Part shown: in pieces, positions 1 to 64,000 of the stretch | How positions within the stretch are numbered: the first letter of the stretch is position 1 | How the letters are laid out: every line of letters starts with the position of its first letter | Program-made: the position numbers and the translations under genes | Notes under the pieces: generated by a model | Seen by the model: the letters and a program-made list of their open reading frames with translations, nothing else | The model's database searches: none | What the model was told of the DNA's origin: nothing | Source: Bordetella bronchialis | GTDB taxonomy: Bacteria > Pseudomonadota > Gammaproteobacteria > Burkholderiales > Burkholderiaceae_B | Direction: 5' to 3' | NCBI RefSeq assembly: GCF_001676705.1 | Contig: NZ_CP016170.1 | Coordinates: 3,038,001 to 3,102,000 of the forward strand | Length of the DNA: 64,000 nt

Positions 1-320
1 GCATACAGCCCTCCCGATTGGGGCGTCAGGTCCAGGCGCGAAGTATCCGCGCCCCGGACGATGCCGGCCAGCCGCTGCAAGGCGGGATCGTCGCCCAGGC
101 CGTATTTGCGCAGGAAGGCGTCGAAGCTGCATTGCTCGCCCACGTGGGTGAGCTCCACGCCGGGAATGTCGTAGGGAATCGCGCCGGTCTCCTCGGCGAT
201 GCGCAGTACGTCAGGCGGTGCAACGTAAAGGAATTCGGGCGTGTCGTCGACGAAGCGCGCGATCAGCCAGGGGCAGGCGATACGGTCGATCTTGGGATGT
301 TCCCTTGTGATCCATTTCAT
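1..320 (-). CDS. ChrB C-terminal-domain protein (partial, 3' end outside window)
   Basis: The visible 106 residues (start MKWITREHP) match the C-terminal domain of chromate-resistance protein ChrB. They share the pattern IDRIACPWLIARF, a later LTHVG and CSFDAF with the C-terminal half of the full-length ChrB encoded upstream, so this is a C-terminal-only paralogue. It starts 27 bases after chrA stops and runs in the same direction, so it is probably the third gene of a chrB-chrA-chrB' operon. The domain is cysteine-containing and is thought to sense or handle chromate; that role is family knowledge. The gene leaves the window at base 1, so its full length is unknown. Confidence 0.82.
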   Translation of the reverse strand, partial: MKWITREHPKIDRIACPWLIARFVDDTPEFLYVAPPDVLRIAEETGAIPYDIPGVELTHVGEQCSFDAFLRKYGLGDDPALQRLAGIVRGADTSRLDLTPQSGGLY

Positions 321-347
321 GATGACCTCCAATGGGTCGAACGCGGC

Positions 348-1544
348 TCAACGATGCAGCAGCGGGTAGGCGATCAGGCCGATCGCCGCGGCGGCAAGCA
401 CGATGACCGGCTCCGGCAGCTTGAATCGCATCAGGACCGCGGCCGTTCCCACGGCCAGCAGGCCGGTGGGCAGGTCGACGATCGAACGCTGCGCCAGGAC
501 GATGACCGCGCCGGTAATCGCGCCGACGGCGGCCGCGGTAACGCCGTCGACGAAGGCAAGAATGGCGGGCCGTTTGCCATACTTCTTGAAATACGGCGCC
601 GGCAGGATGGTGAAGAGATAGCAAGGCAGGAAGGTGGCGGCCGCGGCGACGCAGGCGCCCGGAAATCCGGCGACTAGGTAGCCGATAAAGCCGACGGTGA
701 TCACCACGGGACCCGGCGTGATCATGGCCACGGCCACCGCGTCGACGAACTGCTTGTCGTTGAGCCAATGCAGCTCCGTCACCACGCCGCCGTAGAGAAA
801 CGGCACGATGGCCAGCCCCGAGCCGAACACGAAGGCCCCGGCCTTGGCGAAGAACACGCCGATCTGGGCCAGCAGCGGCCAATCGATCATGCCGACGGTG
901 GCGCCGGCCGCGGGCAGGGAAACGGCCGCCATCATGGGCAACCTGCCTTGCCGCAGCCATTTCGGCGGCGCCCGCCATAGCCAGGCCAGCACGCCGGCGG
1001 CCAGGAACAGCCAGGCCATCTCCGATTCCGTGATGACGGTCACAACGGCCAGCACGAGATAGACGATCCGGAGCAGCCAGTCCTTGCCGACGCTCTTGGT
1101 GGTGAGCCTATAGGCGCTGATCGCGATGATGCCGATGACGGCGGCGCCTACCCCGTAGAACACCGATTGCATCCACGCCAGGCCGCCGTAGCGCACGTAG
1201 GCCCATCCCAGCGCGACGACCATCGCGAAGGATGGCAGCACGAAGGCGATGCCGACCATGGTCGCGCCGGCGACCCGGTAATGCACATAGCCCAGATAGA
1301 TCGCCAATTGCGCGGCCAGCGGACCGGGCGCGAGTTGCGCCAGCGCCAGTCCTTCCTTGTAGTCGGCGTCGCCGATCCACTTGCGCGATTCGACCAGGTC
1401 CCGGTGCATATAGCCGGCCAAGGCGACCGGCCCGCCGAAACCCATCGCGCCCAGGCGGAGAAAGTACCGGACGAGCTGCCATAGGGTGTAGCCGGCGCCG
1501 TCTTGCGGGGCCGTCTCGCCGGCCCTTGTGGAAGTGGGGTTCAT
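348..1544 (-). CDS. chrA: Chromate efflux transporter ChrA, long-chain type
   Basis: The 398-residue protein has the two homologous CHR halves of long-chain ChrA transporters. The first half carries FGGPVALAGYMHRDLV near residue 40 and the second carries the related FGSGLAIVPFLYGG. About ten hydrophobic segments run through the rest, so it is an inner-membrane protein. ChrA exports chromate from the cytoplasm. The start MNPTSTRAG was chosen because the hydrophobic CHR region begins soon after it and upstream residues look non-coding. It lies 58 bases after chrB on the same strand, the usual chrBA order, so co-transcription and control by ChrB are likely. Confidence 0.93.
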   Translation of the reverse strand: MNPTSTRAGETAPQDGAGYTLWQLVRYFLRLGAMGFGGPVALAGYMHRDLVESRKWIGDADYKEGLALAQLAPGPLAAQLAIYLGYVHYRVAGATMVGIAFVLPSFAMVVALGWAYVRYGGLAWMQSVFYGVGAAVIGIIAISAYRLTTKSVGKDWLLRIVYLVLAVVTVITESEMAWLFLAAGVLAWLWRAPPKWLRQGRLPMMAAVSLPAAGATVGMIDWPLLAQIGVFFAKAGAFVFGSGLAIVPFLYGGVVTELHWLNDKQFVDAVAVAMITPGPVVITVGFIGYLVAGFPGACVAAAATFLPCYLFTILPAPYFKKYGKRPAILAFVDGVTAAAVGAITGAVIVLAQRSIVDLPTGLLAVGTAAVLMRFKLPEPVIVLAAAAIGLIAYPLLHR

Positions 1545-1602
1545 GGGGTGCTCGTCCAAGCGTCGGGTGGGCCGTTCGGGATGCGCCTTTGCCGTTCGCC
1601 GC

Positions 1603-2559
1603 CTAGGGTTTGCGGCCACCGGAGAAGTGCGCATGAAGGGAATCGAGTACCTTGCCGACCTCGGCCAGCAAGGCGTCGTCGTCCTGCAGGCGCTTGCGCG
1701 CGCCGGCCAGCATGGCTTCGAAGCCGGCGGCTTCGGGCACGGGCGCCCCGCCGACATCCAGCACGTGGACCAGGGTGGCCAGATGCGCCAGGCCACGGTC
1801 TTCGCACAAGCCGAAGCTGGCCAACAGGACCTCGAAAGACACGCGATCTCCCACGTGGGTGAAGGTGGCGCCGTCGAAATCGAAGCCCAGCGCATCGTCC
1901 GGGCAGCCGCGCGGGTCATCGAGCCACAGAAAGCGGGCGGCCGGGTCGATGAAGCGCTGTATCAGCCAGGCGCAGGCCACGCGATCCACCCACAGATGTT
2001 TGCGCGTCGCCCATTGGCGGCCCTGGTACTGGGTGCGGTCGCGCGGCGGGATGCTTCCCGCCGTGGCATGCGGTTCACCCGGCGACAGGGCCGCCTGTAT
2101 GGCGCCGGCGAAGTCGCGCCATTGCGCGCCCGCGCGTATGGAGATCTCGTCGGGAAAAAAATCGATGGCCTGGATCGCCTGGTAGGCGCGCGCGTGATGC
2201 CGCAACAGGCGGTTGAGCTCGGCCGGCGCCAGGCCGGCCAGCGAGGCCCTGGCTTGCGGAAGCTTCGCGAGCCAGGCCTCGTACTGCGCCGAGCGGTCGA
2301 AAAGCGCCTGCAAGGCGGCATGCTCTTCCGCTGTGCGCGGCGTGATGTGCAGCATCCAGGACTGGCCGCCTTCCGCGGCCGTGTGGTCGGCCAGCGCCTG
2401 CAACTGTCCCGCCTGGGGCGCGCTGGCGGGCAATAGATAGGCACCGTCGCGCAAGGCCGCGCAGCCCAGTACCTTGACGGCCCGCCAGACGCGCATGCGC
2501 GCGGTGGCGCCGCGGGTGGGCAGGCTGACGATAAGAAGGAGCCAGGCGGGATTTTCCAT
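1603..2559 (-). CDS. chrB: Chromate resistance regulator ChrB
   Basis: The 318 residues match full-length ChrB. An N-terminal domain (about 1-165, starting MENPAWLLLIVSLPT) is followed by a C-terminal domain (about 185-305) with WVDRVACAWLIQRFIDP, FTHVGD and LCEDRG. ChrB is a chromate-sensing regulator encoded upstream of chrA in many proteobacteria. Here it is first in a minus-strand operon with chrA and a C-terminal-only paralogue. The divergent 226-base space to the cold-shock gene should hold its promoter. A repeated ACAT half-site around 2597-2614 could be an operator, but this is weak. Confidence 0.92.
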   Translation of the reverse strand: MENPAWLLLIVSLPTRGATARMRVWRAVKVLGCAALRDGAYLLPASAPQAGQLQALADHTAAEGGQSWMLHITPRTAEEHAALQALFDRSAQYEAWLAKLPQARASLAGLAPAELNRLLRHHARAYQAIQAIDFFPDEISIRAGAQWRDFAGAIQAALSPGEPHATAGSIPPRDRTQYQGRQWATRKHLWVDRVACAWLIQRFIDPAARFLWLDDPRGCPDDALGFDFDGATFTHVGDRVSFEVLLASFGLCEDRGLAHLATLVHVLDVGGAPVPEAAGFEAMLAGARKRLQDDDALLAEVGKVLDSLHAHFSGGRKP

Positions 2560-2635
2560 GGCCGCAGCTTAGGTTGCGGTCATGGCGTCTGCAAGCATGT
2601 AGACATCGCGACATACACCCGGGCCGCGATATTGG

Positions 2636-2664
2636 TTGACACATCGCCCGCCAGCGTCCATAGT
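2636..2664 (+). promoter_or_regulatory. Predicted sigma-70 promoter of the cold-shock gene
   Basis: A perfect -35 TTGACA (2636-2641) is followed by a 17-base spacer and CATAGT (2659-2664, four of six matches to the -10 consensus). Transcription would begin near 2671 and leave a leader of about 115 bases before the cold-shock start codon. Long leaders are typical of cspA-type mRNAs. Confidence 0.6.
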
Positions 2665-2785
2665 GGCCCGGAGATCTTCAAGTACCGCGATTTGTACGCC
2701 TACTGCGCCTGCGCCCACCGTTCACTTCCTTTCCTTGATTGTCTTGCCCGGAAGGGGGCATGCCTTCAACGTCAGGATGAGCAAT

Positions 2786-2989
2786 ATGGAAACCGGCATC
2801 GTCAAGTGGTTCAACAGTGAAAAGGGCTTCGGCTTCATCATGCCCGAAGCGGGTGGCAAGGATCTCTTCGCCCACATCTCCAATATCGAGGGCGACGGCC
2901 CGAGAGTCCTGGAGGAAAACCAGCGCGTGAGCTATACGTCGGCACCCGGCGCCAAGGGCCCCCAGGCCACCAAGATCCGCGCGATGTAA
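2786..2989 (+). CDS. Cold-shock protein, CspA family
   Basis: This 67-residue single cold-shock domain begins METGIVKWFNSEKGFGFI. It has the RNP1-like KGFGFI and RNP2-like LFAHIS motifs that bind single-stranded nucleic acid. The family melts RNA secondary structure or acts as RNA chaperones. The start at 2786 is preferred over the in-frame ATG at 2777 because AGGA at 2774-2777 is then eight bases upstream and the protein starts at the family's usual position. It is monocistronic, with its own promoter at 2636 and a hairpin terminator directly after the stop. Confidence 0.95.
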   Translation: METGIVKWFNSEKGFGFIMPEAGGKDLFAHISNIEGDGPRVLEENQRVSYTSAPGAKGPQATKIRAM

Positions 2990-2994
2990 AGACC

Positions 2995-3016
2995 AGCCCT
3001 CTCCGGAGGGCTTTTT
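2995..3016 (+). terminator. Rho-independent terminator of the cold-shock gene
   Basis: AGCCCTC, a TCCG loop and GAGGGCT form a perfect seven-pair stem, with five T residues at its 3' edge (3012-3016). It starts five bases after the stop codon of the cold-shock gene. Confidence 0.92.
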
Positions 3017-3185
3017 CATTTTCATGCGGGACGTCCCCTGGCGCCCTGCTCATGCTTGTCGCGTATCGCAAGCGGGTCGTCCATGCGACATCCCGGCACC
3101 GTCGCTCGCCATGCGCGCGGCGGCAGCGCGCCGCAAGCGCGATCCCGCGCGCACCGCGCGGCCGCTCTCCCTATGGAGGTGCGCC

Positions 3186-3452
3186 ATGCACCTGAACAAT
3201 ACGATCTACAAAGGCTACCGGCTCTCCGCGCTGGTCGACCGCGTGCCGCGCGAAGGCGCCGGCGCGATCCTTTTCAAGGCTTCCATCGTGGTGAGCCTTC
3301 CCGGCGAGCCGGTCCTGCCCGACAACACCTACCCCGTTCCCCAGTTCGATAGCGGCGTTTCGGTCAGCAATCCGGCCCAGGCCGTGCACGCGGCCGTGGC
3401 CTATGGGCGGCAGGTCGTCGACAGCATGAATCTGGGCGCGCGACGCGGGTAA
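3186..3452 (+). CDS. Small conserved-looking protein of unknown function
   Basis: I do not recognise a family for this 88-residue protein (start MHLNNTIYKGYRLSA). It is soluble, has no signal peptide or membrane segment, and mixes beta-like (ILFKASIVVSLPG) and helical (NPAQAVHAAVAYGRQVVDSMN) stretches. A strong GGAGG just upstream of ATG 3186 supports translation from this start. The frame stays open further upstream, but that part is Arg/Ala-rich and looks non-coding. It follows the cold-shock terminator, so it needs its own promoter. Confidence 0.62.
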   Translation: MHLNNTIYKGYRLSALVDRVPREGAGAILFKASIVVSLPGEPVLPDNTYPVPQFDSGVSVSNPAQAVHAAVAYGRQVVDSMNLGARRG

Positions 3453-3514
3453 GCGCCCGCGCGGGCATGCAGGATGCTTGGATCGGATCTCATGCAACGA
3501 TCCAGGAGCACGCC

Positions 3515-3727
3515 ATGACGCATCCCCAGAACGCCGCCACCGACGGGACTTCCGCCCAGGCCGACGACCAATCGCGCGAAAGCCAGCGCAGCCACGGCGA
3601 CAGCCAGAACCGGACCAAGAAGGACGGCCACGCCAACCAGCTGGGCACCGGGCAGGACCAGGCCAGCAGCCGGCAACACGGCGCGGGTGCGCGGCGCCCG
3701 GGCAAGGAAGGCATGGTCAAGCCCTGA
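3515..3727 (+). CDS. Small hydrophilic, probably disordered protein
   Basis: The 70 residues are almost entirely polar: Gln, Ser, Asp, Asn, Lys and Gly dominate, with nearly no large hydrophobics. An AGGAG stands eight bases before ATG 3515. The composition suggests an intrinsically disordered, stress-type protein, but no family is recognised. The next gene (glutathione S-transferase) converges on it with 12 bases between. A small inverted repeat (TGGATCG / CGATCCA, about 3478-3504) sits just upstream. Confidence 0.5.
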   Translation: MTHPQNAATDGTSAQADDQSRESQRSHGDSQNRTKKDGHANQLGTGQDQASSRQHGAGARRPGKEGMVKP

Positions 3728-3739
3728 ACCCGCGGGGCG

Positions 3740-4384
3740 TTACGCGGCAAGGCGGGTTTCGTGCGCGAGCACCAGCGCGGCCTCGTCGGCCAAAGCCTTG
3801 ATCACCGACGGGCGTGCCTCGATCCGGGACTTGTAGGCCATCAGATGTTCCAGGTGGCCGATGTCCACGCCGCTGCGTTCATGCCAGAAGGTGGCCCACA
3901 CATAAGCGTCCAGCACCGTGAATCGCTCGCCGGTCAGCCATGGACGCCCGTCCTGAAGCATCCGGTCCAGCCGGGCGTAGGCGGCCACCAGCTTGGCTCG
4001 CGTCCAGCTGCTGCCTTCCTCCGTAAGCAGTTTGCGCATCAGGGGGATGTGCTTCTGCGCGATCTCGGTCGCGACAAAATTCAGCAGCGCATCGACCCTT
4101 ACCCGCTCCAGCGTGCCGCGCGCCGGAACGAGCCCGGACCGCGGATGCAGGTCCGCCAGATAGCTGCCGATGACGACCGTCTCGGCAAGCAGCTCCTGCT
4201 CGCCCTCGTCGAGCCGCAATACCGGCACATATCCCAACGGATTGACCTGGGCGAAGTCCTCGCCGTTGGAGGTGGACTTGCCGAATACGTCGTAATGCAC
4301 CAGCTCGGTGTCGTCCATGCCCAACTCGTTGAGAACGATCTGGACGGCAAGCGAGCAGGTGGCCTTGGCGATGTAGAGCTTCAT
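3740..4384 (-). CDS. Glutathione S-transferase
   Basis: The 214-residue protein has the two-domain GST layout: a thioredoxin-like N-terminal half (about 1-80, MKLYIAKATCSLAVQIV, cis-proline region YVPVLRL) and a helical C-terminal half with the N-capping region FTVLDAYVW. Cys10 is at the position of the catalytic cysteine of bacterial Beta-class GSTs. It conjugates or reduces electrophiles with glutathione in the cytoplasm. A LysR regulator is encoded upstream on the same strand and a ChaC-type glutathione-degrading enzyme lies beyond it, so the locus has a glutathione theme. An inverted repeat 26-48 bases before the start may be its operator. Confidence 0.9.
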   Translation of the reverse strand: MKLYIAKATCSLAVQIVLNELGMDDTELVHYDVFGKSTSNGEDFAQVNPLGYVPVLRLDEGEQELLAETVVIGSYLADLHPRSGLVPARGTLERVRVDALLNFVATEIAQKHIPLMRKLLTEEGSSWTRAKLVAAYARLDRMLQDGRPWLTGERFTVLDAYVWATFWHERSGVDIGHLEHLMAYKSRIEARPSVIKALADEAALVLAHETRLAA

Positions 4385-4409
4385 GGTTGGTCCCTTATGG
4401 AGTTGGCTC

Positions 4410-4432
4410 CGGACCGTTCCCTTAACGGTCCG
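4410..4432. promoter_or_regulatory. Inverted repeat upstream of the GST gene
   Basis: CGGACCGTT and AACGGTCCG form a perfect nine-base inverted repeat around a five-base centre. On the minus strand, TACAGT (plus 4445-4450) with TTTATC 17 bases upstream could be the GST promoter. The repeat would then sit just downstream of the transcription start, where repressor operators are common. A structured 5' leader is the alternative. Confidence 0.4.
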
Positions 4433-4533
4433 TCATGGTTCGCCACTGTATTGGCACCAACAAATGAGATAAAGCGTCCCTATTGCATAAGAGTGTCGCC
4501 ATCGCGGCGACAATTGCCCGTCCCCGCCCGGCG

Positions 4534-5439
4534 TCAGCTTTCCTGAAACTGCTCGGCGAGATGGTTCAGCACCGCCCGGGTCTTGGACGGCATGCGCCGT
4601 CCGAGGGGAATCAGCGCATGCACCGGCGGCCCCGGGACATCGGCGGACGGCAGGATATGCACCAGCCGCCCGGCCGCCACGTGCGGCCGCGCAACGCGAT
4701 CCAGGATCTGCGAAATGCCCAGCCCATTGATGGTGGCTTCCACCAGGGCCTGGCCATCGGCCAATACCATGACGGGCGATGGCGATATCTCGCGCACGAT
4801 GTCGCCATCCTGCACGGTCCAGGGGCGCAGGCGTCCGTTGGGCCCGCGGAAAATCACCGCTTCATGGGCGCTGAGCCCGGACACGGCCTCGATGGGCGCA
4901 TGCCGCGACAGATACTCTGGCGCCGCATAAAGTCCCAGCCGCAGATCGCAAAGCTTGCGCACGGTCATCTCGCTGTCCACCGGCAATATGCCGATGCGAA
5001 CGACGATATCCCAGCCCTCGCCCACCGCGTCCGACATGCGATCGGTCAACGCGACTTCCAGCGTGATTTTCGGATAGCGCCGGCGCAAGGCCACGAAGCT
5101 GGGCAATAGCAGACGCCCGAAACCGGCGGGCAGATCGATACGCACCCGTCCTATCGGCTCGTCTCGCCGCGCCGCCAGGGCCTGTTCCGCATCCCGCAGA
5201 TGGTCCAGCGCCACTTGCGCGGCCTGCAGATAGGTCTCGCCCTCTTCCGTGAGCCGGACCGCGCGCGTCGTGCGCTGGAAGAGCCGGGTTCCCAGGCGCT
5301 TTTCCAGGCGCTGCACGGCCTTGCCCACGTTCGACTTGCTGGTGCCCAGGTTTTCGGCCGCCTTGGTGAAGCTGCCTGTCTGTGCCACGGCGGCAAAAGC
5401 CGTGATCTCCGGTATCGAGGCGTCCGCCCTTTCGCTCAT
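4534..5439 (-). CDS. LysR-family transcriptional regulator
   Basis: The 301 residues have the LysR plan: an N-terminal winged helix-turn-helix (FAAVAQTGSFTKAAENLG, SNVGKAVQRLEKRLGTRLF) and a C-terminal periplasmic-binding-like effector domain. The start at 5439 (MSERADAS) is preferred over ATG 5448 because AGGA then lies eight bases upstream. It is divergent from the ChaC/RND efflux cluster (173 bases apart) and precedes the GST gene on its own strand. LysR regulators such as MexT control MexEF-OprN-type pumps, so control of the neighbouring pump is a reasonable inference. The effector is unknown. Confidence 0.92.
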   Translation of the reverse strand: MSERADASIPEITAFAAVAQTGSFTKAAENLGTSKSNVGKAVQRLEKRLGTRLFQRTTRAVRLTEEGETYLQAAQVALDHLRDAEQALAARRDEPIGRVRIDLPAGFGRLLLPSFVALRRRYPKITLEVALTDRMSDAVGEGWDIVVRIGILPVDSEMTVRKLCDLRLGLYAAPEYLSRHAPIEAVSGLSAHEAVIFRGPNGRLRPWTVQDGDIVREISPSPVMVLADGQALVEATINGLGISQILDRVARPHVAAGRLVHILPSADVPGPPVHALIPLGRRMPSKTRAVLNHLAEQFQES

Positions 5440-5612
5440 TGTATCCATCCTGGCGACAAAGAAACTCATTTCGTGGAATTTATCAAAGATTCGGCGAAAG
5501 TCATACTGCGCTCCATCGTTCCCGGGCCTGACAGGCCAGCCATGCTGGCCAAGCCTGGGATTCCCACACCGCGGTCGCGATGCACGGCGGCACAAGGGCA
5601 TGAGGCACAGTC

Positions 5613-6302
5613 ATGTTGACCAGGAAATCAATCAGTTCGGGCGAATACCTGCGGCACTTCGCAACGCTGCCGGATGCGTGGCGCTGGCCGCGCGAGCGCA
5701 TCCTGCGCTCCCTTGAAGAAACGATGCGGATCCGCCCCGGCAGTGGCGACGTATGGGTGTTCGGCTACGGGTCCCTGATCTGGAATCCGCTGTTGGACTT
5801 CCACGCCCGGCAGGCCGCCATCCTGGACGGCTGGCACCGGAGCTTTTGCCTGCGCATGGTGGCTGGCCGCGCCAGCCACGACACCCCCGGACGCATGCTG
5901 GCGCTGGAGCCGGGTGGCAGGACCCAGGGTATCGCCCTGCGCATCCACGTCGACAAATTGGCGCGAGAGCTGCCGCTGCTGTGGGAACGCGAGATGGTCT
6001 CGGGCGCCTACCTGCCCACGTGGCTGCCGGTCTCCCTGGACGACGGCCGGCAGGTCCACGCGCTGACCTTCATCGCCGACCGGCGGCGCCCGCAATACGA
6101 GGCGGATGCCTCCGTCGCCACGACGGCCCCATTGATCGCGTCGGCGCGCGGCGTGTACGGCAGCAACGCCGACTACGTATTCCAGCTTTCCTTCGCGCTG
6201 GCGGACCGCGGCTTCACCGACGACTACGTCGAGGCGCTGGCGTGCGAGCTTCGCCGCATCGGATCCGATCCCGAGCACGGCCCGGACAGGGACCGCTCCT
6301 AG
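5613..6302 (+). CDS. ChaC-type gamma-glutamylcyclotransferase
   Basis: The 229-residue protein carries the family signature VFGYGSLIWNP (about residues 49-59) that binds the gamma-glutamyl group, and the acidic LLWEREM motif (about 122-128) with the expected catalytic glutamate. The family cleaves glutathione to 5-oxoproline and Cys-Gly in the cytoplasm. It stops 28 bases before the efflux adaptor gene and runs the same way, so it is probably the first gene of the efflux operon. The pairing suggests the pump is used when glutathione or its conjugates accumulate; that is inference. Confidence 0.88.
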   Translation: MLTRKSISSGEYLRHFATLPDAWRWPRERILRSLEETMRIRPGSGDVWVFGYGSLIWNPLLDFHARQAAILDGWHRSFCLRMVAGRASHDTPGRMLALEPGGRTQGIALRIHVDKLARELPLLWEREMVSGAYLPTWLPVSLDDGRQVHALTFIADRRRPQYEADASVATTAPLIASARGVYGSNADYVFQLSFALADRGFTDDYVEALACELRRIGSDPEHGPDRDRS

Positions 6303-6330
6303 CAGCCATTTCCCCATCGAGGAGTTTCTT

Positions 6331-7518
6331 ATGCTTATCCGACGCAAACGCCTGTCGCTGACGCTGGGCGCCCTCTTCATCGCGGCCGCCGCGGCCGGCG
6401 CCATCCATCATGGCCACGGCATGGTCCCGGCCCGGGCCGCCAGCGCGCCCGCTCCCGCCATCGAGGTCGACGTCGCCCGTGTCGCCAGCGAGCCCATCGT
6501 GGAATGGCAAAGCTACACGGGCCGCCTGGAAGCGATAGACAAGGTGGAGATCCGTCCGCTGGCCTCGGGCAGGATAGTCGCCGTGCATTTCCACGACGGC
6601 GCGACGGTGCGCAAGGGCGACTTGCTGTTCACCATCGATCCGCAGCCCTATGCCGCCGAGCTGGAACGCGCGCAGGCCCAGGTGGCGGCCGCGGAGGCGC
6701 GGGTGGCCTATGCGTCATCCGAGCTGGCGCGCAACCAGCGGCTGCTGGCCGACAATGCCGTCGCTCGCCGGGACTTCGAGGAAAAGCGCAATGCCTCGCT
6801 GCAGGCCAATGCGGCGCTGCGCGCGGCCAGGGCGGCGGCGGAAAGCGCCCGTATCAACCTGTCCTATACGCAGGTGACGGCGCCGGTGTCCGGCCGCGTA
6901 TCGCGCGCCGAACTGACCGTGGGCAACATTGTGCAGGCCGGCGCCAACGCGCCCTTGCTCACGACGGTGGTGTCGCAATCGCCGATCTACGCGTCCTTCG
7001 ACGTCGACGAACAGACCTATCTGCGCTATTTGCGCCAAGGCGGATCTTCCCGCACGCCGGTGTACCTGGGCCTGGCGGACGAAGACGGCTACTCGCGCCA
7101 GGGCCGCATCGACTCTGTAGACAACCAGATGGACAGGCGTTCCGGCACCATCCGCGTCCGCGCCCGCTTCGACAACGCCGCCAACGACCTGCTGCCTGGC
7201 TTGTATGCCCGCGTGAAGGTCGGTGCCGGCACGCCCACGCAGGCCGTGCTGCTGAACGAGGCCGCGATCGGCACCGACCAGGCCAGGCGCTTCGTACTGG
7301 TGGTCGACGACGACAACCATGTCCGGTACCGCGAAATCGTGCTGGGCAATGAATACGAAGGCATGCGCATCGTCACCGCGGGCCTCGAGCCCGGCGAGCG
7401 CGTAATCGTCAATGGCATGCAGCGCGTGCGCCCCGCCGAGACGGTCCAGCCCCGACTGGTGGGCATGACCGACGGCAAGCCCGTGGCGTCCGCCGTGCCA
7501 GCCAAGCCGGCCGCCTGA
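6331..7518 (+). CDS. RND efflux periplasmic adaptor (membrane fusion protein)
   Basis: The 395 residues begin with an uncleaved or cleavable signal segment (about 9-27) without a lipobox. A biotinyl-lipoyl half (EIRPLASGRIVAVHFHDGATVRKGDLLF), a long alpha-hairpin (about 105-185), the second lipoyl half and beta-barrel domains follow, as in MexE/AcrA adaptors. It bridges the inner-membrane pump and outer-membrane channel. GAGGAG stands before ATG 6331. The gene sits between chaC and the pump gene in one transcriptional direction. Confidence 0.94.
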   Translation: MLIRRKRLSLTLGALFIAAAAAGAIHHGHGMVPARAASAPAPAIEVDVARVASEPIVEWQSYTGRLEAIDKVEIRPLASGRIVAVHFHDGATVRKGDLLFTIDPQPYAAELERAQAQVAAAEARVAYASSELARNQRLLADNAVARRDFEEKRNASLQANAALRAARAAAESARINLSYTQVTAPVSGRVSRAELTVGNIVQAGANAPLLTTVVSQSPIYASFDVDEQTYLRYLRQGGSSRTPVYLGLADEDGYSRQGRIDSVDNQMDRRSGTIRVRARFDNAANDLLPGLYARVKVGAGTPTQAVLLNEAAIGTDQARRFVLVVDDDNHVRYREIVLGNEYEGMRIVTAGLEPGERVIVNGMQRVRPAETVQPRLVGMTDGKPVASAVPAKPAA

Positions 7519-7579
7519 TGAACCCCCATGACCGTGGCCCGCTCCCCCGCATGGAGCGGAGCCGCGATCGGAGCCCAAC

Positions 7580-10500
7580 ATGAACATCTCGAAATTCTTC
7601 ATCGACCGGCCCATCTTCGCCGGCGTGCTCTCGGCCATCGTCCTGCTGGCCGGCCTGATCGCCCTGAAGATGCTGCCCACCGGCGAGTATCCCGAAGTCG
7701 TCCCGCCATCCGTGATCGTGCGCGCCCAATATCCCGGCGCCAATCCCAAGGTGATCGCCGAGACCGTGGCCGCCCCCATCGAGGAACAGATCAACGGCGT
7801 GGAGAACATGCTGTATATGCAGTCGCAGGCCAACAGCGACGGCAATATGACCACCACCGTGACCTTCAAGCTGGGAACGGATCCCGACAAGGCGCAGCAG
7901 TTCGTGCAGAACCGCGTGACACAGGCCCTGCCTCGCCTGCCCGAAGATGTGCAGCGCCTGGGTGTCAGCACGGTCAAATCGTCTCCCACCCTGACCATGG
8001 GGGTGAGCCTGTTCTCGCCCAACGACCGCTACGACCTGACCTATCTGCGCAACTACGCGCTGATCAACGTCAAGGACCGCCTTGCGCGCATTCCCGGCGT
8101 CGGTGAAGTGGTGATGTGGGGCTCGGGCGATTACGCCATGCGGGTCTGGCTGGATCCCACCAAGGTGGCGGCGCAGAACCTGACCGCAACCGATGTGGTC
8201 AACGCCATCCGCGAACAGAACGTGCAGGCGGCCGCGGGCACGATAGGCGCTTCGCCGATGCCCGCCAACGTGGCGCTGCAATTCAACGTCAATGCCCAGG
8301 GGCGGCTCAAGACCGAAGAGGACTTTCGCGGCATCATCCTGAAAACATCGCCCGATGGCGCCGTCACGCATCTGTCCGACGTGGCCCGGGTGGAACTGGG
8401 CGCGGCGGAGTACGCGCTGCGCGCCATGCTGGACGACAAGCCGGCGGTCCAGCTGATCATCTTCCAGCAGCCGGGAGCCAACGCCCTGCGGATTTCCGAC
8501 GACGTGCGGGCCGCCATGGAGGAGCTCAAGGCCGACATGCCCGAGGGCGTCGACTACGGCGTCAAGTACGACCCGACCCAGTTCGTGCGCGAAAGCATCG
8601 ATGCGGTGATCCATACCTTGCTCGAAGCGATCGTGCTGGTCGTCATCGTTGTGGTGGTGTTCCTGCAATCCTGGCGTGCCTCGCTGATCCCGCTGCTGGC
8701 CGTCCCGGTATCCATCGTCGGGACGTTCTCGCTGCTATTGGCCTTCGGCTTCACCATCAACGCCTTGTCGCTGTTCGGCATGGTGCTGGCGATCGGTATC
8801 GTGGTCGACGACGCCATCGTGGTCGTCGAAAACGTCGAACGGAATATCGCCGCCGGGCTCTCGGCACGGGAGGCCACCTACAAGGCCATGCGTGAAGTTT
8901 CCGGCCCCATCGTCGCCATCGCGCTGACGCTGGTGGCGGTGTTCGTGCCGCTGGCCTTCATGTCGGGCCTGACGGGACAGTTCTACAAGCAGTTCGCCAT
9001 GACGATCGCGATTTCGACGGTGATCTCGGCGTTCAACTCGCTGACCCTGTCTCCCGCCCTGTCCGCCATCCTGCTGAAAAGCCATCACGACCCCAAGGAC
9101 CGGCTGACCCGATTGATCGATCGCGTACTGGGCCGCTTCTTCATGGCATTCAACAAGCTGTTCCATCGCGGCTCGGAAAGCTATGGGCGCGGCGTGGCGG
9201 GCGTGATCCACCGCAAGATGGCCATGCTCGCCGTCTATGCCGTGCTGCTGGGCGCCACGGCCCTGCTCGGCCAGGTCGTGCCTGGCGGATTCGTGCCCGC
9301 ACAGGACAAGGACTACCTGGTCAGCATCGTCCAGCTACCCAACGGCGCCTCCCTGGAGCGCACGGAAGCGGTCGTACGCGAAATGAACCGGATCGCCCTG
9401 CGGGTACCGGGCGTGGTCAACGTGCCGTCCTTCCCGGGGCTGTCCGTGAACGGCCTGACCAATTCCTCGTCCAGCGCCCTGGTTTTCTCGGTGCTCAAGC
9501 CTTCCAAGGAACGGCCCCCGGAAGAGTCGGCCGAAGCCATCGCCGCCACCCTGAACGCCGAGTTTTCACGTATCAAGGGCGCCGCTATCGCCACCTTCCC
9601 GCCGCCGCCCGTATCGGGACTGGGCACGGTGGGCGGCTTCAAGCTGCAGATCCAGGACCGGGGCGCGCTGGGCTACGAAGCCCTGAACGATGCGACGCAG
9701 GCCTTCATGAAAGCCGCCGCCCGGGATCCCGCGCTGGGCCCCATGTTCACCAGCTACCAGATCAACGTGCCGCAACTGGATATCGACCTGGACCGCGCCA
9801 AGGCGAAGCAGCTGGGCGTCTCGGTGACGGACGTGTTCGACACCATGCAGATCTACCTGGGCTCGCTGTATGTCAATGACTTCAACCGTTTCGGCCGGGT
9901 CTACCAGGTTCGCGCGCAGGCCGACGCGCCGTTCCGTGCCTCGCCGGAGGATATCGGCCTGCTGAAGACCCGCAATGCGAACGGCGAGATGGTGCCGCTG
10001 TCGTCGCTGCTCAAGGTCAAGCAGGCCTATGGACCCGAAATGGTCGTGCGCTACAACGGTTTCACCGCCGCCGACATCAACGGCGGCCCTGCCCCGGGCT
10101 ATTCGAGCGGGCAGGCGCAGGCCGCGGTGGAACGCATCGCCGCGCAGACCCTGCCGCGCGGCATCAAGTTCGAGTGGACCGACCTGACCTATCAGCAGAT
10201 CCTGGCCGGCAACGCCGCGCTCTGGGTATTCCCCATCAGCGTCCTGCTGGTATTCCTGGTGCTGGCCGCGATGTACGAAAGCCTGACGCTGCCCTTGGCG
10301 ATCATCCTGATCGTTCCCATGAGCATCCTGTCGGCATTGGCGGGCGTGTGGCTGACGCGCGGCGATAACAACATCTTCACCCAGATCGGGCTGATGGTAC
10401 TGGTCGGCTTGTCGGCCAAGAACGCCATCCTGATCGTCGAGTTCGCCCGCGAACTAGAAATGCAGGGCCGTACCGCCATCCAGGCGGCCATCGAAGCCAG

Positions 10501-10798
10501 CCGCCTGCGCCTGCGCCCGATCCTGATGACCTCGATCGCCTTCATCATGGGTGTCGTTCCCCTGGTCATGTCCACCGGCGCCGGCGCGGAAATGCGACGC
10601 GCGATGGGCATCGCCGTGTTCTTCGGCATGCTGGGCGTCACCTTGTTCGGCCTGTTGCTGACGCCCGTGTTCTATGTGCTGCTGCGCCAGCTGACGGGCA
10701 ACCGCAAGCTGCACTCGGCGGCGCGCCACGATGCCCCCATCACGGCCGGCGCGGACACGCCGGCGTACACCGTCCCGAAGCAAGGCGCCCAGGCCTGA
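7580..10798 (+). CDS. RND multidrug efflux transporter, MexF/AcrB type
   Basis: At 1072 residues it has normal HAE1-RND length. It starts with the family's MNISKFFIDRPIFA and has twelve predicted membrane helices and two large periplasmic loops. The proton-relay aspartate pair is present in helix 4 (LAIGIVVDDAIVVVENVER). It is a proton-driven trimeric pump for hydrophobic or amphiphilic drugs. The sequence most resembles the MexF branch. It lies 61 bases after the adaptor and 33 before the outer-membrane factor. Confidence 0.95.
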   Translation: MNISKFFIDRPIFAGVLSAIVLLAGLIALKMLPTGEYPEVVPPSVIVRAQYPGANPKVIAETVAAPIEEQINGVENMLYMQSQANSDGNMTTTVTFKLGTDPDKAQQFVQNRVTQALPRLPEDVQRLGVSTVKSSPTLTMGVSLFSPNDRYDLTYLRNYALINVKDRLARIPGVGEVVMWGSGDYAMRVWLDPTKVAAQNLTATDVVNAIREQNVQAAAGTIGASPMPANVALQFNVNAQGRLKTEEDFRGIILKTSPDGAVTHLSDVARVELGAAEYALRAMLDDKPAVQLIIFQQPGANALRISDDVRAAMEELKADMPEGVDYGVKYDPTQFVRESIDAVIHTLLEAIVLVVIVVVVFLQSWRASLIPLLAVPVSIVGTFSLLLAFGFTINALSLFGMVLAIGIVVDDAIVVVENVERNIAAGLSAREATYKAMREVSGPIVAIALTLVAVFVPLAFMSGLTGQFYKQFAMTIAISTVISAFNSLTLSPALSAILLKSHHDPKDRLTRLIDRVLGRFFMAFNKLFHRGSESYGRGVAGVIHRKMAMLAVYAVLLGATALLGQVVPGGFVPAQDKDYLVSIVQLPNGASLERTEAVVREMNRIALRVPGVVNVPSFPGLSVNGLTNSSSSALVFSVLKPSKERPPEESAEAIAATLNAEFSRIKGAAIATFPPPPVSGLGTVGGFKLQIQDRGALGYEALNDATQAFMKAAARDPALGPMFTSYQINVPQLDIDLDRAKAKQLGVSVTDVFDTMQIYLGSLYVNDFNRFGRVYQVRAQADAPFRASPEDIGLLKTRNANGEMVPLSSLLKVKQAYGPEMVVRYNGFTAADINGGPAPGYSSGQAQAAVERIAAQTLPRGIKFEWTDLTYQQILAGNAALWVFPISVLLVFLVLAAMYESLTLPLAIILIVPMSILSALAGVWLTRGDNNIFTQIGLMVLVGLSAKNAILIVEFARELEMQGRTAIQAAIEASRLRLRPILMTSIAFIMGVVPLVMSTGAGAEMRRAMGIAVFFGMLGVTLFGLLLTPVFYVLLRQLTGNRKLHSAARHDAPITAGADTPAYTVPKQGAQA

Positions 10799-10831
10799 GC
10801 CGGCCGATGCCGACATTACCGGAGCTCGTTC

Positions 10832-12355
10832 ATGAACAACGCACGACACACGCACGGCCCGTCGACAATGACGGGCGGACTACCGCGGCTGGTCCGTATC
10901 GGGTCGACGCTGCTCGCCACGTTGATGGTCGTGGCGGGATGTTCGGTGACCCCCGCCTACGAGCGGCCGGCTGTACAGACGCCGCCCGCCTACAAGGAAG
11001 CCGGCCCCGCCACGGTGGCAGGCGACCCGTCCGGTAGCTGGAAGGCGGCACGCCCCGCCGAAGACGCCGGCCGCGGCGAATGGTGGAAGGTATTCGGCGA
11101 TGACACGCTGGATGGACTGGAAGCGCGCGCGCAAGAGGCCAATCAGGACCTGAAGGCGGCCGCCGCGCGACTGCAACAGGCCCGCGCCCTGGTGAAGAAC
11201 GCTCGCGCCGGCCTGTATCCCGAAATCAATGCCGGCGTGGGAGCCACGCGCGAACGTCCTTCGCCCGCTTCGCAAGGCCTGGAAGACGGCGCCGCATCGG
11301 CGGCATCCACCCTGTACCGGGCGCAGGCCGGCGTCTCCTACGAGGTCGACCTGTTCGGCCGCGTGTCGGCCACCGTGGACGCCGCCACGGCCGACGCGCA
11401 GCGCGGGGAAGCGCTCTTTCGCTCGGTGCTGCTGGCCTTGCAGGCCGATGTCGCGCAGCAATACTTCCAGCTGCGCGAATTGGACGCGGAAGGCGCGCTC
11501 TTCCAACGCACCGTGGCACTGCGGCAGCAGTCCCTCGATCTGGTGCGGCGCCGCTACGACGAAGGCGATACCAACGAAGCGGACGTGGCCCGTGCGCGGG
11601 CGGAGTTGGCATCCGCGCAATCCGAGGCGCTGGGCATCGCACGGCGCCGGGCGGCCGCGGAACACGCCATGGCGGTCCTGCTCGGCAGTACGCCGGCCGA
11701 GTTCTCCCTGCCGCCGCGCCCCCTGGCCCGCATTGCCATCAGCGTCCCGGCAGGCCTGCCTTCGGCCCTGCTGGAGCGCCGTCCCGACATCGCCGCCGCC
11801 GAGCGCGCGATGGCGGCGGCCAATGCCCGCGTGGGCGTGGCCCGTTCGGCCTTCTTCCCCAGCCTGAGCCTGACCGGTGCCATGGGATTCGAGTCGGCGC
11901 AGTTGGGCGATCTGTTCAACTGGTCCAGCCGCACCTTCCTCCTGGGGCCCCTGGTGGGGACGGCCTTGAACCTGCCATTGTTCGACGGCGGCCGCCGCCA
12001 GGCCGGACTGGATCGCGCCCGCGCCAGCTATGAGGAAGAGGTCGCCCGGTATCGCGGGACGGTGCTGAACGCCTTCCGCGAAGTGGAAGACAACCTGGCC
12101 AACTTGCGCATCCTGGGCGAACAGGGCAAGGCGCAGGACGAGGCCGTCGCCGCGTCCGAACGCGCCGCGCGGCTTTCGCATACGCAGTACCGCGAAGGCG
12201 CCATCGGTTATCTCAACGTCATCGACGCCGACCGCACGGTTCTGCAGCAGCAGCGCGCCGCGGTCAAGCTGGACGGCGAGCGTGCGCGCTCCACCATCAA
12301 CCTGATCCGTGCCCTGGGCGGGGGCTGGAACGCCGCGGGGATATCGGAGTCATAG
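10832..12355 (+). CDS. Outer-membrane efflux lipoprotein, NodT/OprN family
   Basis: The 507-residue protein has a lipoprotein signal with lipobox VVAGC (Cys37) followed by TPAYERP, typical of NodT/OprN/OprM channels. Two OEP repeats follow, with coiled-coil-forming Ala/Gln/Arg-rich helices. It would form the trimeric outer-membrane channel of the tripartite pump. It ends four bases before the convergent P-type ATPase gene stops, so the operon ends here. No hairpin terminator was seen between them. Confidence 0.94.
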   Translation: MNNARHTHGPSTMTGGLPRLVRIGSTLLATLMVVAGCSVTPAYERPAVQTPPAYKEAGPATVAGDPSGSWKAARPAEDAGRGEWWKVFGDDTLDGLEARAQEANQDLKAAAARLQQARALVKNARAGLYPEINAGVGATRERPSPASQGLEDGAASAASTLYRAQAGVSYEVDLFGRVSATVDAATADAQRGEALFRSVLLALQADVAQQYFQLRELDAEGALFQRTVALRQQSLDLVRRRYDEGDTNEADVARARAELASAQSEALGIARRRAAAEHAMAVLLGSTPAEFSLPPRPLARIAISVPAGLPSALLERRPDIAAAERAMAAANARVGVARSAFFPSLSLTGAMGFESAQLGDLFNWSSRTFLLGPLVGTALNLPLFDGGRRQAGLDRARASYEEEVARYRGTVLNAFREVEDNLANLRILGEQGKAQDEAVAASERAARLSHTQYREGAIGYLNVIDADRTVLQQQRAAVKLDGERARSTINLIRALGGGWNAAGISES

Positions 12356-12359
12356 CCCC

Positions 12360-15131
12360 TTACGACAATCGGCCTGGTGGCGGCGACCAACCCGCCGCGC
12401 CGGAGCCGGGGCCACGGCGGTCCCGCGCACCGATGGCAGCCAGCACGAGCTGCGCCACAAGCAGCGGGACCAGGCTGCCCGCCATGATCACCGCCCAGGC
12501 CGTCCCATTCAAGGGGACCAGATGCAGGAGCCGGGCGAGCGCCGGCATGTACGGAGGAATGGCGAGCAGGCCTGCGCACAGCAGCAGCGCGCCCCACAGC
12601 CAGGCATTGCGAGTGACCTCGTTGACGAAGGGCGCCGATCGGATGGCGCGCATATTGAACGCATGCCACAGCTGCGCGAACGCCAGGGTCAGGAAGGTAA
12701 CCGTAACGGATGCGCCCGCATCCAGCGCCAATACGCGGGTCAAGGCCATGGCGGCGAAAGTGCCGGCGGTCAGCGCGGCGCCATGCAGAACGATGGCGGC
12801 CCATTGGCGGCGTCCCAGGATGGGTTCCCTGGGGGGGCGCGGCGCGCGCCCGAGCACGCCCGGCTCGCCCTCGCCCATCGCCAGCGCGAAGGCGGGAAAT
12901 ACGTCGGTGACCAGGTTCAGGTACAGGATCTGCAGCGGCAGCAGCGGCAAGGGCAGCCCCGCCAGCACCGCCAGGCCGACCGCCATCACCTCGCTCAGGT
13001 TGCATGACAGCAGGTAGACCACGAAGCGCCGGATATTGCCGAAGATGACCCGCCCTTCCTGCACGGCCTTGACGATGGTGGGAAAGGCGTCATCCAGCAG
13101 GATCATGGCGGCGGCTTCGCGCGCCACGTCGGTGCCGCGCAGGCCCATGGCCACGCCGATATCCGCCTGCCGCAGCGCCGGCGCGTCGTTCACGCCGTCC
13201 CCCGTCATGGCGACTATCTCGCCGCAGGCCTGGTAGGCCTTGACCAGCTCCAGTTTTTCCGCGGGGCTGACGCGGGCGTAGACGCCGACATCGCGCAGCG
13301 GCGGCTGGCCGGTTCGCAGCATTCCCGCGACGCCGCGTCCCTCCACCGCCTGCGCGCCAGCCCCGATGCCGACGGCGCGGGCAATGCTGCGCGCGGTGAC
13401 GACGTGATCGCCGGTCACCATCGCCACGCGAATGCCCGCTTGCTGGCAGTCGCGGATCGCGCGCGGCACGTCGGCCCGGGCAGGATCCTCCAGACCCGCC
13501 AAACCCAGTAGCACCAGGCCCGAGTAGGGAGCGTCATCGGCCTGCGTACTCATTTTCATGGCGAAGGCCAGTACACGAAGGCCGTGCCGCGCCAGCTCGT
13601 CCGCGCGCGCCAGCCAGTCGGCCCGCCGCGCCTCGTCCAGGGTCGCCTCGCCGTGCGTGTCCGGCACGCGCGCGGAGGCGGCGATCACCGCCTCGGGCGC
13701 CCCCTTTACGGCGAACAGGTAACCGTCGCCGCTCTCATGCACGGTGGCCATCATTTTGGTCGCGCCGTCGAAAGCGTGCTTGCGCGCCAGGGCGTGGCCG
13801 TGCAGCAAGGCGAGCCGCTTCAAGCCCGCGCGCAGGCCGGCGCGCAGTAGGGCGATCTCCATCGGATCGCCACTGTCCCCATTGGCGCGATCCAGGTGGG
13901 CGTCGTTGCACAGGACCGCCACGCGCAGCAAGGCGGTGGCTTGCGCGTCGCCAGCCAGGGGATGGAGCGGGTCCGTGTCCGCCGTATCGGGATCGAGGGG
14001 GATCTCGCCCGTCGCCGTGCAAAGCCGGCGCACCGCCATGCGGTTCTCGGTCAGCGTCCCGGTCTTGTCGGTCAGGATGATGGTGGTGGCTCCCAGGGTC
14101 TCGACGGCGGACAGCCGCTCGATAAGGGCGTGCTGGCGCGCCATGCGCCACATGCCGCGGGCCAGCGCCAGCGTGGCCACGATGGGCAGGCCTTCGGGAA
14201 TCGCCGCCACCGCGAGCGCGATGGCGGCTTCCACCATGAGGAAAGTGTTGCCTCCGCGCAGGAGACCGACGGCCGCAATCGCGGCCGCCAGCACCAGCGT
14301 CGCCCAGACCAGTTGCGCCGACAGGCGGGCCAGCTTGCGCTCGAGCGGCGATGTGCCGGGATGGGCATCCAGCACCAGGCGCGTGACCTGGCCGAGCTCC
14401 GTCGCCAGCCCAGTGGCCACCACCACGCCGGCCCCGCTGCCCCGCGTGACGGCGGTGCCCTTGTACAGCATGCAGGAGCGGTCGCCCAGGCGGGCGTCGG
14501 CGCTGACCGCGTGGGGCTGCTTGTCCACGGCGACCGACTCGCCCGTCAGGGTCGATTCGTCCGCGGCCAGCCGCGAGGCCTCGGTCAGCCGGACATCGGC
14601 GGACACGGCGTCGCCGGCGTCGAACACGACGATGTCTCCGGGCACGAGCTCCTCGGCCGGAACGAGACGGACACGGCCGGCGCGGCGAACGCGTGCGCCG
14701 TGCCCCCCCAGCGCGCGCAGCGCCTCGATGGAGCGCGCCGCCTTGAGCTCCGTGACGAAGCCGATCAGCGCGTTGACCGCGAGCACGGCGACGATAGCGG
14801 CGCCCTCTTCCATCTCGCCGAAATACAGGGCCAGGGCCGCCGCGCCGGCCAGCAGATAGACCACGGCGCTTTTGAACTGATGCAGCAGCAGCCGCATCGC
14901 GCTGGCGCCGCGCCGGGCCGCGATGGCATTGGGCCCATGGCGTGCCCGGCGTGCCGCCGCCTCTTCGTCGCTCAGCCCTTGCGCGGCGGAAACGCACAAG
15001 CTCCGCAGCACTTCCGCGGCGCCGCATGCGTACGGGAGCGCAACACCGCCGGCCGGTCCGCCGGAGATGTCCGCCACCGCCCGGCCGTCCTGGGTTCCGT
15101 CCTGCCTGGCGGCAGCGATGTGGCCCTTCAT
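12360..15131 (-). CDS. P2-type (Ca2+-ATPase-like) cation-transporting ATPase
   Basis: The 923-residue protein has every P-type core element: TGES in the actuator domain (196-199), the PEGLP motif of helix 4 (312-316), the phosphorylated Asp355 in DKTGTLT, and TGDGVNDAP in the hinge. Helix 6 reads LYLNLVTD, keeping the Asn, Thr and Asp of calcium pumps, so a calcium- or magnesium-like substrate is likelier than a soft metal. The start at 15131 has GGAG seven bases upstream. It diverges from a universal stress gene across a shared Anr/FNR-type box, so low-oxygen induction is expected. The ion is not provable from sequence. Confidence 0.9.
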   Translation of the reverse strand: MKGHIAAARQDGTQDGRAVADISGGPAGGVALPYACGAAEVLRSLCVSAAQGLSDEEAAARRARHGPNAIAARRGASAMRLLLHQFKSAVVYLLAGAAALALYFGEMEEGAAIVAVLAVNALIGFVTELKAARSIEALRALGGHGARVRRAGRVRLVPAEELVPGDIVVFDAGDAVSADVRLTEASRLAADESTLTGESVAVDKQPHAVSADARLGDRSCMLYKGTAVTRGSGAGVVVATGLATELGQVTRLVLDAHPGTSPLERKLARLSAQLVWATLVLAAAIAAVGLLRGGNTFLMVEAAIALAVAAIPEGLPIVATLALARGMWRMARQHALIERLSAVETLGATTIILTDKTGTLTENRMAVRRLCTATGEIPLDPDTADTDPLHPLAGDAQATALLRVAVLCNDAHLDRANGDSGDPMEIALLRAGLRAGLKRLALLHGHALARKHAFDGATKMMATVHESGDGYLFAVKGAPEAVIAASARVPDTHGEATLDEARRADWLARADELARHGLRVLAFAMKMSTQADDAPYSGLVLLGLAGLEDPARADVPRAIRDCQQAGIRVAMVTGDHVVTARSIARAVGIGAGAQAVEGRGVAGMLRTGQPPLRDVGVYARVSPAEKLELVKAYQACGEIVAMTGDGVNDAPALRQADIGVAMGLRGTDVAREAAAMILLDDAFPTIVKAVQEGRVIFGNIRRFVVYLLSCNLSEVMAVGLAVLAGLPLPLLPLQILYLNLVTDVFPAFALAMGEGEPGVLGRAPRPPREPILGRRQWAAIVLHGAALTAGTFAAMALTRVLALDAGASVTVTFLTLAFAQLWHAFNMRAIRSAPFVNEVTRNAWLWGALLLCAGLLAIPPYMPALARLLHLVPLNGTAWAVIMAGSLVPLLVAQLVLAAIGARDRRGPGSGAAGWSPPPGRLS

Positions 15132-15187
15132 GTCGCGCTCCGCGTGATGCCGTGCGCCAATGATCGGCCCGGGGACCCGGTGCAAGC

Positions 15188-15201
15188 TTGATCCAGGTCA
15201 A
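15188..15201. promoter_or_regulatory. Anr/FNR-type box, ATPase / universal stress gene divergent promoter
   Basis: TTGATCCAGGTCAA matches TTGAT-N4-ATCAA at nine of ten positions. Centred 41.5 bases upstream of a predicted start in either direction, it places GATCAT (minus strand, plus 15160-15165) in front of the ATPase gene and ACGATA/GATAAA (15225-15232) in front of the stress-protein gene. One site may therefore activate both genes. Confidence 0.8.
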
Positions 15202-15263
15202 TGCCCGGCCGGGCGCGCGCGGCGACGATAAAAGCCCCTATCCCGGCGGGTCGAGGTGACGCC

Positions 15264-15701
15264 ATGTTCAAGCATATGCTCATCCCCATCGACGGTTCCG
15301 AGCCTTCCTTCGCGGCCGCCAGGCCGGCGGTCGCACTTGCGCGCGATATGCGGGCCAAGGTGACGTTCCTGACGGTGACGCACCCGTTCCGCATGCTGTC
15401 GGCCGAGGCCGACCAGATCGAACGCGTGCGCGACGAATACAAGGCCTACCAGCATGACCACGCTCAGCAGTACCTGGGCTGGGCCAAGGAGATCTGCCAG
15501 GCGGCCGATGTCGAATGCGAGGGCGAGGAAGTCGAGCACGACCACCCCCACGAAGCCATCATTGAAGCGGCGCGCAAGCGCGGCTGCGACGTCATCGCGA
15601 TGGGCTCGCACGGGTTCGGCGGCGTGAAGGCGGTGATACTGGGCAGCGTCACGCAGAAGGTCCTGACCCACTGCCAGATCCCCGTGCTGGTATACCGATG
15701 A
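15264..15701 (+). CDS. Universal stress protein, single UspA domain
   Basis: The 145 residues form one UspA domain. It starts MFKHMLIPIDGSEPS and ends with the ATP-binding pattern G-2x-G-9x-G-S (MGSHGFGGVKAVILGS) before the final strand IPVLVY. ATP-binding Usps modulate survival under starvation and anoxia. It diverges from the P2-type ATPase gene across an Anr/FNR box 63 bases upstream, so oxygen limitation is the likely signal. A GC-rich tandem repeat follows the stop codon. Confidence 0.93.
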   Translation: MFKHMLIPIDGSEPSFAAARPAVALARDMRAKVTFLTVTHPFRMLSAEADQIERVRDEYKAYQHDHAQQYLGWAKEICQAADVECEGEEVEHDHPHEAIIEAARKRGCDVIAMGSHGFGGVKAVILGSVTQKVLTHCQIPVLVYR

Positions 15702-15712
15702 TGGGATCCATC

Positions 15713-15817
15713 GCGGCCCGGCCTGACGCGGCCTGACGCGGCACGGCCTGACGCGGCCCGGCCTGACGCGGCCCGGCCTGACGCGGCCCGGCCTGACGCG
15801 GCCCGGCCCGACCTGAC
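15713..15817. repeat. Tandem repeat of a 15-base unit between convergent genes
   Basis: About six and a half copies of GCGGCCCGGCCTGAC lie head to tail. Copies 1, 4, 5 and 6 are identical, copy 2 is a 10-base deletion form, copy 3 has one change (C to A) and the last is expanded to 20 bases. It fills the gap between the universal stress gene and the convergent hybrid kinase gene. The HK stop at 15836 excludes it from the protein. Internal GGCCCGGCC palindromes could fold in RNA. Confidence 0.85.
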
Positions 15818-15835
15818 GCGGGCCGCAGCGGGCAT

Positions 15836-17317
15836 TCAGGGCGCGTCCCGGGTTTCCAGCGGCAGGCGCAGCGCGACGCGCGTGCCCTTGCCGGCGATGC
15901 TGGACACGGTCAGCTGGCCGCCGAAATGGCGCGTGCGTTCCTGCATGCCCTGGATGCCCCAGGAATGCCGGTTCGCGGGCTGGTCCGTGGCGAAGCCCTT
16001 GCCGTCGTCGCGGATCTCGACCAGGATGACGCCGTCCTTGGCGGCGGCATGGACGGAAACCAGCGACGCGTCGGCGTGCCGCACCACATTGGTCAGGGAT
16101 TCCTGGACGATACGGAACAGCATGATGCTGCGATCCGGGTCCACGGGGGCTTCCCGGGCCGAGGCCGCGATAGTGCAATCGCACACCAGGCCGAAGCGGG
16201 CTTCTACCTGGCTGGCATACCATTCGATGGCCTCCCAGACGCCAAGCTGGTCCAGTACGCTGGGACGCAGGTCGTTGATGACCCGGCGCACGGCCTGGAT
16301 GGCCTCCTCGGTCAGGCGCGCGGCCTCGCGCAGCAATGGATCCGGCGTGGCGCCGGCCTGGGCCGCGCGTTCGCAGGATACCGACACGTGGGCCTTGATA
16401 CCGGTCAGCAGGCCGCCCAGCTCGTCGTGGATTTCCTGGGCGATGCGCTTGCGCTCGCTTTCCTTGATGTTCTCCTGGTGCGCCGCCAGGCGGCGCAGGG
16501 CTTCGCGCGATTCGCGCAAGGCCTCTTCGGCGAGCTTGTTCTGGGTGATGTCGATCAGGATGCCTTGCTGGAACAGCGGCCGGCCGGCGGAGTCGCGCAC
16601 GACCTCGGCTTCGTCGCGGAACCAGCGTTCCCGACCGTCCTTGCCCAGCATGCGGTATTCGACCCGCAGCGTTCCGGCCTGCGCGATACTGTGCGCGATG
16701 GCGGCGGCCGCTCGGGTGCGATCGGCTGCATGGATGGCGGCCAGCGGCGCGGCCGGGTCGGACAGCCAATCGTCCGCCGCGTAGCCCAGGGCGCTGATCT
16801 GCGGGCTGATATAGCGCAGCCTGCCCTCCCCGCCGAGCTCGCGCACGTAGGTGATGGCCTGGATCTGTTCGACCAGCGCGCGGAACATGGCCTCGGCCTG
16901 CCGCTTGTCTTCCAGCAGCCGCTGGCCGCGCAGCATGCGGTCGATGGCGGCGGGCAGCGTCTGCAGGTAGCGGCCTTCCGTATCCTTGTACAGGTAGTCG
17001 CGGGCGCCATGGCGCATCATCTCCACCGCGACCTCGGTGCTGTCCTCGCCCGTGAGCACGAGCACGGGCACGGTGACTTCCCCCGTGCCGTCGGCCAGCT
17101 CATCCAGGAATTCCAGGCCGGTGCGATCGGGCAGCCGGTAATCCAGCAGCACGCAGTCCACGCGGTTCGACCGCAGATGATCCAGGGCCGCGTCCGCGGT
17201 TTCGGCGGCGGCCACCTCGAAGCGGTGGACGGCAGCGGCGGCCAGCGCGCGGCGGCAGGCGATGCGGTCCACCGCATCGTCTTCCACGAGCAATACGCGG
17301 ATGATGGCTGGCTGCAT
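15836..17317 (-). CDS. Receiver-PAS-histidine kinase (NarX-type HisKA_3)
   Basis: The 493-residue protein has an N-terminal receiver domain (about 7-125; phospho-acceptor Asp59 in CVLLDYRLPD, Lys in YLYKD), a PAS/PAC sensor (about 140-270) and a HisKA_3 dimerisation domain with the histidine in RIAQEIHDELGGLLTGIK. A HATPase domain with DDGKGF follows. No membrane segment or DNA-binding domain is present, so it is a cytoplasmic signalling protein. It lies 51 bases after a lone receiver gene and appears to be the last member of a three-gene operon. Its phosphorylation target is not encoded alongside it. Confidence 0.9.
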   Translation of the reverse strand: MQPAIIRVLLVEDDAVDRIACRRALAAAAVHRFEVAAAETADAALDHLRSNRVDCVLLDYRLPDRTGLEFLDELADGTGEVTVPVLVLTGEDSTEVAVEMMRHGARDYLYKDTEGRYLQTLPAAIDRMLRGQRLLEDKRQAEAMFRALVEQIQAITYVRELGGEGRLRYISPQISALGYAADDWLSDPAAPLAAIHAADRTRAAAAIAHSIAQAGTLRVEYRMLGKDGRERWFRDEAEVVRDSAGRPLFQQGILIDITQNKLAEEALRESREALRRLAAHQENIKESERKRIAQEIHDELGGLLTGIKAHVSVSCERAAQAGATPDPLLREAARLTEEAIQAVRRVINDLRPSVLDQLGVWEAIEWYASQVEARFGLVCDCTIAASAREAPVDPDRSIMLFRIVQESLTNVVRHADASLVSVHAAAKDGVILVEIRDDGKGFATDQPANRHSWGIQGMQERTRHFGGQLTVSSIAGKGTRVALRLPLETRDAP

Positions 17318-17368
17318 GGCGGCTGTCCGGTCGCGATCCTGGTCGGGCGGCAGGTATGCGCGCCGCCC

Positions 17369-17782
17369 CTAGGGCAGCTCGCTGATCGTCCAGTACAGGT
17401 CGATGGAACGCATGATCTCGACGAACTGGCGGTAATCCACCGGCTTGGCCATGTAGCCGGCCACGCTCATGTTGAAGCTATTGACCTTGTCCTGCTGCTC
17501 TTCCGAGGTAGTCAGCACGATGACGGGCAGGCGGCGCAGCTGCTCGTCGGCCTTGACCACGTGCAGGAACTCGATGCCGTTCATCACCGGCATGTTCAGG
17601 TCCAGCAGGATGATGCAGGGCCGCTCATTGGCGGGATTGCGCAGGTACTCCAGGGCCTCTTCGCCATGCTCGCAGCGCACCAGCGGATTCAGGACGTTGA
17701 TTTCCCTGAGCGCGCGCCTGACGGTCATGGCGTCGACCGTGTCGTCCTCGACAAGCAGTACCGGCTTGGAAGGCGTCTTCAT
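17369..17782 (-). CDS. Single-domain response regulator (Rcp1/CheY-like)
   Basis: The 137 residues are a receiver domain only. Acidic EDD is at 12-14, phospho-acceptor Asp61 lies in ILLDLNMP, and the conserved Lys is in YMAKPVD. It resembles the small response regulators paired with phytochrome-type kinases. No output domain follows, so it probably acts by protein contact or as a phospho-shuttle. Its ATG overlaps the stop of the upstream kinase gene by four bases (ATGA), so the two are translationally coupled. Confidence 0.92.
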   Translation of the reverse strand: MKTPSKPVLLVEDDTVDAMTVRRALREINVLNPLVRCEHGEEALEYLRNPANERPCIILLDLNMPVMNGIEFLHVVKADEQLRRLPVIVLTTSEEQQDKVNSFNMSVAGYMAKPVDYRQFVEIMRSIDLYWTISELP

Positions 17783-19281
17783 GGATGGGATCTTGGGGAA
17801 TGATCGGGATCGTGCCCGGGCGGCATCATGGGCAGTGTGAAAACGAAGGCGGTGCCGGCGCCGACGGTGGATTGTACCGAGATATCCGAGCCGTACAGCT
17901 CCAGTATCTTCTTCACCAGGGTCAGGCCCACGCCGGTGCTTTCGACCCGGTCGCGCGGCGCCAGGGTCTGGAACAGCTGGAAAATCCGCTCGTGGTGCCG
18001 GGCCTCGATCCCCGGACCGTTGTCCGACACCCAGAAGCGCCAGCGGCTTTCGCCGGCGGGCTCGCAGCCGATGCGCACCAGCCCTTGCGGCTTGTCCATG
18101 TACTTGATGGCGTTGGACACCAGGTTCTGGAACAGCTGCTGCATGCGCGTGCGTTCCGCCATCACGACAGGCAGGGGATTCTCGACCAGTACCTCGATAT
18201 GGTCCGGCGGCGCCAGCAGGTCGATGATGTCGCCCACCAGCACGTCCAGGTCCACCGGCACGCGGGCCTCCTTGATGCGGCCGATGCGCGAGTACTCCAG
18301 GATGCCGTCGATCAGGCCGCTCATGCGATGGACACGCCCCACCAGCAGGCGCAGGTGCTCGCGGCCTTCGTCATCCAGGCGGTCGGCATAATCGGCGGCC
18401 AGCCAGTTCGCCAGCGAACCGATGGCCCGCAGCGGGGCCTTCAGGTCGTGCGAAACGATGTAGGCGAAGTTGGTGAGTTCCTCGTTCGCGCTGGTCACCT
18501 CGCGCAGCAGTTGGGCGTATTGCTCCTGCGCGCGCTTGCGTTCGGTGATGTCGCGCACCATGCCCGTGAACATGCGGCTGCCCCCCACGCGCATCTCGGC
18601 CACCGCCAGATCCATGGGGAACACGGTGCCGTCCTTGCGCATGCCGACGACTTCCCGGCCGATGCCGATGATTTTCTTCTCGCCGGTGCGCAGGTAGTGG
18701 TGCAGGTAGCCGTCGTGCATTTCCCGATACGGCGACGGCATCAGCATGGAGACATTGCGCCCCAGGACTTCGTCCTCGGCATAGCCGAACAGCCGTACGG
18801 CGGCGGGGTTGAACCGCTCGATGCGGCCGGCCTCGTCTATGGTGACGATGGCGTCGACGGCCGTGTCGAACACCGCGCGCAGCCGGGCCTCGTTGTCGCG
18901 CATGGCCTGCTCGCTGCGCATGCGCGGCGTGATGTCCCGGATGGATACCATCCAGAGCGCCAGGCCCCAATGGGTGGTCAGCGGCGATACGCAGATTTCG
19001 ACCGGGAAGGCGCTGCCGTCGGCGCGCTGTGCGGAAACCTCGAACACGCCCGCCCGGCCGCCGCCCGGCAGCCCGGCCTTGCCCTGTTCGGCCATTTCCC
19101 ACTCCGGCAGCAGCGCGGGCAGCGCCAGGCCCGGCAAGGCTTCGGCCGCATGGCCGAACAGGCCGGCCGCCGCCGCATTGGCAAGGACGATGCGGCCTTC
19201 CGCGTCGGCGATGACGATCGCTTCGGTCGCGGAACGGATCAGCCAGTCCATGGTCTGGCTTTCCAGGATGTGGTCTTTCAT
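17779..19281 (-). CDS. PAS-PAS sensor histidine kinase
   Basis: The 500 residues hold two PAS domains (about 10-130 and 135-260; the second ends GMVRDITERKRAQEQY), a HisKA domain with phospho-histidine in FAYIVSHDLKAPLRAIGS, and a HATPase domain (NLVSNAIKYM, DNGPGIE). No membrane helices are evident, so the signal is cytoplasmic. The second PAS resembles FixL-type modules (IGIGREVVGMRKDG), a hint at redox or oxygen sensing, but haem binding cannot be shown. It is first in an operon with a lone receiver and a receiver-PAS-kinase, next to the phaB/phaC low-oxygen genes. Confidence 0.92.
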   Translation of the reverse strand: MKDHILESQTMDWLIRSATEAIVIADAEGRIVLANAAAAGLFGHAAEALPGLALPALLPEWEMAEQGKAGLPGGGRAGVFEVSAQRADGSAFPVEICVSPLTTHWGLALWMVSIRDITPRMRSEQAMRDNEARLRAVFDTAVDAIVTIDEAGRIERFNPAAVRLFGYAEDEVLGRNVSMLMPSPYREMHDGYLHHYLRTGEKKIIGIGREVVGMRKDGTVFPMDLAVAEMRVGGSRMFTGMVRDITERKRAQEQYAQLLREVTSANEELTNFAYIVSHDLKAPLRAIGSLANWLAADYADRLDDEGREHLRLLVGRVHRMSGLIDGILEYSRIGRIKEARVPVDLDVLVGDIIDLLAPPDHIEVLVENPLPVVMAERTRMQQLFQNLVSNAIKYMDKPQGLVRIGCEPAGESRWRFWVSDNGPGIEARHHERIFQLFQTLAPRDRVESTGVGLTLVKKILELYGSDISVQSTVGAGTAFVFTLPMMPPGHDPDHSPRSHP

Positions 19282-19391
19282 AGGGCTCGGGATGTACTGG
19301 GCAGCATGCCCGTGGCGGCGGCGCGCCGCTCTTGCCGGGGGATGCGTCACCGTGGATTCTAAGCGAGGCGGCCGGCGATGCCGCCGAAGCG

Positions 19392-20135
19392 CTACTGCAT
19401 GTGCAGGCCGCCGTTGATGGCCAGGTTCGCGCCGGTCATATAGGCCGCTTCCTCCGATGCGACGAAGTTCACCAGGTGCGCGATTTCCTCCGGCTCGCCC
19501 AGGCGCCCCAGCGGGATCGAGGGCAGTATCTTGGTGTCCAGCACCTCCCGCGGCACGGCGGTAACCATCCGGGTGGCCAGGTAGCCCGGCGAGACGGTGT
19601 TGACCGTCACGCCATGCCGGGCCATCTCCAGGGCCAGCGACATGGTAAAGCCATGGATGCCCGCCTTGGCGGCGGCATAGTTGGCCTGGCCGAACTGTCC
19701 GCGCTGGCCGTTGACGGACGCGATATTGACGATGCGTCCCCAGCGCTTGGCGATCATTCCTTCCAGTACCGGCTGGGTCATGTTGAACACCGAGTCCAGA
19801 TCCGTGCGTATGACCTTGTCCCAATCCTCGCGCCGCATCTTGCGCAAGCTCGCGTCGCGCGTCACCCCGGCATTGTTGACCAGGATGTCGACCTCGCCCA
19901 TCTCCTTGCGCACGCTGCCCACGCAGGCCAGGCAGCTATCGAAGTCCGCGACGTCGACCGGATAGGCGTTGATGTCCAGGCCGTTGCGCCGGTGTTCTTC
20001 CAGCCAGGCGGCGGCGTGCCGGTTCTCCGGGGACACCGTCACGGCGATGCGATGTCCCGCCTGGTGCAGGCGCGATACGATGGCCTGCCCCAGTCCACCC
20101 ATCCCGCCGGTGATCAATGCGATTTTCTGCGACAT
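19392..20135 (-). CDS. phaB: Acetoacetyl-CoA reductase PhaB
   Basis: The 247-residue short-chain dehydrogenase has the NADPH-binding TGGMGGLGQAI (about 9-19), NNAGVTRD, and the catalytic tyrosine and lysine in YAAAKAG. It matches PhaB, which reduces acetoacetyl-CoA to (R)-3-hydroxybutyryl-CoA for polyhydroxybutyrate. The start at 20135 (MSQKIALITGG) has AGGAG seven bases upstream; the open frame further upstream lacks SDR character. It is divergent from phaC. An Anr/FNR box and three copies of a nine-base repeat lie in its promoter. Confidence 0.92.
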   Translation of the reverse strand: MSQKIALITGGMGGLGQAIVSRLHQAGHRIAVTVSPENRHAAAWLEEHRRNGLDINAYPVDVADFDSCLACVGSVRKEMGEVDILVNNAGVTRDASLRKMRREDWDKVIRTDLDSVFNMTQPVLEGMIAKRWGRIVNIASVNGQRGQFGQANYAAAKAGIHGFTMSLALEMARHGVTVNTVSPGYLATRMVTAVPREVLDTKILPSIPLGRLGEPEEIAHLVNFVASEEAAYMTGANLAINGGLHMQ

Positions 20136-20176
20136 GGCTGCGCTCCTGAAAAGAGTCGGGGGTGGACGCCCGGGTC

Positions 20177-20220
20177 TATCCGGACGCTTATCGGCGAGGT
20201 ATCCGGACACTTATCCGGAC
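20177..20220. repeat. Three direct copies of TATCCGGAC in the phaB promoter
   Basis: TATCCGGAC occurs at 20177-20185, 20200-20208 and 20212-20220, with start-to-start distances of 23 and 12 bases, about two and one helical turns. They lie between phaB and the Anr/FNR box, around the predicted phaB start (near 20214). They could be a regulator's binding array, but no partner is known. Confidence 0.5.
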
Positions 20221-20248
20221 ACACTAGGCCGGCGCGGCGCGCGGCATC

Positions 20249-20262
20249 TTGATATGGGTCAA
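20249..20262. promoter_or_regulatory. Anr/FNR-type box, phaB side
   Basis: TTGATATGGGTCAA matches nine of ten defined positions. Read toward phaB, a start 41.5 bases from its centre falls near 20214, with TAGTGT as a weak -10 (plus 20221-20226). phaB begins 114 bases away and phaC 157. Confidence 0.72.
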
Positions 20263-20345
20263 GCCGGTCCGGCCGGACCGCCGCGAGGGCGCGATCAGGC
20301 CGGGCCGGGCGCCGGGCGCGGCGGCGGCGCCATGCCCGCGCGACC

Positions 20346-20359
20346 TTGCGTTAAATCAA
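20346..20359 (+). promoter_or_regulatory. Weaker Anr/FNR-type box upstream of phaC
   Basis: TTGCGTTAAATCAA keeps eight of ten consensus positions, with a perfect right half. TAGCAT (20382-20387) lies exactly where a -10 should be if the box is centred at -41.5, giving a start near 20394 and a 25-base leader before phaC. Confidence 0.55.
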
Positions 20360-20418
20360 TACTCCGGCCATACCCCGGACCTAGCATTGAGGCATCACCC
20401 GACCGACAAGGTGGCGCG

Positions 20419-22320
20419 ATGTCGAAGCACCTATCCCCGTCGAACGAGACGCCCATGGCCGGCGCGGCGGCCGCGGCCGCCGCGCCGGCCACGCCGCGTG
20501 AGCGCCGTCCGCGGCCCCTCGCCGCGCGTCCGCGGACGTCGGCCGCCATCGCGAAGGAGGCCGCCCCCCTGCCCGCCGAGCCGCGCGTGCCTTTGTCGTG
20601 CCCCGAACCGCCCGAGCCGCCCTGGCGCGACCTGGACCGGCTCAGCCATGCCGCGGTGGCCCGCACGGTGGGCGGCGTGTCGCCGCTGGGCATCTACCTG
20701 GACTGGGTGGACTGGGCCATGCACCTGGCCATATCGCCCGGCAAGCAGCTATCGCTATGGCTGGCGGCGACACAATCCCCGGCGGAAACCGCGCGGCGGT
20801 TCGAGCGCTATCACCATCGGCCGGACCCGCGATTTCGCCATCCGGATTGGGAACGTTGGCCTTACGCGCAGTGGCGTGCCGGCTTTCAGCGCATGGAAGG
20901 CAGCTGGGACGCCGCCACGCACGGCGTCAGCGGCGCCATGCCGCACCACCAGCACGTCATGAACTTCATCGGACGGCAACTGCTGGACATCGTGTCCCCC
21001 AGCAATTTCTGGTTCGCCAACCCGGAAGTCCTGGAGGCGATCGGCGATACGGCGGGGCTGAATCTATTCGAAGGCGCGAAGCGCTGGTGGTCGGACGCCT
21101 GCGACCTGCTGGCGGGTTGCGCGCCGGGCACCTCGGCCACCAAACGCCAGGTGTACCGGGTGGGCAAGGAGATCGCGGCCACGCCGGGCGCCGTGATCTA
21201 CCGCAACGAGATGTTCGAACTGATTCGCTACGCGCCCGCCACGCGCGAGACCTGGCGCGAACCGGTGGTCATCGTGCCGTCCTGGCTGCTCAAGTACTAC
21301 ATCCTGGACCTGTCGCCGCACAATTCCCTGGTGCGTTATCTGGTGGCGCACGGACACACGGTCTATGCCGTCTCATGGAAAAACCCGCGCGAAGAAGGAC
21401 GCGACTGGGACATGGACAAGTACGTGCAGGACGGGCTGCTGCAGGCCTTGCAGCAGGCATCGCAGGATAGCGGCGGGCGCCGCGTGCACGGGGTGGGCTA
21501 TTGCCTGGGCGGGACGCTGCTGGCCATCGGCGCCGCGGCGCTGGCACGGCGCCCGCTAGCACGGCGCCACGAACGGCGGCCGCTGCTGCGCAGTATCACC
21601 TTGCTGGCCGCGCAGACGGACTTCGACGAGCCCGGCGAGCTGGGCCTGTTCATCAGCCCCAGCGGCGTCGCCTGCCTGGATGCGCTGATGTGGCAGCAAG
21701 GCTACCTGGACGGCAAGCAACTGGCCGGCGTATTCCAGCTGCTGAACTCGCGCGACCTGATCTGGTCGCGCCTGGTGCGCGATTACCTGCTGGGCCACCA
21801 GCTGCAGATCACCGACCTGATGACCTGGAACGCCGACATCACCCGCCTGCCCCATCGCATGCACAGCGAGACCCTGCACCGCCTGTACCTGAACAACGAC
21901 CTGGCGGCCGGGCGGCTGTGCGTGCGGGGCCAGCCCGTGGCGCTGGCGGATATCCGCCTTCCCATGCTGGCCGTCGCCACGGAGCGCGACCACATCTCTC
22001 CGTGGGAATCGGTCTACAAGCTGCACCTGCTCAATCACCGCGACCTGACCTTCATCCTGTGCTCGGGCGGCCATAACGTGGGCATCGTCAGCGAGCCGGA
22101 CCGGCCCCACCGCCACTTCCGCTGGGGTGTGCGGCGCGAGGGAGCGCCCTACCTGGCGCCGCAGGAGTGGGCCGAACGCGCCGAAACGGTAGAGGGTTCC
22201 TGGTGGCCGCACTGGGAAGCATGGCTGGTGCGGCATTCCGGACCGAAGGGGCCCGCGCCTGGCTACCCGCCGGAAACGATGCTGGGCGACGCCCCGGGGG
22301 AATACGTTTTCGACCGCTAG
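20419..22320 (+). CDS. phaC: Poly(3-hydroxyalkanoate) synthase PhaC
   Basis: The 633-residue protein has the PhaC N-terminal domain (YAQWRAGFQRMEGSW, LLDIVSPSNFWFANPE) and an alpha/beta-hydrolase core. The catalytic cysteine is Cys362 in the lipase-like box GYCLGG, with the aspartate in ATERDHISPW and histidine in GGHNVGIV. It polymerises 3-hydroxyacyl-CoA on granules. The start at 20419 gives an Ala/Pro/Arg-rich N-terminal extension of about 60 residues, so it is somewhat longer than most class I enzymes (about 590). It is divergent from phaB and has an Anr/FNR-type promoter; no phaA was found here. Confidence 0.93.
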   Translation: MSKHLSPSNETPMAGAAAAAAAPATPRERRPRPLAARPRTSAAIAKEAAPLPAEPRVPLSCPEPPEPPWRDLDRLSHAAVARTVGGVSPLGIYLDWVDWAMHLAISPGKQLSLWLAATQSPAETARRFERYHHRPDPRFRHPDWERWPYAQWRAGFQRMEGSWDAATHGVSGAMPHHQHVMNFIGRQLLDIVSPSNFWFANPEVLEAIGDTAGLNLFEGAKRWWSDACDLLAGCAPGTSATKRQVYRVGKEIAATPGAVIYRNEMFELIRYAPATRETWREPVVIVPSWLLKYYILDLSPHNSLVRYLVAHGHTVYAVSWKNPREEGRDWDMDKYVQDGLLQALQQASQDSGGRRVHGVGYCLGGTLLAIGAAALARRPLARRHERRPLLRSITLLAAQTDFDEPGELGLFISPSGVACLDALMWQQGYLDGKQLAGVFQLLNSRDLIWSRLVRDYLLGHQLQITDLMTWNADITRLPHRMHSETLHRLYLNNDLAAGRLCVRGQPVALADIRLPMLAVATERDHISPWESVYKLHLLNHRDLTFILCSGGHNVGIVSEPDRPHRHFRWGVRREGAPYLAPQEWAERAETVEGSWWPHWEAWLVRHSGPKGPAPGYPPETMLGDAPGEYVFDR

Positions 22321-22349
22321 CCGCCTTGCCGGGCGGGCGGCACGCGGGC

Positions 22350-22363
22350 TTGATGCAGGTCAA
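22350..22363 (+). promoter_or_regulatory. Anr/FNR-type box upstream of the 62-residue microprotein gene
   Basis: TTGATGCAGGTCAA matches nine of ten defined positions and is identical to the box at 26967. Its centre is 62 bases before ATG 22419. A start 41.5 bases downstream (near 22398) leaves a 20-base leader, though the -10 (GAAACT) is weak. Confidence 0.78.
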
Positions 22364-22418
22364 CAACGGCGGACGGCGATGGGTGGAAACTGACGGCATG
22401 CATCGCGAGGACACCGCC

Positions 22419-22607
22419 ATGAATGCAGAACAGTATGACATCGCCCGGCTGGCTTCCCTGGCCATCCATTTCGTGCTGGGATCCGGCGCCAGCATCGAGG
22501 ACGCCATCCGCGTGCTCGAGCTGGCGGAACGCATGTTGCGCGACGCCTATGACGAAGAGCGTGGGCAGGCCGCCGATCCCGGCGCGCAAGTAACAGCGCT
22601 GCACTGA
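22419..22607 (+). CDS. Microprotein of unknown function under an Anr/FNR box
   Basis: No family is recognised for this 62-residue protein (start MNAEQYDIARLASLAIH). It looks mostly helical: two amphipathic helices (about 4-22 and 24-48, IEDAIRVLELAERMLRDAYD) and a polar tail. It has no signal peptide. GAGG precedes ATG 22419. The Anr/FNR box upstream and two universal stress genes downstream in the same direction suggest a low-oxygen operon of three genes. It may be an adaptor or regulator by size; that is only a guess. Confidence 0.68.
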   Translation: MNAEQYDIARLASLAIHFVLGSGASIEDAIRVLELAERMLRDAYDEERGQAADPGAQVTALH

Positions 22608-22713
22608 ACCGCGCCGCACTGACCCGCGCCACGCAGGCCCTTGTGCACGGCACACGACCCCGATCCCGGTCTGCCCTTCCCGCAAGCCCGACGTTCTCCC
22701 GCGAGGCCCCCAA

Positions 22714-23550
22714 ATGCTGAAGCGTATCGCCCTTCAAGTAGAGAAAGACGCCGCGTGCGCCGGCCGCACGGCCGTGGCGGCCGCCCTGGCGGCCCGTTTC
22801 CATGCGGAGCTGCTAGGTATCTATGTATCCTTTGCCCCGCCGCGATATCTGTTCGACGAGGCCTATGTGCCCAGCGCGCTACAGGAGATCGCGCTACGCC
22901 AGATGCAGGAAGACCGCCGCAAGTGCGAAGAGGCCTTCCAGCGCCAGGCGGGCGGCTCCGGGATCGCGGTGCAATGGCGGGCGCCGGAGGGCCGTGCCGA
23001 TGAGCTGCTCGCCCGGCATGCGCGCTGCGCGGACCTGCTGGTGATCAGCCAGTCGGTCGACGGCGTGACCGACTCCGTCCTGGCGCCGGACATGACGGAA
23101 TCCGTCATCCTGACGGCGGGCCGGCCGGTGCTGGCCGTCCCCTACTCCGGCGAGTTCGAGACCGTGGGCACGCGCATCCTGTTCTGCTGGGACCACGGCC
23201 GCGAAGCCGCCCGCGCCCTGGCCGACGCCGCGCCCTTCTTTGCCACGGCCAGCGAAATCGTCGCCCTGACCTTGGACGCCAATTCCGATGAAATGCGCCG
23301 CAGGCAAACCGTCGTGGGCGACCTGGAAGCCTATTTCCACGCGCACGGCTATGTGCGTCCGCGCGTGACCACCGGCGAGACGGCCGGAATCGGCACCGGC
23401 AACGCCATCCTGAACGCCGCATCCGACTACGGCTGCGACCTGATCGTCATGGGCCTGTACGGCCATAGCCGTGCCCGTGAATGGGTCCTGGGCGGCGCCT
23501 CGCGCGCGATCCTGAAGAGCATGACGGTGCCGGTGCTGTTTTCCCATTGA
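22714..23550 (+). CDS. Universal stress protein, tandem UspA domains
   Basis: The 278 residues hold two UspA domains (about 1-145 and 150-278). The second ends in GLYGHSRAREWVLGGAS, close to the ATP motif G-2x-G-9x-G-S/T but with Gly in the last position. The first domain lacks a clear motif. It is very similar in plan and sequence to the tandem Usp at 58064. It is 106 bases after the microprotein gene and 31 before another Usp gene, so the three are probably co-transcribed from the Anr/FNR-box promoter. Confidence 0.92.
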   Translation: MLKRIALQVEKDAACAGRTAVAAALAARFHAELLGIYVSFAPPRYLFDEAYVPSALQEIALRQMQEDRRKCEEAFQRQAGGSGIAVQWRAPEGRADELLARHARCADLLVISQSVDGVTDSVLAPDMTESVILTAGRPVLAVPYSGEFETVGTRILFCWDHGREAARALADAAPFFATASEIVALTLDANSDEMRRRQTVVGDLEAYFHAHGYVRPRVTTGETAGIGTGNAILNAASDYGCDLIVMGLYGHSRAREWVLGGASRAILKSMTVPVLFSH

Positions 23551-23581
23551 CGTCCCGTTCGAACCCCTGAAAGGAGAATCC

Positions 23582-24007
23582 ATGAGCTGCGTCCTCGTCC
23601 CCATCGATGGCTCGGACAACGCGCTGCGCGCGCTGAACCACGTCGTCCAGCACATGAAAATGTACGAACCGCTCTCGCTGCACCTGCTGAACGTGCAGAT
23701 CCCCATCGTCTCCGGCGCGGTGCGGATGTTCATCGACCAGGAAACGATACGGCGCTATCACCAGGAAGAAGGCGAAACGATGCTGGCCAAGGCCAAGGCC
23801 ATGCTGGACGAAGCGCATATCCCCTATGCGGCGCATATCAAGGTCGGCCACATCGCCGAGACCATCGTGTCGACCGCCGAGCAGAACAAATGCGACCAGA
23901 TCGTCATGGGCTCGCGCGGCCTGGGTTCCACTGCCAGCCTGTGGCTGGGCTCGGTCACCACCAAGACGCTGCACCTGGCGCAGGTTCCGGTCACGATCGT
24001 CAAATAG
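23582..24007 (+). CDS. Universal stress protein, single UspA domain
   Basis: The 141-residue protein begins MSCVLVPIDGSDNAL and ends with the complete ATP-binding pattern GSRGLGSTASLWLGS before the final strand VPVTIV. It therefore belongs to the ATP-binding UspA group. GGAG stands seven bases before ATG 23582. It is the last gene of the predicted microprotein-Usp-Usp operon; a strong hairpin terminator follows 55 bases after its stop. Confidence 0.93.
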   Translation: MSCVLVPIDGSDNALRALNHVVQHMKMYEPLSLHLLNVQIPIVSGAVRMFIDQETIRRYHQEEGETMLAKAKAMLDEAHIPYAAHIKVGHIAETIVSTAEQNKCDQIVMGSRGLGSTASLWLGSVTTKTLHLAQVPVTIVK

Positions 24008-24061
24008 CGGCTATCGCACCGTCGCGCCGCCGGCTTCGGCGGCGACGCGGCGATCGGCAAG

Positions 24062-24085
24062 GGCGGCCCGCGCGGGCCGCCTTTT
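24062..24085 (+). terminator. Rho-independent terminator after the Usp operon
   Basis: GGCGGCCC and GGGCCGCC form a perfect eight-pair GC stem with a GCGC loop, followed by TTTT and then GTT. It ends the plus-strand Usp operon before the convergent acyl-CoA synthetase gene. Confidence 0.9.
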
Positions 24086-24128
24086 GTTCTGTCCGGGAAT
24101 GCCTGTCCGGCGCCGCGCGCCGGACCAG

Positions 24129-26855
24129 TCAGGCGGCTTGCGACGCGGCGGGCTCTTCCCGGCGCGGCGCGCCCGCCGCGGCGTTCAGCGCCAGGGAAAT
24201 GCGGATCTCCGCGCCGATGCCATGCGGCTCCGCGGCGAAGCCGCAGCGGCGCGCCAGTTCCAGCATGCCGCTATTGTCGGCCATGACCATCCCCACCAGA
24301 CGCCGGGTGCCCTTGGCGGTGAAATAGCGGATCAGGCGCGCCATCAACAGCGTCCCCAGGCCGCGGTTCTTCTGGTCGGACCGCACCATCAGCGCGAAAT
24401 CCGCCGTGTCGTTGTCGGGATCGACGACACCGCGCGCCTCGCCCAGCATGGTCTCCTGGCCGTCCGCGCCGCGGCGGACCGCCACGAAAGCCATCTCCCG
24501 GTCGTAGTCCAGCTGCGCCATTCGGGCAAGCTCGCGATGCTGCAATGGCTGCACCATGCCGAAAAAGCGATGGCGGACGTCATCCGGCGTCAAGGCCAGG
24601 AAGAAGCCGCGATACAGGACTTCGTCCTCGGGGCGCGCGGGACGGATAAGGACGGTCGAACCGCCCCATTGGGCGAGCTCCTCCAGCGCCGCGGGGTACG
24701 GCAGGATCGCCAGCCGGTCCGTCGCGGCGCCGGCGCAGGGGCGCACGCCGATGCGGACGTCCATGGCGATCGCGCCGTGGCCATCCGCCAGCAGCGGGTT
24801 GATATCCAGCGACTCGATCTCCGGGATGTCGCACACCAGCTGCGACACCCGGGTCAGGATGCGGTACAGGGCCTCGTGGGCCACCGCCGGACGGTCGCGA
24901 TAGCCGGCGAGCAGGCTGGCCACGCGCGTGCGCGACACCAGATCGCGCGCCAGCGGCTCGTTCAACGGAGCCAGGCCCACGGAGCGGTCGGCCAGCACCT
25001 CCACCGCCGTGCCGCCCTGGCCGAACAGCACCACGGGCCCGAACACGGGATCCACGGCCGCGCCAACGATCAGTTCCCGCGCATGGGGCCGGCGCAGCAT
25101 ACGCTGCACCATATAGCCATCGATGGGCGCATCGGCGCGCAGTTCGCCGATACGGCGCCGCATGGACGCCACCGCCAGGCGCACCTGCTCCGCATCGTCC
25201 AGGTCCAGCGCCACGCCGCCGACGTCGGACTTGTGCGTGATGGCCGAGGACAGGACCTTGACGGCCACCGGAAAGCCCAGCTCCCGCGCATGGGCGACGG
25301 CCTGCTCGGCATCGCGCGCCACGCGCGTTTCCAGCACCGGAATGCCATACGCCGCCAGCACGGCCTTGGCTTCGTCGTCCGTCAGCATGGCGCGGCCTTG
25401 CGCCAGGATGCCGGCGACGATTCTTCTCGCCTGCTCCGTATCGCGGCTGTCCGCCCGCGCATCCAGCGAGGGCGTTTCCAGCAACAGGGCCTGGTTGCGC
25501 CGGTATTGCACGGCATGAATGAAGGCCCCCACGGCCTGCTCCGGCGTGTCGTAAGTGGGGATCCCGGCGTTGCGGAAACGCTTGCGCGCGTGCGCGACGG
25601 CATCGCCGCCCAGCCAGGCGGAGAACACATTGCGCGGGGAGCCCGCGATATGCGGCTGCATGGCCGAAGCGATGTCGTCGCTGGAGGCGATGGCGGTGGG
25701 CGCGTGGATGAACAATATGGCGTCGCTGCCATGGTCGCGCAGCAGGATGTCCAGCGCCTGGACATAGCGCTTCACCGGCGCATCGCCGACGATGTCCACG
25801 GGATTGGCGTGCGACCAGGTGGCCGGCAGCACGGCGTCCAGCGCCCTCACCGTGGCGGGGTCCAGTTCGGCCAGCGTACCGCCGCGGCGTACCAGCTCGT
25901 CGGTGGCCATGACGCCCGCCCCGCCGCCGTTGGTCATGATGGCAAGGCGGTCGCCGCGCAAGGGCCGGGCGCGCGCCAGCGTCTCCACGGCATCGAACAA
26001 TTCGTCCGTGGTGTCGACGCGCAGCATGCCGGCGCGGCGGATGGCCGCGTCGTACACCAGATCGGATCCCGCCAGGGCGCCGGTATGCGTGGCCGCGGCC
26101 CGGGCCCCTTGCGGCGCCCGGCCCGCCTTGATCGCGACCACCGGCTTGTTGCGCGCGGCGCGGCGTGCCGCCGACATGAATTTGCGCGCCGCGGTGACGG
26201 CTTCGATGTAGAGCAGGATCGCGTTGGCCTCCGGGCTGTCCGCCAAATAGTCCAGCAGGTCTCCCAGGTCGATGTCGGCGCTGTCGCCCAGCGTCACGAA
26301 ATGCGAAAAACCGATGTTGCGGCTGTTGGACCAATCCAGCACCGCCGTCGCCAGCGCCCCGGATTGCGATACGAACGCGAGCCGCCCGGGCAAGGCCATC
26401 GTGGGCGCGAAGCTGGCGTTCAGGCCCAGCCCCGGGATGAGCATGCCCAGGCAGTTGGGGCCGAGTATGCGCAGCAGATGGGGCCGTGCCGCCGCCAGCA
26501 TGGCTTCGCGCAGCGTCCCATTGCCGTCCGGCGCGGGCGCCGACAGCCCCGCGCTCAGGACGATCGCGGCCCGCGTGCCCCGCGCGCCCAGTTGCGCGAC
26601 CAGTCCGGGAACCGTGGCCGCGGGCGTGCAAAGGATGGCCAGTTCCGGGGCCGCGGGCAGGCTGGCCACGTCGCGGTAGCAGGGCGTGTTGCGCACCATG
26701 CAGTATTTCGGATTGACCGCATAGATGGCGCCCCCGTAGCCGCCGGCCAGCAGATTGGAAAACACCCGCGCGCCCACGTTATAGGGCTGTTCGGAGGCGC
26801 CGATCACCGCCACCGAGCCGGGGTGGAAAAGCGCCTTCAGATTCCTGATGCTCAT
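24129..26855 (-). CDS. NDP-forming acyl-CoA synthetase fused to GNAT acetyltransferase (Pat-like)
   Basis: The 908-residue protein has a CoA-binding domain (about 1-130, SVAVIGASEQPYNVG), a succinyl-CoA-ligase-like part (to about 460), an ATP-grasp domain (about 490-700) and a C-terminal GNAT domain (about 740-895, with RGLGTLLMARL). This is the layout of the Pat/PatZ protein acetyltransferases. The phospho-histidine loop ATHTGALAG keeps its His, which I recall as absent from enteric Pat, so ADP-forming acetyl-CoA synthetase activity is also possible. It shares an Anr/FNR box with the divergent alcohol dehydrogenase gene. Confidence 0.88.
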   Translation of the reverse strand: MSIRNLKALFHPGSVAVIGASEQPYNVGARVFSNLLAGGYGGAIYAVNPKYCMVRNTPCYRDVASLPAAPELAILCTPAATVPGLVAQLGARGTRAAIVLSAGLSAPAPDGNGTLREAMLAAARPHLLRILGPNCLGMLIPGLGLNASFAPTMALPGRLAFVSQSGALATAVLDWSNSRNIGFSHFVTLGDSADIDLGDLLDYLADSPEANAILLYIEAVTAARKFMSAARRAARNKPVVAIKAGRAPQGARAAATHTGALAGSDLVYDAAIRRAGMLRVDTTDELFDAVETLARARPLRGDRLAIMTNGGGAGVMATDELVRRGGTLAELDPATVRALDAVLPATWSHANPVDIVGDAPVKRYVQALDILLRDHGSDAILFIHAPTAIASSDDIASAMQPHIAGSPRNVFSAWLGGDAVAHARKRFRNAGIPTYDTPEQAVGAFIHAVQYRRNQALLLETPSLDARADSRDTEQARRIVAGILAQGRAMLTDDEAKAVLAAYGIPVLETRVARDAEQAVAHARELGFPVAVKVLSSAITHKSDVGGVALDLDDAEQVRLAVASMRRRIGELRADAPIDGYMVQRMLRRPHARELIVGAAVDPVFGPVVLFGQGGTAVEVLADRSVGLAPLNEPLARDLVSRTRVASLLAGYRDRPAVAHEALYRILTRVSQLVCDIPEIESLDINPLLADGHGAIAMDVRIGVRPCAGAATDRLAILPYPAALEELAQWGGSTVLIRPARPEDEVLYRGFFLALTPDDVRHRFFGMVQPLQHRELARMAQLDYDREMAFVAVRRGADGQETMLGEARGVVDPDNDTADFALMVRSDQKNRGLGTLLMARLIRYFTAKGTRRLVGMVMADNSGMLELARRCGFAAEPHGIGAEIRISLALNAAAGAPRREEPAASQAA

Positions 26856-26966
26856 GATTCGTTCCTATGCGGGTCCGCCATCGCGATACGGCGCGCGGCC
26901 ATGGGGCGGCGGGCGCCGGCCGCGGCGCCATGGAACACACCATCGCTCATCGCGGCGGCCGGGGCC

Positions 26967-26980
26967 TTGATGCAGGTCAA
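26967..26980. promoter_or_regulatory. Anr/FNR-type box, acyl-CoA synthetase / alcohol dehydrogenase divergent promoter
   Basis: TTGATGCAGGTCAA matches nine of ten defined positions and lies 112 bases before the acyl-CoA synthetase start and 109 before the dehydrogenase start. At -41.5 it pairs with weak -10 hexamers on both sides: TACGCT (27002-27007) toward the dehydrogenase and GATGGT (plus 26939-26944) toward the synthetase. Confidence 0.76.
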
Positions 26981-27088
26981 CGGCGGCGGCCCTTCCTCCT
27001 GTACGCTGTCCCTGCGATGCGCCGGCGCCACCGCGCATCGTCCCCGCCCTTCGGCGCCCCCTTTCGGCAACCGTATGGGAGACCCGTT

Positions 27089-28087
27089 ATGGAAGCCATG
27101 GTTCTGCACGGCCCCGGCCAGCCCCTGGTCAGGGAAACGCGTCCCCTGCCCCAGCCCGCGGCGGGCCAGGTGCGGGTGCGCATCGAGGCCTGCGGCATCT
27201 GCCGTACGGACTTGCATGTGGTGGACGGCGAACTGCCGCATCCCGCCTTGCCCATCGTGCCCGGCCACGAGATCGTCGGCATCGTGGACGCACTGGGCCC
27301 GGACGTCGGGCTGCCCGCCATCGGCACGCGCGTCGGCGTGTCGTGGCTGGCGCATACCTGCGGGGTGTGCCCCTACTGCGGCCAGGACCAGGAGAACCTG
27401 TGCGATGCGCCGCTGTTCACCGGATATACCTTCGACGGTGGTTTCGCCACGCATGCGCTGGCGGACGCGGACTTCGTGTTTCCCCTGACCGGTCTGGACG
27501 ACCCCGTCGCGGCCGCGCCGCTGATGTGCGCCGGCCTGATAGGGTGGCGCGCGCTGCGGGCCGCCGGCAATGCGCCCCATATCGGCCTGTACGGCTTCGG
27601 CGCGGCGGCGCATATCCTGGCGCAGGTGTGCCGCTGGCAGGGGCGCACCGTCTACGCCTTCACGCGGCCGGGCGACCAGGCCGCCCAGGCGCTGGCGCGC
27701 GAACTGGGCGCGGCCTGGGTGGGCGGTTCCGACGAAGCGCCGCCGCGCCCCCTGGACGCGGCGATCCTGTTCGCGCCCGTCGGCGCGCTGGTCCCCGCCG
27801 CGCTGGCCGCCGTGCGCAAGGGCGGCCGCGTGGTCTGCGGCGGCATCCACATGAGCGACATCCCGGCCTTTCCCTACCGGCTGCTCTGGGAGGAAAGGCA
27901 GGTGGTGTCCGTCGCCAATCTGGCGCGCAAGGATGGCGAGGAATTCCTGCGCATCGCCTCGGCGGCCGGGATATGCATGCATACGACCCGCTATGCCCTG
28001 GCCGACGCCAATCGCGCCCTGGCCGACCTGCGCGAGGGCCGCCTGGTGGGTGCGGCCGTGCTGCTACCGACTGGCGCCGGCCAGTAG
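27089..28087 (+). CDS. Zinc-dependent alcohol dehydrogenase (AdhP-like)
   Basis: The 332 residues carry the catalytic zinc ligands (Cys35 in EACGICRTDLH, His60-Glu61 in PGHEIVG) and the four structural-zinc cysteines (91, 94, 97 and 105). The nucleotide-binding region LYGFGAAAHILAQV follows. The sequence fits the propanol-preferring/AdhP-like branch, which interconverts alcohols and aldehydes with NAD(H). GGGAG precedes ATG 27089 by eight bases. It is divergent from the acyl-CoA synthetase/GNAT gene across an Anr/FNR box, consistent with redox balancing when oxygen is short. Confidence 0.92.
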   Translation: MEAMVLHGPGQPLVRETRPLPQPAAGQVRVRIEACGICRTDLHVVDGELPHPALPIVPGHEIVGIVDALGPDVGLPAIGTRVGVSWLAHTCGVCPYCGQDQENLCDAPLFTGYTFDGGFATHALADADFVFPLTGLDDPVAAAPLMCAGLIGWRALRAAGNAPHIGLYGFGAAAHILAQVCRWQGRTVYAFTRPGDQAAQALARELGAAWVGGSDEAPPRPLDAAILFAPVGALVPAALAAVRKGGRVVCGGIHMSDIPAFPYRLLWEERQVVSVANLARKDGEEFLRIASAAGICMHTTRYALADANRALADLREGRLVGAAVLLPTGAGQ

Positions 28088-28146
28088 CGAGCGCCGGCGC
28101 CTGTATGCAGAGGCGGCCACCTCAGGCACAGGGCCGGTTCAATGCT

Positions 28147-28638
28147 TCAATGCATGTCGGCCAGGGCCCCGGCATCCTCGGGCTGCTCGGACCGCGGCGG
28201 CCGCACCAGCAGCACCGGCACCGGCGCCGAGCGGGCGACCAATTCGGCATCGCTGCCCATCAGCAGGCGATTCACGCCGCGGCGGCCATGCGTGCCCATC
28301 ACGATGACGTCCGCGCCCCAGCGCCTGGCATGGTCCAGGATGATTTCGAATACGCGGCGGTCGTCGCTCTCCTGCAGATGGCAATCGCAGGGCACGCCGG
28401 CCTGTTCCATGACGTGCCGCGCCGCCGTCAGGATGCGATGGCCGGCGCGAACCATGGAAGGCCGCAATTGATGCTCGTAGATTTCCGGCCGCTCGAAACC
28501 GTTGGCGTACCACAGCGTGTCCAGCACATGCAGCAGGCGCACCCGCGCATGGCATAGCGTCGCCAGACTGGCGGCCTGTTCCAGCGCCCGTTCACCGGTT
28601 TCGCTGCCGTCGATGGGCACCAGGATTTTCTCGTACAT
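28147..28638 (-). CDS. Universal stress protein, single UspA domain
   Basis: The 163 residues form one UspA domain starting MYEKILVPIDGSETG, with the complete ATP motif GTHGRRGVNRLLMGS. The start at 28638 has GGAGAGG upstream. It converges on the alcohol dehydrogenase gene with 59 bases between. An Anr/FNR box 138 bases upstream has a TACAGT hexamer exactly at the -10 position, which leaves a leader of about 100 bases. It is one of five Usp genes in the window that fall in the predicted low-oxygen regulon. Confidence 0.93.
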   Translation of the reverse strand: MYEKILVPIDGSETGERALEQAASLATLCHARVRLLHVLDTLWYANGFERPEIYEHQLRPSMVRAGHRILTAARHVMEQAGVPCDCHLQESDDRRVFEIILDHARRWGADVIVMGTHGRRGVNRLLMGSDAELVARSAPVPVLLVRPPRSEQPEDAGALADMH

Positions 28639-28775
28639 GACCGCCTCTCCGTATGGCTGCATTGCCCGTGCATCGCCTTGCGGGCAAGCGGCCGATGGCG
28701 CGGAAGCGGCCGGGCCGCGACGCCGCCAGGCATACGGGATCAGGGCCACTGTATCCAGCGCGCGCGGCCTGTCCT

Positions 28776-28789
28776 TTGATGTGCGTCAA
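28776..28789 (-). promoter_or_regulatory. Anr/FNR-type box upstream of the Usp gene at 28638
   Basis: TTGATGTGCGTCAA matches nine of ten positions. Read on the minus strand, a start 41.5 bases from its centre falls at 28741 and TACAGT (plus 28748-28753, four of six) lies exactly at -12 to -7. Confidence 0.8.
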
Positions 28790-28806
28790 CCCGGACGCGG
28801 CGGGCG

Positions 28807-29715
28807 CTATGCGTCGCGCGCCTGACGGGCGCTCAATAGTGCCCAGATCTCGTCCACCGCCCCATGCCCCGGTCCGCGCGCAACGCGGTAAAGAGAGACC
28901 GGGATGTCCACGGCGGGCAATCCGCGCCCCGCCCTGACCAGGGTTTTCGTCGCCAGCTCGCGCGCGATCAGGCGTTCCGGCAGCCAGGCCATGCCCATGC
29001 CCGCCAGCACCATTTCCTTGATGCCGGCGACAAAGCCCGATTCCTGCACGATGCGCACCGGATAGCGGTCCATCAGCGGCGGCAGGCAGCGCTTGTAGAG
29101 CACGCCGCCCATGAAGCTGGGCGCGGGATAGCCCAGCAGCCGCACGGGACGGCCGGCCTGCGGCCGATGCAGCGGCGCGCCCCCCGGCGTGGCGGCGCTC
29201 ACCGCGACGAGCCGTTCATGGCCCAGGTGCAGATACTCGGTGCGCGGCATCGTTGCATGCAGCGGCGTTTCCGCCTCCAGGCAAAGCAGCAGTTGCGCCT
29301 CGCCGGACGAGAAGCGGGCGATGCTCTCGGGGCGATCGTGGGCATCGACCCCCAGTTCGATGCCGGGCGCATCGCGCTGCACGCGCCGCAGCAGGCTGGG
29401 CAGCCAGGTGATCGTCAGGGTGTGCTGGGCGGCCACCCGCACGCGGCGCACGCCCTGCTGTTCCGCCTGGATGCGGGCGCGCAGTTCATTGGCCTGCATC
29501 AACAGGGCGCGGAACTCGTGCGTATAGCGCTCGCCCAGGGGCGTCAGCCGCAGGCCCGGGCTGCCGCGATCGATCAGCGGCGCTCCCAGCCAGTCTTCCA
29601 GCATCTGGATGCGGCGCGAAAAGGCCGGCTGCGTGATATTGCGCATGGCGGCCGCCCGCGAAAACGTGCCGGCGTGCAGCAGCGCGAGAAAGTCTTCGAG
29701 CCAGATCAGTTTCAT
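28807..29715 (-). CDS. LysR-family regulator divergent from the PLP desulfhydrase gene
   Basis: This is a 302-residue LysR protein: helix-turn-helix MKLIWLEDFLALLHAGTFSRAAAMRNITQPAFSRRIQ-type N-terminus, then an effector-binding domain from about residue 90. It diverges from the PLP-dependent desulfhydrase gene with 132 bases between. That space holds a near-perfect LysR-type inverted repeat just before its own start. The usual reading is autoregulation plus activation of the desulfhydrase by a sulfur amino acid-related effector; the effector is inferred, not seen. Confidence 0.92.
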   Translation of the reverse strand: MKLIWLEDFLALLHAGTFSRAAAMRNITQPAFSRRIQMLEDWLGAPLIDRGSPGLRLTPLGERYTHEFRALLMQANELRARIQAEQQGVRRVRVAAQHTLTITWLPSLLRRVQRDAPGIELGVDAHDRPESIARFSSGEAQLLLCLEAETPLHATMPRTEYLHLGHERLVAVSAATPGGAPLHRPQAGRPVRLLGYPAPSFMGGVLYKRCLPPLMDRYPVRIVQESGFVAGIKEMVLAGMGMAWLPERLIARELATKTLVRAGRGLPAVDIPVSLYRVARGPGHGAVDEIWALLSARQARDA

Positions 29716-29735
29716 TCGGGGAACCGCGCGGGGAG

Positions 29736-29756
29736 CTTATGCAAAAAAAGCATAAG
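29736..29756. promoter_or_regulatory. LysR-type operator between the LysR and desulfhydrase genes
   Basis: CTTATGC and GCATAAG are a perfect seven-base inverted repeat around seven A residues, and contain the LysR signature T-N11-A. A third GCATTAG half-site follows at 29771-29777, the usual layout of a recognition site plus activation half-site. Confidence 0.75.
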
Positions 29757-29847
29757 GGCCGGAAAATATAGCATTAGGCGCCCCGGCGGGCTGTCCGTTA
29801 ATCTCGACCGCTTGTCTTCCCACCCTTACTTCTTACGCAGAACAGCC

Positions 29848-30879
29848 ATGATGCATCTTGCCGCCTATCCGCGCGTCCGCCTGGGCCATTTCCCCACGCC
29901 CCTGGAGCCCTTGCCCAATCTGTCCCGCCACCTGGGTGGACCGAATCTGTACATCAAGCGCGACGACTGCACCGGCCTGGCCACGGGCGGCAACAAGACG
30001 CGCAAACTGGAATTCCTGGTGGCCGAGGCCCTGGCACAGGGCGCCGACACGCTGATCACCCAGGGCGCCGTGCAATCCAACCACGCCCGCCAGACGGTCG
30101 CCGCGGCGGCGCGCTTCGGCCTGCAATGCAAGATCCTGCTGGAGCAGCGCGTCAGCGACGGCGGCGAGGACTACGAAGAATCCGGCAACGTGCTGCTGGA
30201 CCGCCTGATGGGCGGCGAAATCGTCACGCGCCTGCCGGCGGGCACCAATATGCAACAGGCCATGGAAGACCTGGCGGCGCAATTGCGCGACCAGGGCCGC
30301 AAGCCCTACGTCATTCCCGGCGGCGGCTCCAACCCCGTGGGCGCGCTGGGCTACGTGGCCTGCGCCCAGGAACTGCTGAACCAGTCCTTCGAAACGGGCC
30401 TGCGCCTGGATTGCGTGGTGCACGCCACGGGCAGCGCCGGCACGCAGGCCGGCCTGGTCACCGGGCTGGCCGCCAGCAACAGCGGCATCCCGGTCATGGG
30501 CATCAGCGTGCGCGCCGCGCAGCAGCAGCAGGAAGAAAACGTCTGGAAGCTGGTGCAGGCCACGCGCGACTACATGGGCCTGCCCGCCGGCTCGGTGCGC
30601 CGCGAGGATGTCGCGGTGGACGCCGGCCACGTGGGCGGCGGCTACGGCGTGCCCACCGAAGGCATGATAGAGGCCGTGCGCCTGGCCGCCGAACTGGAAG
30701 GCATCCTGCTGGACCCGGTGTATTCCGGCAAGGGCATGGCGGGCCTGATCGCGCAGATCCGCGCCGGCAAGTTCAGCGCCGGCCAGAATGTCGTCTTTGT
30801 CCACACCGGCGGGTCGGCGGCGCTGTTCGCCTATCGCTCGACTTTCGAGGCGGCCATCGCCAAGTCCCCCAAGGCCTGA
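29848..30879 (+). CDS. D-cysteine desulfhydrase / L-cysteate sulfo-lyase family, PLP enzyme
   Basis: The 343-residue protein is a fold-type II PLP enzyme of the ACC deaminase/D-cysteine desulfhydrase family. It has YIKRDDCTGLATGGNKTRKLEF with the PLP lysine at 50, the substrate loop TQGAVQSNHARQT, and the phosphate-binding ATGSAGTQAG. The family includes D-cysteine desulfhydrase (releasing H2S) and CuyA, which releases sulfite from L-cysteate; sequence alone does not choose. Two ATG codons are adjacent (29848 and 29851) with only a weak ribosome site. A divergent LysR gene and its operator lie upstream. Confidence 0.85.
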   Translation: MMHLAAYPRVRLGHFPTPLEPLPNLSRHLGGPNLYIKRDDCTGLATGGNKTRKLEFLVAEALAQGADTLITQGAVQSNHARQTVAAAARFGLQCKILLEQRVSDGGEDYEESGNVLLDRLMGGEIVTRLPAGTNMQQAMEDLAAQLRDQGRKPYVIPGGGSNPVGALGYVACAQELLNQSFETGLRLDCVVHATGSAGTQAGLVTGLAASNSGIPVMGISVRAAQQQQEENVWKLVQATRDYMGLPAGSVRREDVAVDAGHVGGGYGVPTEGMIEAVRLAAELEGILLDPVYSGKGMAGLIAQIRAGKFSAGQNVVFVHTGGSAALFAYRSTFEAAIAKSPKA

Positions 30880-30891
30880 CCGCCTTCCCCC

Positions 30892-30910
30892 GGGCCGGCG
30901 CCTCCGGCCC
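30892..30910. terminator. Possible hairpin after the desulfhydrase gene
   Basis: GGGCCGG, a five-base loop and CCGGCCC form a perfect seven-pair GC stem 12 bases after the stop codon. No T-run follows, so it is either a weak or factor-assisted terminator or only an RNA 3' structure. Confidence 0.35.
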
Positions 30911-30962
30911 TGCCCGGTGCTGGATATACTGCCGCCTGCGCAATCATTCCGGGAGCAGACGC

Positions 30963-31862
30963 GTGGACCGGCTACACGCCATGAAGACCTTCGTCACCGT
31001 GGTGGAAAGCGGCGGCTTCACCGCCGCCGCGCGCAAGCTCGATGTCTCGCTGTCGGTCGTCAGCCGCGTCATCACCGAGCTGGAATCCCATCTGGGCGTG
31101 CGCCTGCTGACGCGCACCACCCGCGTGGTGCGGCCCACCGACACCGGCGCCGCCTATCTCGAAAACTGCAAACGCATCCTGGGCGAGATCGAGGAAGCCG
31201 AACTCGCCGCCGCCGGCATGCATGCCGCGCCGCGCGGCAACCTGGTGGTGACCGCGCCGGTGCTGTTCGGCGCCCGCCATGTGACCCCCATCGTGGTCGA
31301 GTACCTGCAACGCTATCCCGAGGTCGACGCCCAGTGCCTGCTGCTGGACCGCAACGTCAACCTGATCGACGAAGGCGTGGACGTGGGCGTGCGCATCGGG
31401 GACCTGGCGAATTCATCGCTGCAGGCCATCCCGGTCGGCCGGGTGCGGCGCGTGGTATGCGCCGCGCCCGCGTATCTGGAACGGCATGGCGTGCCGCGCA
31501 CGCCCGACGATCTGCTGGGCCACACGCTGATCCAGACCACCGGCGTCAGCACGATGGCGGAATGGCGCTTCCTGGAACAAGGCGAACCCAGGCACCTGCG
31601 CTTCACGCCCCGGCTGGCGACGTCGACCAACGACTCGGCCATCGCCGCCGCCGTCGCCGGCCTGGGCGTGGCGCGCGCGCTGTCGTACCAGGTGGCCGGC
31701 GAGTTGTGGGATGGCCAGCTGCGCGTGGTGCTGGCGGACTATGAACCGCCGCCCCTGCCCATCCATCTGATCCACCGCGAAGGCCGGCACGCCATGCAGA
31801 AAGTCCGGGCCTTCCTGGACCTGGCGATCGATCGGCTGCGCGCGGACAAATCGCTCAATTGA
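30963..31862 (+). CDS. LysR-family transcriptional regulator
   Basis: This is a 299-residue LysR regulator. The GTG at 30963 is chosen because it yields MDRLHAMKTFVTVVESGGFTA, the standard N-terminus of its subfamily, with GGGAG upstream; ATG 30981 would cut that short. The winged helix (VSLSVVSRVITELESHLG) and effector domain are intact. It lies 128 bases before a glutathione S-transferase gene on the same strand, followed by a redox fusion gene, and may regulate both. Confidence 0.92.
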   Translation: MDRLHAMKTFVTVVESGGFTAAARKLDVSLSVVSRVITELESHLGVRLLTRTTRVVRPTDTGAAYLENCKRILGEIEEAELAAAGMHAAPRGNLVVTAPVLFGARHVTPIVVEYLQRYPEVDAQCLLLDRNVNLIDEGVDVGVRIGDLANSSLQAIPVGRVRRVVCAAPAYLERHGVPRTPDDLLGHTLIQTTGVSTMAEWRFLEQGEPRHLRFTPRLATSTNDSAIAAAVAGLGVARALSYQVAGELWDGQLRVVLADYEPPPLPIHLIHREGRHAMQKVRAFLDLAIDRLRADKSLN

Positions 31863-31990
31863 TGCAGCTATTATTGCTGATATAAGAAGAATACTTTCTC
31901 CTGGCGGCGGTTTTTCCCGGTCCGTAGCCCTCCTATGATTCGTTCCAGCACGAGATTACGTGCAAAAACCGCAAACATAGGACTGCCGCC

Positions 31991-32602
31991 ATGAAACTCT
32001 ACCACCACCCCCTCTCCGGCCACTCCCACCGCGCCCGCCTGTTCCTGTCCCTGATCGGCGCGCCCGCCGAGCTCGTCGAGGTCGACCTGGCTGCGCGGGC
32101 CCACAAGCAGCCGGAATTCCTGAAGCTGAATCCCTTCGGCCAGGTGCCGGTGCTGGTCGACGGCGAGACGGTGGTGGCGGACTCCAACGCCATCCTGGTC
32201 TACGTGGGCAAGAAACTGGGCAGGACCGACTGGGTGCCGGAAGCGCCCGAGCAGGCGGCCGCCGTGCAGCGCTGGCTGTCGGTCGCGGCCGGCGATATCG
32301 CCTTCGGCCCCGCCGCCGCGCGGCTGGTCACGGTGTTCGGCGCCTCGCTGGACGCCCAGGCTGCCATCGCCCGTGCCCATGTCGTGCTCAAGCGCATGGA
32401 CGACGCGCTGGCGCAAGGACCCTGGATCGCCGCCGCGCATCCCACCATCGCGGATGTCGCGCTGTACAGCTACACGGCGCGCGCGCCGGAAGGCTATGTG
32501 GACCTGAAGGACTACGCCAACGTGCGGCAATGGCTGGCGCGGGTGGAAGCGCTGCCCGGCTTCGTGCCCTTCCAGCGCACGCCGGTAGGCCTGGACGCCT
32601 GA
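31991..32602 (+). CDS. Glutathione S-transferase
   Basis: The 203 residues match bacterial GSTs. The thioredoxin-like domain starts [19 protein letters not shown] with [20 protein letters not shown] (cis-Pro and the Asp-Ser glutathione contact), and the helical domain has the [15 protein letters not shown]-cap. It is different in sequence from the GST at 3740. It is 77 bases before the split-barrel/reductase/ferredoxin fusion gene on the same strand. The pairing suggests detoxification or reduction of electrophiles. Confidence 0.92.
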
Positions 32603-32679
32603 GAAGGCCGCAGGAGAACGCCGCGGCGCACGGCGGGCCCCGTAGCGGGCCCGCGCACACCACCAGACAAGGAGCCACC

Positions 32680-34794
32680 ATGTCCACCCTACCCTGGCAC
32701 CGCGGGGAACTTGCCCTGCAATCGCATGCGGGCGCGCTCGCCAAAATGGACGATGTCGGCCGCCGCTTCATCCGCGACTACATGCCCGACCAGCACCGCG
32801 AGTTCTTCGCACAGCTGCCTTTCGTCGTGCTGGGGGCCGTGGCGCCGGACGGCACGGTATGGGCGACGCTGCGCGCCGCGCAGCCGGGCTTCCTGGTTTC
32901 GCCCCATCCCCGGCGCCTGGATATCGCCATCGCCCGCGAGCCCGCCGATCCCGCGGATGGCGGCCTGGAGGACGGTCAACCGGTGGGCCTGCTGGGCATC
33001 GACATGGCGACGCGGCGGCGCAACCGCATGAACGGCACCCTGCATCATGGCGATGGCGGGATCTCGCATATCGACGTGGTGCACAGCTTCGGCAATTGCC
33101 CCCGCTACATCCAGCAGCGCACCCTGTCTTTCACCCGCGATCCACGGGAACAGACCCGTATCGCGCCCCAAGTCCTGCCCGCGCTCGACGAGCGGGCCCG
33201 CGCCTTGATCGGCGGGGCGGACAGCTTCTTCGTCGCCTCTTATGCGGACCTGCCCGCAGGGCGGCAGGTGGACGTCTCGCATCGCGGCGGCAAGCCCGGC
33301 TTTGTCCGGCTCGACGACGATGGCGGCATGACGATTCCCGATTTCAACGGCAACCTGTTCTTCAACACGCTGGGCAACTTCATGGTCAATCCGGCGGCCG
33401 GACTGACCTTTGCCGACTTCGATACCGGCGAACTGCTGCAAATGAGCGGCACCGCCGAAGTGATCGTCGACTCCCCGGAGATCGCGGCCTTCCAGGGCGC
33501 CGAGCGGTTGTGGCGTTTCTTCCCGCGCACCATCGTGCGCCGTGAGCAGGCCTTGCCGCTGCGCTGGGCGCGCAGGGAAGACGGGGCATCGCCCAGCTCG
33601 CTGCTGACCGGCAGCTGGGATGACGCCGCCGACCGCATGCGCGCGGCCGCGCTGGCCGGCCGCTGGCGGCCATTCCGCGTGGCGCGCATCGTCGACGAAA
33701 GCAGCAGCGTGCGCTCTTTCCACCTGGAGCCCGCCGATGGCGCGGGCCGCGCGCCGCACCTGGCGGGCCAGTTCCTGCCCATACGCGTGACGCCCGCCGG
33801 CCAGGACAGGCCGCTGCCGCGCACCTACACCGTATCCTCCGCGCCTTCGGATGCCGGCTACCGCATCAGCGTCAAGCGCGAAGGCGCCGTATCTAGCCAT
33901 CTGCACGACAGCGTGCACGTGGGCGACATCGTCGAAGCCCGCGTCCCCGGCGGCAATTTCACGGTGGACGCGGCGGAAAAACGCCCGGCGGTACTGCTGG
34001 CGGCGGGCATCGGCGTCACGCCCTTGCTGGCCATGCTGCGCCACATCGTCTACGAGGGCCAGCGCAGGCAGCGGACGCGGCCGACCTGGTTCTTCCAGTC
34101 GGCGCGCACGCTGGCGGAACGGCCCTTCTCCGAGGAAATCGCCGCGCTGGCCGCGCAGGGCGGCGATGCGGTGCACCTGGTGCGCCTGCTCAGCGACCCC
34201 GCCGGCGCCCAGCCGGGCCAGGATTACGACGAAGCGGGCCGCATCGGCGTCGACGTCCTGCGCCGGCACCTGCCCTTCGACGATTACGACTTCTATCTTT
34301 GCGGTCCCGCATCCTTCATGCAGGCCCTGTACGACGGCCTGCGCGCGCTGAACGTCGCGGACGCACGCATCCATGCCGAGGCCTTCGGCGCGTCCTCGCT
34401 GGTCCGCCAGGCAGCGGCCGCCGCCAAGACCGATGGCAGCGCGCAAGGCGACGCCATCGCCGCGCGCGATACGCCCGCCGCACGCGGCGCCGCGGCCACC
34501 AACGGGCCCGCACATCCGCCGGCTGGCGAGCCCGTGCCGGTGGCCTTCGTGCGGTCGGCCACGCAAGCCCAATGGCAACCGGGCGCGGGCTCCCTGCTGG
34601 AACTGGCCGAGCAAAGCGGCCTGGCGCCGGACTTCGGCTGCCGCGGCGGCAGTTGCGGCACCTGCCGCACGCGCATCGTGCAGGGCGCGGTCGCCTATCC
34701 CCAGGCGCCGGAGTTCCCGGTGCCCGATGGCCAGGCCTTGATCTGCTGCGCGGTGCCCGCCGCCGGCGCGGCCCCCTTGCAGCTCGACTTGTAA
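32680..34794 (+). CDS. Fusion: FMN split-barrel, FAD/NAD reductase and 2Fe-2S ferredoxin
   Basis: The 704-residue protein joins three modules. Residues about 30-300 are a pyridoxamine-phosphate-oxidase-like split barrel (LPFVVLGAVAPDGTVWATL). About 325-565 is a ferredoxin-NADP reductase-like FAD/NAD domain (RTYTVSSAPSD, AAGIGVTPLLAML, YLCGPASFMQ). About 620-704 is a plant-type 2Fe-2S ferredoxin with C-x4-C-x2-C in GCRGGSCGTCRT and a last Cys in the LICCAV segment. It should pass electrons from NAD(P)H through FAD and the cluster, perhaps to the split barrel. An Ala/Arg-rich linker precedes the ferredoxin. AAGGAG precedes ATG 32680. Confidence 0.9.
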   Translation: MSTLPWHRGELALQSHAGALAKMDDVGRRFIRDYMPDQHREFFAQLPFVVLGAVAPDGTVWATLRAAQPGFLVSPHPRRLDIAIAREPADPADGGLEDGQPVGLLGIDMATRRRNRMNGTLHHGDGGISHIDVVHSFGNCPRYIQQRTLSFTRDPREQTRIAPQVLPALDERARALIGGADSFFVASYADLPAGRQVDVSHRGGKPGFVRLDDDGGMTIPDFNGNLFFNTLGNFMVNPAAGLTFADFDTGELLQMSGTAEVIVDSPEIAAFQGAERLWRFFPRTIVRREQALPLRWARREDGASPSSLLTGSWDDAADRMRAAALAGRWRPFRVARIVDESSSVRSFHLEPADGAGRAPHLAGQFLPIRVTPAGQDRPLPRTYTVSSAPSDAGYRISVKREGAVSSHLHDSVHVGDIVEARVPGGNFTVDAAEKRPAVLLAAGIGVTPLLAMLRHIVYEGQRRQRTRPTWFFQSARTLAERPFSEEIAALAAQGGDAVHLVRLLSDPAGAQPGQDYDEAGRIGVDVLRRHLPFDDYDFYLCGPASFMQALYDGLRALNVADARIHAEAFGASSLVRQAAAAAKTDGSAQGDAIAARDTPAARGAAATNGPAHPPAGEPVPVAFVRSATQAQWQPGAGSLLELAEQSGLAPDFGCRGGSCGTCRTRIVQGAVAYPQAPEFPVPDGQALICCAVPAAGAAPLQLDL

Positions 34795-34931
34795 GGCGGC
34801 CCCCGCGCCAACTATCGATGCCATGAGGGTAAATGGATCGAAATTAATCACTTCCGCCATGGTTCGCGCTTGCCTATAGTCCTGCCACGCCGGTGGATCG
34901 CGCCGGCCGATACAAGACACAGGAGATGGCG

Positions 34932-36086
34932 ATGGCGGGCGTGCTGGCAGGAATACGGGTGGTGGAACAAGGCACGTTCATCACCGGGCCGGCGGCGGGG
35001 ATGCTGCTGGCCGACCTGGGCGCGGACGTCGTCAAGCTGGAAAATCCCGACAAGGGCGACCCTTTCCGCGCCTTCAAGGGCGGCCTGTACAGCCCTCACT
35101 TCCAGACCTACAACCGCAACAAGCGCAGCGTGGCGCTGGACACGCGCGCCGAACAGGACCTGCGCGACTTCGACGCCTTGATCGCCAGCGCCGATGTCTT
35201 CATCCAGAATTTCCGCCCCGGCGTCGCCGAACGGCTCAATGCCGGCGAGGCCCGGCTGCGGGCCCTGAATCCGCGCCTGGTCTACTGCGCCATCAGCGGC
35301 TTCGGCGGCGACGGGCCGGCGGCGGACCGTCCCGCCTACGACACCGTGGCCCAGGCGGCCAGCGGCTTCCTTGGGTTGCTGATCAATCCCGCCAACCCCC
35401 GTGTGGTCGGTCCCGCCATCGCCGATTCGCTGACCGGCTTCTACGCCGCCTACGGCATCCTGGGCGCCCTGCATCGACGCGCCCGCACCGGCGAGGGCTG
35501 CACGGTGGCCGTCTCCATGCTGGAGGCGATGACGCATTTCAACCTGGACGCCTTCACGCATTATTTTTCGGCGGGCGAAGTGATGGGCCCCTACAGCCGG
35601 CCCAGCGTGTCGCAGTCCTACGTGCTGGAATGCGCCGACGGCAAGTGGATCGCGCTGCACATGTCGTCGCCGGAAAAGTTCTGGCAGGGACTGGCGGCCG
35701 CCATCGACCGCCCCGCCCTGTTCGACGAGGAACCCGCCTTTCGCACGCGCGAGGACCGCATCGCCAACCATGAAGCGCTGATCGCGCTGCTGCGCGGCAT
35801 CTTCAAGGCCAGGACGCGCGCGCAGTGGTGCGAACGGCTGCAGGCAAACGATGTCCCCCATGCGCCCATGTACGACGCCAGCGAGGCGCTGAACGATCCG
35901 CAGGCCCGCCACCTGGAATTGGAGGTCGCGACCCGCCACCCCGTGATGGGCGAGTTCCGCACGGTGCGCAGCCCGGTCAGCTTCGACGGCGTGCGGTCGA
36001 CGGCGGTATCGGCGCCGCCGATGCTGGGAGAACACACCGAGGAAGTGCTGGGCGAGCTGCGCGGCGCCCGGCCGCGGCAGCCGTAA
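34932..36086 (+). CDS. CaiB/BaiF-family (class III) CoA-transferase
   Basis: The 384-residue protein has the class III layout: N-terminal GIRVVEQGTFITGPAAGMLLADLGADVVKLE and the catalytic aspartate in RPAYDTVAQAASG (about residue 138). The family moves CoA between carboxylic acids. ATG 34932 is preferred over 34926 because AGGAG directly abuts the latter and is six bases from the former. It is followed by a Bug-type solute receptor and a citryl-CoA lyase-like gene, so a C4-C6 di- or tricarboxylate is the probable substrate class. Confidence 0.91.
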   Translation: MAGVLAGIRVVEQGTFITGPAAGMLLADLGADVVKLENPDKGDPFRAFKGGLYSPHFQTYNRNKRSVALDTRAEQDLRDFDALIASADVFIQNFRPGVAERLNAGEARLRALNPRLVYCAISGFGGDGPAADRPAYDTVAQAASGFLGLLINPANPRVVGPAIADSLTGFYAAYGILGALHRRARTGEGCTVAVSMLEAMTHFNLDAFTHYFSAGEVMGPYSRPSVSQSYVLECADGKWIALHMSSPEKFWQGLAAAIDRPALFDEEPAFRTREDRIANHEALIALLRGIFKARTRAQWCERLQANDVPHAPMYDASEALNDPQARHLELEVATRHPVMGEFRTVRSPVSFDGVRSTAVSAPPMLGEHTEEVLGELRGARPRQP

Positions 36087-36139
36087 AGGCGCTTGCGCCA
36101 AGCAAGGACACAACGACACAACGACAAGGAGAAGACATC

Positions 36140-37108
36140 ATGAAACCCCTGGCCTTTCTTGCCGCCGCGCTGTGCGGCATCGCCCTGCACGGCACGGGCG
36201 TCGCGGGCAGCTACCCCGAGCGTCCCGTGCGCATGGTGGTCGCCTTCGGCCCCGGCACCTCCACCGACACCACGGCGCGCCTGTTCGCCGAGAAGCTGTC
36301 CGGCGCGCTGGGACAAGCGGTCATCGTGGAGAACCGCGCCGGCGCGGGCGGCAGCATCGGCACCGACTACGTGGCCAAGGCGGCGCCCGACGGCTACACC
36401 ATCACCATGGGCACCGTCGGCACGCTGGCGATCAACAAGGGACTGTACAAGCGCCTGCCCTACGACCCGGTCACGTCCTTCGTCCCCATCGCCATGCCGG
36501 GCTATACGCCGACCTTGCTGGTGACGCGCGCCAACGCGCCCTGGAACACCGTGCAGGAGCTGGTCGCGTATGCCAAGGCCCATCCCGGCACCGTCACCTA
36601 TGCCTCGGCCGGCCCGGGCACGTCGGGCCACCTGGCGGGCGCGATGATGGCGGAAATGAGCAAGACGCAGATGCTGCACGTGCCGTACAAGGAAGGCGCG
36701 CAGGCCGTCACGGCCGTCATGTCGGGCGAAACGGACGTCCTGTTCTACCACCCCACCGCGGTCATGCCGCAGGTCAAGGCGGGCCGCTTGAAAGCGCTGG
36801 CCGCCAGTTCGGCGCGCCGCTCCGCCGCCGCGCCCGATGTGCCCACCATGCAGGAATCCGGCTTCCCCGGTTTCGACCTGACGGCGTGGTACATGCTGGC
36901 GGCGCCCGCCGGCGTCCCGCGGGACGTGCTGGCCACGCTGGGCAAGGCCGCCGCGCAGGTCATGCAAGACCCGGCCCTGCGGCAGAAGCTGGCCGACCTG
37001 GGCGTCGAGCCGTCGACCCTGGATACGGCCGCGCTGAACCCCTTCATCAAAACGGAAACCGCCAAGTGGGCCGACATCATCGTGCAGGCCAACGCGGCCC
37101 TGGACTGA
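36140..37108 (+). CDS. Bug-family (TTT) periplasmic substrate-binding protein
   Basis: The 322 residues begin with a signal peptide (MKPLAFLAAALCGIALHGTGVAG) and continue YPERPVRMVVAFGPGTSTDTTARL, the N-terminus of the Bordetella uptake gene family. The conserved ENRAGAGGSIGTDYVAKAAPDGYT follows. Such proteins bind carboxylates in the periplasm. No membrane components (TctB/TctA) are nearby, as is usual for orphan Bug proteins. It is sandwiched between the CoA-transferase and citryl-CoA lyase-like genes (53 and 10 bases). Confidence 0.94.
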   Translation: MKPLAFLAAALCGIALHGTGVAGSYPERPVRMVVAFGPGTSTDTTARLFAEKLSGALGQAVIVENRAGAGGSIGTDYVAKAAPDGYTITMGTVGTLAINKGLYKRLPYDPVTSFVPIAMPGYTPTLLVTRANAPWNTVQELVAYAKAHPGTVTYASAGPGTSGHLAGAMMAEMSKTQMLHVPYKEGAQAVTAVMSGETDVLFYHPTAVMPQVKAGRLKALAASSARRSAAAPDVPTMQESGFPGFDLTAWYMLAAPAGVPRDVLATLGKAAAQVMQDPALRQKLADLGVEPSTLDTAALNPFIKTETAKWADIIVQANAALD

Positions 37109-37118
37109 GGCATCGAAC

Positions 37119-37922
37119 ATGAAGATAGGCAAGGCGACCGTGCCGGTCACATCGATTTCCACCTCCAACAGCGAAACCATCGTGGTGCGCGGGCGCGACC
37201 TGTGCCAGGAGTTGATCGGGGTCGCGTCCTTTACCGACTACTTCCACTTCCTGGTGCTGGGCCGCATGCCGGACGGCAAATCGCGGCGCGTGCTGGACGC
37301 TACCCTGGTGGCCATCGCGGAGCACGGGCTGGTGCCCAGCGTGCAGGCCAGCCGCATGACCTATGCGGCCGCGCCGGATGCGCTGCAGGGCGCGGTGGCC
37401 GCGGGCATCCTGGGCTGCGGCTCGGTGATCCTGGGCGCCTCCGAAGCGGCGGGCGTGCTGCTGGACGCCATACGCCGGCGCGCCGCCCAAGGCAGCGATA
37501 TCGCCACGGCCGCGCGCGAAGTCATCCAGGAGTACCGCGCGGCGGGCAAGGCCATACCGGGCTACGGACACCCCTTGCACAAGGCGCGCGATCCGCGCGT
37601 CGCGCGGCTGATCGACGTGGCGCGCGAGGAAGCCATCGACACGTCGTACGTCGACATTGCGCTGGCCCTGGAGCCGGCCATCGAGGAAATCGTCGGCAAG
37701 GCGCTCAAGCTGAATGTGTCGGCGGCGATTCCCGCGCTGCTGCTGGGCATCGGCTTCCCCATCGCGGCGCTGAAGGGCGTGCCCATCCTGGCCCGCACCG
37801 CGGGACTGATCGGCCACCTGGTCGAGGAGGCCCGGCGGCCCATCGGCTTTGCGCTGTCGTACCAGGCTTCGCAGGCCGTCGAATACGACGGCGAGGTGCC
37901 GGCGGGCTATCGTCCCGGGTAG
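37119..37922 (+). CDS. Citryl-CoA lyase-like (citrate synthase fold) protein
   Basis: At 267 residues it is much shorter than citrate synthase (about 430) but keeps the citrate synthase histidine motif GYGHPLHKARDPR and the upstream PDALQGAVAAGILGCGS segment. This size matches citryl-CoA lyase-type proteins that cleave citryl- or citramalyl-CoA. With the CoA-transferase and Bug receptor it suggests activation and cleavage of a branched di- or tricarboxylate. Its 3' end overlaps the convergent LysR gene by 16 bases. Confidence 0.82.
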   Translation: MKIGKATVPVTSISTSNSETIVVRGRDLCQELIGVASFTDYFHFLVLGRMPDGKSRRVLDATLVAIAEHGLVPSVQASRMTYAAAPDALQGAVAAGILGCGSVILGASEAAGVLLDAIRRRAAQGSDIATAAREVIQEYRAAGKAIPGYGHPLHKARDPRVARLIDVAREEAIDTSYVDIALALEPAIEEIVGKALKLNVSAAIPALLLGIGFPIAALKGVPILARTAGLIGHLVEEARRPIGFALSYQASQAVEYDGEVPAGYRPG

Positions 37923-38806
37923 CCGGCGCGCCCCATCGCCTGCTTGCGCACCAGGGCGGCGAAGGCCTTGCCTGCCCGGTCCTGGGGATGATCCGCCTTG
38001 AACAGCAGCCCGGGCGTGCGCACGGGCGTGGGGTTCTCCAGGGGAATCATCTTCAGGCCGCTGTCCTGGGCCACGGCGTTGCATGCCACGACCGCGCCCA
38101 CTTCGGCGCGCGCCACCAGGCCCAGCATGGCGGCCACCGAGTTCATCTCGGCCACGATATCGGGCTCGGCCCCGGCCGCGGCGAAACACTCGTCCAACAG
38201 GCGCCGCGTGGAGAACCGGGCCGGCAGCAGCACCAGCGGCTCCCGATGCAGTTCGATCATGCGTATGCGCTTGCGCCGCGCCAGCGGGTGTGTGGCGCGC
38301 ACGGTCAACAGCAGCTCTTCATTGAAAAGCGGCTCGAAGCGCAGATTGCCCGGCGCGGCCGGCCGGTACGATACCCCCAGGTCCAGCGCGCCGGACTCCA
38401 GGCCGCCGATGATGGTATCGGCTTCCAGTTCCTCGACTTGCACCCGCACCGTGGGATGGCGCGCCAGGAACACGGCGACGCAGGCCGGGATGAAACTCAG
38501 GTTGAAGGTATGCGTGGTGCCTATCCGCACCACGCCCGTGACGTCATGGCCGCCACGCTTGAGTTCGCCCAGGCCCTGGTCGATCTCCCGCAGCGCGCGC
38601 TGCGCATAGGCCTGGAAGGCGTCGCCCGCCTCCGTCATGGTCACGCGGCGCCCGCTGCGCTCGAACAGCGGCCGCCCGACTTCCTCTTCCAGCTGGCGGA
38701 TCTGGTGCGACAAAGTGGACTGCGTGACGTGCACGCGCTCGGCCGCCCGCGTGAAATTCAGCGATTCGGCCAGCGCCAGGAAATATCTGAGATGGCGCAA
38801 TTCCAT
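37907..38806 (-). CDS. LysR-family transcriptional regulator (CynR/CbbR-like)
   Basis: The 299-residue protein begins MELRHLRYFLALAESLNFTRAAERVHVTQ, a textbook LysR helix-turn-helix. A substrate-domain with IRIGTTHTFNLSFIPACV-type residues follows. It is convergent with the CoA-transferase/Bug/lyase operon and its end overlaps the last gene by 16 bases. It could control that operon from the far end, but such placement is less predictive than divergent placement. Confidence 0.92.
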   Translation of the reverse strand: MELRHLRYFLALAESLNFTRAAERVHVTQSTLSHQIRQLEEEVGRPLFERSGRRVTMTEAGDAFQAYAQRALREIDQGLGELKRGGHDVTGVVRIGTTHTFNLSFIPACVAVFLARHPTVRVQVEELEADTIIGGLESGALDLGVSYRPAAPGNLRFEPLFNEELLLTVRATHPLARRKRIRMIELHREPLVLLPARFSTRRLLDECFAAAGAEPDIVAEMNSVAAMLGLVARAEVGAVVACNAVAQDSGLKMIPLENPTPVRTPGLLFKADHPQDRAGKAFAALVRKQAMGRAGYPGR

Positions 38807-38924
38807 GCGTAGGCTCCGGCAAGCGGCGGATAAACCGGCACGATTGTATCGGGGCGATCCCCGACCCCGGCACCGGCCCCGCCCCGGTCGCCAGCCGCGC
38901 GGGAGCGGGGGCCGGCCACCGCCG

Positions 38925-41900
38925 CTAGAAGCGCCAGGCGACGTTCACGCTGCCGGCATTCTGCCGGTTGCCGCCGCCGAACTGGCCGTTGTAGGCCACG
39001 CCCACGGTCGTCGATTTCGTCATCCGCATGTCGATGCCCAATTCCATGACGGCCGCGTCCTGCGCGATGGGAGCCCCGGCCACCGTGAAGGGCACGCTGT
39101 CGCCGAAGGCCATGGCGGTGGTGGGATCGAGGTCGCCGAAGGCATGGCGCCAGCCGGCCATGGCGTGCACGCGGCCCGGCATGCCGGCGGACTCGAAGCG
39201 CAGCTCGCCGCGCAGGCCCAGCGTCGTGGTGGTGACGGCGCTGCGCTCGCTTTCGCCGTCCAGGGCGGCCGCGCCCCCGGACTCGGAAAACCCGCGCACG
39301 CGCAGGTCGCTGTAGTTGACGCCGGCGAAGGGCTGCACCGCCATGCGGTCCGCCACGGGCAGGCGATAGCCCAGCTCGGTGAAGACCTGCGCGGTGCCGG
39401 CGTGATAACCGGCCTTGAGCGTGTCGGCCAATCCGGCGGCGGAGGTATCGCGGCGCGTATCGATATCGTGCCAGGTGTAGGCCGCGCCCGCGGTCCATTC
39501 GATGTGTCCCGGACCGGCCTGGAAGGCCTTGCCGCCAAAGACCGTGGCGCTGTAGCTGTCCACGTCCGCGGTGGCGGCGCGGTCGCGCAGCGACACATGG
39601 CTGCCGGTATAGCCCAGCGCCCCGCCCAGGCGCCAGCCGGCGCCGACCGCGTGGTCGCCGCCCACGAACAGGCCGCCGTCCGATTGCCGCACGCGTCCCG
39701 CGTTGCCATTGCCGTCCAGCGTGCGCCAGCTGCCGAAGACCTCGGCCCATAGCGGCTGCGCGGCCGACCGCGGCATCGCGGTCGCGCCCAATGCCGCCGA
39801 TCCCGCTTGTGCCACGGGGTCGCCGGCCGTCTGGCCGGCGTACAGGTTTGCGCGCAGATGCGCCGTGGGCAGGCTGGCCACCGTGTCTCCCACGCCGTGC
39901 AGCACGGCGATGGTGCTGGCGTGGATCTCGCCGGACAGGGCGTCGAATGCCGCCGGCGGCGCGCCCGCCGGCAGGTTCAGCACCTGGGAATAGACGGCGT
40001 TGTCCTGCGGCAGCGTCTGTACGGCATTGGCGACGGCGCGCTGGTTGCGCGTGTCGGCGGCATCGGCGAAGCGGATCGGCCGCGTGCCGCCGCCATTACC
40101 ATTGCCGCCGTTGCCGCCGTTGCCGCCGCCCCCGTCGCCGCCGTTGCCCGAGCCGCCGTCGCCCGGCACCTGCTTCAACTGCATCCGCAAGGTGACGTCG
40201 TTCGCGCCGTAGCTCAGCTTGGGATCCAGGAAGGCGTAGTTGCTGGCCACGCTGTTGAACGCGCCTTGCACGCCCCCTGCCGCCGTCACGATGGTGTAGT
40301 CGCGCGCCAGGCTGAAATTGCCGTCCGGGCCCACATGCACGACCGAACCCGCCAGCGTCGCCGTCCCGCCCACCGCGATGCGGTCGCTGGCCGTGGATGA
40401 AGAATCGACTTCCACCTGATAGACGGCGCCCGGCGCCATGGTGAAGTTGCCGGTGACGTGCAGCGTGCCGATGGAATTGCCCGGCGCCACGATGCCGCCG
40501 GCGCCGATCAGCGCGCCGCCGACCGTGCCCTGCCCGCCCAGCGTGGCGCCGTTGGCCACGGTCACGATGCCCGGCAGGACGGCGCCGGCGTGCGTGGCGT
40601 CGCCCACCACCAGCTTGCCCGCTTGCAGCGCGAAGGCGCCGGTGTACGTACTGGCGCCGTTCAGCGTCAAGGTGGCGGCGCCGGTCTTGGCCAGCGCGCC
40701 GCCGCCGGAAAGCGTGCCTTGCAGCGTCACGGGCTGCGGCGTATCCAGGGTGCCGCCGCCCGCGTCCACCACGATGGGGCGCGCGGTATCGATGGCAGCG
40801 GTATTGCGCAGGGTGCCGCCGTTGAAGGTCAGGGCGCCCGCGACATTGCCCAGCGCCGCGTCCGACCCGACGACCAGCGTGCCGGCGCTCAGGGTCCATG
40901 GCGTGACGCCGGCGTTGACGCCGGTCAACGTCCACGTGCTGGCGCCCGTTTTCTCGTAGCGGTTGAAGCCCTGGTACTGGACCGCGGCGCCCACGGCGCC
41001 GATCTGGCCGACGTTGAAGCTGGTACTGGCATCCGTCGTATCGCCGCCCAGGGCCAGGATATCCCCGCCGAGCGCCGTGCCGCTGGTGCTGACGACATTG
41101 CCCAGGATGGTGGACCCGGCCTGCAGCGTCAGGCGATTCGCACCGCCGCTCAATTCCACGGCATTGGCGCGGCCCCCGCCGAAGCTGCCCATGCCGCCCA
41201 CGATGGTGCCGCTATTGGCGATCGCGACGCCGCCCTGGGCGATCACGCCGGCCCCGCCGGCGCCCCCCGTTGTACCGCTGGGCGTGCCGCCGGCGCCGCC
41301 GAAGATGATACCGGCGTTCTGCAGGGCGCCGCCGGTGTTGACGTAGCGCACGCCGGCCCCGCCATTGCCGGGCTGGCCGCCGGCTCCGACGCTGTCGCCG
41401 CCCCGGCCACCGATGATCTGGCCAGCGGCATCGTTGACGATGGCGGTGCCGTTGGCGACGATGGCATCGCCGCCCGCCCCGGCCGCGGCCGCGCTACCTC
41501 CGTTGCCGCCACGGATGAACGCGGCATTGTTCACCGCCCCGCGGTTGGCGAGCACCGCGGCGCCGCCCAGGCCGCCCGCGCCGCTGGTTGCCTCGCCGCC
41601 CAAGCCGCCCTGTACGGTGCCGGCATTGTTGAACAGCGTGCCGCCATCGACCAGGAAGACGCCCGCGCCGCCACCGCCGCCGCCCGAATCCGGGCCCAGG
41701 CCGGCCGTGCCGCCGGTGCCGCCGACGATCACCGACCCGTCATGCTGGATGGTCCCGCCCGACACCAGTACCAAGGCGGCGCCCCCGCCGCCGCCGCCGC
41801 CGGCGCCGCCCACCGCCGTGGCTCCGTCGCCGCCATTGCCGCCGGAGACGGAGGTCCCATTGGTGAAAAGCACCGCATTCGCGCCGGTCAGGACCAGGCC

Positions 41901-42506
41901 GCCCTGGGCGCCGCTGCCGCCGCCGCCGCCCGCGTCGAAGGAACCGGCGCTGCCGTCCTCGCCGTCCAGCCCGAACATCGCGCTGGATAGCACCGTACTC
42001 GGGTTGCCGCTGACATTGCCCGGCGGCGTCAGGCTATTGCCCCCCGCGCCGCCCGGGGCGGCGAGGCCGCCGGCGCCGCCGCCGCCGCCCCCGCCCGAAC
42101 TGGCATCGCCTCCCAGGACGAGGCCTCCAAGGCCACCCGCAGAACTGGAATTGCCGCCGTTTGCGCCGGGTCCGGCGCCGCCGCCCAGCGGCGCGCCGCT
42201 GCCGCCGCCGCCGCCCGCGACGGGTGTGGCGGGGATCGGCCCCCCTTGTCCGCCGCCACCGCCGCCACCGCCCCCTGCCAGGCCACCCGCACCGCCACCG
42301 CCGCCATTGCCGTTCATGGAATCGCCGCCTTTACCGCCCTGTCCGCCGCCGCTGGCGATATCGCCCGGCGCGGCCCAGGCCGCCATGGGCGCGGCCGCGG
42401 AGAGGACGGCGGCGGCCAGGGCGAGCCTGAGCGTGGACAAGGGCAGATCGGGCGCGCGGCCATGCCGAGGGGTGCGATTTCCTTGCGGGGTGTTTTTCGT
42501 TTTCAT
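38925..42506 (-). CDS. Autotransporter with a glycine-rich passenger
   Basis: The 1193-residue protein has a basic, long signal peptide (cleavage after AWA, about 45) and a passenger of nearly continuous Gly-Gly repeats (about 52-450). A passenger-associated repeat follows (LAKTGAATLTLNGASTYTG), then an Asn/Gly-rich linker (about 805-830) and a C-terminal beta-barrel of about 260 residues ending in WRF. It is a type V secreted outer-membrane protein, probably an adhesin-like surface protein. No protease triad or RGD was noticed. A predicted promoter lies 106 bases upstream. The glycine repeats resemble mycobacterial PGRS composition; this is likely convergence. Confidence 0.92.
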   Translation of the reverse strand: MKTKNTPQGNRTPRHGRAPDLPLSTLRLALAAAVLSAAAPMAAWAAPGDIASGGGQGGKGGDSMNGNGGGGGAGGLAGGGGGGGGGQGGPIPATPVAGGGGGSGAPLGGGAGPGANGGNSSSAGGLGGLVLGGDASSGGGGGGGAGGLAAPGGAGGNSLTPPGNVSGNPSTVLSSAMFGLDGEDGSAGSFDAGGGGGSGAQGGLVLTGANAVLFTNGTSVSGGNGGDGATAVGGAGGGGGGGAALVLVSGGTIQHDGSVIVGGTGGTAGLGPDSGGGGGGAGVFLVDGGTLFNNAGTVQGGLGGEATSGAGGLGGAAVLANRGAVNNAAFIRGGNGGSAAAAGAGGDAIVANGTAIVNDAAGQIIGGRGGDSVGAGGQPGNGGAGVRYVNTGGALQNAGIIFGGAGGTPSGTTGGAGGAGVIAQGGVAIANSGTIVGGMGSFGGGRANAVELSGGANRLTLQAGSTILGNVVSTSGTALGGDILALGGDTTDASTSFNVGQIGAVGAAVQYQGFNRYEKTGASTWTLTGVNAGVTPWTLSAGTLVVGSDAALGNVAGALTFNGGTLRNTAAIDTARPIVVDAGGGTLDTPQPVTLQGTLSGGGALAKTGAATLTLNGASTYTGAFALQAGKLVVGDATHAGAVLPGIVTVANGATLGGQGTVGGALIGAGGIVAPGNSIGTLHVTGNFTMAPGAVYQVEVDSSSTASDRIAVGGTATLAGSVVHVGPDGNFSLARDYTIVTAAGGVQGAFNSVASNYAFLDPKLSYGANDVTLRMQLKQVPGDGGSGNGGDGGGGNGGNGGNGNGGGTRPIRFADAADTRNQRAVANAVQTLPQDNAVYSQVLNLPAGAPPAAFDALSGEIHASTIAVLHGVGDTVASLPTAHLRANLYAGQTAGDPVAQAGSAALGATAMPRSAAQPLWAEVFGSWRTLDGNGNAGRVRQSDGGLFVGGDHAVGAGWRLGGALGYTGSHVSLRDRAATADVDSYSATVFGGKAFQAGPGHIEWTAGAAYTWHDIDTRRDTSAAGLADTLKAGYHAGTAQVFTELGYRLPVADRMAVQPFAGVNYSDLRVRGFSESGGAAALDGESERSAVTTTTLGLRGELRFESAGMPGRVHAMAGWRHAFGDLDPTTAMAFGDSVPFTVAGAPIAQDAAVMELGIDMRMTKSTTVGVAYNGQFGGGNRQNAGSVNVAWRF

Positions 42507-42618
42507 ATCGGCGCAAATAAGCAGCAGCGGCGTGCACGAGCGCGCGCCAGCACTGGGGGGAAGCACTAGGGAAATCCAGCCCACATCGTTCGGTGGGCAG
42601 CGCCGCGGCTTAGGCCGA

Positions 42619-42648
42619 ATTAGGGAGACGGCGCGCGGCGATTGTAAA
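42619..42648 (-). promoter_or_regulatory. Predicted promoter of the autotransporter gene
   Basis: On the minus strand TTTACA (plus 42643-42648) is followed after 18 bases by CCTAAT (plus 42619-42624). Five and four of six positions match the -35 and -10 consensus. It leaves about 105 bases of leader and lies after the metallopeptidase gene, so the autotransporter may be transcribed separately from it. Confidence 0.45.
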
Positions 42649-42676
42649 AGGCGGCGGGCGGAAATGGCATTCTGTT

Positions 42677-44602
42677 TCAGTCAGGGTGGCCACCACCGCT
42701 TGAATCCAGCAGGCGAAACAGATCCTCCACCGGCACCGCCCGGTCCCCGACGATCTTCCAGTAGCGTTTCGCATGATCGCTGGCGAGGAAATCGCGGCGC
42801 CTTTCCAGCCGGCCCGCGCCCACCACGCTTTTGATGACGACGTAGCGCATCTCGCCTTCCGGTCCCAGGATGATCGTCGAGCCCCCGGGATAGTCGAATC
42901 CGGGTCCCTCGGCGGAGGCCTCCACATGGCGGACCTGCGTGATCTCCGCCACCAGGTCGTACACGATCTGCCGGTCGGGTCCGGCACGCCTGGCTATCCG
43001 CACCGATTCGATGCGCGGAATGCTGACGCGGTCTCCCATGAGCCGGGGATCGCCGTTGGCCACCAGGCCGAATTCCTCCAGCCGCTCGGGCACGACCGCA
43101 TACGAGCCCAGGCAGATCGCCTGCCGCCGCAGTTCCTCCGCGGCCGGGCTGCGAGACGGGTCGCCCTGGAAGCGCAGGCTGGCGAAGTCCAGTCCCGGCA
43201 CGGGGGGCAAGGCCATGCGCGGGCCGCGCCACAGCAGCGCATCCGGCGCCAGGTTCGGTACGCTGCGGGGATAGATGTTGCGGCGGCGAAACGCCTCCAC
43301 CAAGGCGCCGCGGTAGTCCCAGGGGTCGTCCGGGACCAGCCCGTGGTCCGCCGTGATAAGCGCCCGCAGATAGTCCCCCAGCGTGATGCCCACGGGCGGG
43401 CAGTAGTCGATCGCCCGGATGCAGATGCCCAGGAACTGGCCGGCCAGCTGGCTGGCCTTTTCCGCCAGGATCGTTTGCAGGTCATAGGGAAGCTCCCCCG
43501 GCGCCAGCACGCCCGTCCCCCCGCTGGCCAGGCGGACATACTGGCGGGTCTTGCGTTCGAATACCGTGATGAAGGCCTCGACGACCGCGCGGACCAGCAG
43601 CAGGCCCATGTCGTGCGCCTCCATGCCCGGGTGGTAGGTCGTTGGTTCCGCGCCTTCCACGACGTCCCGCAAGGGCCGCGCACGGCCCGCCGCATAACCG
43701 AACTGGTGGCCCAGCTCGGTCAGCAGGTCGGCCTGGCGCAGCATGCCGCGGCTGCGCCGTATCGCGGTACGGACGATTTCCGGATAGCTGAAATGCTGGA
43801 ACACGGCCACGAGATCGGCGAAGCCCTCGTGGAATCCCAGGACATCGGTGCCCGAAGGAATGCGGAAGTTGGGCCGCAACCCGTCCAGCAGCGCGTGCGT
43901 CAGCTCGTGTGAAACGATGTCGTGCGACAGGCAGGTAAAGACGAAGCCGCCCGGCAAGGAGTTGTCGGTCGGGTGGTCGCTGGCGCGGAAATAGCCGAAG
44001 CGCAACTCGCCTTGCCTGCCATCGGTCCAGTAGTACGCGTTGGCCTCCTCCTTGTAGTGCGGCTTGATCCGCAGCCGCCCGACCGTACCGTCCTCGCCGA
44101 ACCCCCACGACAGGTCGCGCCCCAGGGCAAGGCGGAAGCCGGCGTAGACGTTGCTGCAGACCGCGTACACCATCTGCTGGTGAAACCGCGGGTCCGCGAG
44201 CGATGGCGCATAGCCGTCCTCCATGAGCACCCGATGTTCGTCCAGGTTCGCCTGGCGGTAGTTCTGGCCCGTGCTTTCATCGCCGTTGTCCACCTCGAAT
44301 AGCGCGCCGCGCGGCCCGGGCGCCAGGGGCTCATAGGGCACGTTCACCGTGGCCACCGCGCCGTCCAGGCGGTGCGTCGCCGGGTCGATCGAGAAGATGC
44401 GCAGCGGCCGGTACAAAGGGTCCCGGTCGCTGCGCCGGTAAGGCGTGGCCGCGCCGCGCAGCAGCTGGCGGCCCAGCGTGTAGCGGCCGCCGGTCTCCGC
44501 GCCGGCCGCATCGCCTTGGCCGCCATCGGCCCCGCGCCGCGCGACGCGGCTCTGTACCTGCGCCGCGACGGCCTCGGTGGTTTCGGGTGGATAGTGCGGC
44601 AT
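42677..44602 (-). CDS. Gluzincin-type zinc metallopeptidase
   Basis: The 641-residue protein has the zinc motif HELTH (His232, Glu233, His236) and, 23 residues on, GFHEGFADLV with Glu259 as the likely third ligand. This is the gluzincin pattern seen in the thermolysin (M4) clan, where NEGxSD is typical. The N-terminal half and the C-terminal third (about 480-641) match nothing I recognise. There is no signal peptide, so it looks cytoplasmic. It starts 27 bases after the caspase-fusion gene on the same strand and is probably co-expressed with it. Substrate unknown. Confidence 0.8.
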   Translation of the reverse strand: MPHYPPETTEAVAAQVQSRVARRGADGGQGDAAGAETGGRYTLGRQLLRGAATPYRRSDRDPLYRPLRIFSIDPATHRLDGAVATVNVPYEPLAPGPRGALFEVDNGDESTGQNYRQANLDEHRVLMEDGYAPSLADPRFHQQMVYAVCSNVYAGFRLALGRDLSWGFGEDGTVGRLRIKPHYKEEANAYYWTDGRQGELRFGYFRASDHPTDNSLPGGFVFTCLSHDIVSHELTHALLDGLRPNFRIPSGTDVLGFHEGFADLVAVFQHFSYPEIVRTAIRRSRGMLRQADLLTELGHQFGYAAGRARPLRDVVEGAEPTTYHPGMEAHDMGLLLVRAVVEAFITVFERKTRQYVRLASGGTGVLAPGELPYDLQTILAEKASQLAGQFLGICIRAIDYCPPVGITLGDYLRALITADHGLVPDDPWDYRGALVEAFRRRNIYPRSVPNLAPDALLWRGPRMALPPVPGLDFASLRFQGDPSRSPAAEELRRQAICLGSYAVVPERLEEFGLVANGDPRLMGDRVSIPRIESVRIARRAGPDRQIVYDLVAEITQVRHVEASAEGPGFDYPGGSTIILGPEGEMRYVVIKSVVGAGRLERRRDFLASDHAKRYWKIVGDRAVPVEDLFRLLDSSGGGHPD

Positions 44603-44629
44603 GGCGATACCCGGGCGGTGGCGCTTCCC

Positions 44630-47527
44630 TCAAGGCAGCAAGGGACGTCCGTACATCGCGCCGACGGACACCATGGGCTGCCCCGCGATGCCATTGACCG
44701 CGGGCACCGCCGCGCCCAGCGGCTGCAGCAGCGGCGCCTGCAGCATCGCGGGCGCGCAATCGAGGCGCGGGTGCTGGGAAGGCTGCGGACCGAATTCCGC
44801 GATGACGCGGCGGATGAAGTCCTCGTGCGTCATCCCGTTGATCCCCCGGCGAAGTACCTGCGTGGCGCGCAAGGTGAAATCGCCCTGCCCGTCCCGCTCC
44901 CATGCGACCTCGTCATCGCGGCAGGCCGCGAAGGCGACATTGCGCATGCGTTCGGTCCCGCCGCTGTCCATGCGCACCGTCGTGGCATGCTCGATGCCTC
45001 GAGCGCCGCCGGCCAGCGCGCGGCGAAAGTCCCGGTGCGCCTGCTCCAGTTCCGGCGTGGGCCGTACGTACCTGGGTTTGGCCAGCGTTCCGACGTGGCG
45101 GCTGCCGCCCAGGCCGCCCGGCGAGGTACCCACCGCGAAACGGGTATTGGTGCCCGAATGGCAGCAGTCGATGAAGCAGGTGAAATTGACGCCCTCGGGC
45201 ACGGCGGCGAATATTTCCGCGATGTCGTCGTCGATATAGAGCTGCCCTTCGGCGAAGTTCACCGGGCACAGGGCCTCGTCGCGGCGATCGAGTTCGTCGC
45301 CGTTGATGTCCTCCACGTGGGTGCCGTGCCCGGAAAACTGGAAGACGATCACGTCGCCGGGCCGGCTGTCGCGCACCATGGCGCGCAATTCGGCGTCGAT
45401 GGCGCCACGGGTGGCCGCGCCGTCCAGCAGCATGCGCGTGCCGAAGCCCAGGCCGGCCAGCGTCTGCGACCACAACCTGGCGTCCGGGACGCAGGCCTGC
45501 AGGCGATGCTCCGGGTCGGGATAGGCGTTGATGCCGACGCACAGGGCGACACGCCGGCCCGAGGCAAGCGACACGCCGCCATGGTCGAAGCCGTTGGACC
45601 CGGAAACGGTTGCCTGGATGTGCGCCCCGCCGTTCAAGGCGGGGCGCTGGGCGCCGCGATGGAACTCGAGCACTTCCTCCGGCCAGGTGACGCCCTCTTT
45701 CCAGCCGTCGGCCTGCGGACCTTCGCGCGGGCGCGGATACTCCACGATGGGATCGCTGTCGCCCTTTTCCAGGATGCGGCGTACCGTGCTGTTCAGCGTG
45801 GGGGCATCGTCGTCGAAGCCGCCGTGCGATGTCGCGGTACTGCTTGCGCTGCCGGACTCCGTGTCGGTGCGGGACCACACGATCTCGCCCACGCCCGCGC
45901 CGTTGCCGCTCAGGCCGAACAGCTCACGCAGGCCGGGATCCTCGCGCAGGCAGTCCTCCAGCCCCAGGATGGCCGCGTCGCGGTCCTTTTCCAATGCGCG
46001 CGAGACAAGGTACAGCAAGGACTTGTGATAGACGTGCGCGCAGTGGTCCTTTCTTTCCAGATAGCGGTTCAGCGTGAACAGCGTCAGGCGGTTCACCGCC
46101 TTGCCCGGCCCGATGTGGTCGCCCAGCAGCCGCTTGAACGTGTCCACGCGTATCGCCGGCGCATAGAAATGCGCCGACTCGAACGGCGGCACGCCGTGCT
46201 CGCGCGCTGCCGCCAGGAAATGCGCATGAAAGATCGACCCGGCGCTGTGTCCCACCGCGTGCAGCGCGATCTTGCCCTCCTGGCCCTTGCAGAACGCGGC
46301 CAGGCGCTGCGCCACGTACCAGGCCGCGCCCACGTCGCCATCGGCGGCGCCCGGCGGGTCGACGGCGTGCTCGGCGTTGGATTTCATCCCCGCCCAGATA
46401 TCCGGACCGCGCAGCGCCCGGGCCGACAGCTCGATGACGGGGTCCAGCGTGAAGTCGAAGACATCCCGCCGGCCTTCCGGTCCCTGGCTGGCACGGCGCA
46501 GCAGATTGCCCAGGGTTTCGAACAGCCCCGTCTGCCAGACGAAATAGACCGGATAGATGTCGTTCCTGCGCCACCAGTCGATATGCTTGACCGCGATATC
46601 CAGTCCGGACGCTTCGTCCACCAGCCCGCCGTGCGCATAGAACAGAAGCCGCAGTTTGCGCCTGGCATGCTCGGCCTGCTTCAAGGCAGTGGGCAGGTGC
46701 ACATCGAAGATGGCGTCCACATCGGCCTTTGACGTGGTGGCGATCCCGTCCGCCGAGAACCGCCCCATCGACGTGTTGACCAGGTGCGGCTGCAAGGCCG
46801 CCAGCAGGTCCGGCGGAAAGCGGTCCGCGCCTTCGCCGCCCCGCTCCATCGTCCAGCCGATGTCGCGCTGGTCGCCATGCTGGTGTTCCGCATCGGCCGG
46901 CTCGACACCGGCGGGCACCCGCAGCAGCGTGGACATGGCGCGTTGCAGTTCCGCCATTTCCTCGTAGGGGAACGGACCGTCGAATACCGCGCGGCTGGAC
47001 GCCCGGGTCGCGCGCATGGCATCCACTCGGGCCTTGACATCGGCGTAATCGATGCTGCTGCCGGGGCAGCTTTTCGAGGACATGCTGTTGTGGAACGCCA
47101 GCGCGCTGGTGGGCAGGTCGAAGCGGTTCAGCACCAGGGCGGTGACTTCCAGCGCCGCGTCGCGCTGCGGCCCGTCGAAGACATCGCGTCCCACATCGAA
47201 ATCCCCGATCATTTCGAACATGAAGGGGCCGACCTGGCTGTTGCCGTTATGGCCCGCGGCGCTGGCCGGCGGCAGGTTCCAGTTCCGGCCCAGCCAGACC
47301 ATGCCTTCGGGATCGATGGTCAGGTGCTGCGCGATATCGCGCCAGCCATTGACCTGGGTATGGTGCCGCCACATGCCGACGATGGTGTCGTGCCCGCGGA
47401 AGTCGCGCCGCGTGGGACGCCAGGTGTGGTGCATGTGGACGGCGTTGATGCGGCGTTCGAAGGGAAACCGGTCCAGGATCTGGGCGAACTGCTCGACGGA
47501 AAGCCGTCGGAATGTTGGCGTCGACAT
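44630..47527 (-). CDS. Fusion: amidase/PGRP-like, alpha/beta-hydrolase-like and caspase domains
   Basis: The 965-residue protein has three enzyme-like modules. Residues about 28-160 resemble T7-lysozyme/PGRP amidases: His33, His146, Lys152 and Cys154 fit the zinc and catalytic positions, but the tyrosine of GYHF is replaced by Gln67. About 290-460 looks like an alpha/beta hydrolase (YAHGG oxyanion turn, GHSAGS nucleophile Ser428). About 658-870 is a C14 caspase/metacaspase with His734 in FSGHG and Cys789 in IDCCHSG. No signal peptide is present. GGAGGAGG precedes ATG 47527. It heads an operon with a metallopeptidase gene. The role is unknown. Confidence 0.85.
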   Translation of the reverse strand: MSTPTFRRLSVEQFAQILDRFPFERRINAVHMHHTWRPTRRDFRGHDTIVGMWRHHTQVNGWRDIAQHLTIDPEGMVWLGRNWNLPPASAAGHNGNSQVGPFMFEMIGDFDVGRDVFDGPQRDAALEVTALVLNRFDLPTSALAFHNSMSSKSCPGSSIDYADVKARVDAMRATRASSRAVFDGPFPYEEMAELQRAMSTLLRVPAGVEPADAEHQHGDQRDIGWTMERGGEGADRFPPDLLAALQPHLVNTSMGRFSADGIATTSKADVDAIFDVHLPTALKQAEHARRKLRLLFYAHGGLVDEASGLDIAVKHIDWWRRNDIYPVYFVWQTGLFETLGNLLRRASQGPEGRRDVFDFTLDPVIELSARALRGPDIWAGMKSNAEHAVDPPGAADGDVGAAWYVAQRLAAFCKGQEGKIALHAVGHSAGSIFHAHFLAAAREHGVPPFESAHFYAPAIRVDTFKRLLGDHIGPGKAVNRLTLFTLNRYLERKDHCAHVYHKSLLYLVSRALEKDRDAAILGLEDCLREDPGLRELFGLSGNGAGVGEIVWSRTDTESGSASSTATSHGGFDDDAPTLNSTVRRILEKGDSDPIVEYPRPREGPQADGWKEGVTWPEEVLEFHRGAQRPALNGGAHIQATVSGSNGFDHGGVSLASGRRVALCVGINAYPDPEHRLQACVPDARLWSQTLAGLGFGTRMLLDGAATRGAIDAELRAMVRDSRPGDVIVFQFSGHGTHVEDINGDELDRRDEALCPVNFAEGQLYIDDDIAEIFAAVPEGVNFTCFIDCCHSGTNTRFAVGTSPGGLGGSRHVGTLAKPRYVRPTPELEQAHRDFRRALAGGARGIEHATTVRMDSGGTERMRNVAFAACRDDEVAWERDGQGDFTLRATQVLRRGINGMTHEDFIRRVIAEFGPQPSQHPRLDCAPAMLQAPLLQPLGAAVPAVNGIAGQPMVSVGAMYGRPLLP

Positions 47528-47851
47528 AACACCTCCTCCACAGAAGCATCGTCGTTGGTCATACGCAGGGCCCTGACGGCACCACACGCGCCGACGCCAT
47601 GCCCCGTTGCTTCAAGCGCTGGCGGCCGGATCCAGGCCGGGCTGCCACGGCTTTTGCGGGAGATAGTCGCCAGGGAAGGATGATGGAAGCATCGTTATGT
47701 GCACGATCATAGGGCAGTCCCGACGGAGGCTTCTAAGCCTAAGGATGGTGTACGGATGCGGTAAGGCGCGCCATCCGGCCACGCGCGGCGGCCTGGCGCG
47801 CGCGGTATCGACCGGGGGCCGCCCCGGCGGCGGTGTCGGCGCGATGTGGAG
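47528..47851. other. Intergenic region before the caspase operon
   Basis: This 324-base stretch holds no convincing gene. On the minus strand TATGAT (plus 47706-47711) is a good -10 for the caspase operon, but no good -35 accompanies it. An inverted repeat at 47727-47740 overlaps the -35 position. That suggests activator-dependent or repressed transcription. Confidence 0.5.
47727..47740. promoter_or_regulatory. Inverted repeat over the -35 region of the caspase operon
   Basis: AGGCTT and AAGCCT flank a two-base centre. It lies about 35 bases upstream of the start predicted from TATGAT (47706-47711, minus strand). It could be an operator for the neighbouring LuxR-type regulator or another factor. 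Confidence 0.4.
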
Positions 47852-48412
47852 CTACGCGGCGGAAAAGCTCATTAACTTATGGATCAGCCCCGCCGAGGTC
47901 TTCGCGCCGAATTTATTCATCAGCCTGGCGCGATACATCTCCACGGTGCGGGGGCTCAGCCCCAGTTGCCGCGCGATTTCCTTGCTGGTCTTGCCTTCGG
48001 CGATCAGCGCGGCGATCTCGCGTTCGCGCGCGCTCAGGCCGGACGCCACGGGGCGCGTGGCGCTCAGGTCCTCGAAGGCCCAGATGACGGCGGCGTGGGG
48101 ATCTTCCGGCACCAGCGCGCGGCCGGTCGCGTGGCACCAGAACAGCTCGCCTTCGCGGCGTTTCATGATGCGTTCGTCGGCATAGGTGCCGGCGGCGCCG
48201 AACGAGGCCAGCAGGCGCCGGCCGGTACGCACGAACTCCTGCGCGGTGGGATACAGGATCTCGAACGAGATCCCGTCCAGGGATTGCCGGCCATAGCCGA
48301 ACATGTCTTCCATCGCCAGGTTGGCGATGCGTATGACCCGGTTGTGGGAGACGCACATCCCCACCGGCGCGCGCATCAGGACTTCCTTGTAATCGATGTC
48401 TGGCGAACTCAT
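47852..48412 (-). CDS. PAS-LuxR (NarL/FixJ-type) transcriptional regulator
   Basis: The 186-residue protein has an N-terminal PAS domain (about 8-115, ILMRAPVGMCVSHNR-like start, FWCHATGRAL) and a C-terminal LuxR helix-turn-helix (about 122-180, LSAREREIAALIAEGKTSKEIARQLGLS). It lacks a receiver, so PAS sensing replaces phosphorylation. It diverges from the cupin gene (137 bases) with a CGTA-N4-TACG inverted repeat between them, a plausible operator. The effector is unknown. Confidence 0.9.
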   Translation of the reverse strand: MSSPDIDYKEVLMRAPVGMCVSHNRVIRIANLAMEDMFGYGRQSLDGISFEILYPTAQEFVRTGRRLLASFGAAGTYADERIMKRREGELFWCHATGRALVPEDPHAAVIWAFEDLSATRPVASGLSAREREIAALIAEGKTSKEIARQLGLSPRTVEMYRARLMNKFGAKTSAGLIHKLMSFSAA

Positions 48413-48461
48413 CGGCCGATCCCCGGGTTCGGCGCGGCGCCTTTTCCCGTGGGCGCCGCAA

Positions 48462-48473
48462 CGTAGTTTTACG
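48462..48473. promoter_or_regulatory. CGTA-N4-TACG inverted repeat between the PAS-LuxR and cupin genes
   Basis: CGTAGTTTTACG is a perfect four-base inverted repeat, a common form for LuxR/FixJ-type sites. A start 41.5 bases downstream for the cupin gene has CATAAA (48498-48503) near the -10 position, so activation of the cupin gene by the divergent PAS-LuxR protein fits. Confidence 0.5.
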
Positions 48474-48549
48474 GTATTGCTGGGGCCCTTCGCGACTCAT
48501 AAAGTGGATCCGGGCAAGTCTCGCAGCATTCCAACGAGGAGATAGCGTA

Positions 48550-48999
48550 ATGGCACACGATACGAAAATCCAGGAGTCCTGTTCCCAGTTCTCGCACGTC
48601 CGGCCGGGCGATACCGCCTTCCGGTCCGGAGGCTTGCGGGACTTCTTCGTCTACCGCGACCTGGGCATCGCCGAGGCCACCGGCGGCAAGGTCATCGCCC
48701 AGCTGGTGCGCGCCAACCAGCCGCCCGACACGGGAACCGGCTGGCACATCCATGGCGCGCAATTCCATATCGTCTACATGCTGAAGGGCTGGGCGCGCTT
48801 CATGTACGAGGACCGCGAAACCCTGGTCGCCGCCGGCGACTGCGTGCACCAGCGGCCCGGCATCCGCCACTTCCTGTTCGACTATTCCCCCGACATGGAA
48901 TACCTGGAGGTCGTCGGTCCCGCCGACTTCACGACCGTCGGCGTGGAGGCGCCCTATCCCGTGCCGCGCCCCACGCCCTGGAGCGCGACGGCCGCCTAG
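48550..48999 (+). CDS. Single-domain cupin protein
   Basis: The 149 residues hold one cupin barrel. Motif 1 GWHIHGAQFHIVYMLKGWARF supplies likely metal-binding histidines and motif 2 PGIRHFLFDYS supplies another. The substrate is unknown; the fold is shared by dioxygenases, isomerases and binding proteins. It diverges from the PAS-LuxR gene, which probably controls it. Its TAG stop codon lies inside the target duplication of the IS481-family element that follows, so insertion left the protein intact. Confidence 0.88.
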   Translation: MAHDTKIQESCSQFSHVRPGDTAFRSGGLRDFFVYRDLGIAEATGGKVIAQLVRANQPPDTGTGWHIHGAQFHIVYMLKGWARFMYEDRETLVAAGDCVHQRPGIRHFLFDYSPDMEYLEVVGPADFTTVGVEAPYPVPRPTPWSATAA

Positions 49000-49000
49000 C
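48995..49000. repeat. Left target-site duplication of the IS481-family element
   Basis: CCTAGC directly precedes the left terminal repeat and is repeated at 50044-50049 after the right end. It fits the NCTAGN target known for IS481 and contains the cupin stop codon (48997-48999). Confidence 0.92.
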
Positions 49001-49946
49001 TGTGAACTGTCAAGAGGTTGTATCCGCCCAGATTAAGCCTGGAGATAGGTACAGCGCGGCCGATGCCTTGGTGAGGGCGATGCCAGTTGTAGTGGTGTAG
49101 CCAGGATTTCATGGCATCGGCTCGGTGTTGTGAGTTTTGGTAGGTGTAGGCGTAGGCCCATTCACGCAGGGCTGACTGGATGAATCGTTCGGCCTTGCCA
49201 TTGGTCTGTGGCCGGTAGGGCCGGGTGAAGCAATGCTTGATGCCCATTTCACGGCATAGCGCGGCGAAGGCGCGGCTGCGGAAGGCCGAGCCATTATCGG
49301 TAAGCAACCGCTGGATGGTCACGCCTAAGCGCTTGTAGTAAGCCACGGCGTCCTTGAGGAACTGGACCGCACTGGGGGCGCGTTCGTCGGGGTGGATGTC
49401 GGTAAAGGCCACGCGAGCGTGGTCATCGATGGCCACGAAGACGAAGTCCCAGCCGGCACCGTCCACGCCATCGCGCCGGTTACCTGTAACGCGGTGGCTG
49501 GGCCGCACGATGCGCCCGAGCTTCTTGATGTCGATGTGTAGCAATTGGCCTGGCGCCTCATGTTCGTAGCGCACCACCGGCTCGGCCGGCTCCAGGTCGG
49601 CCAGGCGGGACAGACCGGCACGGGCCAGGACGCGGCTGACGGTACTGGCCGATACGCCCAGCGCCTGGGCAATGCGTGCCTGAGTCAGTCGCTTGCGGCG
49701 AAGTTCGACGATAGCCATTGCCTTGGCCGGCGCAATCGCCTTGGGCGAGCGCACCGGGCGCGATGAGGCATCTGCAAGCCCGTCCTGGCCCTGCGCCAGA
49801 AACCGACCTAGCCATTTGCGCACAGTCGGCGCCGTCACCCCGTAGGCGCCAGCCGCTTGAGAGATCGTCAACTGTTTATTGCGCAATTGCTCAACCATTT
49901 CGAATCGACGTACGAAGGTCAATCGGGCATGCTTATGGGTGTTCAT
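48996..49946 (-). CDS. IS481-family transposase
   Basis: The 316-residue transposase starts MNTHKHARLTFVRRFEMV and is very close to Bordetella IS481 as I recall it. It has N-terminal helix-turn-helix segments and a DDE core with Asp in LLHIDIKKLG, Asp in LLTDNGSAF and Glu in TNGKAERFIQ. It looks intact. Its final codons read TVHS and the TAG stop lies in the flanking target duplication, so the host target supplies its stop codon. Confidence 0.96.
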   Translation of the reverse strand: MNTHKHARLTFVRRFEMVEQLRNKQLTISQAAGAYGVTAPTVRKWLGRFLAQGQDGLADASSRPVRSPKAIAPAKAMAIVELRRKRLTQARIAQALGVSASTVSRVLARAGLSRLADLEPAEPVVRYEHEAPGQLLHIDIKKLGRIVRPSHRVTGNRRDGVDGAGWDFVFVAIDDHARVAFTDIHPDERAPSAVQFLKDAVAYYKRLGVTIQRLLTDNGSAFRSRAFAALCREMGIKHCFTRPYRPQTNGKAERFIQSALREWAYAYTYQNSQHRADAMKSWLHHYNWHRPHQGIGRAVPISRLNLGGYNLLTVHS

Positions 49947-50043
49947 CCGGCCGGGCTCCTTGAGCTTTCTGGTGGTTTGGCGATTACCAGTTTCTCAAAC
50001 CCGGTTCGGGTGAACCATGAATACAACCTATTGAATGTTCACA
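49001..50043. mobile_element. Complete IS481-family insertion sequence, 1043 bp
   Basis: The ends are imperfect inverted repeats: TGTGAACTGTCAAGAGGTTG at 49001 and, on the other strand, TGTGAACATTCAATAGGTTG ending at 50043. Both are flanked by CCTAGC duplications. The element contains one intact transposase gene. Length, termini, CTAG-centred target and transposase all agree with IS481. Intact duplications show simple transposition at this exact site. Confidence 0.96.
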
Positions 50044-50049
50044 CCTAGC
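50044..50049. repeat. Right target-site duplication of the IS481-family element
   Basis: CCTAGC after the right terminal repeat is identical to the six bases at 48995-49000. Removing the element with one copy would restore a normal cupin 3' end followed by the acyl-CoA dehydrogenase promoter region. Confidence 0.92.
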
Positions 50050-50190
50050 CGGGCCCGGGCGAACCGACCCGGGACGGCCGCGTCCGCCTGCCCAGGCGGC
50101 ACGGCCGCGGTATCGCCGTAGGGCCGGCGGGCTGCCCGCCGCCGGCCGGGCCCCTGTGCGCACTAAAATCGCCGAAACACAGGAGGCCCC

Positions 50191-51351
50191 ATGTCGCTCG
50201 ATGAAGAAACTTTCCAATTGCTCACGGACAGCGTCCAGCGCTTCGTCCGCGAACGGCTCATGCCCGCCGAGGACCAGGTCGAGGAAAGCGACGACGTACC
50301 CGCCGACATTGTCAGCGATATGAAGGAACTGGGCCTGTTCGGCCTGTCCATCCCCGAGGAATACGGCGGTATCGGCCTGACCATGGCGCAGGAATGCCAG
50401 GTGGCCTATGAACTGGGGCACACGGCGCTGGCCTTCCGGTCCGTCGTGGGCACCAATATCGGCATCGGTTCGCAGGGCATCCTGATGGACGGCACGCCCG
50501 AACAGAAGGCCGAATACCTGCCGCGGATCGCCAGCGGCGACCTGATCGTGTCCTTTGCCCTGACCGAGCCCGACGCCGGGTCGGACGCGGCATCCATCAA
50601 GGCCGCCGGCGTCAGGGACGGCGACGACTACCTGCTCAACGGTACCAAGCGCTTCATCACCAATGCCCCGCGCGCCGGCGCCTTCACGCTCATGGCGCGC
50701 ACCGACGGGCCTGGCGCGGGCGGTATTAGCGCCTTTATCGTGCCGGCCGGGCTGCCCGGCCTGTCGCTGGGCAAGCCCGACCGCAAGATGGGCCAGCGCG
50801 GCACCAAGACCTGCGACGTCAATCTGGACAATGTGCGCGTGCCGGCCGCCAACATCATCGGCGGCCAGCCGGGCAAGGGCTTCAAGACGGCCATGAAGGT
50901 CCTGGACCGCGGCCGGCTGCATATCTCGGCCGTGGCCTGCGGCATGGCGGACCGCATCCTGCGCGAAAGCGTGGCCTATGCGCAGCAGCGCAAGCAGTTC
51001 GGGCAGCGCATCGGCGATTTCCAGCTCGTACAGGCCATGCTGGCCGACAGCCAGGCCGAACTCCTGGCGGCCTGGTCGCTGGTGCAATCGGTGGCGCGCC
51101 GCTACGACGCCAAGCCCTTCGGCGTGACCGATCCGGAGGTCAGCATGCAGGCGGCCTGCGCCAAGTTGTTCAGCACCGAAATGGTCGGCCGCGTGGCCGA
51201 CCGCGGCGTGCAGGTCCACGGCGGTTCCGGCTACATCAACGACTACAAGGTGGAACGCTTCTATCGCGACGTGCGCCTGCTGCGCCTGTACGAAGGCACC
51301 ACGCAAATCCAGCAGTTGGTGATCGGCAAGCAACTGATGAAATCCGGCTGA
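50191..51351 (+). CDS. Acyl-CoA dehydrogenase
   Basis: The 386-residue flavoprotein has the family signatures: FALTEPDAGSDAASI (FAD contact), DRGRLHISAVACGMADR, QVHGGSGYINDYKVERFYRD and the catalytic glutamate in LRLYEGTTQIQ near the C-terminus. It oxidises acyl-CoA to trans-2-enoyl-CoA and passes electrons to ETF. Substrate length is not determinable. It is monocistronic here: the IS lies upstream and the convergent repeat-protein gene downstream (24 bases). Confidence 0.94.
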   Translation: MSLDEETFQLLTDSVQRFVRERLMPAEDQVEESDDVPADIVSDMKELGLFGLSIPEEYGGIGLTMAQECQVAYELGHTALAFRSVVGTNIGIGSQGILMDGTPEQKAEYLPRIASGDLIVSFALTEPDAGSDAASIKAAGVRDGDDYLLNGTKRFITNAPRAGAFTLMARTDGPGAGGISAFIVPAGLPGLSLGKPDRKMGQRGTKTCDVNLDNVRVPAANIIGGQPGKGFKTAMKVLDRGRLHISAVACGMADRILRESVAYAQQRKQFGQRIGDFQLVQAMLADSQAELLAAWSLVQSVARRYDAKPFGVTDPEVSMQAACAKLFSTEMVGRVADRGVQVHGGSGYINDYKVERFYRDVRLLRLYEGTTQIQQLVIGKQLMKSG

Positions 51352-51375
51352 GCGCGCGCGCGCCGCGGGTTTTCT

Positions 51376-52038
51376 TCAGGATCGTATTTTTGCCAGCAGG
51401 GCGTGGATTTCGCCACGGCGCCCTTCGTCGGCCACCTCTCGGCCCGGCCGCGGCGGCGCCTTCAAGGCCTTTTCCAGGTACGGAATCGCCTCGGATTTGC
51501 GGTTCCGGTAGACCAGGTAGTCCGCATAGAAGTAATTCGGATCGATGCCGTCGGGATTCACGGACAAGGCCTGCTGCAGCAGCGCCTCCGCCTTTTTGTT
51601 GTCGCCGAATCCGATGGGCCAGCCCGGCACCTTGTAGTACAGCACGCCCAGGCTGTTCAAGGCCGAGCCGTCCAGCGCCTTGCTGTCGATCTTCATCGCC
51701 GTCTCGTATTCCGCCTTGGCCTGCTTGGCCAGGTCCAGCGCGCCCAGGCCGCCTTTCGCGCCGGCCCAGGAGCTCAGGACGATGCCCTCCCAGATATGGG
51801 GTTCGGCACGGGTGGCATACCGCGCGGTCAGGTCATGCGCCTGCCTGGACAAGGCCTCGAAGCGCGCCGCGCGCTGGTCCTGCGGTGTCCGGTACTGGAT
51901 GACGGCCCACTGCGTCTGCAGGGTACGGATACCCTGGTCCAGGTCCGCCGGCTCGGCCAGCGCCGGCGAGCAGAATACCAGGGTCGCGGCGGACCAGAGC
52001 GCGGCCGCCCATCCGGCCAGGGAAAGGTGTCGGGTCAT
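51376..52038 (-). CDS. Exported TPR-like protein, last gene of the haemolysin-family operon
   Basis: The 220-residue protein has a signal peptide (about 1-28, ending SPALAEP) and helical repeat segments that look like TPRs (ALDLAKQAKAEYETAMKIDSKALDGSALNSLG). A Tyr-rich DPNYFYADYLVYRNRKSEAI stretch follows. It is predicted to be periplasmic or envelope associated. Its ATG overlaps the SDR stop by four bases (ATGA), so it is translationally coupled to the operon. Function unknown. Confidence 0.72.
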   Translation of the reverse strand: MTRHLSLAGWAAALWSAATLVFCSPALAEPADLDQGIRTLQTQWAVIQYRTPQDQRAARFEALSRQAHDLTARYATRAEPHIWEGIVLSSWAGAKGGLGALDLAKQAKAEYETAMKIDSKALDGSALNSLGVLYYKVPGWPIGFGDNKKAEALLQQALSVNPDGIDPNYFYADYLVYRNRKSEAIPYLEKALKAPPRPGREVADEGRRGEIHALLAKIRS

Positions 52039-52850
52039 GAAGAAGCTCCAGGGGGAAGAATCGTGGGATCCAGGGCGCGCCTGTGCTTGGAGAACGCCTT
52101 GTCCATCCATTTCGGGAACAGGCCGTTCAGGCGCACGGCCAGGCCCTCCACCGCGCCGACGAAGCGCTGCGGCGCGTCGCCCCGCATCATGTGCACCAGG
52201 TCGCGGGCCACGGCGTCTGGCGCATCGCTGCGCGAGCCGGTGGCCGCATTGAAGGCCAGCACCTCCGGCGCGTTGAAAGCGGTGTCGATGGCGCGCGGCG
52301 CGTAGTACTGCACGCGGACATGGGTGTCGGCCAGCTCGCGCCGCAGGGATTCGGTATAGACCCGCAGCGCCGCCTTGCTGGCCCCATAGGCCGAGAAGCC
52401 GGGCACGCCCAGGCTGCCCAGGGTCGAGCCGATATTGACGATCCGCGCCTGCTTGCACGCCAGCAGCTGGGGCAGCATGCCGGCGGTCAGCAGCATGGGC
52501 GCCAGGATGTTGGTATCCACGACCCGCCGCGCCTGCGCGGAATCCAGGTCCTGGGCCCGGCCAAAGGCGGCGACCGCGGCATTGTTGATCAGTACGTTGG
52601 CCTGGCGCGCGGCGGCCGCATCGACCAGCGCGGCACGGCCGTGCTCGGTCGTGATGTCCACTACCAGGGCGTCCACCCGCCAGCGGTCGAAAGAACCGGT
52701 GGCAAGCGCGTGCGCCAGTTTCAGCAGCGGGTCCGCGCTGCGTCCGACCAGCAGGACGCGCGCGCCCTCATCCAGCAGGCGGCGGGCAATGGCGCTGCCC
52801 AGCCCGCCGGCCGCGCCCGTCAGGACGACGGAGCATTCCATCGGCTTCAT
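52035..52850 (-). CDS. Short-chain dehydrogenase/reductase
   Basis: The 271 residues have the SDR nucleotide loop TGAAGGLGSAIA (about 11-22), NNAA and the catalytic tyrosine and lysine in YGASKAAL. A C-terminal extension (about 230-271, LFPKWMDKAFSKHR) is typical of lipid- or envelope-related SDRs. Start at 52850 (MKPMEC) overlaps the end of the haem-oxygenase-like gene by four bases. It likely reduces or oxidises the operon's intermediate. Confidence 0.88.
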   Translation of the reverse strand: MKPMECSVVLTGAAGGLGSAIARRLLDEGARVLLVGRSADPLLKLAHALATGSFDRWRVDALVVDITTEHGRAALVDAAAARQANVLINNAAVAAFGRAQDLDSAQARRVVDTNILAPMLLTAGMLPQLLACKQARIVNIGSTLGSLGVPGFSAYGASKAALRVYTESLRRELADTHVRVQYYAPRAIDTAFNAPEVLAFNAATGSRSDAPDAVARDLVHMMRGDAPQRFVGAVEGLAVRLNGLFPKWMDKAFSKHRRALDPTILPPGASS

Positions 52851-53518
52851 TGGATCGCGCCCTCCGCCCCGGCACGCGGCAGCGCGCGGAAAATCGCCCC
52901 GTACAGCCGATAGAACATGTGGGCGGCATGCAGCACCGCGGCCTGGTCCCCGGCGTCGTCCAGGCGGTCCATCAGATCGGCGAAGTGGCGCGTATGCTCC
53001 CGATCCAGCGTGCCGTGCGAACGCAAATAGCTGAACGCCGCCGCGGGCAGCGCCAGCGTTTCCCGGATGCGGTCGGCCGCACTCAAGGCCAGGGCCACGC
53101 TGGTGCCTTCCAGCACATGGACCATGCCGAAGAATCCCACCGGGTTCTTGCGGGCGATAGTGTCGTAGGCATACGCCACCATGATTTCGGTCTCCGGTGC
53201 CGGGCCGGCGCGGCGGATGGCCTGCGCGTCGGCACCCAGCGCCCGCAGGTCGTTCAGGATCCACTCGTCGTGGCCCTGTTCTTCCTGGATGTATTCATCC
53301 AGGGCGGCATGCATCCACGCCAGGCGGGCGGGCATGCGGGCGCGGCAGGCATGCATCAAGGGCACGGTATGGCTGACATGGTGGTAGGCCTGGCTCAGGA
53401 AGGCGATGTACGACGGCAGCGCGACCTGTCCGCGCAGGCAGTCCTGGATGACGGGCGTCCGCACCAGCGCATCGCGGCTGTCCCGCGTATCGCCTAGCAG
53501 GGTTTCGAAGAAAGGCAT
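52847..53518 (-). CDS. Haem-oxygenase-like (TenA/HDO-fold) protein, possible diiron oxidase
   Basis: The 223-residue all-helical protein resembles TenA/PqqC and the haem-oxygenase-like diiron oxidases (HDO). A ligand set can be seen that matches UndA-type enzymes: Glu80 and His83 in EEQGHDEW, Glu137 in VHVLEGTS, and His175/His178 in EHTRHF. UndA-family enzymes oxidise fatty acids or amino acids with O2. It sits six bases downstream of the AMP-ligase gene and overlaps the SDR gene. The metal-binding reading is inference. Confidence 0.78.
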   Translation of the reverse strand: MPFFETLLGDTRDSRDALVRTPVIQDCLRGQVALPSYIAFLSQAYHHVSHTVPLMHACRARMPARLAWMHAALDEYIQEEQGHDEWILNDLRALGADAQAIRRAGPAPETEIMVAYAYDTIARKNPVGFFGMVHVLEGTSVALALSAADRIRETLALPAAAFSYLRSHGTLDREHTRHFADLMDRLDDAGDQAAVLHAAHMFYRLYGAIFRALPRAGAEGAIQ

Positions 53519-53524
53519 GGTCGC

Positions 53525-55006
53525 TCAGGGCAAGGGAGGTTGGTGAATGCTCAGGAAAAGGTCGGCATGCAAGGCGGCGATCGCGTCGCGGCGCGGCCGG
53601 CCATTGGCCGTGGCCATCCCGGAGGCAGGCGAGAACTCGGCGCGCGCCCGGCTCCACGATCCGACCCGCGCGTAATCGGGAAGGATCTCGTTGACCCGCT
53701 CCACGGCGCGGTGCATGGCGGCTTCGTCCGTGCCGGGCAGCGGCCACAGGACGGCGCCCAGCGCGGGCTGGCCATCGCCCAGGACCACGGCGTGCGCAAT
53801 GCCCGGCTGGCCGGCCAGGTGCAGCTCCACCCATTCCGGCGACACGTTGCGGCCGAAGCCGGTGACCAGGACGTTCTTCTTGCGGCCGTCGATATGCAGG
53901 AAGCCCGCGTCGTCCAGGTGGCCCAGGTCGCCGGTCGGCAGCCAGGTCCGCGCGAGGGCCGGCTGTCCCAGGTAACCCAGGGCATGCGTACCGGCGATCT
54001 CGATCTCGCCGTCCGGCGCCACGCGCAGCCGCGCATGCGGCAAGGGACGGCCCGCGGATCCCGGGATATCGGCGCCCGGCAGATTCAAGGCCTGCACCGA
54101 GCAAGCCTCCGACAATCCATAGCCTTCGTAGGCCGGCAGGCCCAGCGCGCGCGCCTGCGTCAATAGCGCGGCGCCGACCGCCGCGCCGCCCACCGCCATG
54201 AAGCGGAGCGCGGATGGCGCCCGCACGCCGGTCGCGGCCAGCCAGCCGGCATAGGCGCGCAGCATCTGCGGCAGCGCGATCACGCTGTTCGCGCCGGATT
54301 GCTCCAGCGCCGCGTGGAAAACCGCCGGATCGAAACGGGAAGACCCCTGCAGGCCCACCTGGCCCAGCGGGCGCACGGCGACCGCCGCGCCTTGCAGCAG
54401 CGGCGCATAGACGCCCGCGATGTTTTCCAGCAGCACGGGCAGCGGCAGCGCCGCCAGATGGCGTTCGATCGCCAGCGGACCCGTGGCGCTGGCCAAGCTG
54501 GCGGCCACGTCCAGCATTTCGGCCGCGCCCAGGCACACGCCCTTGGGGTCGCCGGTGGAGCCGGATGTGAATGTGATCTTGGCCGTGCCGGGATGCAGGG
54601 CCGTGGCCGGCGCTCGCAGGCGATGCAGCCGCAGCGTCGGCGACCACGGCTCGCCCGGGTCGCCATCCAGGTCCGGGAATGCGGCACCCGGGCCGGCGCC
54701 GGTGACCAGCGCGCCGACGCCCCCGGCGCCCAGCGCGGCGCGTATCTGCGCCGGCGTGAAAAACAGCGGCAAGGGCAAATGCACCACCCCGGCCCGCAGG
54801 CAGGCCAGGTCATGCACGATCCAGTCCGCCCCGTTGTCCATCAGCGAGGCCACCGCGCGGGTGTCCAATGCCGCCAGCCGGTCCGCATGCCGGGCGACCA
54901 GGCCATCCAGCTCCGCATAGCTGACCGGGCCTTCGGGCGTATCCAGCGCGGTGCGGCCGGCCCGTCCCGCCTCCCGCAGGCGTTCGAAGAAAGCCGGCAC
55001 GTTCAC
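53525..55006 (-). CDS. AMP-forming acyl ligase (ANL superfamily)
   Basis: The 493-residue protein starts with GTG 55006, which overlaps the haemolysin-family stop by four bases and has GGGAG eight bases upstream. It has the phosphate loop TSGSTGDPKG (147-156), YEGYGLSEACS, and the TGDLGHLDD...DGRKKN hinge of adenylating enzymes. The C-terminal A10 motif reads ANGRPRR where the usual catalytic lysine (NGK) is arginine, which may reduce or alter adenylation. It probably activates a carboxylic acid for the operon's product. Confidence 0.88.
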   Translation of the reverse strand: MNVPAFFERLREAGRAGRTALDTPEGPVSYAELDGLVARHADRLAALDTRAVASLMDNGADWIVHDLACLRAGVVHLPLPLFFTPAQIRAALGAGGVGALVTGAGPGAAFPDLDGDPGEPWSPTLRLHRLRAPATALHPGTAKITFTSGSTGDPKGVCLGAAEMLDVAASLASATGPLAIERHLAALPLPVLLENIAGVYAPLLQGAAVAVRPLGQVGLQGSSRFDPAVFHAALEQSGANSVIALPQMLRAYAGWLAATGVRAPSALRFMAVGGAAVGAALLTQARALGLPAYEGYGLSEACSVQALNLPGADIPGSAGRPLPHARLRVAPDGEIEIAGTHALGYLGQPALARTWLPTGDLGHLDDAGFLHIDGRKKNVLVTGFGRNVSPEWVELHLAGQPGIAHAVVLGDGQPALGAVLWPLPGTDEAAMHRAVERVNEILPDYARVGSWSRARAEFSPASGMATANGRPRRDAIAALHADLFLSIHQPPLP

Positions 55007-55650
55007 GCGGCGTGCTCCCGGAACCTGGATAGTATCGTTCCCAAGTGACCGGCGAAGACCTGCGGCCCGTGAGCGTAGTAATCCCCCCAGTCGGCGCGCT
55101 CGCGCTCGGTCAGGTGTGCCGGCGTGGCCAGCGACAGGGAGCGGTGCGCCAGGCCCATGCGGGCGAACAAATGATGCAGTTCGGCGGTAAGCGTGCTGAC
55201 CGCCCACTCGTAGCCTTGCGCCTCCAGGTGATTGGCCAGCATGGGAACGAGCAGGCGGCCGGCGCCCGCCCGCATGGCCGCGAAATGCCCCACTTCCACG
55301 ATCAGGTGGCGACCCACCGGGGCGCCGCGCTCGAGGATGTACTGTTCCACCGGCACCGCCAGATAGCGTTCCAGGAACAGCGGCGCACGCGCGCTGCGAT
55401 ATCCCGCGGCCGCCAGGATCTCTCCATCGGCCTGCAGCGTGACGAGGACCGGCAGGAACTCGCGCAGATGCGCCCCGTAGCGCTGCCGGTAGCGCCGGGA
55501 TATGTACGACTCCACGCGTTCACGCAAGGGGTCGTCCCGATGGTGCAGGTGCAGCGCGGCGCGATCCGCGGACGCGCCATGGGTCGCCGGCGGCAAGGCC
55601 TTGCCAAGTGTCGATTTGCCGCGCGGCATCCAGATTTCCAGACTATGCAT
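55003..55650 (-). CDS. Thermostable-haemolysin (T_hemolysin) family protein
   Basis: The 215-residue protein matches the thermostable haemolysin family (Vibrio delta-VPH): FLPVLVTLQADGEILAAAGYR, LFLERYL, GHLIVEVGHFAA-like core and SLSLATPAHLT. The family is thought to belong with GNAT/acyl-homoserine-lactone synthase-like folds rather than pore formers; that is family knowledge. No signal peptide is present. It is the first gene of a five-gene operon of overlapping enzymes, so an acyltransfer role is likelier than haemolysis. It diverges from a two-component system with 104 bases between. Confidence 0.85.
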   Translation of the reverse strand: MHSLEIWMPRGKSTLGKALPPATHGASADRAALHLHHRDDPLRERVESYISRRYRQRYGAHLREFLPVLVTLQADGEILAAAGYRSARAPLFLERYLAVPVEQYILERGAPVGRHLIVEVGHFAAMRAGAGRLLVPMLANHLEAQGYEWAVSTLTAELHHLFARMGLAHRSLSLATPAHLTERERADWGDYYAHGPQVFAGHLGTILSRFREHAA

Positions 55651-55691
55651 GTGCCGTTTCCGAAACGATGCGGCGCAGCATAGGCGGCCAA

Positions 55692-55710
55692 CATTAATCG
55701 GAAATTAATG
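55692..55710. promoter_or_regulatory. Paired ATTAAT elements between the haemolysin operon and the two-component system
   Basis: ATTAAT occurs at 55693-55698 and 55704-55709, exactly 11 bases apart start to start, as in OmpR/PhoB-type tandem sites. The outer bases also form a CATTAAT...ATTAATG inverted repeat. It is the best candidate binding site for the response regulator encoded at 55755, and could control both directions. Confidence 0.55.
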
Positions 55711-55754
55711 AATGGCGGTGCTAAGCTGGGCCGCTTGCACGCGGAGGAATGTGA

Positions 55755-56426
55755 ATGAGAATACTCATCATCGAAGACGATCCGCTTCTCGGTGATGGCA
55801 TCAAGAAAGGCCTGCGGCTGCTGGGATACGCGGTCGATTGGTTTGTCGACGGCACGCAGGCCGAGCAGGCCATGCAGGTCGTCAAGTACGACGCCGTGGT
55901 CCTGGACCTGGGCCTGCCCGGCCAGGACGGGCTGGCGATCCTGGCACGCTGGCGCGGCGCCGGGCAGACCTTGCCCATCATCGTCCTGACCGCGCGCGAT
56001 GCGGTGCAGAACCGCATCGCCGGACTGGATGCCGGGGCCGACGACTACCTGATCAAGCCCATCACGCTGGATGAACTGGCCGCGCGCCTGCGTGCCGTCA
56101 CGCGCCGCGGCGCCGGCAAGCCCGAGCCCGTCTGGCAGCATGGCGACCTGCAATACCATCCGGCCTCGCACGAGGTCTACTGGCAGGGACGCAAGGTGGA
56201 CCTGTCCGTGCGCGAAGCCTTGCTGCTGGAACTCTTCCTGACCCATCCGAACCGCGTGCTGACGCGGGACTTCATCCGCGACAAGCTCTACGACTGGGAT
56301 GCGGACGTCGAAAGCAACGCGCTGGACGTCTACGTGCACCACGTGCGCAAGAAGATCCATCCCAAGATCATCCGTACCCTGCGCGGCTCCGGGTACGCGC
56401 TGGGCCAGCTGGAAAGCGACGCATGA
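55755..56426 (+). CDS. OmpR-family response regulator (QseB/PmrA-like)
   Basis: The 223-residue protein has an N-terminal receiver (acidic pair at 8-9, phospho-acceptor Asp51 in VVLDLGLPG, Lys in DYLIKPI) and a C-terminal winged helix (about 125-220, NALDVYVHHVRKKI, GSGYAL). It binds DNA when phosphorylated by its partner kinase, which is encoded next with a four-base overlap (ATGA). The divergent haemolysin-family operon and the ATTAAT pair between suggest its target. Confidence 0.94.
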   Translation: MRILIIEDDPLLGDGIKKGLRLLGYAVDWFVDGTQAEQAMQVVKYDAVVLDLGLPGQDGLAILARWRGAGQTLPIIVLTARDAVQNRIAGLDAGADDYLIKPITLDELAARLRAVTRRGAGKPEPVWQHGDLQYHPASHEVYWQGRKVDLSVREALLLELFLTHPNRVLTRDFIRDKLYDWDADVESNALDVYVHHVRKKIHPKIIRTLRGSGYALGQLESDA

Positions 56427-57880
56427 CACTGCAGCGCAGACTGATCATCGCCGTCCTGCTGGCGGCGCCGCTGGCCTGGGTATTGACCATCGCGGGCACC
56501 TATTGGCGCGCGCGCCACGAGATCAACGAGCTCTACGACACCGACATGCTGCGGCTGGCGCAGCAGACGCTGGCGGTGGCGCGGCTGCTGCCGCCCGACG
56601 CGCCGGCGCCGGCGTCGTCGCCGTCGCCGTCGGGGGCGGTGGGAGCAGCGGCGGGGGCGGCCACGGCCCCTGCGCGATCCAGGGTTCCGGCCCTGCTCTC
56701 CCTGCCCTCGCCCGCACGGTCGGCCGGCGAGGGCGACGCCGACATGGGTGCCGCCGAGCCGCAGACCTGGTCCGTCGCCATCTGGGGCGCGTCGAGCGAA
56801 CCCCTGGTGCTGGATCCGCATGCCAGGCAATTTCCCCGCGACGCCGCGCGGCAGGGGTTCGTGGAGACCACGATCGACGCCACGCCCTGGCGCCTGTACT
56901 ACATGGATGACCCCGACAGCGGCACGCGCGTGGCGGTCGGCCAGCGCGTCGGCGAACGCGACGAACTGGTCATCGCCTACATCGCCAGCCAGGTACTGCC
57001 CTGGGCGGTGAGCCTGCCGGTGCTGATCGCGTTGCTGATCTACGCCGTGCGGCGGGCGCTGAAACCCGTGCGCGAGCTGTCCGGGCTGCTGGAGCGGCGC
57101 GATCCGGACGACGACCGGCTGCTGCCGACGCACAATACGCCAGGCGAACTGCAGCGGCTGGTGCAGGCCATGAACGGCCTGCTGCTGCGGGTCAGCTCGC
57201 TGATCGAGCAGGAACGCCGGCTGACCGCGGATGCCGCCCACGAGCTGCGCACGCCGCTGGCGGCCTTGCGCGCGCAATGGGATGTGGCGCGGCGAACCGA
57301 TGATCCGGCCGAACGGCGCGAAGTCCAGGCCAGCGTGACGCGTGGCCTGGAAAGACTGGACCGGCTGGTGGTGCAACTGCTGACGATGGCCCGGCTGGAC
57401 AGCACGCGGCATGTCGGTTTCGGCTCGGCCATCGACTGGCGCGGCGTCGCCGACCAGGCCGTGAGCGATTGCCTGTGGATCGCCAATCGCCGCGACATCG
57501 ACATCGAGATCGAATGGCCCAGCCATGGCGAGGCGCCGCTTCCCATCGCCGGGGATATGGATGCCCTGGTCATCATGCTCAGGAATATCGTGGACAACGC
57601 GGTGCGCTACGGCCCCCGGCATTCCCGCGTACGCCTGACCTTCACCGGGTCGCGCATCTTCGTGGACGACCAGGGGCCCGGCATGCCGCCCGAATTGCTG
57701 GCGCGCATGGGCGACCGCTTCCTGCGCGCCGCCGGCAACGAAGAGTCCGGCAGCGGCCTGGGCGTGTCCATCGCACGCCGCATCGCCCAGAATCACGGCC
57801 TGGCGCTGCAGTTCTCCATGCGCGACGGCGCCGGCGACCTGGGGCCGGGGCTGCGGTGTACCGTGCTGCGCGGCGCCTGA
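56423..57880 (+). CDS. Sensor histidine kinase (QseC-like)
   Basis: The 485-residue kinase has an N-terminal membrane helix (about 10-30) and a periplasmic domain (to about 190) containing an Ala/Ser/Pro-rich low-complexity insert near 55-105. A second membrane helix (about 193-210) and HAMP region follow. The H-box has phospho-histidine in DAAHELRTPLAAL, with HATPase motifs NAVRYGP, DDQGPGMP and GSGLGVSI. It resembles QseC/PmrB. The signal is unknown. It is coupled to the response regulator gene by overlap. Confidence 0.92.
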   Translation: MTLQRRLIIAVLLAAPLAWVLTIAGTYWRARHEINELYDTDMLRLAQQTLAVARLLPPDAPAPASSPSPSGAVGAAAGAATAPARSRVPALLSLPSPARSAGEGDADMGAAEPQTWSVAIWGASSEPLVLDPHARQFPRDAARQGFVETTIDATPWRLYYMDDPDSGTRVAVGQRVGERDELVIAYIASQVLPWAVSLPVLIALLIYAVRRALKPVRELSGLLERRDPDDDRLLPTHNTPGELQRLVQAMNGLLLRVSSLIEQERRLTADAAHELRTPLAALRAQWDVARRTDDPAERREVQASVTRGLERLDRLVVQLLTMARLDSTRHVGFGSAIDWRGVADQAVSDCLWIANRRDIDIEIEWPSHGEAPLPIAGDMDALVIMLRNIVDNAVRYGPRHSRVRLTFTGSRIFVDDQGPGMPPELLARMGDRFLRAAGNEESGSGLGVSIARRIAQNHGLALQFSMRDGAGDLGPGLRCTVLRGA

Positions 57881-57956
57881 CCGCGCCGCTCGCAACTCGC
57901 CCTGCGTGCCGCTGGGGCGGCCCGTCAACCGTTCCGGAAACGGTGGACCCGCGAGG

Positions 57957-58013
57957 TTCGACCAACGCGGTTCGACCCACGCGGTTTGACCCACGCGGTT
58001 TGACCCACGTCAA
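57957..58013. repeat. 14-base tandem repeat running into an Anr/FNR-type box
   Basis: The motif TTCGAC/TTTGAC recurs at 57957, 57971, 57985 and 57999, exactly 14 bases apart, each followed by CCACGCGG-like bases. The last copy becomes the left half of TTGACCCACGTCAA. The array therefore presents repeated TTGAC half-sites upstream of the Usp gene at 58064. Confidence 0.75.
58000..58013 (+). promoter_or_regulatory. Anr/FNR-type box upstream of the tandem Usp gene at 58064
   Basis: TTGACCCACGTCAA is a perfect inverted repeat and matches eight of ten consensus positions (TTGAC and GTCAA halves). Its centre lies 58 bases before ATG 58064; the -10 for a -41.5 placement (GAGTAT) is weak. Confidence 0.68.
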
Positions 58014-58063
58014 GGCAGGACCCCGCGTATGGCACGAGTATGGAAGCGCGCGGGAGAACAACC

Positions 58064-58894
58064 ATGCTCAAACGAATCGCCCTGCACGTGGAAAAGGACC
58101 AGGCCCGGTATGCGCGCTACGCGGCGGCGCTGGCCCTGGCGCGGCGCTTCCAGGCCCAGGTGGTGGGCGTCTATGTCAGCCACGCCTGGATGCCGGACGA
58201 AGCCGAGCACGACATCTTCCCCAGCGCCGTGTACGAGCTCATGCTGGAACAGCAGGCGCAGGAGCGGCGCCTGTGCGAGGCCGAGTTCAACCGCCACGCC
58301 ACCCAGGCCGAAGTCGATCGCCAGTGGCGCGCCGCGCTGGGGCGGCCGGCCGACGCCCTGGCCCTGCACGCGCGCTGCACGGACCTCCTGGTCCTGAGCC
58401 AGGCCGACGCCACCACGGATTCCATCGTCGATCCCTACAGCGTGGAGACCGTCATCATGACCGCCGGCCGGCCCGTGCTGGTCGTGCCGTACGCCGCCGA
58501 GTACACCAGCATCGGCGACCGCATCCTGGTCTGCTGGGACGGCGGGCGCGAAGCCGCGCGCGCGCTGGCCGACGCGGCGCCCTTCCTGGCCCGCGCCCGG
58601 AACATCTTCGCGCTCACACTGGGCAGCCGGTCCGCGAACCTTCAACCGGGCGAAATGTCCGAGGCGCTGCAGGCCTGGTTACGTCCGCGGGGCTACGCCG
58701 AACCGCGGCTGCTTGCCCGCGATACCGACGGGCGCGGCATGGGCGACGCCATCCTGACGGCCGCCGCCGACCACGGCTGCGACCTGATCGTCATGGGCCT
58801 GTACGGCCACAACCGCGCCCGCGAATGGGTGCTGGGCGGCGCGTCGCGCGACATGCTCAGGAACATGACGGTGCCTGTGCTGTTTTCGCACTGA
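58064..58894 (+). CDS. Universal stress protein, tandem UspA domains
   Basis: The 276 residues hold two UspA domains and are closely similar in plan to the protein encoded at 22714: same MLKRIAL start, and GLYGHNRAREWVLGGAS at the end in place of a full ATP motif. GGGAG precedes ATG 58064. The gene lies just upstream of the CcoI-like/ccoS and ccoNOQP genes, with its own Anr/FNR-type box. The two tandem Usp genes look like an old duplication within the low-oxygen regulon. Confidence 0.93.
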   Translation: MLKRIALHVEKDQARYARYAAALALARRFQAQVVGVYVSHAWMPDEAEHDIFPSAVYELMLEQQAQERRLCEAEFNRHATQAEVDRQWRAALGRPADALALHARCTDLLVLSQADATTDSIVDPYSVETVIMTAGRPVLVVPYAAEYTSIGDRILVCWDGGREAARALADAAPFLARARNIFALTLGSRSANLQPGEMSEALQAWLRPRGYAEPRLLARDTDGRGMGDAILTAAADHGCDLIVMGLYGHNRAREWVLGGASRDMLRNMTVPVLFSH

Positions 58895-58985
58895 TACAGC
58901 GCGCCAGCCGCCGCGCGGGCATACGGTTTCCGGTTCGTGCCGCGCGGTTCCGGACGCCGCGCCCGCAGCGAGGGGGCCGTCTCGC

Positions 58986-58999
58986 TTGACGCATGTCAA
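58986..58999 (+). promoter_or_regulatory. Anr/FNR-type box upstream of the CcoI-like gene
   Basis: TTGACGCATGTCAA is a perfect inverted repeat. If centred at -41.5, transcription would start at about 59034, right at the proposed ATG 59035, with TACCGT as a weak -10. The mRNA would then be leaderless, or the box acts from another position. Confidence 0.62.
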
Positions 59000-59034
59000 G
59001 GCGCGCGCCCAGTGGCCGGCGTACCGTGCACGCC

Positions 59035-60078
59035 ATGCGCCCCTATTCCATCTTCTCGCTGCCGGCCGGCCTGGGCCCGGACGAGCGGCGGACCCGCCGC
59101 CACGCCCTGTTGCGGCTGGGACTGGCCTGGCTGGTCATGATGCAGGTCATGATGCTGGCCTGGCCGGCCTACGTGCGGCACGACGGTCTTGCCCCCGGCA
59201 AGCTGGCGACGCTGGACTGGGCCATCGGCCTGATGAACTGGACCAGCCTGGTGCTGACCTTGCCGGTGCTGGCCTACTCCGCCTGGCCGCTGTGGCGCGG
59301 CGCCCTGCGCGGAATCTGGCAAGGCCGGGCCGGCATGGACCTGCCGGTGGCCATCGGCATGGCGGGGGCCTTTATTCCCAGCGTGCACGCGACCATCGCC
59401 GGCAGTGGCCACGTCTACTACGACTCCGTCACGATGTTCGTGGCCTTTCTGCTGACGGCCCGCTATCTGGCGCTGTGCGCCCGGCAGTCCAGCGCCGCGG
59501 GCCGCCACGATCCCGTGCGCCGCACGCGCGCCCTGCTCGCGCTTTACGCCGACCGCCGCGCGGCGCTGTTCTGTACGCTACAACTGGCCGCGACCTTCGC
59601 GGTCGGCCTGGCCTGGATCTGGATAGAGCCGGGACGCTTCCTGCCCGTCATGGTGGCCATGCTGGTCATCAGCTGCCCCTGCGCCATGTCGATGTCCGTG
59701 CCGGCGGTCATGGCCAGCGCCGACGCGGCCCTGGGCGCCCTGCCGGCCGCCGCCGAGGCCGACATACGGGCCATCCTGGCGGCGGCGCGGCGCAAGGCGG
59801 CGCAGAATCTCTACGGCAGCGCGGCCTTCCACCTGCTGACGATGCCGCTGGCCGCCCTGGGCTGGGTCACGCCATGGCTCGCGGCCATCACGATGCTGGT
59901 GTCGTCCCTGGCGGTGGCGGCCAACGCCTGGGGCCTGCACCGGCGCTGGACGGATGGCCGGGCCTTTGGCGGCGGCGGTCGCGCGCATCCAGCCACGGCG
60001 GGGAATCTCGTCACCGTCGCCACTCCGGCCACTTCCGCCACCTCCGCCAGCGCAGCCGCCGCCGTGGAAACGCCGTGA
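59035..60078 (+). CDS. CcoI-like P1B-ATPase membrane core without catalytic domains
   Basis: The 347-residue protein keeps the membrane helices of a copper P1B-ATPase (about eight), the transport motif CPC (214-216) in VISCPCAMSMSVP and the C-terminal helix pair AALGWVTPWLAAITML. The actuator loop (148-175) is about 28 residues instead of more than 100 and has no TGES. The loop after CPC (230-258) is about 30 residues instead of about 300 and has no DKTGT. The N-terminal metal-binding domain is also absent. It overlaps ccoS by four bases, as true ccoI often neighbours ccoS. It cannot hydrolyse ATP; its role is unknown. Confidence 0.83.
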   Translation: MRPYSIFSLPAGLGPDERRTRRHALLRLGLAWLVMMQVMMLAWPAYVRHDGLAPGKLATLDWAIGLMNWTSLVLTLPVLAYSAWPLWRGALRGIWQGRAGMDLPVAIGMAGAFIPSVHATIAGSGHVYYDSVTMFVAFLLTARYLALCARQSSAAGRHDPVRRTRALLALYADRRAALFCTLQLAATFAVGLAWIWIEPGRFLPVMVAMLVISCPCAMSMSVPAVMASADAALGALPAAAEADIRAILAAARRKAAQNLYGSAAFHLLTMPLAALGWVTPWLAAITMLVSSLAVAANAWGLHRRWTDGRAFGGGGRAHPATAGNLVTVATPATSATSASAAAAVETP

Positions 60079-60212
60079 CCATCCTGCTATTGCTGCTGCC
60101 GCTCTCGCTGCTGTTCGTTGCGGCCATCGGCGGCTTCCTGGCCTGGGCGGTGCTGACCGGGCAATACGACGACACCGACGCCGCGGCAGGCCACTTGCCG
60201 GACGACGACTGA
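60075..60212 (+). CDS. ccoS: Cytochrome cbb3 oxidase assembly protein CcoS
   Basis: The 45-residue protein starts with GTG at 60075, overlapping the previous stop by four bases (GTGA). It has one membrane helix (about 3-25, ILLLLLPLSLLFVAAIGGFLA) followed by WAVLTGQYDD, the CcoS signature, and a short acidic tail. CcoS helps copper and haem insertion into the cbb3 oxidase. It is encoded between the CcoI-like gene and ccoN. Confidence 0.9.
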   Translation: MTILLLLLPLSLLFVAAIGGFLAWAVLTGQYDDTDAAAGHLPDDD

Positions 60213-60344
60213 GCGGCGCCGTATAGACACGCCCGGATCGATGGTCCGCCTGCGGACAAGGGCGCGCCGGCGATGGCGGCTTGCGGCTTGCACGCAACGT
60301 TCCGCCCCTGACCGGCAAGCTTCCCGGCCCCCGCCGCACGGCGC

Positions 60345-60358
60345 TTGATCGAAGTCAA
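60345..60358 (+). promoter_or_regulatory. Anr/FNR-type box upstream of ccoN
   Basis: TTGATCGAAGTCAA matches nine of ten positions. CATGAT (60381-60386, four of six) lies exactly where a -10 should be when the box is centred at -41.5, with a start near 60393 and a 26-base leader to ccoN. It is the classic arrangement for cbb3 operons. Confidence 0.87.
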
Positions 60359-60418
60359 GCATCTTCCCCGCCCGGCGCCGCATGATGGCGGCGAGCACAA
60401 CCATGGGGGAGAAAATCC

Positions 60419-61909
60419 ATGCGGGACAGTCCCAATTCCACCGCGGCGACATTCAATTACGGCGTCGTCCGCCGCTTCGCCTTGATGACCATCGTCTGGG
60501 GCATCGTCGGCATGGCCGTCGGCGTGCTGATCGCGGCGCAGCTTATCTGGCCGTCCCTGAACTTCGACACGTCCTGGCTCAGCTATGGCCGGCTGCGTCC
60601 GCTGCACACCAATGCCGTCATCTTCGCGTTCGGCGGCTGTGGCCTGTTCGCCACCTCCTACTACGTCGTCCAGCGCACCTGCCAGGCACGGCTGTTCTGC
60701 GGGTGGCTGGCCGAGTTCACCTTCTGGGGCTGGCAGGCGGTGATCGTCGCCGCGGCCATCACCCTGCCCATGGGGCTGACCAGCAGCAAGGAATACGCCG
60801 AACTGGAATGGCCCATCGACATCCTGATCACGCTGGTGTGGGTGGCCTACGCCATCGTCTTCTTCGGCACCATCGTCAAGCGCAGGGTCCGGCACATCTA
60901 CGTGGCCAACTGGTTCTTCGGCGCCTACATCCTGACGATCGCCATCCTGCATATCGTCAACAACGTCGAAATGCCGGTCACGCTTTGGAAGTCCTATTCC
61001 GCCTACGCGGGCGTGCAGGACGCCATGGTGCAGTGGTGGTACGGCCACAACGCGGTGGGCTTTTTCCTGACGACGAGCTTCCTGGGCATGATGTATTACT
61101 TCGTGCCCAAGCAGGCCGGCCGGCCCATCTACTCCTACCGCCTTTCCATCGTGCACTTCTGGGCCCTGGCCTTCACGTATATGTGGGCCGGGCCGCACCA
61201 CCTGCTGTATACCTCGCTGCCGGACTGGACGCAGTCGCTGGGCATGACGTTTTCGCTGGTCCTGCTGGCGCCATCGTGGGGCGGCATGATCAACGGCATT
61301 CTTACCCTGCAAGGTGCATGGCACCGCCTGCGCACCGACCCGATCCTGAAGTTCCTGGTCACCGCGCTGTCGTTCTATGGCATGGCGACGTTCGAAGGTT
61401 CGATGATGTCGATCCGCAGCGTCAATGCGCTGTCCCACTACACCGACTGGACCATCGGCCATGTGCATTCCGGCGCGCTGGGATGGGTCGCCATGATCAC
61501 CTTCGGTTCGCTTTACTACCTGATCCCGCGCCTGTACGGCCGGGACCGCATGTATAGCGTGCGCGCCATCGAGCTGCATTTCTGGATCGCCACCCTGGGC
61601 GTGGTCCTGTACATCGCCGCCATGTGGACAGCGGGCGTGCAGCAAGGCCTGATGTGGCGCGCCACCGCGCCGGACGGCACGCTGGTCTACAGCTTCGTCG
61701 AGGAATTGAAAACCCGCATTCCCTATTACCTGATCCGTCTGCTGGGCGGGGCGATGTTCCTGGGCGGCGTGGTGATCATGGCCTGGAATACGTGGATGAC
61801 CGTCCGGTCGGCCACGGCCGTCGACCCCGCGATCCCCGAACCCCAACCGGCTTCGCCACCCGCCGGCACGCCGCTGCCCCGGCCGGCCGTTGCCACCACC
61901 CCAGCCTGA
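60419..61909 (+). CDS. ccoN: Cytochrome cbb3 oxidase subunit I
   Basis: The 496-residue protein is the haem-copper oxidase catalytic subunit, with about 12 membrane helices. Conserved histidine segments include [42 protein letters not shown] and [14 protein letters not shown]. It binds haem b, haem b3 and CuB and reduces O2 with high affinity in the inner membrane. It starts the ccoNOQPG order and has the clear Anr/FNR box upstream. An Ala/Pro-rich tail ends the protein. Confidence 0.96.
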
Positions 61910-61919
61910 AGGGCCGAGC

Positions 61920-62621
61920 ATGACGACCGGAAAATCCTCATTCTTCTCGCACCACACGCTGGAGAAAAACATCGGCCTGATGATCGCCGCCACCATCGCC
62001 GTGGTGTCGATGGCGGGACTGGTGCAGATCATCCCGCTGTTCTACCAGCATTCGACCACCGAGGCCGAAGCGGGCGTGGAGCCCTACTCCCCGCTGCGCC
62101 TGATGGGCCGCGATATCTATATCCGCGAGGGCTGTGTCAGCTGCCATTCCCAGCAGGTGCGCATGCTGCAATCGGAGGTCCAGCGCTACGGCTCGTACTC
62201 CACCGCCGGCGAGTCGGTCTTCGACCATCCCTTCCTGTGGGGTTCCAAGCGCACCGGGCCCGACCTGGCGCGCGTGGGCGGACGCTATTCCGATGCCTGG
62301 CAGCGCGAGCACCTGCGCGATCCCCGCGCGGTCGTTCCCGAGTCCAATATGCCCGCCTATCCCTGGCTGCGGTCCGCGCCGCTGGCGGGGCAGAACGTCG
62401 GCGACCGCATGCGCGCCCTGCGCCGGCTGGGCGTGCCCTATTCCGACAAGGACATCGCCGACGCGCCGCGGGCCCTGGCGGGCAAGACCGAGGAAGACGC
62501 CCTGGTGGCCTACCTGCAGGGCCTGGGCCTGGAGGCGCGCAAGGGCGCCGCCACGCCGCGCGGCGCGGCGCCGGTTGCCGGAGCGGCCGCAGCGGCCACG
62601 CCATCCTCCACCGGAAACTGA
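61920..62621 (+). CDS. ccoO: Cytochrome cbb3 oxidase subunit II (monohaem c)
   Basis: The 233 residues begin with an N-terminal membrane anchor (about 16-42) and carry one c-type haem site, CVSCH, in [14 protein letters not shown]. The methionine region is NMPAYPWL. This is CcoO, which carries electrons to CcoN. The start at 61920 (MTTGKSSFF) follows ccoN by 10 bases and an upstream in-frame ATG at 61890 lies inside ccoN. An Ala-rich tail is present. Confidence 0.95.
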
Positions 62622-62624
62622 ATC

Positions 62625-62801
62625 ATGGCCTATCTGACCGCCATCGTTACCGCCATTTCCATGGCCACCTTCCTGGGCATCATCGCGTGGGCCTGGTCCA
62701 AGGGGCGCCAGCCGGCGAACCGGGCGTCCGCCCTGCTCCCCTTCGCCCTGCCCGACGAATCCATCGCCCGGGACGCCCGCAAAGGAAACCCGCATGAGTG
62801 A
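62625..62801 (+). CDS. ccoQ: Cytochrome cbb3 oxidase small subunit
   Basis: The 58-residue protein starts MAYLTAIVTAISMATFLG and has one membrane helix (about 4-25, ending AWAWSKGR), then a short soluble tail. Size, topology and position between ccoO and ccoP identify CcoQ, which stabilises the complex. It starts three bases after ccoO and its end overlaps ccoP by eight bases. Confidence 0.9.
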   Translation: MAYLTAIVTAISMATFLGIIAWAWSKGRQPANRASALLPFALPDESIARDARKGNPHE

Positions 62802-63789
62802 CTTCATCGCCCCTTTCTGGGGCTACTTCGTCGGCATCGTCGCCATGGGCGGCATCGTCTGGTGCGTATGGCTGCTGTTCACCCAGCGCCGCTGGCTGGG
62901 CAGCGCCCCGGCCAACGAGGCGCCCGACACCGGCCATGTCTGGGACGGCGACCTGACCGAGCTGAACAACCCCGTACCGCGCTGGTGGACCGTCATGTAC
63001 CTGCTGCTGTGTGTGTTCGCGGTGGGCTACCTGGTACTTTTTCCGGGGCTGGGACATTACGCCGGCACCCTGCGCTACACCAGCGCGGACGACCTGATGC
63101 GCCAGCAGGCCGCGCAGGAAGCCGCCACGCGGCCCTTGTACGCCCGCTATGAAGCAATGCCGGTGCCGGCCATCGCCCGCGATGCCCAGGCGCTGGAAAT
63201 CGGCCAGCGCCTGTTCCTGGCCAATTGCGCGCAGTGCCACGGCTCCGACGCCAGGGGCGCGCCGGGCTTCCCCAACCTGACCGACGGCGACTGGCTGTAT
63301 GGCGGCTCGCCCGAGGCCATCCTGCAAACCATCACCCATGGCCGGCACGGTGTCATGCCGGCCTGGAGCGGCGTGATCGATGCCCGCACGGCCTCGGATA
63401 TCGCCGACTACGTGCGGTCCTTGTCCGGCCTGGGCGGGGACCGCTCACGGGTGTTCAGCGGCAAGGAGGCCTACGGCACCTACTGCGTGGCTTGCCACGG
63501 CGAGGACGCCAAGGGCAACCAGGCGCTGGGCGCGCCCAACCTGACGGACGACGTGTGGCTGTACGGCGGCTCGCAGCGCGCCATCGAGACCACCATCCTG
63601 AACGGCCGCGACAGCCGCATGCCGGCGCAGGACGGCATCCTGACCCCGGCCCAGATCCGCATCCTGACGGCCTGGGTCTGGCGGCAGTCCCATCCCGACG
63701 ATGCCGCCGCGCGCGCCGGCCCGCCCGCCGCCGCCGCACCGGCCGGCAAGGCGGAGGCGCCGGCCGCCGTCTCGCTGAACGCGCCATGA
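62794..63789 (+). CDS. ccoP: Cytochrome cbb3 oxidase subunit III (dihaem c)
   Basis: The 331-residue protein has two N-terminal membrane helices (about 9-29 and 66-85) with the CcoP signature HVWDGDLTELNNPVPRWW between them. Two c-type haem sites follow: CAQCH (145-149) and CVACH (231-235). It delivers electrons from the bc1 complex side to CcoO. The start overlaps ccoQ by eight bases and the stop overlaps ccoG by four (ATGA). Confidence 0.96.
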   Translation: MSDFIAPFWGYFVGIVAMGGIVWCVWLLFTQRRWLGSAPANEAPDTGHVWDGDLTELNNPVPRWWTVMYLLLCVFAVGYLVLFPGLGHYAGTLRYTSADDLMRQQAAQEAATRPLYARYEAMPVPAIARDAQALEIGQRLFLANCAQCHGSDARGAPGFPNLTDGDWLYGGSPEAILQTITHGRHGVMPAWSGVIDARTASDIADYVRSLSGLGGDRSRVFSGKEAYGTYCVACHGEDAKGNQALGAPNLTDDVWLYGGSQRAIETTILNGRDSRMPAQDGILTPAQIRILTAWVWRQSHPDDAAARAGPPAAAAPAGKAEAPAAVSLNAP

Positions 63790-64000
63790 ACACGGTCGAC
63801 GCCAAGATCTACGCCCGCTCCGTCCGCGGCACCTTTGCCACCTGGCGCGTCGTCTTCGTTTTCCTGACGCAGGCCCTGTTCTACGGCCTGCCCTGGCTGC
63901 AATGGGACGGCCGGCAGGCCGTGCTGTTCGACCTGGGCGCGCGCCGCTTCTACCTGTTCGGCCTGGTGCTCTGGCCGCAGGATATGGTCTACCTGGCGGT
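63786..64000 (+). CDS. ccoG: Cytochrome cbb3 accessory protein CcoG (partial, 5' end only)
   Basis: The first 71 residues are visible. They include KIYARSVRGTFATWRVVFVFLTQALFYGLPW-type text (one membrane helix, about 20-40) and FDLGARRFYLFGLVLWPQD, which match the N-terminus of CcoG/FixG ferredoxin-like copper-handling proteins. The ATG overlaps the ccoP stop by four bases. The rest lies beyond the window. Confidence 0.88.
   Translation, partial: MNTVDAKIYARSVRGTFATWRVVFVFLTQALFYGLPWLQWDGRQAVLFDLGARRFYLFGLVLWPQDMVYLA

What the first reader, a model, noticed from the sequence alone, without database searches (positions are those of the whole stretch)
44630..47527. Three enzyme-like modules in one protein: amidase/PGRP-like, alpha/beta-hydrolase-like and caspase
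Seen directly: zinc-amidase residues (His33, His146, Lys152, Cys154), a GHSAGS serine elbow (Ser428) and a caspase His734/Cys789 pair in one 965-residue soluble protein. Family knowledge: caspase domains in bacteria often act in cell death or immunity, and PGRP/amidase domains bind or cut peptidoglycan. The combination is one I do not recognise. Inference: a cell-wall or phage-lysin sensor coupled to proteolytic output.
Basis: partly seen in the sequence, partly recalled or inferred. Interest (0 to 1): 0.86.

Follow-up and report, generated by a model that had tools for sequence, protein, structure and literature searches.

The report
Caspase–amidase–hydrolase protein paired with metalloprotease
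A bacterial gene pair makes a cell-wall-cutting, ester-hydrolase-like and caspase enzyme in one protein plus a thermolysin-like protease; it recurs in bacteria of several phyla and looks like a self-releasing set of destructive enzymes whose job is not known.

Summary
In detail: one 965-residue protein carries a zinc PGRP/T7-type amidase, an alpha/beta-hydrolase-like module with an invariant Ser-Asp-His set, and a metacaspase-type caspase. The next gene (42677-44602) is a thermolysin-fold metallopeptidase without a significant Pfam match, found beside the caspase gene in 42 of 50 testable genome loci. Caspase plus metallopeptidase is the stable core; amidase or hydrolase is missing in a few relatives. 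Conserved arginines sit in the disordered amidase-hydrolase linker, the caspase p20/p10 loop and the metallopeptidase's N-terminal tail, linker and tail sharing SR(D/G), and the caspase keeps most of the pocket that reads Arg/Lys. My best reading, inferred and not shown, is a latent demolition kit: the caspase cuts itself and its partner, freeing the amidase and hydrolase. Prior art: Amidase_2+metacaspase proteins were listed in 2012, and caspase/alpha-beta-hydrolase pairing in other conflict systems in 2020. I rate it a new variant of a known kind.

The parts
44630..47527 (-). 965-aa protein: amidase (about 24-170), alpha/beta-hydrolase-like module (about 241-600), metacaspase-type caspase (656-938)
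47018..47458 (-). zinc amidase / PGRP-like module, residues 24-170; H33, H146, C154 (zinc), E105, K152; invariant Gln67 where the aligned PGRPs have Tyr
46808..47017 (-). partly disordered stretch, residues 171-240, with Arg179, Arg203 and Arg236; the family consensus (S/A)R(D/G)(S/A)G(L/I) falls at column 233, where the window itself has Gly and its Arg lies three residues later
45728..46807 (-). alpha/beta-hydrolase-like module, residues 241-600: HGG 299-301, GHSAG with Ser428, Asp494, His568
45563..45727 (-). disordered linker 601-655 between hydrolase and caspase
   Evidence: pLDDT under 50
44714..45562 (-). caspase domain, residues 656-938: His734, Cys789; pocket residues C679, D682, D787
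44948..45160 (-). p20/p10 loop (790-860) with conserved Arg819 and Arg843, partly disordered
42677..44602 (-). partner gene, 641 aa, M4/M36-like metallopeptidase fold, 27 bases downstream, same strand
43826..43909 (-). HELTH (His232, Glu233, His236) and Glu259 zinc motif of the metallopeptidase
44468..44602 (-). N-terminal tail of the metallopeptidase (low confidence to residue 35) with the conserved TTEAVAAxxQSR peptide (Ser18-Arg19)
47531..47539 (-). Shine-Dalgarno-like GGAGGAGGT before the ATG at 47527

Best explanation
A two-gene cytoplasmic demolition cassette. The caspase gene makes a latent three-enzyme protein and the next gene a thermolysin-like protease. On an unknown trigger the metacaspase-type domain, specific for Arg/Lys, cuts its own p20/p10 loop and the disordered linker before the hydrolase, separating the amidase from the rest, and trims the N-terminal tail of the metallopeptidase at an SR(D/G/E) site. 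The freed peptidoglycan amidase, the ester-hydrolase-like enzyme and two proteases then attack wall, lipids and protein, most likely ending in lysis of the producing cell (programmed or altruistic lysis). Shown: domains, conserved active sites, conserved gene pair, conserved arginines. Inferred: cleavage, order of events, substrates, cell death.
For: Active sites of all four enzymes are conserved (120 listed homologues each, window proteins included: H33/H146/C154, S428/D494/H568, H734/C789 120 of 120; metallopeptidase H232/E233/E259 120, H236 119). The metallopeptidase gene is matched in 42 of 50 testable loci, in 41 on the same strand starting 0-500 bases after the caspase match; the 42nd, L053, overlaps it by 15 bases. 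In 7 of the 8 testable loci without it, no match was found in the whole genome either (several are metagenome bins). L057, whose caspase match is reduced to its end, has none in its genome; L036, whose gene stops before the caspase, has only a distant one (both are bins). Arg sites: in 44 proteins of the deep set (window included) an Arg lies in the last 8 linker residues in 36 (shuffled mean 23.0) and [SAG]R[DGAS] in the last 12 in 24 (shuffled mean 5.8), 0 of 5000 shuffles as high. Arg843: 92 of 120, 42 of 49. Metallopeptidase tail: Arg19 104 of 120, Ser18 98; A[QAEV][ST]R in 21 of 48 in-frame upstream stretches (shuffled mean 2.23, 0 of 2000) or in 18 of 46 called genes' first 60 residues (shuffled mean 1.41, highest of 1000 shuffles 7). 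L008 carries the QSRE unit three times. Three of four residues described for the TbMCA2 substrate pocket (PMC4357240, passages) are kept: C679, D682, D787. The hydrolase goes with proteases elsewhere: with a caspase in actinobacteria, in genes annotated C1 peptidase on plasmids.
Against: No cleavage, lysis or toxicity has been observed. No signal peptide was seen by eye, so the amidase must reach the wall some other way. The window itself departs from the linker consensus (Arg at 236, not 233). 27 of 48 upstream stretches and 28 of 46 called metallopeptidases lack the tail pattern. Residues around Arg843 do not follow SR(D/G): 842 is Ser or Ala in 47 of 120, 844 mostly Ala or Ser. Among 29 conserved columns in poorly conserved stretches Arg (6) is second to Pro (8). 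Arg is frequent in GC-rich genomes, and relatedness inflates all these counts; shuffles do not remove it. S732 is Ser in 48 and Ala in 72 of 120. The fourth calcium-ligand position is Arg796 in 49 of 49, so calcium triggering cannot be assumed. Relatives can lack the amidase (4 uncut loci) or the hydrolase (2 loci), and L033 has lost amidase ligands. A 45%-identical metallopeptidase (L110) has no caspase, hydrolase or amidase match in its 19.9 kb, so the tie is not absolute. No trigger or sensor gene is conserved nearby.
Confidence: 0.4

Rival explanations
1. It is an exported or injected weapon (T6SS, extracellular contractile injection system, or release on lysis) that kills competitors: amidase for the wall, hydrolase for membranes, proteases for the rest.
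For: Enzyme types are those of interbacterial effectors. A metallopeptidase relative in another context (L116) lies near a patatin phospholipase, an MBL-fold gene, a Pvc16 gene and a sheath gene. eCIS marker Pvc16 is in 13 of 50 carrier genomes against 49 of 398 in one background order. One carrier (L043) has a Tle1-like phospholipase gene in the place of the metallopeptidase.
Against: 37 of 50 carrier genomes lack the eCIS marker and 31 of 50 lack T6SS VipB, although some genomes are incomplete; G414 and G422, isolates by their record titles, lack both. The background was one order only while carriers span many phyla; no background was run for VipB. No immunity-like third gene is conserved.
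Confidence: 0.2
2. It is a housekeeping turnover complex: the amidase trims cytoplasmic cell-wall fragments, the hydrolase and proteases recycle other polymers, and the caspase only matures the protein.
For: No phage form and one plasmid record with a full-length match; neighbours are mixed, often metabolic genes (top 25 of 184 families seen); in Polaromonas it sits in a stable neighbourhood. E105 lies where AmpD-type amidases carry a catalytic Glu (recalled).
Against: Patchy presence: a metallopeptidase match in 17 of 399 genomes of one order, 3 of them (the centre genome included) next to the caspase (only up to 3 candidates per genome were scored). Interleaved phyla in the tree fit a dispensable trait. 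A caspase is an odd regulator for recycling.
Confidence: 0.2
3. One reading: the PGRP-like module senses damaged wall or phage lysin products and switches on the caspase as an immune output.
For: The N-terminal module is of the PGRP family. One relative (L033) has lost amidase ligands while keeping the rest, as expected for a binding domain.
Against: Catalytic residues are otherwise kept. Relatives without any amidase match keep caspase and metallopeptidase. No defence-island signal. A cytoplasmic sensor would not see the wall before lysis.
Confidence: 0.12

Closest known systems
Amidase_2 + metacaspase proteins listed by Asplund-Samuelsson et al. 2012 (PMC3501461, passages read)
   Same: Same two Pfam domains; a Polaromonas naphthalenivorans protein is in this family (P0026). 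They suggested a cell-death role, and called a Chitinophaga protein with a GDSL lipase a highly destructive weapon.
   Different: In the passages I saw, they report four sequences and do not mention the alpha/beta hydrolase in between, the metallopeptidase partner or cleavage-site motifs.
EACC1-caspase two-gene system (Kaur et al. 2020, PMC7159879, passages read)
   Same: Two-gene logic with a constant caspase thought to free fused effector domains by auto-proteolysis.
   Different: The caspase scores 22.3 bits against a cut-off of 140 for NF047832; the only conserved partner seen here is a metallopeptidase.
VMAP vWA-MoxR ternary systems (same paper, passages)
   Same: Caspase reported always to go with a neighbouring alpha/beta-hydrolase gene.
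   Different: No conserved MoxR/vWA or other NTPase gene was seen near these loci; here the hydrolase is fused, and amidase and metallopeptidase are added.
Type I/II metacaspases and bacterial orthocaspases
   Same: Fold, His-Cys dyad, acidic pocket residues, conserved arginine in the p20/p10 loop.
   Different: Arg796 at the position of the fourth calcium-ligand Asp; the caspase is carried on a three-enzyme protein.
M4 (thermolysin) and M36 (fungalysin) peptidases
   Different: Too diverged for Pfam; no propeptide domain recognised; no signal peptide seen by eye.

Membership tests
C14 caspase / metacaspase | Pfam Peptidase_C14 above the curated cut-off | tested here: met
   78 bits against 21.4; 30 of 30 members of A1 match at E<=1
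C14 caspase / metacaspase | His-Cys dyad and caspase fold | tested here: met
C14 caspase / metacaspase | Arg/Lys specificity | tested here: inconclusive
   C679, D682, D787 conserved, S732 Ser or Ala (mapped with a 20-residue offset in the PDB chain); no cleavage assay possible
C14 caspase / metacaspase | Four-Asp calcium site of TbMCA2 | tested here: not met
   D750, D766, D767 kept in 47, 49, 47 of 49; the fourth (Asp220) falls on Arg796, 49 of 49. Calcium need is not universal in metacaspases
Type-2 amidase / PGRP | Zinc ligands His, His, Cys | tested here: met
   H33, H146, C154 120 of 120; L033 is a degenerate exception
Type-2 amidase / PGRP | Pfam Amidase_2 match | tested here: inconclusive
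   Window protein: none at E<=1; 24 of the 30 members of A1, best 1.5e-11
Type-2 amidase / PGRP | Catalytic Tyr of T7 lysozyme and amidase-active PGRPs (role recalled) | tested here: not met
   Gln67 in 120 of 120 where the three printed alignments have Tyr; E105 may take over (120 of 120; 35 of 49 in the deep set, 6 gaps)
Type-2 amidase / PGRP | Peptidoglycan cleavage | not testable with these tools
   No assay
Alpha/beta-hydrolase superfamily | Nucleophile elbow and Ser-Asp-His set | tested here: met
   GHSAG; S428 and H568 49 of 49, D494 48 of 49 (the 49 were picked as containing GHSAG, so only H568 and D494 are independent; in the 120 listed all three are 120 of 120). Geometry in the model was not measured
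Alpha/beta-hydrolase superfamily | Profile or fold match to a named family | tested here: inconclusive
   DUF900 in 4 of 30, best E 0.035; no significant PDB sequence match; module not fold-searched alone
M4/M36 metallopeptidase (partner gene) | HExxH plus downstream Glu, thermolysin fold | tested here: met
M4/M36 metallopeptidase (partner gene) | Pfam Peptidase_M4 match | tested here: inconclusive
   None for the window; 3 of 26 members of A2, best 0.024; no PDB sequence match
EACC1-caspase system | EACC1-type caspase | tested here: not met
   NF047832 22.3 bits, cut-off 140
EACC1-caspase system | Adjacent EACC1 membrane gene | tested here: inconclusive
   The only conserved neighbour seen is the metallopeptidase; EACC1 was not searched by profile
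VMAP ternary system | MoxR, vWA and VMAP genes | tested here: inconclusive
   No recurring P-loop neighbour; 13 of 679 called genes by a crude motif
T6SS or eCIS cargo | Injection machinery in the same genome | tested here: not met
   VipB in 19 of 50, Pvc16 in 13 of 50 carrier genomes, i.e. absent from most; some genomes are incomplete; the window's own genome is not held

The most novel reading that the evidence does not exclude
A bacterial lytic cell-death device that needs neither gasdermin nor holin: an Arg-specific caspase stores a peptidoglycan amidase and a lipase-like hydrolase as fused cargo, releases them by self-cleavage, and at the same time licenses a dedicated thermolysin-like protease by cutting a conserved tail peptide. 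It would be a caspase-metalloprotease cascade, kept as a portable gene pair across many phyla.
Probability: 0.28. Interest if true: 0.85.

Novelty: new variant of a known kind. Interest (0 to 1): 0.6.

Why it matters
Bacterial caspases are common but the substrates of most are unknown (general knowledge). Here the likely substrates are written into the same operon: conserved Arg sites in the protein's own linkers and in the partner's tail. That makes the old question of whether bacterial caspases run cell death or lysis directly testable with two genes and a mass spectrometer.

Tried and rejected
Defence-island reading: 150 flanking genes from 50 loci (counted) scanned against PADLOC; of 50 families matched, 25 are shown, the commonest in 3 of 150 and mostly generic enzyme kinds; no random-gene control was run. 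Injection-machine reading: tested with one marker each, modest association for eCIS, no background for T6SS. Phage origin: the viral-contig scan gave 5 loci with caspase pieces only, phages 1 record, caspase piece only; plasmids 119 records with any match, 1 of them covering at least 80% of the protein. Calcium triggering: weakened by Arg796. A conserved third gene: outside the Polaromonas-only contexts no other family came up in more than 5 of 60 loci. PDB profile searches with the hydrolase and the metallopeptidase gave no significant match. The metallopeptidase's best Foldseek hit was weak (4.9e-4). One paper search was left unused.

Rows dropped: L060 and L062-L079 (caspase-only matches) were left out of the locus counts. 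Near-duplicates left out: L020, L004, L006, L007, L040, L057; L020, L004, L006, L007, L025 in the shuffle test; L020 in the tree. Searches used 50 of the 60 loci (left out: L018, L020, L025, L034, L048, L050, L053, L055, L058, L059). The 49 proteins are the window and 48 locus genes that contain HSG and GHSAG and exceed 650 aa, so loci without the hydrolase or with a broken gene are not among them. Locus genes were called by my own codon-usage script, so starts are approximate. L014 and L020 lie in one genome.

Full report

Conservation. The protein search gave 1180 matches at E<=0.001 among 7993 scored candidates; of the 120 listed (the window's own protein included), 119 cover at least 94% of the query and 115 carry both Amidase_2 and C14 annotations. 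Of 60 genome loci with more than the caspase domain (L001-L061 without L060), 49 have amidase, hydrolase and caspase matches, 7 lack the amidase (three of these, L025, L048 and L053, begin at a contig end and may be cut), 2 lack the hydrolase and 2 lack the caspase (one, L037, is cut by a contig end). In a tree of 48 proteins the 46 labelled rows carry ten phylum labels, and these interleave: Pseudomonadota needs 8 changes, and several others are as scattered as their shuffles. That fits horizontal spread, with the caution that many are metagenome bins.

Where the parts go elsewhere. Nine regions around metallopeptidase relatives outside this pair (L110-L118) hold no amidase, hydrolase or caspase match. 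In five of the nine the gene lies beside a patatin-like or Tle1-like phospholipase gene and a metallo-beta-lactamase-fold gene: L112, L114 and L116 by Pfam, L111 and L115 by eye from gene starts. The closest of the nine, L110 (45% identical), lies beside an M43-like peptidase gene instead. The hydrolase occurs with a caspase but no amidase in actinobacteria (L139-L142), two of them with a distant metallopeptidase next door (L139, L140), and with a papain-like segment by eye in L143-L146; four listed rhizobial plasmid matches and one from Eleftheria are annotated 'C1 family peptidase'. So protease plus lipase-like hydrolase is a recurring theme.

Cleavage-site evidence. Three of the four residues described for the substrate pocket of the trypanosome metacaspase TbMCA2 are kept (C679, D682, D787; the fourth is Ser or Ala), which suggests cutting after Arg or Lys. 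In the disordered linker before the hydrolase a column is Arg in 106 of 120, mostly in (S/A)R(D/G)(S/A)G(L/I). In the deeper set, 36 of 44 have Arg within 8 residues of the anchor (shuffled mean 23.0), and 24 of 44 have [SAG]R[DGAS] (shuffled mean 5.8), with no shuffle of 5000 as high. Arg843 in the p20/p10 loop is in 92 of 120 and 42 of 49, but its flanking residues differ from the linker motif. The metallopeptidase's N-terminal tail, of low confidence in the model, carries a peptide like TTEAVAAxAQSR(D/G/E): Arg in 104 of 120. The short pattern A[QAEV][ST]R is in 21 of 48 in-frame upstream stretches (shuffled mean 2.23; such a stretch can run past the true start) and in 18 of 46 called genes (shuffled mean 1.41). 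It is in 0 of 11 more distant metallopeptidases, nine without a caspase nearby and two (L139, L140) beside a hydrolase-caspase gene; these are also more divergent, so this contrast is weak. One tail (L008) repeats the QSRE unit three times. Against this: the window's own linker has its Arg at 236 instead of the consensus column, more than half of the tails lack the pattern, and Arg is second to Pro among conserved positions of the loose stretches. Shuffles do not remove relatedness.

Mechanism and rivals. I read the pair as a latent demolition kit run by an Arg-specific caspase, ending most likely in self-lysis (0.4). Injection machinery is not a fixed companion: eCIS marker in 13 of 50 carrier genomes against 49 of 398 in one order, T6SS VipB in 19 of 50. 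There is no defence-island signal in 150 neighbours and no phage form was found.

Literature. PMC3501461 (passages) lists four Amidase_2+metacaspase proteins, one from Polaromonas naphthalenivorans, and suggests cell death. PMC7159879 (passages) reports caspase with neighbouring alpha/beta-hydrolase genes in VMAP systems and proposes self-cleaving EACC1 caspase systems. PMC8195603 (passages) and PMC4933709 (passages) showed no mention of amidase in their main text. PMC4357240 and PMC9622860 (passages) supplied the metacaspase pocket and calcium residues. I saw no description of the metallopeptidase pair or of the cleavage motif in these searches, which cover open-licence papers only.

Noticed in passing
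window 38925-42584 (-): Glycine-rich autotransporter with PATR repeats and a full beta-barrel, downstream of the pair on the same strand; it did not come up as a conserved neighbour in the relatives examined.
   Followed up: no
window 47852-48412 (-): PAS-LuxR regulator upstream of the caspase gene on the same strand; LuxR-type neighbours appear in 4 of 150 flanking genes elsewhere.
   Followed up: partly
L116:6543-17074: Metallopeptidase relative with patatin and MBL-fold genes, with Pvc16 and tail-sheath genes a few kilobases away, i.e. possibly eCIS cargo.
   Followed up: partly
L027:12877-16152: 1091-aa protein with LCAT-like, M17 N-terminal and CHAT domains next to the caspase gene in Hymenobacter, another protease-plus-lipase design.
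   Followed up: no
L017:9992-14965: Azospirillum version: amidase-hydrolase-caspase continued by a C-terminal stretch with a CHAT-like match below the Pfam cut-off (1657 aa).
   Followed up: no
L018:246-2141: Animal-type haem peroxidase gene just upstream of the caspase gene in a Chloroflexi bin.
   Followed up: no
L033:10001-10516: Amidase module that has lost a zinc His and Cys while the other modules remain.
   Followed up: no
L141:10506-12740, L142:10455-12506: Actinobacterial hydrolase-caspase genes with an uncharacterised 683-744-aa gene immediately upstream on the same strand.
   Followed up: no
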